21,249 bases of DNA from Myxococcales bacterium (GTDB lineage: Bacteria > Myxococcota > Polyangia > Polyangiales > Polyangiaceae), in NCBI GenBank assembly GCA_020430865.1, contig JAGQIY010000694.1, positions 1 to 21,249 of the forward strand, given 5' to 3'. The translations under genes and the position numbers were made by a program. The notes below the pieces were generated by a model that saw nothing but the letters and a program-made list of their open reading frames with translations, made no database searches and was not told the DNA's origin. Positions 1-21,249 of this stretch are shown here, in pieces (position 1 is the first letter of the stretch; each line of letters opens with the position of its first letter).

Positions 1-1
1 G

Positions 2-691
2 AGCGATTCTCCCCCCCAAGCCCAGCCGGGCAAGCGGCCGAAAGTCGATCCGGAGCAGCGCAAGGCGCGCCGGAAGTCGCTCCGGGAAGACGCAGTCAAC
101 CTGCCGAATTTGCTCACCTTTGGGCGCATCGCCATCATCCCTGTGGTGCTCTGGTTGCTCGACCGGGGGACCCCACAAGACTGCGTGACCGCGGCCCTGG
201 TGTACGCCGCGGCGGCGATCACCGACCTGCTGGACGGCTACCTGGCGCGCAAGCTGGGGGTGGTGAGCGTGCTCGGCAAGTTCCTGGATCCGCTCGCGGA
301 CAAGCTGCTGGTCATGGCCACGCTGATCTGGATGGTGCCCATGGGACGCATCTCCGACTGGGTGGTGATCCTGCTGTTGGCCCGTGAAATCAGCATCACC
401 GGGCTGCGGTCCATCGCCAGCAGCGAAGGCGTGGTGATCGCGGCCGGGGGTGGCGGAAAGAGCAAGACTGCGCTGCAGATGGTGGGGATCCTGTGCCTGG
501 TGATCGGCTATCCCTATCACCTCGACATCGGGATCTATGACCTCGGCGTGGTCGACCTGGTGCCAGTCGGGCGCTGGCTGGTCTACATCTCCCTGGTGTT
601 CAGCTTTGGCAGCGGGTTCGAGTACGTGCGGCTGTTCGCCGAGGCGGTGGAAGCCAAGGAACGCCGCCAAGGGCCCCAGGCAGAGAACTGA
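2..691 (+). CDS. pgsA: CDP-diacylglycerol--glycerol-3-phosphate 3-phosphatidyltransferase, 5' end outside window
   Basis: This integral-membrane enzyme swaps CMP of CDP-diacylglycerol for glycerol-3-phosphate, the committed step to phosphatidylglycerol and cardiolipin. The CDP-alcohol phosphotransferase signature D-x2-D-G-x2-A-R-x8-G-x3-D-x3-D is complete: numbered from the internal TTG at 110, it has D39, D42-G43, A46-R47, G56, D60 and D64. Several hydrophobic helices follow. The frame is open to the left edge. The usual family N-terminus (NLPNLLT) begins at about 98, just before that TTG, so the TTG is too late. The true start lies upstream, or at the GTC-preceded region only if a rare start is used. 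The upstream residues are rich in Pro, Lys, Arg and Gln, suggesting a charged cytosolic extension not usual in PgsA. No clear terminator follows in the 72 nt before the next gene. The function is very likely; the start is unknown. Confidence 0.93.
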   Translation, partial: SDSPPQAQPGKRPKVDPEQRKARRKSLREDAVNLPNLLTFGRIAIIPVVLWLLDRGTPQDCVTAALVYAAAAITDLLDGYLARKLGVVSVLGKFLDPLADKLLVMATLIWMVPMGRISDWVVILLLAREISITGLRSIASSEGVVIAAGGGGKSKTALQMVGILCLVIGYPYHLDIGIYDLGVVDLVPVGRWLVYISLVFSFGSGFEYVRLFAEAVEAKERRQGPQAEN

Positions 692-763
692 GCAGGAACC
701 ACCTGCCGGGCGCGCGCAGAAGCGTGACAAGGCCCCTGCCAGGCTGCTAACACAACCACCGCC

Positions 764-1243
764 ATGCGCGTGAGACACGCCCTTATTCTGGGATTCATTG
801 GCTTTGTGTTCGTTGCCTGCGCCAAGCAGGGCGAAGGCGAACGCTGCGACCTCCTCTTGAGCGGGGAGACCGGCGACTGCGAGGCCGGTCTGGTTTGCAC
901 CGCTGCGAACACGCTCAACGACAACAGCACCGATCGCTGCTGTCCCCCAGAGGGCCAGTCGTATAGCGACGATCGCTGCGCGCCGAAGTCGAGCATCGGC
1001 TCCAACGGCGGCAGCGCTGGGACGAGCAACACGGGCGGCAGCTCGAACGGCGGCAGCTCGGGCACCGGGAACGCGGGGAGCGGCGGGACCAGCGGCGGCA
1101 ACGGGGGCGCTTCTGGGAACGGCGGCGCTTCGGGCAGCGGGAGCGGCGGGAGCGGCGGATCCAGCGGCGGGAGCGGCGGATCCAGCGGCGGCGCTGGTGG
1201 CACGTCCGGCGGCACTGGCGGGACCGCAGGGACCGGGACGTGA
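764..1243 (+). CDS. Cys-rich lipoprotein with Gly/Ser-rich tail (paralogue of the next gene)
   Basis: This predicted lipoprotein has 159 residues. It has a short basic N-terminus, a hydrophobic core and a lipobox ending at C19 (VFVAC). Residues 20-75 hold six cysteines (28, 39, 45, 59, 60, 72), including a GLVCTA stretch and a CCPP motif. Residues 76-159 are almost entirely Gly, Ser, Thr, Asn and Ala, a flexible low-complexity tail. The Cys pattern is shared with the next gene, so the two are paralogues from duplication. The stop overlaps the next start by 4 nt (GTGA), which suggests translational coupling. No convincing Shine-Dalgarno precedes the ATG. The fold resembles the small 'C..dsdC..GL.C' modules common in myxobacterial surface proteins. 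The function is unknown. The long antisense Pro-rich frame here is only the complement of the Gly-rich tail. Confidence 0.82.
   Translation: MRVRHALILGFIGFVFVACAKQGEGERCDLLLSGETGDCEAGLVCTAANTLNDNSTDRCCPPEGQSYSDDRCAPKSSIGSNGGSAGTSNTGGSSNGGSSGTGNAGSGGTSGGNGGASGNGGASGSGSGGSGGSSGGSGGSSGGAGGTSGGTGGTAGTGT
1148..1189 (+). repeat. Two exact 21-nt tandem repeats inside the lipoprotein tail
   Basis: Units 1148-1168 and 1169-1189 are identical 21-mers encoding a seven-residue Gly/Ser unit. The period matches the repeat in the next gene, although the unit sequence differs. In-frame duplication of a seven-codon unit therefore seems to recur in this gene family. Confidence 0.85.
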
Positions 1244-1725
1244 GAGCTCGGGCCTTCTGGGTGGGCCTGCTAGGGCTCGCTCTGCTGCGCTGTTCCAGCG
1301 CGGCGGCAGAAGGTGAAGCTTGCGATCGCGCCAAGAGCAACAGCGACTGCCAGAGCGGCCTGGTGTGTACGGCCGGCGTGGACGTCCAGGCGGATCACGA
1401 CGTCTGCTGTCCTCCGCAGGGAAACACACCCGAAGAGTCGGGCTGTCGGCCTGCGACTGAAGGGTTGACCACGGACGCGGGCGTCGGCTCGGAGTACTCC
1501 AGCGGTGGCTCATTGAACGCTGGCGGGGGTGCTGCTGGAGGCGCGGGAGCCACCGGCGGCAGCGCGGGAGCCACCGGCGGCAGCGCGGGAGCCACCGGCG
1601 GCAGCGCGGGGACCACCGGCGGCAGCGCGGGGACCACTGGCGGAAGCGCGGGGACCACCGGCGGAAGCGCGGGGACCACCGGCGGAAGCGCAGGGACCAC
1701 CGGCGGAAGCGCAGGGAGCAACTAG
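1240..1725 (+). CDS. Cys-rich lipoprotein with heptapeptide-repeat tail
   Basis: The product has 161 residues and starts with GTG within the stop of the preceding gene; AGGGA lies about 8 nt upstream. A signal peptide leads to C18 (ALLRC). The Arg at position -1 of this lipobox is unusual, so lipidation is likely but not certain. Cysteines at 28, 37, 43, 56, 57 and 69 reproduce the six-Cys pattern of the upstream paralogue, with the same GLVCTA and CCPP motifs. From about residue 103 the chain is eight copies of a seven-residue unit (GATGGSA, then GTTGGSA), ending in GSN. The tail is probably a disordered stalk or wall-spanning spacer holding the Cys module away from the membrane. The next gene starts 2 nt after this stop, and its likely ribosome site lies in the last codons here. 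The biological role is unknown. Confidence 0.82.
   Translation: MRARAFWVGLLGLALLRCSSAAAEGEACDRAKSNSDCQSGLVCTAGVDVQADHDVCCPPQGNTPEESGCRPATEGLTTDAGVGSEYSSGGSLNAGGGAAGGAGATGGSAGATGGSAGATGGSAGTTGGSAGTTGGSAGTTGGSAGTTGGSAGTTGGSAGSN
1546..1713 (+). repeat. Eight tandem 21-nt repeats encoding G(A/T)TGGSA
   Basis: There are eight contiguous seven-codon units. Units 1-3 are identical and encode GATGGSA; units 4-8 encode GTTGGSA. Synonymous changes (GGC to GGA, GCG to GCA) accumulate towards the 3' end, so neighbouring units are most alike. This pattern fits stepwise duplication by slippage or unequal exchange. The array stays in frame and is a likely length-variable locus. Confidence 0.95.
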
Positions 1726-1727
1726 CG

Positions 1728-1982
1728 GTGCCCGTCGGCGATCTGATGGCACAGGCTCAGGAAGCGCTGCTGCTGAGCATCGCGGTGTCTCTGCCCGTGA
1801 TCGGCGCGGCCGCGCTCGCTGGTCTCTTCGTGGCGATCTTCCAGGCCGCGACGCAAGTCCAAGACATCACCCTGGCGCATCTACCGCGCCTGCTGGTGGT
1901 CGCCGTGGTGCTCGCGCTCGCCGGTCCTTGGATGGGCCACCAGATCGCCGCTTTCGCGGCCCGCGCGTTCAGCGGCGGCTAG
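1728..1982 (+). CDS. FliQ/SctS-family type III export apparatus protein
   Basis: This 84-residue protein is close to the usual 85-90 for FliQ/SctS, small inner-membrane subunits of the export gate of flagellar and injectisome type III systems. Two membrane helices (about 13-38 and 52-70) flank the family-typical loop QAATQVQDITL (39-49), and GPWM (66-69) ends the second helix. The GTG start is preceded by GGGAG at 1714-1718, inside the last codons of the lipoprotein gene, with 9 nt spacing. It lies 2 nt after one gene and 15 nt before epmA, so it is almost surely cotranscribed with both. None of the other gate subunits (SctR, T, U, V) is in the window. Sequence alone cannot decide between flagellar FliQ and non-flagellar SctS; non-flagellar is favoured by the absence of flagellar neighbours. 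Confidence 0.85.
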   Translation: MPVGDLMAQAQEALLLSIAVSLPVIGAAALAGLFVAIFQAATQVQDITLAHLPRLLVVAVVLALAGPWMGHQIAAFAARAFSGG

Positions 1983-1997
1983 GCTCGGGGAGCTCTG

Positions 1998-3260
1998 GTG
2001 AGCGACGACGCGGCCTCTTCGAAGGTGCTCGACGTTTGCGACGCCGTCCGGGCGCTCGCGTCCGCCGCATTGGAGGTTGGGGGTGAGGTGCGCGGTCGAC
2101 TGACCGAGATCGACCCAGGTCGACTCGTGCTCGAGGACGCGGATACCCGCCTGGTATGCCTGTGTGAGCCAGCGCTCGAGGTGCCAGGTGCCGCCTGCCC
2201 CGGCGATCTCGTGGCCGCGCAGATCACCGGCCTGGAAGCTGGCAATCCCCGCGTCGGTGCGCTGAGACGCATTGCCGCGGGGAAACTCAGAACACTGAGC
2301 GCTGGCGGCGAACACGCGCGCCGGCTCGGGCGCCGCATGCGCGCCCGGGCGCTCGCTCAGCGGTTCATTCGGCGTCATTTCGACGACCAGGGCTTCGTGG
2401 AGGTCGACACTCCAGTGCGCGTTCCGGCGCCTGGCCTCGATCTACACGTCGACGCGCTCCTCGCCCATGAGGGCTGGCTGATCACCTCCCCGGAGCACCA
2501 CATGAAGCGGCTGCTGGTGGCTGGGTTGCCCCGCATCTATCAGATCGCCCACGCGTCGCGGGCCGAAGAGCTCGGTCCGCTGCACCAGCCCGAGTTCTTG
2601 CTCCTCGAGTGGTACCGAGCCTACGCCGGCATGGCCGAGGTGATGGAGGACACCGAGGCGCTGATCGTCGGCGTGGTCGAGCAAGTCCACCGACTGGTAG
2701 GGCTGGAGCCAGCGCTCGATGGCGTCCGCTATCGCGGACGGCGCTACGATCTCTCGCGGCCCTTCCTGCGCATCAGCGTGCGCGATGCCTTTCGGCGTTT
2801 CGCCGGCGTGGAAGATCTCCCTCGCCTTGCGCGGCAAGACGAGGACCGCTACTTCGACCTGCTGGTCGACCGCGTGGAGCCTGCGCTCGCCGCGCTCGGA
2901 CGCCCGGTGTTCCTCCACGGCTATCCCATCAGCCAGGCATCGCTGGCGCGGCCCGATCCCGCGGATCCAGAGACCGCTGAACGCTTCGAGCTGTACTGGG
3001 CTGGCGTCGAGCTGTGCAATGGCTTCGGCGAGCTCAATGACGCCCCGGAGCAGCGTCGGCGATATCTGCAGGCCACCTCGCAGCGGGCAGCGCGAGGCAT
3101 GCCAGTCTACCCCTTGGACGAGCAGTTCCTCGCGGCACTGGAGGAGGGCATGCCTCCGGCCGGGGGGAACGCGCTGGGCCTGGATCGTCTGCTGATGCTG
3201 GCGCTCGACGAGGCGGACCTCGACGCGGTCGTCCCCTTCCCTGTCTCTCGCCCGGAGTAG
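1998..3260 (+). CDS. epmA: EpmA/GenX-type lysyl-tRNA synthetase paralogue (EF-P lysine ligase) with N-terminal extension
   Basis: EpmA (PoxA/GenX) attaches (R)-beta-lysine to a conserved lysine of elongation factor P, helping ribosomes through polyproline. The class II core spans about residues 105-420: TSPEHHMKRLL (163-173), a motif-2-like SRAEE (187-191), PEFLLLEWYR (198-207), SQASLA (312-317), ELCNGFGEL (338-346) and motif 3 GLDRLLML (394-401). These match E. coli EpmA closely, including the absence of a C-terminal addition. Unlike E. coli EpmA (325 residues), it has about 100 extra N-terminal residues, beta-rich and possibly OB-like, as in true LysRS. The GTG start has GGGGAG about 6 nt upstream. 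It is last in the four-gene cluster. EF-P and EpmB are not in the window. A minor tRNA-charging role cannot be excluded, but the core is EpmA-type rather than LysS-type. Confidence 0.85.
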   Translation: MSDDAASSKVLDVCDAVRALASAALEVGGEVRGRLTEIDPGRLVLEDADTRLVCLCEPALEVPGAACPGDLVAAQITGLEAGNPRVGALRRIAAGKLRTLSAGGEHARRLGRRMRARALAQRFIRRHFDDQGFVEVDTPVRVPAPGLDLHVDALLAHEGWLITSPEHHMKRLLVAGLPRIYQIAHASRAEELGPLHQPEFLLLEWYRAYAGMAEVMEDTEALIVGVVEQVHRLVGLEPALDGVRYRGRRYDLSRPFLRISVRDAFRRFAGVEDLPRLARQDEDRYFDLLVDRVEPALAALGRPVFLHGYPISQASLARPDPADPETAERFELYWAGVELCNGFGELNDAPEQRRRYLQATSQRAARGMPVYPLDEQFLAALEEGMPPAGGNALGLDRLLMLALDEADLDAVVPFPVSRPE

Positions 3261-3315
3261 TCGGCCAGAGCCGCCCGTGGGACTGGTTGCGCTGATGCTG
3301 GCCGTGGGGCCACGA

Positions 3316-5760
3316 CTACTGCCCGACGCTGGGAGTCATGCCCTGCGCAGCGGCGACCAGGAACCTCACCATGTCCGCGTTGGCTGCCGGGACATCGAAG
3401 ACCACGAAGTGACCATCACTGTCCCCGGGCGGACCGTACTGGCGTGCTCCGAGCGTGAGCGTCTCCGTGTCTGACCCCAGGTTTCCGCTGACCGCGCCGC
3501 TCTGGGGGTCCACGCCGCTGATCGGGTCTGGCGGGTTCGCGCTCGAGTCCGCCTTGGCCAGGTCGAGGCGCCCAGCCTGGATGTAGGTCGCCAGGGTCAC
3601 GGGCGTGCTGAAGTTGTCTCCGAGCCCGTACGTCTGGAACACGCTCTTCTGCACCATGTCGGTCTCCGGCGCCCGCCAGAGACCAGCGAAGTTCAGCGGA
3701 TCTGCCGGATCGATCCACTGTTGCAGCAGCGTGAGGGCCGGGTGGTTCGTTCCGCCGACGAGCTCGAGGTTCGCGGAGAAGTCGCCGAGCACCAGCGGCA
3801 CCGCGGCCTTGATGTTCACCGGCTCGGTCTTCGTGAGCAGGGAGTCCTTCAAGCTGGCGCCGTTCCCCGAGAGCACTGCGGCACGGAACTCGGGCGCGTA
3901 TGGCACCGCCAAGCTGCCTTCGGTCGCCCCCTGCGAGTGCCCGAAGAAGACGACTCTCAGCGGGTCCACCTTCACGGCGTCGCTGCCGGTATCGCCGGCG
4001 GTCAGGTCGAGCGCTGACGCGAAGCGCGCCAGGGACAGCTGATCCGCTGCACCCTGGATCGGGTTCCCGCGGGCGGCTGCGGGGTTGCCAAAGTTGAAGA
4101 ACAGGTTGTTCGGGCTCTCGGTGGACGTACCGCGACGCGGTCCGTGCTGGACCTGGTCGATTCCGATCACGACGAACGGAGTGGTCGCCTTGGCGAGCGC
4201 ACCCGCCACCTCGTCGCGCACATGAGAGCGGAAGCTGCCGCCGGTACCGTGCGCGAAGATCACGGCTGGCCAGCCGTCGGTGGGCATGCTCGCGCCCTTG
4301 GGCACGGTCATCGAGAGGCACACCGACTCCGAGCGCTGGACGCTGGTCTGGATGCCTCCGCCGGACGTCAGGTACGGGGGCTCGCCGGTCTGGAAGATGG
4401 GTAGCTCTATGAGGGCGTGGTACTCCGCGAAATCGCCGCCCTCTGCCTGACAGCCGCGGTCGTTCTCCGCATCGGGACAGGGAGACTGTACGCCCGCGTC
4501 GCAGCGCACCCAGCCGCTCGCGCTGGGGACCGGCGCGGCGGCGACCGCCTCGGCGACCTCGCGCATCGGGGCGCGCACGTCCTCGGTGGTGATCACGGTG
4601 GCGTTGAGAATGGTTGCCGGATCGATCCCCTGATCCGCGAGGTAACTGCGAAAGCCGGCGTACTTCGCGTGGGCGCTCGCGAGCACCGGATCGCCCGGCG
4701 CGGCGTCGGCCAGCAGGGCCTCGAACTGGGGTGCGCGCTCGATGGCATTGCCGGACTTGTCGGTGCCGTCGGTGGTGAGGAACACTGCGTAGCTGTGCCC
4801 CGGCAGCATGGGTGACCCCTGAGGTCGCTGCACCGCGAAGTAGTCGGAGCAGACGTATTTTCCGCCAGCTTCGTTCGCCACCCAGCGCAGGCCCGAGGTG
4901 CGACCGAAGTCGTCTCCGGGGGTGATGTCGACCCACTGCACCGGCTTCTTGCCGCCTTCAACGAACTGGAACGAGTCGAAGTCGATGTGACCCGAGAAGC
5001 GGAAGATCACGGCTGGGTACGTGCCCCACCCCGTCGCGCTCTCGCTCAGGGCATCGACGTAGATCTTGACGGGATCGTAGCCGAGCAGCGCGGCCCCAGG
5101 CGTGGGGAAGCCCTTCAGGTTCAGCTTGCCGTCCTCGAACAGCAGGTCGTTCGGAAACGGCAGCCTGAAGAAGTCTCCCGCCTGGCCCGGCGGATCACTC
5201 ACCCCTGGCACCTCGAAGAATGCCCGCACCGTGCCAGCCGAGATCGGAGCGCAGGTCACACCCGGGAACTCAGCCGCGCCGAGACTCGACCCGCCGGCGG
5301 GGGTCTTCTGGCACTCACCACCCACGCAGGTCAGCCCGCTGAAGCAGCTGGTCGGCGTCGCACAGCTGCCTCCGAGGTCGGTGTTCCCCTCGGGGATGCA
5401 CTGCGCGCCGAAGCCGACGATCCCGCAGCGCATGCCGTGCACGCAATCTGAATCCGCGAGGCAAGCGTCCCCGGCTTGCCCCTCACCCGCGTTGATGCAG
5501 CGGCCGTCGACGCACTGCAGCTCTTGCTTGCACTCGCCACTGATGGTGCACGGGGAGCCAAAGGAGATGGTTCCCGCCGGTTGGCACACGCCGCCTGGAC
5601 TACAGGCGAGCCCCCGGCGGCACTCGTCACCGCTACACGGGTCGCCGACCCCGGCCGTGCCTCCGCCGGAGGTGTCACCGTCGTCTCCACCCGAACAAGC
5701 AACGGCCAAGGTCAGGCTGACGAAAGCAGCGCCAGCGAATCGGCTCCAAGTAGTGCGCAT
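3316..5760 (-). CDS. Large Cys-rich lipoprotein with alpha/beta-hydrolase (lipase/esterase-like) domain
   Basis: The predicted secreted lipoprotein has 814 residues. The start chosen is the ATG at 5760, which gives a short basic N-terminus and a lipobox ending at C22 (LAVAC). The frame runs further upstream, but that segment has no signal-peptide character and crosses the apt terminator. After a Gly/Asp/Ser linker, residues about 35-150 contain four Cys-rich repeats of the form C-x(4-6)-C-x-x-G-L/M-x-C-x-x-G-x-C, resembling Dickkopf-type modules. The rest is an alpha/beta hydrolase: VIFAHGTGG (oxyanion region), nucleophile elbow GHSQG with S609, and a candidate catalytic His at H784 (SDGHF) near the C-terminus. 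It resembles lipase-like myxobacterial proteins of the 'virulence factor lipase' kind. The likely role is extracellular or outer-membrane esterase/lipase. The substrate is unknown. Confidence 0.82.
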   Translation of the reverse strand: MRTTWSRFAGAAFVSLTLAVACSGGDDGDTSGGGTAGVGDPCSGDECRRGLACSPGGVCQPAGTISFGSPCTISGECKQELQCVDGRCINAGEGQAGDACLADSDCVHGMRCGIVGFGAQCIPEGNTDLGGSCATPTSCFSGLTCVGGECQKTPAGGSSLGAAEFPGVTCAPISAGTVRAFFEVPGVSDPPGQAGDFFRLPFPNDLLFEDGKLNLKGFPTPGAALLGYDPVKIYVDALSESATGWGTYPAVIFRFSGHIDFDSFQFVEGGKKPVQWVDITPGDDFGRTSGLRWVANEAGGKYVCSDYFAVQRPQGSPMLPGHSYAVFLTTDGTDKSGNAIERAPQFEALLADAAPGDPVLASAHAKYAGFRSYLADQGIDPATILNATVITTEDVRAPMREVAEAVAAAPVPSASGWVRCDAGVQSPCPDAENDRGCQAEGGDFAEYHALIELPIFQTGEPPYLTSGGGIQTSVQRSESVCLSMTVPKGASMPTDGWPAVIFAHGTGGSFRSHVRDEVAGALAKATTPFVVIGIDQVQHGPRRGTSTESPNNLFFNFGNPAAARGNPIQGAADQLSLARFASALDLTAGDTGSDAVKVDPLRVVFFGHSQGATEGSLAVPYAPEFRAAVLSGNGASLKDSLLTKTEPVNIKAAVPLVLGDFSANLELVGGTNHPALTLLQQWIDPADPLNFAGLWRAPETDMVQKSVFQTYGLGDNFSTPVTLATYIQAGRLDLAKADSSANPPDPISGVDPQSGAVSGNLGSDTETLTLGARQYGPPGDSDGHFVVFDVPAANADMVRFLVAAAQGMTPSVGQ

Positions 5761-5845
5761 CGACTCAGCATAACCCTGCGCGATGGGAGCAGGCCAGTCC
5801 GGGCGGAACAGGGCATTTCCGCGCTCGCTCTTCCGGGTCGAGCCG

Positions 5846-5870
5846 AAAACCCCCACCTTCATGGGGTTTA
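5846..5870 (-). terminator. Intrinsic terminator overlapping the apt stop codon
   Basis: Read on the - strand, AAACCCCA pairs with TGGGG(G)TTT across a six-base loop with one bulged base, and the descending arm runs into TTTT. The left arm begins in the TAA stop of apt. It lies between apt and the hydrolase gene, so apt transcripts probably end here. It also argues against starting the hydrolase at 5862. Confidence 0.6.
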
Positions 5871-6602
5871 GTAGTGGAGTACGCTGACCACGGGGTGCGG
5901 AAGCAGACGATCGCGGCCCGCGAGGTCGTCCAGCTCGATGACGAAGGCAAACGCCGAGACGTACGCGCCCTGGCGATGTACCAGCTCTGCGGCTGCGGCT
6001 GCGGTGCCCCCGGTCGCCAGCAGATCATCGACCACGACGACACTCGCGTCCTCGGCCAGCGAGTCGCGATGCATCTCCAACTCCGCCTCCCCGTACTCCA
6101 GCGAGTACGCCACCTTATCCGTGCGGTATGGGAGCTTCCCAGGCTTGCGCACGGGCACGAAGCTGGTGTTGAGGCGCGCCGCGAGCGCGGCGCCAAAGAT
6201 GAACCCGCGGGACTCGATGCCCACCACCGCGTCGACGTGTTCCCCCGTGAAGCGGTGGGCCAGCGCGTCGAGCACGATGTGAAAGCCCTTCGGATCTGCC
6301 AACAGCGGCGTGATGTCCTTGAACAGGATCCCCGGCTGGGGAAAGTCAGGGATGTCTCGGATCAGCGCGCGTACGTAGGCGATGGGGTCGAGGTTCACCA
6401 CCTCCGCCAGCGGGCTGTCGCTGCGCGCCGTGGTCCGCGCGACGCGGTGGGTGGAGCCCTCCGTATTGCGCTTCCGCGCGGTGCTTTCCTTGGTCGCCTT
6501 GCTCTTCTTCGCCGGGGCCTTGTCCACGCCTCGGGGAGTGGGAGAACGACGGGCCGGCATCGCTGCCGGTGCTGACTTCGAGCCACGCTTGCGGGTCGCC
6601 AT
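5868..6602 (-). CDS. apt: Adenine phosphoribosyltransferase with basic N-terminal tail
   Basis: Apt converts adenine and PRPP to AMP plus pyrophosphate in purine salvage, in the cytosol. The catalytic domain covers about residues 70-244 and is full length: DIPDFPQPGILFKDITPLL (83-101), GIESRGFIFGAALA (128-141), KPGKLP (153-158) and the PRPP loop VVVVDDLLATGGT (188-200). The preceding 65 residues are rich in Lys, Arg, Ala, Ser and Thr, look disordered and resemble a histone-H1-like tail; ordinary Apt proteins are about 170-185 residues. The ATG at 6602 is chosen because this tail begins MATRKRG. A second in-frame ATG lies seven codons upstream. Neither has a clear Shine-Dalgarno. The frame is open further upstream, but that part overlaps surE antisense-like composition and is not believed. 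surE lies 113 nt upstream on the same strand. Confidence 0.92.
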   Translation of the reverse strand: MATRKRGSKSAPAAMPARRSPTPRGVDKAPAKKSKATKESTARKRNTEGSTHRVARTTARSDSPLAEVVNLDPIAYVRALIRDIPDFPQPGILFKDITPLLADPKGFHIVLDALAHRFTGEHVDAVVGIESRGFIFGAALAARLNTSFVPVRKPGKLPYRTDKVAYSLEYGEAELEMHRDSLAEDASVVVVDDLLATGGTAAAAAELVHRQGAYVSAFAFVIELDDLAGRDRLLPHPVVSVLHY

Positions 6603-6715
6603 GGTCGAGAGGAGTACCACCATTCGTTGGCAGCCAGAAGAGCTGGCACCCGCTTGGTCGCCAGGGGACCGATCGGCCCGCGTGGGGTGGATGCTGGGTT
6701 CGGGGGTGAGCCCAG

Positions 6716-7471
6716 TCAGCGCGTGGCTTCGGCCACGACCTGCTCCGCCAGCTCTTGATGACCGGAGTGCCACAGGTCCAGGACCAGCGGCGTAACGCCC
6801 ACTTCGCCCCGATCGAAGGCCTCGGTGTCCGAGCCGGCCAGCGTGTTGTGTTCGACACCCGAGCCCCCGATCCAGAGATACTCCTTGCCTCTGGGATCGT
6901 GCCGGAACTCGACGGCGTCGAGGTAGCGGCGCGTGCCGAGGCGAGTGGCGGCGATGTTCCACTCGGAGCCGGCCGGGAAGTTGACGTTGAGCAACGTCAG
7001 CTCCCTCGGCGCGGCGCTGAGCAGCGCCCTCGCGAGGTCCGTCGAGACCTTCACCGCGCTCGCCCGATCGGCGCGCCCGTCGGCCGAGACGGCGATTGCT
7101 GGCAGGCCCTTCAGCGCCGCTTCGCGCGCGGCCGCGACGGTCCCGCTGTAGAACACGTCGTCGCCCAGGTTCACCCCGTGGTTCAGGCCAGACACGACCA
7201 GATCGGGTCGGCGCGGAACCACGCGGTCTCCGGCGTGCAGGGCAACGTACACCGAGTCCGCAGGTGTGCCATCGACCGAGAACACCCCGGGTTCGTGCTG
7301 GATGAGGCGCAGGGGTCTGTGGAGAGTCAGGGAGTGACTCTTGGCGCTTTGTTCGGAAGCTGGGGCACAGACGATCACTTCGGCGAAGCTGCTCAGCGCG
7401 CCGCGCAGAGCCTGCAGTCCCTCCGCGCGAAAGCCGTCGTCATTGGCGAGCAGGATCAGGGGTCGTGACAA
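6716..7471 (-). CDS. surE: 5'/3'-nucleotidase SurE
   Basis: SurE is a metal-dependent phosphatase acting on nucleoside monophosphates, often linked to stationary-phase survival. At 251 residues the length is normal. The metal-site motif NDDG is at 10-13, the Ser/His-containing QSAKSHSLTL at 41-50, and SGLNHGVN at 94-101, followed by the typical YSGTVAAAREA (108-118). The start is TTG at 7471, preceded by GAGGA with about 4 nt spacing, which fits a real ribosome site. Divergent from the membrane-protein gene at 7628. Together with apt downstream it suggests a small nucleotide-salvage unit: SurE releases nucleosides and Apt recovers adenine. That link is inference from proximity. Confidence 0.93.
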   Translation of the reverse strand: MSRPLILLANDDGFRAEGLQALRGALSSFAEVIVCAPASEQSAKSHSLTLHRPLRLIQHEPGVFSVDGTPADSVYVALHAGDRVVPRRPDLVVSGLNHGVNLGDDVFYSGTVAAAREAALKGLPAIAVSADGRADRASAVKVSTDLARALLSAAPRELTLLNVNFPAGSEWNIAATRLGTRRYLDAVEFRHDPRGKEYLWIGGSGVEHNTLAGSDTEAFDRGEVGVTPLVLDLWHSGHQELAEQVVAEATR

Positions 7472-7601
7472 GGTTCCTCACTGGGTGGGCTGCCGGAGCT
7501 GCACCCCACGCGAGGCCTGGTTAGTGAGTCCTGCCTCCGAGCGCAAGCCCGCGCCACACTCTCGCCGGCCAGAAGTGGCGCGAAGACGCGAACTCATCAA
7601 C

Positions 7602-7620
7602 TGCGGGCGCAGAGCCCGCA
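7602..7620. other. Small inverted repeat in the surE / membrane-protein divergent region
   Basis: TGCGGGC (7602-7608) and GCCCGCA (7614-7620) form a 7-bp perfect stem with a five-base loop. It sits seven bases before the chosen ATG of the + strand gene, where a ribosome site would be expected. It could be an operator or a translation-damping hairpin. Evidence is structural only. Confidence 0.35.
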
Positions 7621-7627
7621 ATTGGCT

Positions 7628-8836
7628 ATGCTGTGGCGACCAGTGACGGGTCACACGAGCCACCACCTCGAGGAGATCACCACGCAGATCGCCGAGTGCA
7701 TCACGCGCTTCGGCGTCGCGGGCGAGGTGGTCGTCGACGAACACAGCGCGCGCCTCATGGGTCATGGCCCGCTCGCCGAGGTTCCCCTCGGCGATCTCCT
7801 GGAGCGTTGGGCCGAGCTCAGCCAGGAGGACCGCTCCCGGCGCTGCCTCGATACCGCGCGGAAACTCGTTGCCGTGCGCCGCAGCTCGCTTCCGCCGACC
7901 CGGCCGCCCAGGCTGCGGCACCTCCCGGGCTGGGTGGTCCCGCTCTTGGGGTTCTTGGTGCTGGGAGCCGCTGGGGGCTGGTGGCTGACGCGTCCCGCCG
8001 AGCGAGTGCCAGCGACCGCGCGAACCTCGGCTTCGGCGGAGTCCACCGCGAGCGAACTCGATCGAGAAGAGCGCGCAGAGCAAGTCTGTCAACGCACGCG
8101 CTCTCGGGTCATGCGAGGGGCCACGGTGGGGCCCCTGGACATCGAAGGCTGGGTGGTCGAGCTGGTCTTGCAGCGCGGGGGTGAGAGCGCGCTGACGCCG
8201 AAGATCTACGGAGAGTTCATCGAGGCGAACGACCCGCAGCCGCACGTGATCTGGCCCCAGGCGCCGGCCCTGAGCATGCTGACTGGGCTGGGCACCCACG
8301 TCCAGGTGGAGGAATCCGAGTTCGTTGCCTCGGGGATAGAACCGCAGCGCTCACTGGTACTGACCTTTCTCGGCGCTTACATCAACCCGTACTTCGAGGA
8401 GAAGCAGCGGATCCAGTACTTGATGCTGGCCAACGCCTTGGCCCAGCGCGTGGGAGCTAGCCATGGCGCGCTGTATGCGCGCTGCCGCCGTGACACGAAC
8501 CACCACGTCGGCAGTTGGTTCCTTGGCCCCAGCCCGGGCGAGGCCGTGGCCTCGCTGATCTATTTCATGGGCACCTATGCCGACTCCCCCCACGTCTCCA
8601 CGGCGGCGCTGGTCGACGCGGCGGTCCCCGAACGACCGCGCCTGTTCGAAGGGATCCGACGCGCAAGCGTCGGTACCGGCCGCGAGGAGATCGGTCGCTG
8701 GCTGGGCGCACAGGGCGGAATGATCGCCGGCCCGGCGGAGGGACCATCACGCATCACCTTCCCCTACAAGGACGCGAACCGCGCTTCGCGCGCCAGCCGA
8801 GAGATCGCCCGGCTACTGGAGATCGGAGCGCGCTGA
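7628..8836 (+). CDS. Single-pass membrane protein of unknown function
   Basis: The product has about 402 residues and I do not recognise it. Residues 1-95 form a soluble, charged N-terminal region containing EEITTQIAECITRFG and a basic stretch ending RRSS. One membrane helix lies at about 100-120 (GWVVPLLGFLVLGAAGG), followed by a Thr/Ala/Ser linker and a folded C-terminal domain of about 270 residues. That domain has the motifs IYGEFIEAN, LTFLGAYINPYFEEKQRIQYLMLANALAQRVGASHGALYARCRRD and GTYADSPHVSTAALVDAA. The basic segment just before the helix suggests N-in topology with the large domain in the periplasm. The ATG at 7628 is a guess. A TTG two codons upstream and a GTG five codons downstream are also possible, and none has a clear ribosome site. 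It is followed 46 nt later by bolA. Confidence 0.72.
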   Translation: MLWRPVTGHTSHHLEEITTQIAECITRFGVAGEVVVDEHSARLMGHGPLAEVPLGDLLERWAELSQEDRSRRCLDTARKLVAVRRSSLPPTRPPRLRHLPGWVVPLLGFLVLGAAGGWWLTRPAERVPATARTSASAESTASELDREERAEQVCQRTRSRVMRGATVGPLDIEGWVVELVLQRGGESALTPKIYGEFIEANDPQPHVIWPQAPALSMLTGLGTHVQVEESEFVASGIEPQRSLVLTFLGAYINPYFEEKQRIQYLMLANALAQRVGASHGALYARCRRDTNHHVGSWFLGPSPGEAVASLIYFMGTYADSPHVSTAALVDAAVPERPRLFEGIRRASVGTGREEIGRWLGAQGGMIAGPAEGPSRITFPYKDANRASRASREIARLLEIGAR

Positions 8837-8882
8837 GCCCTGGGGTTGACCACGGCAGGGCCTTAGGCCATGTGAACCCTGC

Positions 8883-9122
8883 ATGCTAGCGCCCACTGAA
8901 CTCGAACAGCGGCTGCTCGCGTCGTTTCCCGACGCGAAGCTGCAGATCACCGACCTGACCGGCACCCAGGACCACTACCAGCTGCGCATCGTCAGTGGAC
9001 GCTTCACGGGCCAGGCCCCCCTCGCCCGTCACCGCATGGTGTACGCAGCGCTCGGTGAGGCCATGCACGGGCCGATCCATGCCCTGTCCTTCGAGGCGCT
9101 GGCGCCGTCGGAGGCGATTTGA
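8883..9122 (+). CDS. BolA/IbaG-family protein
   Basis: This 79-residue protein has full family length. BolA proteins partner monothiol glutaredoxins to hold and transfer [2Fe-2S] clusters; some also act as regulators. Recognisable features are the start LAPTELEQRLLASFPDA, the central DHYQLRIVSGRFTGQAPLARHRMVYAAL with its conserved RHR histidine, and an end HALSFEALAPSEA typical of the IbaG-like branch. The glutaredoxin gene with a CGFS active site starts 96 nt downstream on the same strand, a classic pairing. The start is the ATG at 8883 in a TGCATGC context without a strong ribosome site. Confidence 0.9.
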   Translation: MLAPTELEQRLLASFPDAKLQITDLTGTQDHYQLRIVSGRFTGQAPLARHRMVYAALGEAMHGPIHALSFEALAPSEAI

Positions 9123-9218
9123 ACCTCGGCCGCCCCTGCTCGGGGCGTGCTCCCATCCAGGCTATGCGGGGTCTCTCCCGCTGCGATCAAGGCGCGGCGC
9201 GCGCCGGTGGAGAATGAA

Positions 9219-9527
9219 ATGGAACAAGCACTTCGCGACCAGATCCAACACACCATCGACGACAACCCGGTCGTGCTGTTCATGAAAGGCAGTCGGCTGT
9301 TCCCGCAGTGCGGATTCTCGGCGCGCGTCGTCGACATCCTCAAGCGCCTCGATGTCTCGTTCAAGGACGTGAACATCCTCGCCGACCAGGGCCTGCGTGA
9401 CGGCATGAAGGAGTTCAGCGAGTGGCCCACCTTCCCCCAGCTGTACGTGAAGGGACAGTTCGTGGGAGGCTGCGACATCGTGAGTCAGATGTTCGAGAAC
9501 GGCGAGCTGGAGAAACTCGTCAAGTAG
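9219..9527 (+). CDS. grxD: Monothiol glutaredoxin (Grx4/GrxD type, CGFS)
   Basis: This 102-residue monothiol glutaredoxin of the Grx4 class binds a glutathione-ligated [2Fe-2S] cluster and passes it on, usually with a BolA partner. The active-site CGFS has its cysteine at C31 (PQCGFS). The glutathione-site features K23 (FMKG), WPTFPQLY (68-75 region) and GGCDI are present. The ATG at 9219 is chosen because GGAG lies 6 nt upstream and the protein then has the normal family N-terminus; the frame stays open to 9147 without family homology. It is probably cotranscribed with the BolA gene. A strong terminator follows at 9571-9606. Confidence 0.95.
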   Translation: MEQALRDQIQHTIDDNPVVLFMKGSRLFPQCGFSARVVDILKRLDVSFKDVNILADQGLRDGMKEFSEWPTFPQLYVKGQFVGGCDIVSQMFENGELEKLVK

Positions 9528-9528
9528 C

Positions 9529-9544
9529 CGCGGGGCGCCCCGCG
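9529..9544. repeat. Perfect 16-bp GC palindrome just after grxD
   Basis: CGCGGGGCGCCCCGCG is identical on both strands and begins two bases after the grxD stop. It has no loop, so as RNA it could only form a shorter hairpin. It may assist termination with the downstream stem-loop or be a protein-binding site. The purpose is unknown. Confidence 0.5.
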
Positions 9545-9570
9545 CCGATGTCGGCGACGGGGCTCCAACG

Positions 9571-9606
9571 AACGAAGCCCGGTTCCGCGTGGAACCGGGC
9601 TTCGTT
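9571..9606. terminator. Bidirectional terminator between convergent genes
   Basis: A perfect 16-bp stem, AACGAAGCCCGGTTCC with its complement, encloses the four-base loop GCGT. It lies between the convergent grxD (+) and the DUF4139-like gene (-). The A/T-containing stem base gives a weak U-tract in either direction (TTCGTT and its mirror), so it can serve both transcripts. Confidence 0.85.
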
Positions 9607-9623
9607 GCGTCGACGAGTGCCCT

Positions 9624-11729
9624 CTACTTGTCCTGCGGTCGGGACAAGATGATGCGTAGCCCGCGCAGCGAGTCCGCGAAGCGGATCCGCTGTTCCTCCA
9701 GGGCGAGGCTGACTTCGACGAGTCGCTTCTCGATCTGCTCCATGCGCTTGGTGTTGTCCGCCAGGCGCTTCGTCAGCGTGCGCTTCAGGTCATCGGCGAA
9801 GCGGTTCTTCTCGAGGCTCTTCAGCTTGAGGCGGTCTTCCCGCGCGAAGCGCTCCAGCTCATTGCGCTCGATCGACAGCTTGTTCTGCTCGTCCTCGAGC
9901 TTCTTCAGCTTGTCTCGTAGCTCCCAGGCCTTGCGTAGCCGCTCCACCCGGTCGCGATCGATGTCCTTGGGGGGATCCTTCAGGAACGCCTCGATGGCTT
10001 CTCTGGCCAGGTCACTGGTCCAGCTGGTCCACTCCTGAGAGGGCTGACGCTCCTCCACGAGCAGCTTGCCATTGCTGTGTCCCTTGACATTGAAGGGCAC
10101 CAGGGCGTGGTCCATGTTGTCCTCGGTGCCCTTTGGCGGCTCGAAGAGCGTGCTGCTGCTTCGTCGCGGGTGCTTGATCAGCACCTTCGCGGCCTCACCA
10201 CCGCCGTTCTTGACGTTGTAGGTCGTCTCGTAGACCACGTCGCGCTCGATCATGATCTGGCCGTTCTCGATCTTGTAGAGGCGGGAGTGGCGCCGATCGA
10301 CCTTGAGGTCCGAGTCGATCAACAGACTGCGCTCCAGCGCGAATGGCACCGTCGCCGAAGCCTTGGGGGGGAGTGGCTCGACCATGCCCTGACCCAGGAA
10401 CGAGCCCTGCTGGAAGACGGCGATGGGGCCGCGCTCCAGCAGACCCTTGGTGTCGTTCGAGAATCTTGCCACACGGAAAGGATGCGAGCTGGACTCCGGA
10501 ACCCCGCCGTCGGGAGAGAAGAGGAACATCGCCTCTCCCCGCACCTTCTTTGCCACCAGCAACACCATCGTCGCGCTCTCGTTGGGCACCGTGACGGCAT
10601 TCGGAATCGCGTAGCGCGTGGTGCCGCTGTCGACCGCCACGGCCGCGAGGGCGCTGACGTTGCGCGGCGCGCTCAGGCCCTGGCGCTGCGCCTCCTCCAG
10701 GGCAATCCGGCGACGGTCGGCCACGCTCACCTTGGCCTTGTCCTTCTTGCCCGAGGCCGCGGTCGCGCCAGCTGGCGCCGAGCTCGAAGACGGTTTTCGT
10801 GCTGGTGCCGCCCTCCCGCCGCCACCGACGCCCGAGCCCCGTAGTCCCATCCCACCGGGCGCGTCCGCGGCTTCGTCGTCGAAGTCGTAGCCGTAGCCCT
10901 CAGCCTCCGCCTTCTCTTCTACCGGCATGGGCTCGGCCTCGGGAGGCGGAGGCGGCGCCTCCGTGGAAAGCGTGGTCAGGCCTTCTGGGACCGCTGCGAT
11001 CACCTCGCCTTGGTCCGTGACCACGGGGCGCGGGGGGACCACGGGATCCCCCAGGGTCGACTCGAACGCCAGCGGCGCACCGGCGACCAAGACCAGCTTG
11101 ATCTGAGACCAGTCTTCGCCGGACAGGTTCTGCACGATGCCCCAGGCCTGGAGATCGGCGCTGCCGTCCTCTTGCACGACCAGCCGATAGCTGGGGCGCC
11201 ACACCGGTGTTTCCGCGACGTAGCCCACCGCGAGGGAGTGCCGCTGGCCATCGAGGTGCAGGACCACATCCTTCAGATCCTTGGCCGTCTTGGAGGGCTG
11301 CGGCTCTGGTGGAAGCGGCTTGAGCATCGAGTAGAGCCTCGGATCGCCCGGCGGCGTCTCCTCGTCCTCCTCGATCTCGAGTGGGAACGACGCCGAGCGG
11401 ACCGAGCTGCCTCCGTGCTCGACGATGGCCAGGGTGGCGAGGAAGTCGCCCACCATGCGCTGCTTCATCTTGAAGCGGACCTCGTCGCTCTCCACCTCTC
11501 CAGCTCGCTCGAAGTAGCCAACGCCGTTGCGGTAGACCACGACCCGCGACAAGGGGAGCTGGTCGGTCGTCACGTTGGCGGTGGCGGCGCAGCCGCTGCT
11601 GCCAAGCGCACCAAACCCCAGCGCCAGGGTCAGCAGGCTGCTTTGCCACACTCCCCCAAGGAGTGCCGTCCGCTTTGCTCCAGGGGTCAGCTTCCCCAGA
11701 AATCCGTGACGGCGTTGAATCGAAGCCAT
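9624..11729 (-). CDS. DUF4139-like lipoprotein with low-complexity insert and C-terminal coiled coil
   Basis: The product has 701 residues. The start is the ATG at 11729, with GAGGAGG 10 nt upstream, a strong ribosome site; the longer open frame upstream is not needed. A hydrophobic signal region leads to a likely lipobox C47 (GSSGC). Residues 60-230 contain SRVVVYRNGVGYFER and VWRPSYRLVVQEDG..LQAWGIVQNLSGEDW, the pattern of DUF4139 / mucoidy-inhibitor (MuiA) proteins. Residues 255-345 are a Pro-, Glu-, Gly- and Lys-rich insert (PPPPP, GVGGGG, GKKDKAK). The domain then resumes at TRYAIPNAVTVPNES, with beta-rich sequence to about 580. The last 110 residues are a highly charged coiled coil. The arrangement suggests a periplasmic or outer-membrane-anchored structural protein. 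Its function is not known. Confidence 0.82.
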   Translation of the reverse strand: MASIQRRHGFLGKLTPGAKRTALLGGVWQSSLLTLALGFGALGSSGCAATANVTTDQLPLSRVVVYRNGVGYFERAGEVESDEVRFKMKQRMVGDFLATLAIVEHGGSSVRSASFPLEIEEDEETPPGDPRLYSMLKPLPPEPQPSKTAKDLKDVVLHLDGQRHSLAVGYVAETPVWRPSYRLVVQEDGSADLQAWGIVQNLSGEDWSQIKLVLVAGAPLAFESTLGDPVVPPRPVVTDQGEVIAAVPEGLTTLSTEAPPPPPEAEPMPVEEKAEAEGYGYDFDDEAADAPGGMGLRGSGVGGGGRAAPARKPSSSSAPAGATAASGKKDKAKVSVADRRRIALEEAQRQGLSAPRNVSALAAVAVDSGTTRYAIPNAVTVPNESATMVLLVAKKVRGEAMFLFSPDGGVPESSSHPFRVARFSNDTKGLLERGPIAVFQQGSFLGQGMVEPLPPKASATVPFALERSLLIDSDLKVDRRHSRLYKIENGQIMIERDVVYETTYNVKNGGGEAAKVLIKHPRRSSSTLFEPPKGTEDNMDHALVPFNVKGHSNGKLLVEERQPSQEWTSWTSDLAREAIEAFLKDPPKDIDRDRVERLRKAWELRDKLKKLEDEQNKLSIERNELERFAREDRLKLKSLEKNRFADDLKRTLTKRLADNTKRMEQIEKRLVEVSLALEEQRIRFADSLRGLRIILSRPQDK

Positions 11730-11976
11730 GTTGAGTAGTCCTCCTCTAAGACCTGCCCGGACCGCGCTCGCGCCTTGGCCACTCAGGTTCTTGCTTGTGC
11801 ATCTTGCTCGAAATGACCGGGGCTCGAGCCTTCCCCTCGCCCCAACCAGTCGCGCCCCCTCGAGGGAGCTGCGACGCGTTCTGCCAGCATGCGACGTTTG
11901 AAGTCGACGGAGGAGTCTACAGAGATCCACACAATTCTGCTCGGATGGGCACGGTTCCGGCTATCCTGAGGCCACT

Positions 11977-13041
11977 GTGAGTCGTCCCGCGCCACCGCCC
12001 AAGCCACCGCCCAAGCCGCCGCGCCAGGCCAACGAAGCCTCCGGGGCCCATCCGCTGCCGCCTGCGTCCGCGCCGGGACCACTGAGTGAATCCGCCAAGG
12101 AGCAGCTCACGCTCCAGGCGCTCGGCTTACGTAACGAGCAAGTCCAGGCCCGCATCATCCACTACAAGGGCGACCTCGAGACCAGCCCGGAGCTCGACGC
12201 CGTGACCGCTCAGGTGGTGGCACAGCTGAAGGCGATGCAGGCCGCCGTAGAGAGCGATCCCGACGAACGCGAAGCACCCGACGAAATCGAGCGGGAGCAG
12301 ATCGAACTGCTCGCCAGGTTGCTCCAGCGCGTGTTCACCAAGGACGAGCAGAGCAGCCTGGTGACGCAGAACCTGAACACCATCGGGCGTCGCGTGGCGA
12401 AGCTGTTCTTCGAGAGCGAGCTCCACGAGAAGACGCGTGGCGACAAGGAAAAGACCATCTACCACGCCGAGCAGGGCGTCTACTACGTGCTGTCGCGCTA
12501 CAAGAACCGGATCCACGCAGAGCTCGAGGGCTTCGAGTACGTCGACGACGACATCAAGCAGCTCACCTTCGACCTGCTCTCGAAGATGGAGCGTGATCTC
12601 CAGGTCGGCTTCCTGTCTCGGCGATCCCCCGAGATGAAGCGGGTGATGGGCGACTACACGGCGGTGCTGATCGACTTCTTCCGCGAGCACTTGCCGCCTC
12701 GAGTGGAACAGATGGCGAAGGTGACCATTCGTGCGGCGGAGACCTCGCGCCAGCCGAACAGCGTCAGCTACAAGGTGCACGCCGACCGATTCCCCTATTT
12801 CCGCGCAGAGTGGGAGCGCCTGTTCGTGCAGCAGATGGTCAACTTCTGTGGAGACGCTCTGATGGCGCGCCTCGAGAGGACGGACGACGAGATCCGGGAC
12901 GAGACGATCAAGTTCTTCACCGACCCACACGTCTTCAGCGAGACCTGCGAGGTGATCTGTGACGCGCTCTACGACTTCCTGTGCCTCGAGGGTTTCCTCG
13001 ATCTTCCCGTCGACTGGCGCGTGAAGCTCGGGCGCACCTGA
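11977..13041 (+). CDS. Hypothetical protein with Pro-rich N-terminus
   Basis: I do not recognise this 354-residue protein. The GTG start gives a Pro/Lys head (PPPKPPPKPP, residues 6-15) followed by a disordered Ala/Pro stretch to about 35. The rest is predominantly helical and charged, with no membrane segment or signal peptide. Noticeable motifs are EREQIELLARLLQRVFTKDEQSSL, YHAEQGVYYVLSRYKNRIH and FPYFRAEWERLFVQQMVNFCGDALMARL. It has the look of a cytosolic protein. The neighbour at 13055 starts 13 nt downstream, so the two are probably cotranscribed. It is divergent from the DUF4139-like gene across 247 bp that should hold both promoters; no convincing -35/-10 pair was found there. A second possible start is not apparent. 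Confidence 0.78.
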   Translation: MSRPAPPPKPPPKPPRQANEASGAHPLPPASAPGPLSESAKEQLTLQALGLRNEQVQARIIHYKGDLETSPELDAVTAQVVAQLKAMQAAVESDPDEREAPDEIEREQIELLARLLQRVFTKDEQSSLVTQNLNTIGRRVAKLFFESELHEKTRGDKEKTIYHAEQGVYYVLSRYKNRIHAELEGFEYVDDDIKQLTFDLLSKMERDLQVGFLSRRSPEMKRVMGDYTAVLIDFFREHLPPRVEQMAKVTIRAAETSRQPNSVSYKVHADRFPYFRAEWERLFVQQMVNFCGDALMARLERTDDEIRDETIKFFTDPHVFSETCEVICDALYDFLCLEGFLDLPVDWRVKLGRT

Positions 13042-13054
13042 CGCCAAGCGCTGC

Positions 13055-13558
13055 GTGGAACGTCGCCGCCTGCTCGCATTGGTCGCCGGTGCTCTGGGTA
13101 TCGGACTGATCGGCTACGCCTTCTTCACCGACGAGTCGGATGAGGAGCGTGTGCGGGGCGTGCTGAGTCGCTTCGCTCGCGCCATATCCATCGACGCGGA
13201 ACAGACCAACCCCCTCGCCCGCCTGGGGTTCGTGAAGGGTGAATTCAAGGAGATCGTGGACAGCGACATCCGCGTCAGCGTGCCCGAGTTGACGAGCCTG
13301 AAACGGGGGCGCACGTCCCTCGCCGAGGTCGCGGTTCAGACCGGTCAGTATTTCCGCGCGGCTACTGTTGAGTTCTCGAACTGCGACATCGAGGTGGGAA
13401 ATGTCGGGGCCAAGGCAGACTGCGTGGGGCACCTGGATGCGGTGGAGCGTGGCGGGCAGGTGCGCAAGGACGAGCGCACGGTGCATTTCGAGCTACGGCA
13501 AGACGCAGGTGCCTGGGTGATCCAGAGCATCATCGTGAGTGAGGCAGCGGAGCCCTGA
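13055..13558 (+). CDS. Small membrane-anchored protein, NTF2/DUF4440-like possible
   Basis: This 167-residue protein starts with GTG, 13 nt after the preceding gene. MERRR followed by a hydrophobic stretch (about 6-24) is a signal anchor, without a lipobox or clear cleavage site. The remaining approximately 140 residues are soluble and alternate helix and strand: an initial helix VRGVLSRFARAIS, then strands such as VAVQTGQYFRAATVEFSNCDIEVG, VHFELRQDAGAWVIQSIIV. This order is reminiscent of NTF2-like folds, but no signature settles it. The domain probably faces the periplasm. It is likely the partner of the upstream unknown gene. Confidence 0.75.
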   Translation: MERRRLLALVAGALGIGLIGYAFFTDESDEERVRGVLSRFARAISIDAEQTNPLARLGFVKGEFKEIVDSDIRVSVPELTSLKRGRTSLAEVAVQTGQYFRAATVEFSNCDIEVGNVGAKADCVGHLDAVERGGQVRKDERTVHFELRQDAGAWVIQSIIVSEAAEP

Positions 13559-13621
13559 GCCGCGCGAAGGTCAGCGCTAGCCGAACGCAGGGACACGCAG
13601 GGTCAGCGCGCGACGCTGCCC

Positions 13622-14743
13622 TCAGAAGTCGTCGTCGTCCTCACCCAGTTCGGAGGTGTACGACACGATGGCCGTGTTGCCTCCCACCATCCCCAAGGGG
13701 TTCCAGGGTGGGCTCACCGCGCCGACTCGGTTCGAGTTGTCGATCACGACGTAGTAGTGTCCCTGAGGCAGCTTGAATTTCTGGCGAAACTCCACGTTTG
13801 GCTGCAGCACGAAGCTCACGATCGGAGCCTGTGCGGGTGGCGCTTCGGTGCCGCGCTGCATCCCGTCACGCCACAGATCTCCCACGCCGCGGGGGTAGAT
13901 CATCACGTCGACGGGCTGGCCCGTGAGCTTCATGCGCAGGAAGATCGCCTGATCAGAGTCCGCGACCTCGAACGGCCCCAAGAAATCCACCTGGTTATTC
14001 CGGATCTCGGTCGTTTCGTTCGCGAAGACGTAGCGATCACCCTCGGTGGTGTCGAAGGGCTTCTTCGGTCGGGCGGGAGGCTGCAGAATCCCCAGCGCGA
14101 AGTCGTCGCCCTCGTCGGTGTGCACGACGGTGAAGCCGCTGGAGAGCTGACTCTGCACGACCTGGCTGCCGAAGGTACTGGCCAGGTAACCCACGGGGGT
14201 CTTGTTGGCGATATCGACGAACTTGTTCTCGATGGCTCCGACCTGGAAGTTCGGGCCGTAGACGATGCGGTTGGTTCTCGCCCACACATACACCGCGTCC
14301 TCGGCCATGAAGAAGTCCGGACGGTACTCGACCGACGCCTCGACGCTGAATCCGATCCGCCCGGCGACGGGGGTCCAGGCGTAACCAGTGCCTCCGAAGT
14401 GGATGGTCAGCGTCTTGTTCTGGTCGTCGACGTTGTAGTTGCAGGTGGTGGGGAAGAAGCGCCCGATCACGTTGCCCTCGGGAGACAACTTCAGCGACGC
14501 CCCCCGCTTGAGCATCTCGGGGCACATCTGGTTCGCCCCGAAGTTCGAGAACAGCCACCAGCGCAGGTTCGGACTCGCGTTGACCGTGTTGCGCACGCAA
14601 GGGCAGCCGACGCCGAGCAGCATCGGCAGGCACAGCAGCGTGATGCGCCAGTACAGACTCAGCCAGCGGCGTGCGCCGACTCGAAGCGCGCCCGCTTCAG
14701 GTGTCACCCGTGAGTTCACATCGTCTTGGACGTGGTTCGCCAT
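13622..14743 (-). CDS. Hypothetical lipoprotein with acidic C-terminus
   Basis: I do not recognise this 373-residue predicted lipoprotein. A long N-terminal region leads to a hydrophobic segment ending in a lipobox at C47 (GVGC), followed by a second Cys. The mature part appears beta-rich (for example FGGTGYAWTPVAGRIGFSVEAS, YYVVIDNSNRVGAVSPPWNP) and the end is acidic (EDDDDF). Two adjacent ATGs exist (14746 and 14743). The second is preferred because AAGG lies about 4 nt upstream of it but directly abuts the first. It lies 170 nt downstream of hemH on the same strand and converges with 13055-13558. A surface location is likely; the function is unknown. Confidence 0.78.
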   Translation of the reverse strand: MANHVQDDVNSRVTPEAGALRVGARRWLSLYWRITLLCLPMLLGVGCPCVRNTVNASPNLRWWLFSNFGANQMCPEMLKRGASLKLSPEGNVIGRFFPTTCNYNVDDQNKTLTIHFGGTGYAWTPVAGRIGFSVEASVEYRPDFFMAEDAVYVWARTNRIVYGPNFQVGAIENKFVDIANKTPVGYLASTFGSQVVQSQLSSGFTVVHTDEGDDFALGILQPPARPKKPFDTTEGDRYVFANETTEIRNNQVDFLGPFEVADSDQAIFLRMKLTGQPVDVMIYPRGVGDLWRDGMQRGTEAPPAQAPIVSFVLQPNVEFRQKFKLPQGHYYVVIDNSNRVGAVSPPWNPLGMVGGNTAIVSYTSELGEDDDDF

Positions 14744-14896
14744 CATCCCTTGCTCACCGATCTCACGTTGCGAGCCCGGGGCGTCTCCCCTGGCCCCCGC
14801 TCCTTGCGCAATTTCGCACGAAACCACTCGAGTTCGTTCAGCTATTTCGCGCCCCGGGGGGCTTTCTTCGCTGCTCGGCCTGATGGCACGCCGAAA

Positions 14897-14908
14897 CGCG
14901 AGCTCGCG
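14897..14908 (-). terminator. Weak hairpin after hemH
   Basis: The 12-bp perfect palindrome CGCGAGCTCGCG starts five bases after the hemH stop on the - strand and is followed by TTT. It may be a weak terminator between hemH and the next lipoprotein gene. The T-tract is short, so confidence is low. Confidence 0.3.
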
Positions 14909-14913
14909 GAGCT

Positions 14914-15801
14914 TCAGGCGAGCGCGCGCCGCACGACTCCCGCCAGCGCGTCGAGGAACGCCGCGTCGGTGTTGTGTGCTGGAACACGCAGCAGGTCGAG
15001 CCCCAGATCACGCGCCCAGCCTCGAGCTTCGATGTCGAGGTCGTAGAGTGTCTCGACGTGGTCCGCCACGAAGCCGACCGGGGCGATGGCGACCTGCCCT
15101 GTCTGGTTGTCCCGGCTGCTCGCCTCCAGGACTCGTTCGAGCGTCGGTCCGAGCCACTCGCCACCGCTGGCGCCCTGACTCTGATAGGCGAGGCGCGGCT
15201 CCCGTCCCAGGCGTCGAGCGATCGCGTGCGCGCTGGCGCTGAACAGCTCCGCGTACGGATCTCCACCCCGCAGCACCATCATGGGCAAGCTGTGGGCGGT
15301 CAGGATCAGCGGTGTATCCCCGAGGCAACCGAGCTCCTCGAGTGAGCGCTGAACCAGTCCGGCGCTGGCTGAGACGAACGCCGGGTCCTCCCCGTAGGGA
15401 TGCACCGCGATCACCTCCGGCACCGCACGGCCGGCCTCGGCGGCCGCGGAGAGCGAATCTCGGATCACGGCACCGTAGATGTGAACGCTGAACGGAGCCA
15501 TCGGCAGCACCACGACCCGCCGCACCGAGCCGAGGTCGTCCAGCAGGTCCTCGAGGGTCGGCTCCCAGAAGCGCATGACCACTCGACACGGGAGGCCGAG
15601 GCGTTCGCTCAGCCCGGCTGCTTGCCGCTCGGTGATGTCGAGCAGCGGCGAACCACCGATGGCGGAGTAGCGATGGCGCATCTCGCTGATCAGCTCCGCC
15701 GGCGCTGGGCGCCCCCGGCGGATGCGCTTCAGGAACTCCGGCAGCTGTTCGAGGTCGCTCACCGTCCCATGCCCGACCAGCAGCACCCAAGTGTCGTCCA
15801 T
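14914..15801 (-). CDS. hemH: Ferrochelatase
   Basis: HemH inserts ferrous iron into a porphyrin, the last (protoporphyrin route) or penultimate (coproporphyrin route) step of haem synthesis. It has 295 residues, slightly shorter than the usual 310-330, using the ATG at 15801; the ORF is open further upstream without homology. Conserved parts are YSAIGGSPLLDIT (45-57), the catalytic His in LTAHSLP (H170), LAYQSQGASGGEWLGPT (204-220) and the acidic partner in FVADHVETLYDLD (E250). It reads as a soluble, single-domain ferrochelatase. Which porphyrin it uses cannot be told from sequence alone. It is divergent from the SDR gene, with 100 bp between starts. No other haem genes are in the window. 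Confidence 0.93.
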   Translation of the reverse strand: MDDTWVLLVGHGTVSDLEQLPEFLKRIRRGRPAPAELISEMRHRYSAIGGSPLLDITERQAAGLSERLGLPCRVVMRFWEPTLEDLLDDLGSVRRVVVLPMAPFSVHIYGAVIRDSLSAAAEAGRAVPEVIAVHPYGEDPAFVSASAGLVQRSLEELGCLGDTPLILTAHSLPMMVLRGGDPYAELFSASAHAIARRLGREPRLAYQSQGASGGEWLGPTLERVLEASSRDNQTGQVAIAPVGFVADHVETLYDLDIEARGWARDLGLDLLRVPAHNTDAAFLDALAGVVRRALA

Positions 15802-15901
15802 GGCCGCTCTAGTAACGCCAAGCCCCCGGAGCCGCAATCGCTCCGCTGCCACCAGGGCCCTGGGCCTCGACGCCGGATCACGCATTGAGTATCGAGGGTG
15901 C

Positions 15902-16666
15902 ATGGCGCTGATTCATTTGCAGGACAAGGTCGCGATCGTGAGCGGGGCCTCGCGGGGCATCGGTGAGGCCATCGCGCTGGCTTTCGCCGAAGCTGGCGCG
16001 AAGGTCGTGGTCGCGAGTCGCAAGCAAGAAGGCGTGGACCAAGTTGCATCACGCATCAAGCAAGCAGGGGGGGAGGCGATCGCCGTGGCGGCTCACATCG
16101 GCCACGTCGACCAGTGCCAGCAGCTGCTCGACCGCGCCATTTCCGAGTGGCAACGAGTGGACGTGGTGGTCAACTGTGCCGGAACCAACCCCTACTTTGG
16201 TCCCATGCTCACGATCGACGAGGGCGCCTACCAGAAGACCTTCGACATCAACCTTCGGGGCGCCTTCGAGCTCTCGCGGCGCGTGACCCAGAGCATCATC
16301 GACCGCAAGGGCACTGGCTCGATCATCAACATCGCCAGCGTCGCTGGCATGCGCGCCTCGCCGCTGCAAGGTGTGTACGGCATGACCAAGGCCGCGATGA
16401 TCGCGATGACTCGGAGCATGGCCATGGAGTTCGGCTCGAGCGGCGTGCGGGTCAACTGCATCAGCCCCGGGCTGATCGACACGCGACTCGCTGCCGCCAT
16501 CGTACACAGCGACACCGCCCGTGAGATGGTGACCTCGCGCGCCGCGCTGGGACGGATTGGGGTGCCCGGCGAACTCGCGGGTGCTGCGCTGTTCCTGGCT
16601 AGCGACGCCGCTAGCTACGTCACGGGGCACAACCTGGTGGTCGACGGCGGACTCACCATCGTCTGA
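15902..16666 (+). CDS. Short-chain dehydrogenase/reductase, probably NADPH-linked
   Basis: The classical SDR oxidoreductase has 254 residues, the normal length. The glycine-rich nucleotide motif is SGASRGIG (14-21). The NNAG equivalent is NCAG (91-94), with a Cys in place of the second Asn. The catalytic triad is S146, Y159 and K163 (YGMTK). Arg40-Lys41 at the end of strand beta-2 favour NADP(H). The C-terminal signature INPG-like CISPGLIDT and YVTGHNLVVDGG are normal. The ATG at 15902 is chosen because the family N-terminus begins there; the open frame upstream is divergent-promoter DNA. The substrate is unknown; FabG-like or alcohol/steroid reductases share this architecture. Convergent with the P5C dehydrogenase gene, 6 bp between stops. 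Confidence 0.93.
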   Translation: MALIHLQDKVAIVSGASRGIGEAIALAFAEAGAKVVVASRKQEGVDQVASRIKQAGGEAIAVAAHIGHVDQCQQLLDRAISEWQRVDVVVNCAGTNPYFGPMLTIDEGAYQKTFDINLRGAFELSRRVTQSIIDRKGTGSIINIASVAGMRASPLQGVYGMTKAAMIAMTRSMAMEFGSSGVRVNCISPGLIDTRLAAAIVHSDTAREMVTSRAALGRIGVPGELAGAALFLASDAASYVTGHNLVVDGGLTIV

Positions 16667-16672
16667 CGCGCG

Positions 16673-18280
16673 CTACGACATGTACGGGTAGCGCCAGTCG
16701 ACCGGCGGGCTCAGCGTCTCCTTCACCGTCCGAGGACTCACCCAGCGCGCGAGGTTCTGGGCGCTGCCGGCCTTGTCGTTGGTGCCGGACAGCCGCGACC
16801 CGCCGAACGGCTGCTGTCCGACCACCGCACCAGTCGGCTTGTCGTTGACGTAGAAATTCCCCGCGGCGAAGCGCAGTCGGCTGGCAGCGGACACGATCGC
16901 CTGGCGATCACGTGCGAACACGGCACCGGTCAAGGCATAGCCGCTGGTCGAGTCGACGAGATCCAGGGCTTCTTCCAGGCGTGCGTCGTCGTACACCCAG
17001 AGCGTCACCACGGGGCCGAAGATCTCCTCCTGCATCAGACGGTGCTTGGGGTCTTCCACCTCGAACAGCGTTGGCTCGACGAAGTAGCCCACGTCGCGGT
17101 TGCCGCCGCCCCCGGCGACGCAGCGCACCTTCGGGTCGGCCTTGCCGAGCTCCTGGTACCCGGAGATCTTCTCGAAGGCCTGGGCGCTGATCACCGCACC
17201 CATGAAGTTCGAGAAGTCAGCAGGATCACCCACCTGGATCTGCGCGATCGTCTCCTCGAGGATCTTCTTCAGCTCTGGCCACAGGCTCCTCGGCACGTAG
17301 ACGCGAGAGGCAGCGGAGCACTTCTGGCCCTGGAACTCGTAGCCACCGCGGACGATGGCCACGGCGAGCTGTCGCACGTCCGCACTCGGATGCGCAAAGA
17401 TGAAGTCCTTGCCACCCGTCTCCCCCACGATGCGTGGGTAGCTGCGGTACTTGGGCAGGTTGTTCGCGATCTGCGCCCACAGCGACTGGAACACGGAGGT
17501 CGAGCCCGTGTAGTGAAGCCCCGCGAAGTCGGGCGCCGCGAGGACTCGTGACGTGATGGCGACGGGGTCGCCGTTGACCAGATTGATCACGCCGGGCGGC
17601 AAGCCCGCCTCGTTGAACAGCTCCATCACCCGCTGGGCGGCCAGCATGGCGTTGGGTGATGGCTTCCAGATCACGGTGTTGCCCATCAGCGCAGGGGCGC
17701 TCGGCAAGTTGCCCGCGATGGCGGTGAAGTTGAACGGCGTGATGGCATACACGAAGCCGTCCAGCGGACGCTGCTCCAGGCGGTTCCAGATCCCGGCTGA
17801 AGAGCTTGGCTGGTCTTCGGCGAGCTTGTCTGCGTAGTGCGCGTTGAAGCGCAGGAAGTCGATCAGCTCGCAGGCGGAGTCGATCTCGGCCTGATGAGGG
17901 GTCTTGCTCTGTCCGAGCAAAGTCGCTGCGTTGACCTTCTGGCGCCAGGGACCGGACAGGAGCTCGGCGGCGCGCAGGAACACCGACGCACGGTCGGACT
18001 GGGAGAGCGACGCCCAAGCGCCCTTGGCCTGCCTGGCGGCGTCGAGGGCCTTCGCCAGCTCGGGCTCTCCCGCCAGGCTCGCGGCGCCGAGCTTGCGTTG
18101 GTGCGCGTGCGGGGAGCTGAACGTCTGCTGCTGGTCCGTGCGGATCGCCTCACCCCCGATCCAGAGCGGAAGGGACTCCGACTGATATGCCTCGACTTCC
18201 GCGCGCAATGCCTCGCGCTCGGGGCTGCCCGGGGCGTAGCTCAGGACGGGTTCGTTGCGGGGCTCGGGCGCCTGAATCAT
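16673..18280 (-). CDS. pruA: 1-pyrroline-5-carboxylate (L-glutamate gamma-semialdehyde) dehydrogenase, ALDH4A1 type
   Basis: This aldehyde dehydrogenase oxidises glutamate gamma-semialdehyde to glutamate with NAD, completing proline catabolism. It has 535 residues. Key sites are WKPS (K206), YTGST (258-262), GETGGKDF with general base E287, GQKCSA with nucleophile C321, EEIFGPV and VVGQQPFGGSRLSGTNDK near the end, closing with DWRYPYMS. The pattern follows mitochondrial ALDH4A1 and relatives along its whole length. It is a stand-alone enzyme, not the PutA fusion found in many Proteobacteria; a proline dehydrogenase partner is not in the window. The start has GGAGG 9 nt upstream. A stem-loop lies just upstream at 18315-18345. 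It is on the same strand as, and 109 nt downstream of, the RtcB-like gene. A name such as rocA would also fit. Confidence 0.93.
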   Translation of the reverse strand: MIQAPEPRNEPVLSYAPGSPEREALRAEVEAYQSESLPLWIGGEAIRTDQQQTFSSPHAHQRKLGAASLAGEPELAKALDAARQAKGAWASLSQSDRASVFLRAAELLSGPWRQKVNAATLLGQSKTPHQAEIDSACELIDFLRFNAHYADKLAEDQPSSSAGIWNRLEQRPLDGFVYAITPFNFTAIAGNLPSAPALMGNTVIWKPSPNAMLAAQRVMELFNEAGLPPGVINLVNGDPVAITSRVLAAPDFAGLHYTGSTSVFQSLWAQIANNLPKYRSYPRIVGETGGKDFIFAHPSADVRQLAVAIVRGGYEFQGQKCSAASRVYVPRSLWPELKKILEETIAQIQVGDPADFSNFMGAVISAQAFEKISGYQELGKADPKVRCVAGGGGNRDVGYFVEPTLFEVEDPKHRLMQEEIFGPVVTLWVYDDARLEEALDLVDSTSGYALTGAVFARDRQAIVSAASRLRFAAGNFYVNDKPTGAVVGQQPFGGSRLSGTNDKAGSAQNLARWVSPRTVKETLSPPVDWRYPYMS

Positions 18281-18314
18281 GCTGCAGATCCTCCAACGCG
18301 GGGTGCTGTATGTT

Positions 18315-18345
18315 CCCGCTCGTGGAGGCTACACCTCCACGCGGG
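18315..18345. other. Stem-loop between RtcB-like gene and P5C dehydrogenase
   Basis: CGTGGAGG (18321-18328) and CCTCCACG (18334-18341) form an 8-bp perfect stem with a five-base loop. A further four pairs (18315-18318 with 18342-18345) form across a two-base bulge. No T-tract follows on the - strand, so it is not a clean terminator. It may be an attenuating terminator, an RNA-processing site or an operator ahead of the dehydrogenase gene. Confidence 0.5.
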
Positions 18346-18389
18346 GCCGACGCCACCCGTCTCACCCCGCACGCGGCTCCAGTGCAGGT

Positions 18390-19595
18390 TCAGTCGCGGC
18401 TGAGGATGTACGAGATCTTGGTTTCGACTTCGATGTCGCCCAGATCCAGCTCCAGCATGCGTTTCCGGACCTCATCGCCCCGATAGCCATAGGCGGCGGC
18501 ACGCACGTCGCCCACCGCGTCCACCCCGCCATCGGGGCGGGTCAACTGGAACCTTCGGTCATCCGGCCCGTCCTCGAGCACGCCCTGGACGCCCGAATAC
18601 TGGCTGTAGGCGTAACCGCCTCCGTGCGGTAACAGGTTCACGGTCTCGAGACGCTGCAACAAGCCGTGGCGCTCCGCGCGCTCGCCAAGCCCCGTTTGCT
18701 CGAGGACGCGTGACTGGAAGCTCGGCTTGGGGCGCACCAGATACGCTGGGAGGTCGGGTGCCAGGGTCAGAGGAAAGCGCTGGCCGCTGTCGAGGTCCTC
18801 CTGGCTGAAGTGGTAGCAGCCGAGGATCGCATCGTTGATCGCCCCCAAGCCCTGATGGGTCCGGTTGCAGATCACCCGCAAACCGCCAACCAGCTCCCGG
18901 GCCAGCAGCTCTCGCCGACGCAAGCTGAAGTCCTGGCACCAGCTGTAGATCTCGTACCAATCCTGGGCGGCCTGTCCGCGCAGGATGTGCAGGGTGCCCC
19001 AGGGCGTTTGGCGGGGCTCCAGCATCGCGGCGAGCTCCTCACTGGCGTCGAAGTAGATCCCGGGTCCTTGGGGGGAGCGCTCGCGAAACTCGTGTCCGCT
19101 GGTGTGGATGATCACGTACTGATCGGCGTCTGCCTGGGCGCCATCGAACGTCTGCACCACGTCGCAGACGTCGACGAAATGGTTGCCTTCACCCAGATCG
19201 AAGTCGACCGTGTGGCCGTCGAGCTTCGGCGGGTCGCGCTGCAGGCGCTTCGCGTTCGCTTCCAGGGCTTCGATGTCGACGGGACGATCGGGGGCAACGA
19301 CGATCATGCCGCAACAGTTGCTCTTGATGTCGAGCACGGCGAAGTCGCCAGTCCACTGGATGCGGCCGCCATAGCCAAAGCCCTGTCCCCAGCGCTTGGT
19401 GTTGCGGGTGACGGTCGCGTCCGTCGCGCCGATGAACGACGCATCCGCCGGCAGCCCCAGCTCTCGCTGCACGTGGTGGATCTTCGCGAGGCCAAAGGCC
19501 ATGTTCGCCTCACACAGCGACTCGCCCACGTCGCCGACTCCGGACATGAAACAGTGCTCTCGGGCGCGGGCTAGGACTTGGTCGGGACTCGGCAT
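18390..19595 (-). CDS. Divergent RtcB-like protein (possible RNA ligase-fold enzyme)
   Basis: This 401-residue protein has no signal peptide. RtcB enzymes join RNA 2',3'-cyclic phosphate ends to 5'-OH ends using GTP and manganese. Seen here, in the RtcB order: a DI-x3-CCGM segment (D89, C94/C95; compare DIGCGM), GEGNHFVDV (N138, H139; compare GTGNHF), VIIHTSGHE (H164; compare HSGSRG), CNRTHQG (H247; compare the NCHHN region) and PHGGGY (H324; compare SHGAGR, site of guanylylation). Gaps between motifs differ from E. coli RtcB, most at C-to-NH, where this protein is about 45 residues shorter. The metal ligands and guanylylated His seem retained, so it may be active on an unusual substrate. The ATG at 19595 is the likely start; a GTG three codons upstream is also possible. 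No archease, rtcA or prfH gene lies nearby. Family assignment is by eye. Confidence 0.6.
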   Translation of the reverse strand: MPSPDQVLARAREHCFMSGVGDVGESLCEANMAFGLAKIHHVQRELGLPADASFIGATDATVTRNTKRWGQGFGYGGRIQWTGDFAVLDIKSNCCGMIVVAPDRPVDIEALEANAKRLQRDPPKLDGHTVDFDLGEGNHFVDVCDVVQTFDGAQADADQYVIIHTSGHEFRERSPQGPGIYFDASEELAAMLEPRQTPWGTLHILRGQAAQDWYEIYSWCQDFSLRRRELLARELVGGLRVICNRTHQGLGAINDAILGCYHFSQEDLDSGQRFPLTLAPDLPAYLVRPKPSFQSRVLEQTGLGERAERHGLLQRLETVNLLPHGGGYAYSQYSGVQGVLEDGPDDRRFQLTRPDGGVDAVGDVRAAAYGYRGDEVRKRMLELDLGDIEVETKISYILSRD

Positions 19596-19955
19596 GGGGT
19601 GCACGCTAGTGGTTGCTCGTAGCGGTCGCAAACCTGGTACGTCAGCGACTCGGGAATGTCTTTCGCTCCGCGGACCTGATCCGCCCTTGCGAGTGAGGCG
19701 TCCACGCCAGACCCACACCACCGCACAGCGCTCGTGCTGCCGCGTTTTGTGGTCTCGCTCGGCTCGATACCGCCCGCGGCCCCGCGGCGGGCACGTCGCG
19801 CGCCGGAGCGGCTGCTCGTGTTTTCTTTCTCCACAGTTCGCCGTGGCGACCGTTCTTCGAACCATGCTAGCCGGTGGCTCCTGGTCGCCGCTATCTTGTT
19901 CCTGCGCGCTCGGGTTGCGCCCGCCCACGCCCTCAGTAGTAATCTAGAAGACTGA
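19596..19955. other. 360-bp divergent intergenic region
   Basis: This region separates the RtcB-like gene (-) from the alpha-helical gene (+) and should hold both promoters. It contains no tRNA-like structure, strong hairpin or repeat that I can see. A + frame at 19734-19955 with a signal-like end (WLLVAAILFL) stops directly before the next ATG; it lacks a ribosome site and has a generic GTG start, so it is not called as a gene. A TTGCGC/TAATCT pair just before 19956 has a 19-base spacer and lies too close to the start to be trusted. Confidence 0.4.
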
Positions 19956-21249
19956 ATGCGCCTTCGACCGAATCCCGTGGAGGCCCTGAACACGCTTCCG
20001 CGGGTTGGGGACGCTGACGAGCGCCGAGCGAGCTGGCGCCAGGCCGTGGCCGCGCTTGGGCGGGCCCAGCGCATCGATGGTCCCCCTCCCCTCGATGGCA
20101 TCGAGGTCTCGGAGCTGGTCAGCGCTGCGCGGGTCGCCCTCGATCGAGGCCTGGCGGACGATCTCGACTGGATCGCACCCAGCTCACGGGCGGTCGCGCT
20201 CTACGAGATCTCGGCTGCGTTACCTCCGGGCAACGAACGCAGGGAGTTCGGCCGCCGGGCGTTCACGCATCTCTATGGCGGCACCGCGAGCACCTTCGCC
20301 GCAGTGGCGCATCGCATGGCGCTGGGAAACGCGAAGCCACTGGACACCGCCACTCTGCGCGCGCGCGTGAGCTTGGTTACGGACCTGTCGATTGGCGCGT
20401 CGGTCAACTCGGATCCCCTGGCCTTCGCCCTGGTCGCCCGCCGTGAGTTGTTCGATCGCTGGGTGGCTCAGCCCTCCAGCGGAGCGCTCCCTGCGCGGCG
20501 TCTCGCGGCGCGGCTGCTCGAGCGCGCGGCGCGTGAGGCGGTGACTCGCAGCCATCAAGGCGATCCGTTCCCGAGGCAGCTGCTGCGCAGCCCCGGTGTC
20601 CGCCCGGTGTTCGACCGACTGCTCCACGATCGGGAGCCGCTGGTCTGGCGCCACGCGGCGGTGGCGCGCGGCTTGCTCTCGGGAGTCGAACCAGAACTCC
20701 GCGAGGAAATCGAGCTGGCGTTGGACCCGGCGCTATCTCCCACCGAGTGGCGCCGCGCGGCGGTGAGCCTGGTGGCGTGCATGTCCGGAGACGCGGACAC
20801 CGCGATGAAGCAGTGCCGCAGTCTACTGAAGGGCCCCATCGCCGACCGCGACCCAGGGATCGCCGCGACCATGACCTGGGGTCTGCCCGTCGTGATCGAG
20901 ACGGAGCCTGATGCCGCCGAAGATCTGCTGGACTGGCTCACGGCGACGCTGCGGCTCGACGTGGCCGAGGCGACGGTGGAGCTGCTGCGGGACGTGACGA
21001 ACCCCGGCTTCGGCATGCGCGCGCAGGAGATCGTGCGCGACGTGCTCGACGATCAGATGCGCGGCGCGGATCCGGTGACCGGGTACATCGCTCACCGAGC
21101 GCTCAACGACCTCTCTCAGGACGTCGAGAGCGAGGGCGGCCTGCTGCAGAGCGTGCGACGCGCGCTGATAGCCTTCGAGTCGAAGGGCGCGCGCATGGCT
21201 CACGAACTGGCGCTGGAGACGGCGGCCCGGGCGAGCTCAGCGATGGATC
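19956..21249 (+). CDS. Long alpha-helical, HEAT-like protein, 3' end outside window
   Basis: The frame is open from the ATG at 19956 to the right edge, at least 431 codons without a stop. AGAAG lies about 6 nt upstream as a weak ribosome site. I do not recognise the family. The translation has no signal peptide or membrane segment. It consists of amphipathic helices rich in Ala, Leu, Arg and Glu, with recurring units such as FDRLLHDREPLVWRHAAVARGLL, EWRRAAVSLVACMSG and DPGIAATMTWGLPVVI, in the style of HEAT or ARM repeats. These are protein-binding solenoids. It starts divergently from the RtcB-like gene. A stretch from 20555 on holds antisense frames that are only shadows. Its size and C-terminal domains cannot be judged here. 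Confidence 0.8.
   Translation, partial: MRLRPNPVEALNTLPRVGDADERRASWRQAVAALGRAQRIDGPPPLDGIEVSELVSAARVALDRGLADDLDWIAPSSRAVALYEISAALPPGNERREFGRRAFTHLYGGTASTFAAVAHRMALGNAKPLDTATLRARVSLVTDLSIGASVNSDPLAFALVARRELFDRWVAQPSSGALPARRLAARLLERAAREAVTRSHQGDPFPRQLLRSPGVRPVFDRLLHDREPLVWRHAAVARGLLSGVEPELREEIELALDPALSPTEWRRAAVSLVACMSGDADTAMKQCRSLLKGPIADRDPGIAATMTWGLPVVIETEPDAAEDLLDWLTATLRLDVAEATVELLRDVTNPGFGMRAQEIVRDVLDDQMRGADPVTGYIAHRALNDLSQDVESEGGLLQSVRRALIAFESKGARMAHELALETAARASSAMD

Follow-up and report, generated by a model that had tools for sequence, protein, structure and literature searches.

Does a protein that scores below the Pfam threshold for RtcB nevertheless belong to the RtcB enzymes and, if so, which reaction would it catalyse? 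The question is raised by a minus-strand open reading frame in a 21,249-nt contig of a Myxococcales bacterium (JAGQIY010000694.1; the whole stretch analysed is called here the window), which runs from an ATG at 19595 to a stop and encodes 401 amino acids. RtcB is described as the only known enzyme class joining 3′-phosphate to 5′-hydroxyl RNA ends (PMC12699882). A first-pass annotation had taken the product for a divergent RtcB-like protein that keeps the RNA-ligase catalytic residues. The motifs on which it relied (D89-I-K-S-N-C94-C95-G-M, N138-H139-F, H164-T-S-G-H-E, N244-R-T-H247, and P323-H324-G-G-G-Y) are indeed found where it placed them (Table 1), and the distance from the metal-binding Cys to the NH motif is shortened as it had stated, with 44 residues from C95 to H139 compared with 90 from C78 to H168 in E. 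coli RtcB.

Table 1. Position of the RtcB-like gene in the window and of the motifs of its product (Ec, E. coli RtcB).
Feature	Position	Strand	Basis
RtcB-fold protein gene, 401 aa	18390..19595	-	ORF translation, homology, fold
Signature D59-ATVTRN-xx-R68-W69; D59 = Ec D48 column	19389..19421	-	alignment
N93-C94-C95-G96; C95 = Mn ligand (Ec C78), N93 = second-metal Asp column (Ec D75)	19308..19319	-	alignment
N138-H139-F140 = Ec N167-H168-F169 (triphosphate Asn, metal His, base-contact Phe)	19176..19184	-	alignment
H164-TSGHE; H164 = Ec His185; H168 = Ec Arg189 position, variable in family	19089..19106	-	alignment
N244-RT-H247-Q248; H247 = Ec His281	18852..18866	-	alignment
P323-H324-GGG-Y328; H324 = Ec His337 (guanylylated His), Y328 in place of Arg341	18612..18629	-	alignment
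Y371-R372 = Ec Y380-K381	18480..18485	-	alignment

The gene is flanked on one side by a P5C dehydrogenase gene (16673-18280) and on the other by a gene, from 19956 onward, whose product has no Pfam match. Of the usual RtcB partners, which had been called absent, neither archease nor RtcA nor RtcR was found by Pfam or NCBIfam in the 12 other window proteins scanned. Elsewhere, the window carries a glutaredoxin gene (CGFS motif) that follows a BolA gene (8883-9527), a small secreted-like protein with cysteines and C-terminal repeated TGGSAG units (1240-1725), and a FliQ/SctS-type export gene (Bac_export_3; 1728-1982), whose product is the sole export protein among those scanned.

The relation to RtcB was probed by sequence, profile, and fold comparison. 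The Pfam RtcB model (PF01139) matches the window protein with 12.8 bits (E 0.071), below the curated cut-off of 27 bits, and the PHROG tRNA-splicing ligase with E 0.089; the NCBIfam search gave no match, and no RtcB is among the matches listed in the PDB sequence search, either with the single protein or with a 48-row profile. Unlike this search, fold comparison and profile-profile comparison retrieve RtcB. The predicted RtcB fold extends across the full length of the window protein, with 13-16% identity in the structure alignments; the Foldseek TM-scores are low (0.38-0.50 by query length; rmsd 7.5-16), so that VIA figures are quoted in their place. Using hhalign, 94 superfamily rows aligned to 19 canonical RtcB sequences at 95.6% (E 1.1e-8, 231 columns), with H247 paired with the canonical HN and the C-terminus with the VK of VKG, while the subfamily of the window protein alone reached 81-82% (E about 1e-5). 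When 955 decoys were included, the superfamily profile placed 16 of the 19 canonical sequences above the best decoy (E 0.67), and the other three scored no better than that decoy. Conversely, 33 of the 94 superfamily rows outranked the best decoy (E 1.0) with the canonical profile, the window protein being first (E 3.9e-4), and 19 rows were unreported at E≤10. These tests place the sequence evidence at the edge of detection, and most of the weight is therefore carried by the fold.

Overall, the window protein belongs to a coherent distant family. This family combines a predicted RtcB fold with active-site residues of the RtcB type, and it is separate from the canonical RtcB encoded in the same genomes. 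The separate, very divergent RtcB-fold clade proposed by the first-pass annotation is thus supported by fold and profile comparison; our tree contains superfamily rows only, without canonical RtcB. Among the matches listed, all records with a product name are called 'hypothetical' save P0266, a member of subfamily C automatically named 'RtcB family protein' at NCBI, and no paper recognised as describing the family was found in the open-licence PMC literature.

Residues were counted over 75 members, namely the window protein and 74 of 78 loci (L039, L072, L076, and L077, with fewer than 331 residues, were dropped). D59, N93, C95, N138, H139, F140, H164, H247, H324, Y371, and R372 are invariant. 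The correspondence with RtcB was mapped by alignment and not by superposed coordinates; a global hhalign run misplaced the N-terminal half and was not used. The merged alignment gives the pairs (E. coli second) D59-D48, N93-D75, C95-C78, N138-N167, H139-H168, F140-F169, D142-E171, H164-H185, H168-R189, R228-R247, H247-H281, H324-H337, Y328-R341, Y371-Y380, R372-K381, and S399-K407. The pairing of Pyrococcus with E. coli residue numbers assumed below was in part counted along the motifs.

According to this alignment, the Mn(A) ligands Cys98, His234, and His329 of Pyrococcus horikoshii (Ph) RtcB are matched by C95, H164, and H247 in 75/75 members. In the Mn(B) set (Asp95, Cys98, His203), the Cys and the His are kept and the Asp column is Asn in all 75; this column holds Asp in 19/19 canonical sequences and in 4/4 members of subfamily B2, and Asn in the other 90 superfamily rows. 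The guanylylation set His404, Asn202, and Asp65 (Ph) is matched by the invariant H324, N138, and D59. As for the guanine contacts Phe204, Glu206, and Lys480 (Ph), F140 is found in 75/75, whereas the Glu position is Asp in 45, Asn in 26, and Glu in a single member, and the Lys position is Lys in 59 and Arg in 7 of the 75 (S399 in the window protein). The Arg residues of HSGSRG and HGAGR, present in 19/19 canonical sequences, are lost: position 168 is Arg in 1/75 and position 328 is Tyr in 75/75. Finally, seven residues in the signature stretch starting at D59 lack a counterpart in the canonical rows. The claim that the catalytic residues are kept therefore holds for four of the five metal ligands and for the guanylylation His, and fails at the second-metal Asp and the two Arg; of C94 and C95, which had been named together, only the latter is invariant, position 94 being Cys in 21/75. 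The motif set is not a chance one, since the protein has 361 homologues and C95, N138, H139, H164, H247, and H324 never vary in the members counted.

A first hhalign run had pointed to D89 as the metal Asp. This mapping was dropped because B2 has Asp at column 93, the merged alignment agrees with this placement, and D89 is poorly conserved (Asp in 56, Asn in 16, and Glu in 3 of 75; Leu in B1, Asn in C, and Asp in B2). In the window protein, the nearby D89 might stand in for the metal Asp. Subfamily B2 (L115, L117, L118, and L119) has the canonical metal Asp at column 93, but Ser or Gly for Asn138 and His for Tyr328, and is a natural intermediate. Three of its loci have an upstream gene with a weak glycosyltransferase match.

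The homologues of the window protein were found at E≤1e-3 among 8000 candidates scored; the best 120 of the 361 are 48-88% identical to it (its own copy aside), and the most distant bacterial and archaeal members 30-43%. One archaeal member used as query matched 841 database proteins at E≤1e-10. A scan of a genome collection with two peptide patterns, which sets a lower bound, detected at least 78 loci in Myxococcota, Asgard groups, Bathyarchaeota, Woese- and Nanoarchaeota, Armatimonadota, Chloroflexota, and others. In the phylum of a Lokiarchaeota genome, 56 of 148 genomes carry a superfamily member (at least six of these were already known positives): 44 of them fall in the score range of the window's subfamily (best E about 1e-61 or lower), 11 in that of C, and one in that of B2. 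The phylum of the Polyangiaceae genome yielded 5/187 (four strong, two of them seed genomes), that of the Bathyarchaeota genome 1/151 (the seed), and that of the Nanoarchaeota genome 8/148, with two strong matches (one the seed) and six weak ones (E 6.6e-5 to 9.7e-4) at the level at which canonical RtcB is matched. Indeed, one weak match of the survey fell on a canonical RtcB gene (G014:C79). The family is thus patchy and commonest in Asgard archaea, and its frequency there makes it part of the gene stock of the archaea held nearest to eukaryotes. In a midpoint-drawn tree of 93 rows (L013 also dropped), 12 myxobacterial rows, the window protein among them, cluster together with support (100/98), and L023, a further row labelled Myxococcota, is placed elsewhere.

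The first-pass annotation had proposed to look for a canonical RtcB copy elsewhere in the genome. In 22 of the 24 member genomes searched, one was found, a few matches being pieces (e.g., G013 and G011), and on this ground the idea that the family replaces canonical RtcB was rejected. Archease was found in 19 of the 24 genomes, in 12 of these 19 less than 2 kb from canonical RtcB. The genomes of L021 (Desulfobacterales) and L056 (Halothermothrix) have the RtcB-like gene together with an HD-domain partner; canonical RtcB and archease were not found in these drafts, which may be incomplete. A mobile or viral origin was considered and set aside, with no confirmed relative in one viral-contig scan and no BFVD fold match at E≤0.001.

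The neighbouring genes were compared as well. The list of 128 flanks excludes 26 loci as lineage repeats and L003, L010, and L038, whose family gene was missed by the simple gene caller; 99 flanks belong to the window's subfamily, of which 92 were scanned and seven long ones left out. HD is the only Pfam family occurring more than twice among these 92 proteins (14/92). The 674 genes of 75 loci include 139 immediate slots, and these contain 16 of the 17 copies detected with an HD family profile (p 7e-11, a value that ignores relatedness). Fourteen of the 17 share the strand of the RtcB-like gene and are at most 100 nt away, on either side of it, in archaeal as well as bacterial loci. H37, H72, D73, H117, and D137 are among the residues invariant in the 17 copies. 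The PDB relatives of this partner include 2pq7, YedJ, and 5dqv; the last, related by phmmer only (E 1.4e-6 and 8.7e-11), is YpgQ, a Mn-dependent dNTP diphosphatase (PMC8177086). In the Helarchaeota locus L030, genes for a metallophosphoesterase, the HD protein, the RtcB-like protein, and an ATP-grasp-like protein (a match below the Pfam cut-off) follow each other on one strand. An ATP-grasp-like gene adjoins in 5/78 loci, and the best PDB matches of the calcineurin-like phosphoesterase neighbour are 2dxl/2zo9 (phosphohydrolase). The Hodarchaea/Heimdall group of the tree has a divergent GalT/HIT-like gene in 9/10 rows. In subfamily C, a metallophosphoesterase and a GDPD lie within 1.1 kb in 9/11 loci, and an ABC transporter gene is present in the other two. 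The metallophosphoesterase beside the subfamily C gene in L120 (3231-4814) and its relatives L121, L122, L129, and L130 has about 525-555 aa; in L120 it includes a second phosphoesterase-like half, which, judging from its changed motifs (GE in place of GD, GDND in place of GNHD), looks degenerate. In the four B1 loci (L112:3192-7251, L113, L114, and L116), the gene always lies between a gamma-glutamyltranspeptidase and a 303-aa protein, the latter without a Pfam match in L112.

Archease is found once among the 92 flanks, in convergent orientation, and a general link with it is rejected; the case is in Bathyarchaeota (L022:2880-4629), about 110 nt from the RtcB-like gene. RtcA is not among the 25 most frequent of 79 flank families. 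The distinct RNA-repair or tRNA-related substrate envisaged by the first-pass annotation finds no backing in the recurrent neighbours, which are instead the HD phosphohydrolase, metallophosphoesterase, GDPD, GalT/HIT-like, and ATP-grasp-like genes. The HD, phosphoesterase, GDPD, and GalT/HIT links did not appear in the Myxococcota loci (the window among them), where genes were called crudely, so that function there is carried over by homology.

How these data translate into a reaction can be framed by RtcB mutants. In Pyrococcus RtcB, D65A, D95A, N202A, H203A, F204A, E206A, H404A, and K480A are each reported to be inactivating alone, while with archease ligation is rescued in F204A, E206A, and K480A and D95A performs only guanylylation of the RNA 3′-phosphate (PMC3973293). 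In human RTCB, ligation is lost when any one of the five metal ligands is replaced by Ala, and guanylylation is weakened or lost as well (PMC10944509); an enzyme with Asn at this site might thus be weakly active or depend on a further activator. From these results we infer that His324 could be charged without ordinary ligation. Our preferred reading, which we consider evenly balanced between right and wrong, is that the protein may be a His-nucleotidyltransferase of the RtcB kind whose substrate would be a phosphate end or a small phosphoester, without ordinary 3′-P/5′-OH ligation. A purine NTP would charge His324 through the Mn(A) site (C95, H164, H247), with Asn138 and Asp59, to give His-NMP, and the NMP would then pass to a phosphate group. 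The presence of Asn instead of Asp at the second metal, together with the lost Arg, suggests that ordinary ligation would not be completed; nucleotidylation (capping or activation) of a phosphate end or small phosphoester, or joining of an unusual acceptor, seems more likely. The phosphate groups handled in this reaction would be produced or taken off by the HD, metallophosphoesterase, GDPD, and GalT-like neighbours. Since nucleic acids, too, are substrates of HD, phosphoesterase, and HIT proteins, the role may concern RNA.

The retention of the whole RtcB fold and of most catalytic residues, together with D89 in the window protein, could alternatively indicate a full 3′-P/5′-OH RNA ligase for a novel RNA, the ends of which would be healed by the HD and metallophosphoesterase partners; this is a stronger form of the first-pass interpretation. 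HD-domain phosphodiesterases can act on RNA (PMC8177086). We regard this ligase reading as rather unlikely, given the Asn at the second metal, the lost Arg, the lack of a recurrent RNA-repair gene in the flanks, the canonical RtcB already present in nearly all member genomes searched, and the GDPD and gamma-glutamyltranspeptidase neighbours of the deeper subfamilies. The phosphoester hydrolases among the neighbours (HD, calcineurin-like phosphoesterase, GDPD) would suit a Mn phosphodiesterase or phosphatase that needs no NTP and works with the metal site alone on a small, possibly cyclic, phosphodiester in the same breakdown route; however, such an enzyme would give no reason for the invariance of His324, Asn138, and Phe140, and we find it improbable. 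That the changed Asp column marks a catalytically dead scaffold or regulator is hardly credible, since the catalytic His and four metal ligands are invariant across bacterial and archaeal members.

Within the nucleotidyltransferase reading, a more specific and quite improbable version would be a natural RtcB-derived 3′-phosphate nucleotidyl-capping enzyme that has given up ligation. Its product would be RNA, DNA, or a small phosphoester bearing a stable ppN cap, which the HD (YpgQ-like pyrophosphohydrolase) or GalT/HIT-like neighbours would take off again. Among the HIT proteins is aprataxin. Through a covalent His-NMP, it removes DNA 3′-ppG caps made by RtcB (PMC4499129), so that a HIT/GalT-like or HD pyrophosphohydrolase partner could suggest a capping/decapping pair. 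If true, this would be an unnamed end-capping or phosphate-tagging system throughout Asgard archaea and also in myxobacteria. More generally, a large sister family with a natural second-metal change and a repeated phosphohydrolase link allows a direct test of the residues that set guanylylation apart from ligation, and may bring to light a reaction not yet known for the RtcB fold.

Compared with known systems, the family shares with RtcB (PF01139; P. horikoshii, E. coli, human RTCB), the 3′-phosphate/5′-hydroxyl RNA ligase, the fold, the order and identity of the Cys/His metal ligands, the N-H-F motif, the Asp48-type Asp, the guanylylation His, and, in most members, the C-terminal Lys. The window protein, at 401 aa, is shorter than canonical RtcB (408 in E. 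coli to 505 in the human numbering). Unlike the latter, the family has an inserted TRNxxRW stretch, Asn in the Asp75 column, no Arg189 and Arg341, and mostly Asp or Asn for Glu171; unlike the archease-RtcB operon, 91 of its 92 flanks scanned are not archease. The Myxococcus xanthus paralogues, likened here by description only, provide a precedent for a capping RtcB in myxobacteria: six RtcB sequences are reported (PMC12699882), of which RtcB3 caps 5′-phosphates (PMC10630183); the present family differs from them in scoring below the Pfam RtcB cut-off. A parallel to column 93 is PhRtcB D95A, in which the second-metal Asp is likewise lost (PMC3973293), although that is a laboratory Ala mutant, whereas the Asn described here is natural and fixed in 75/75 members of the subfamily.
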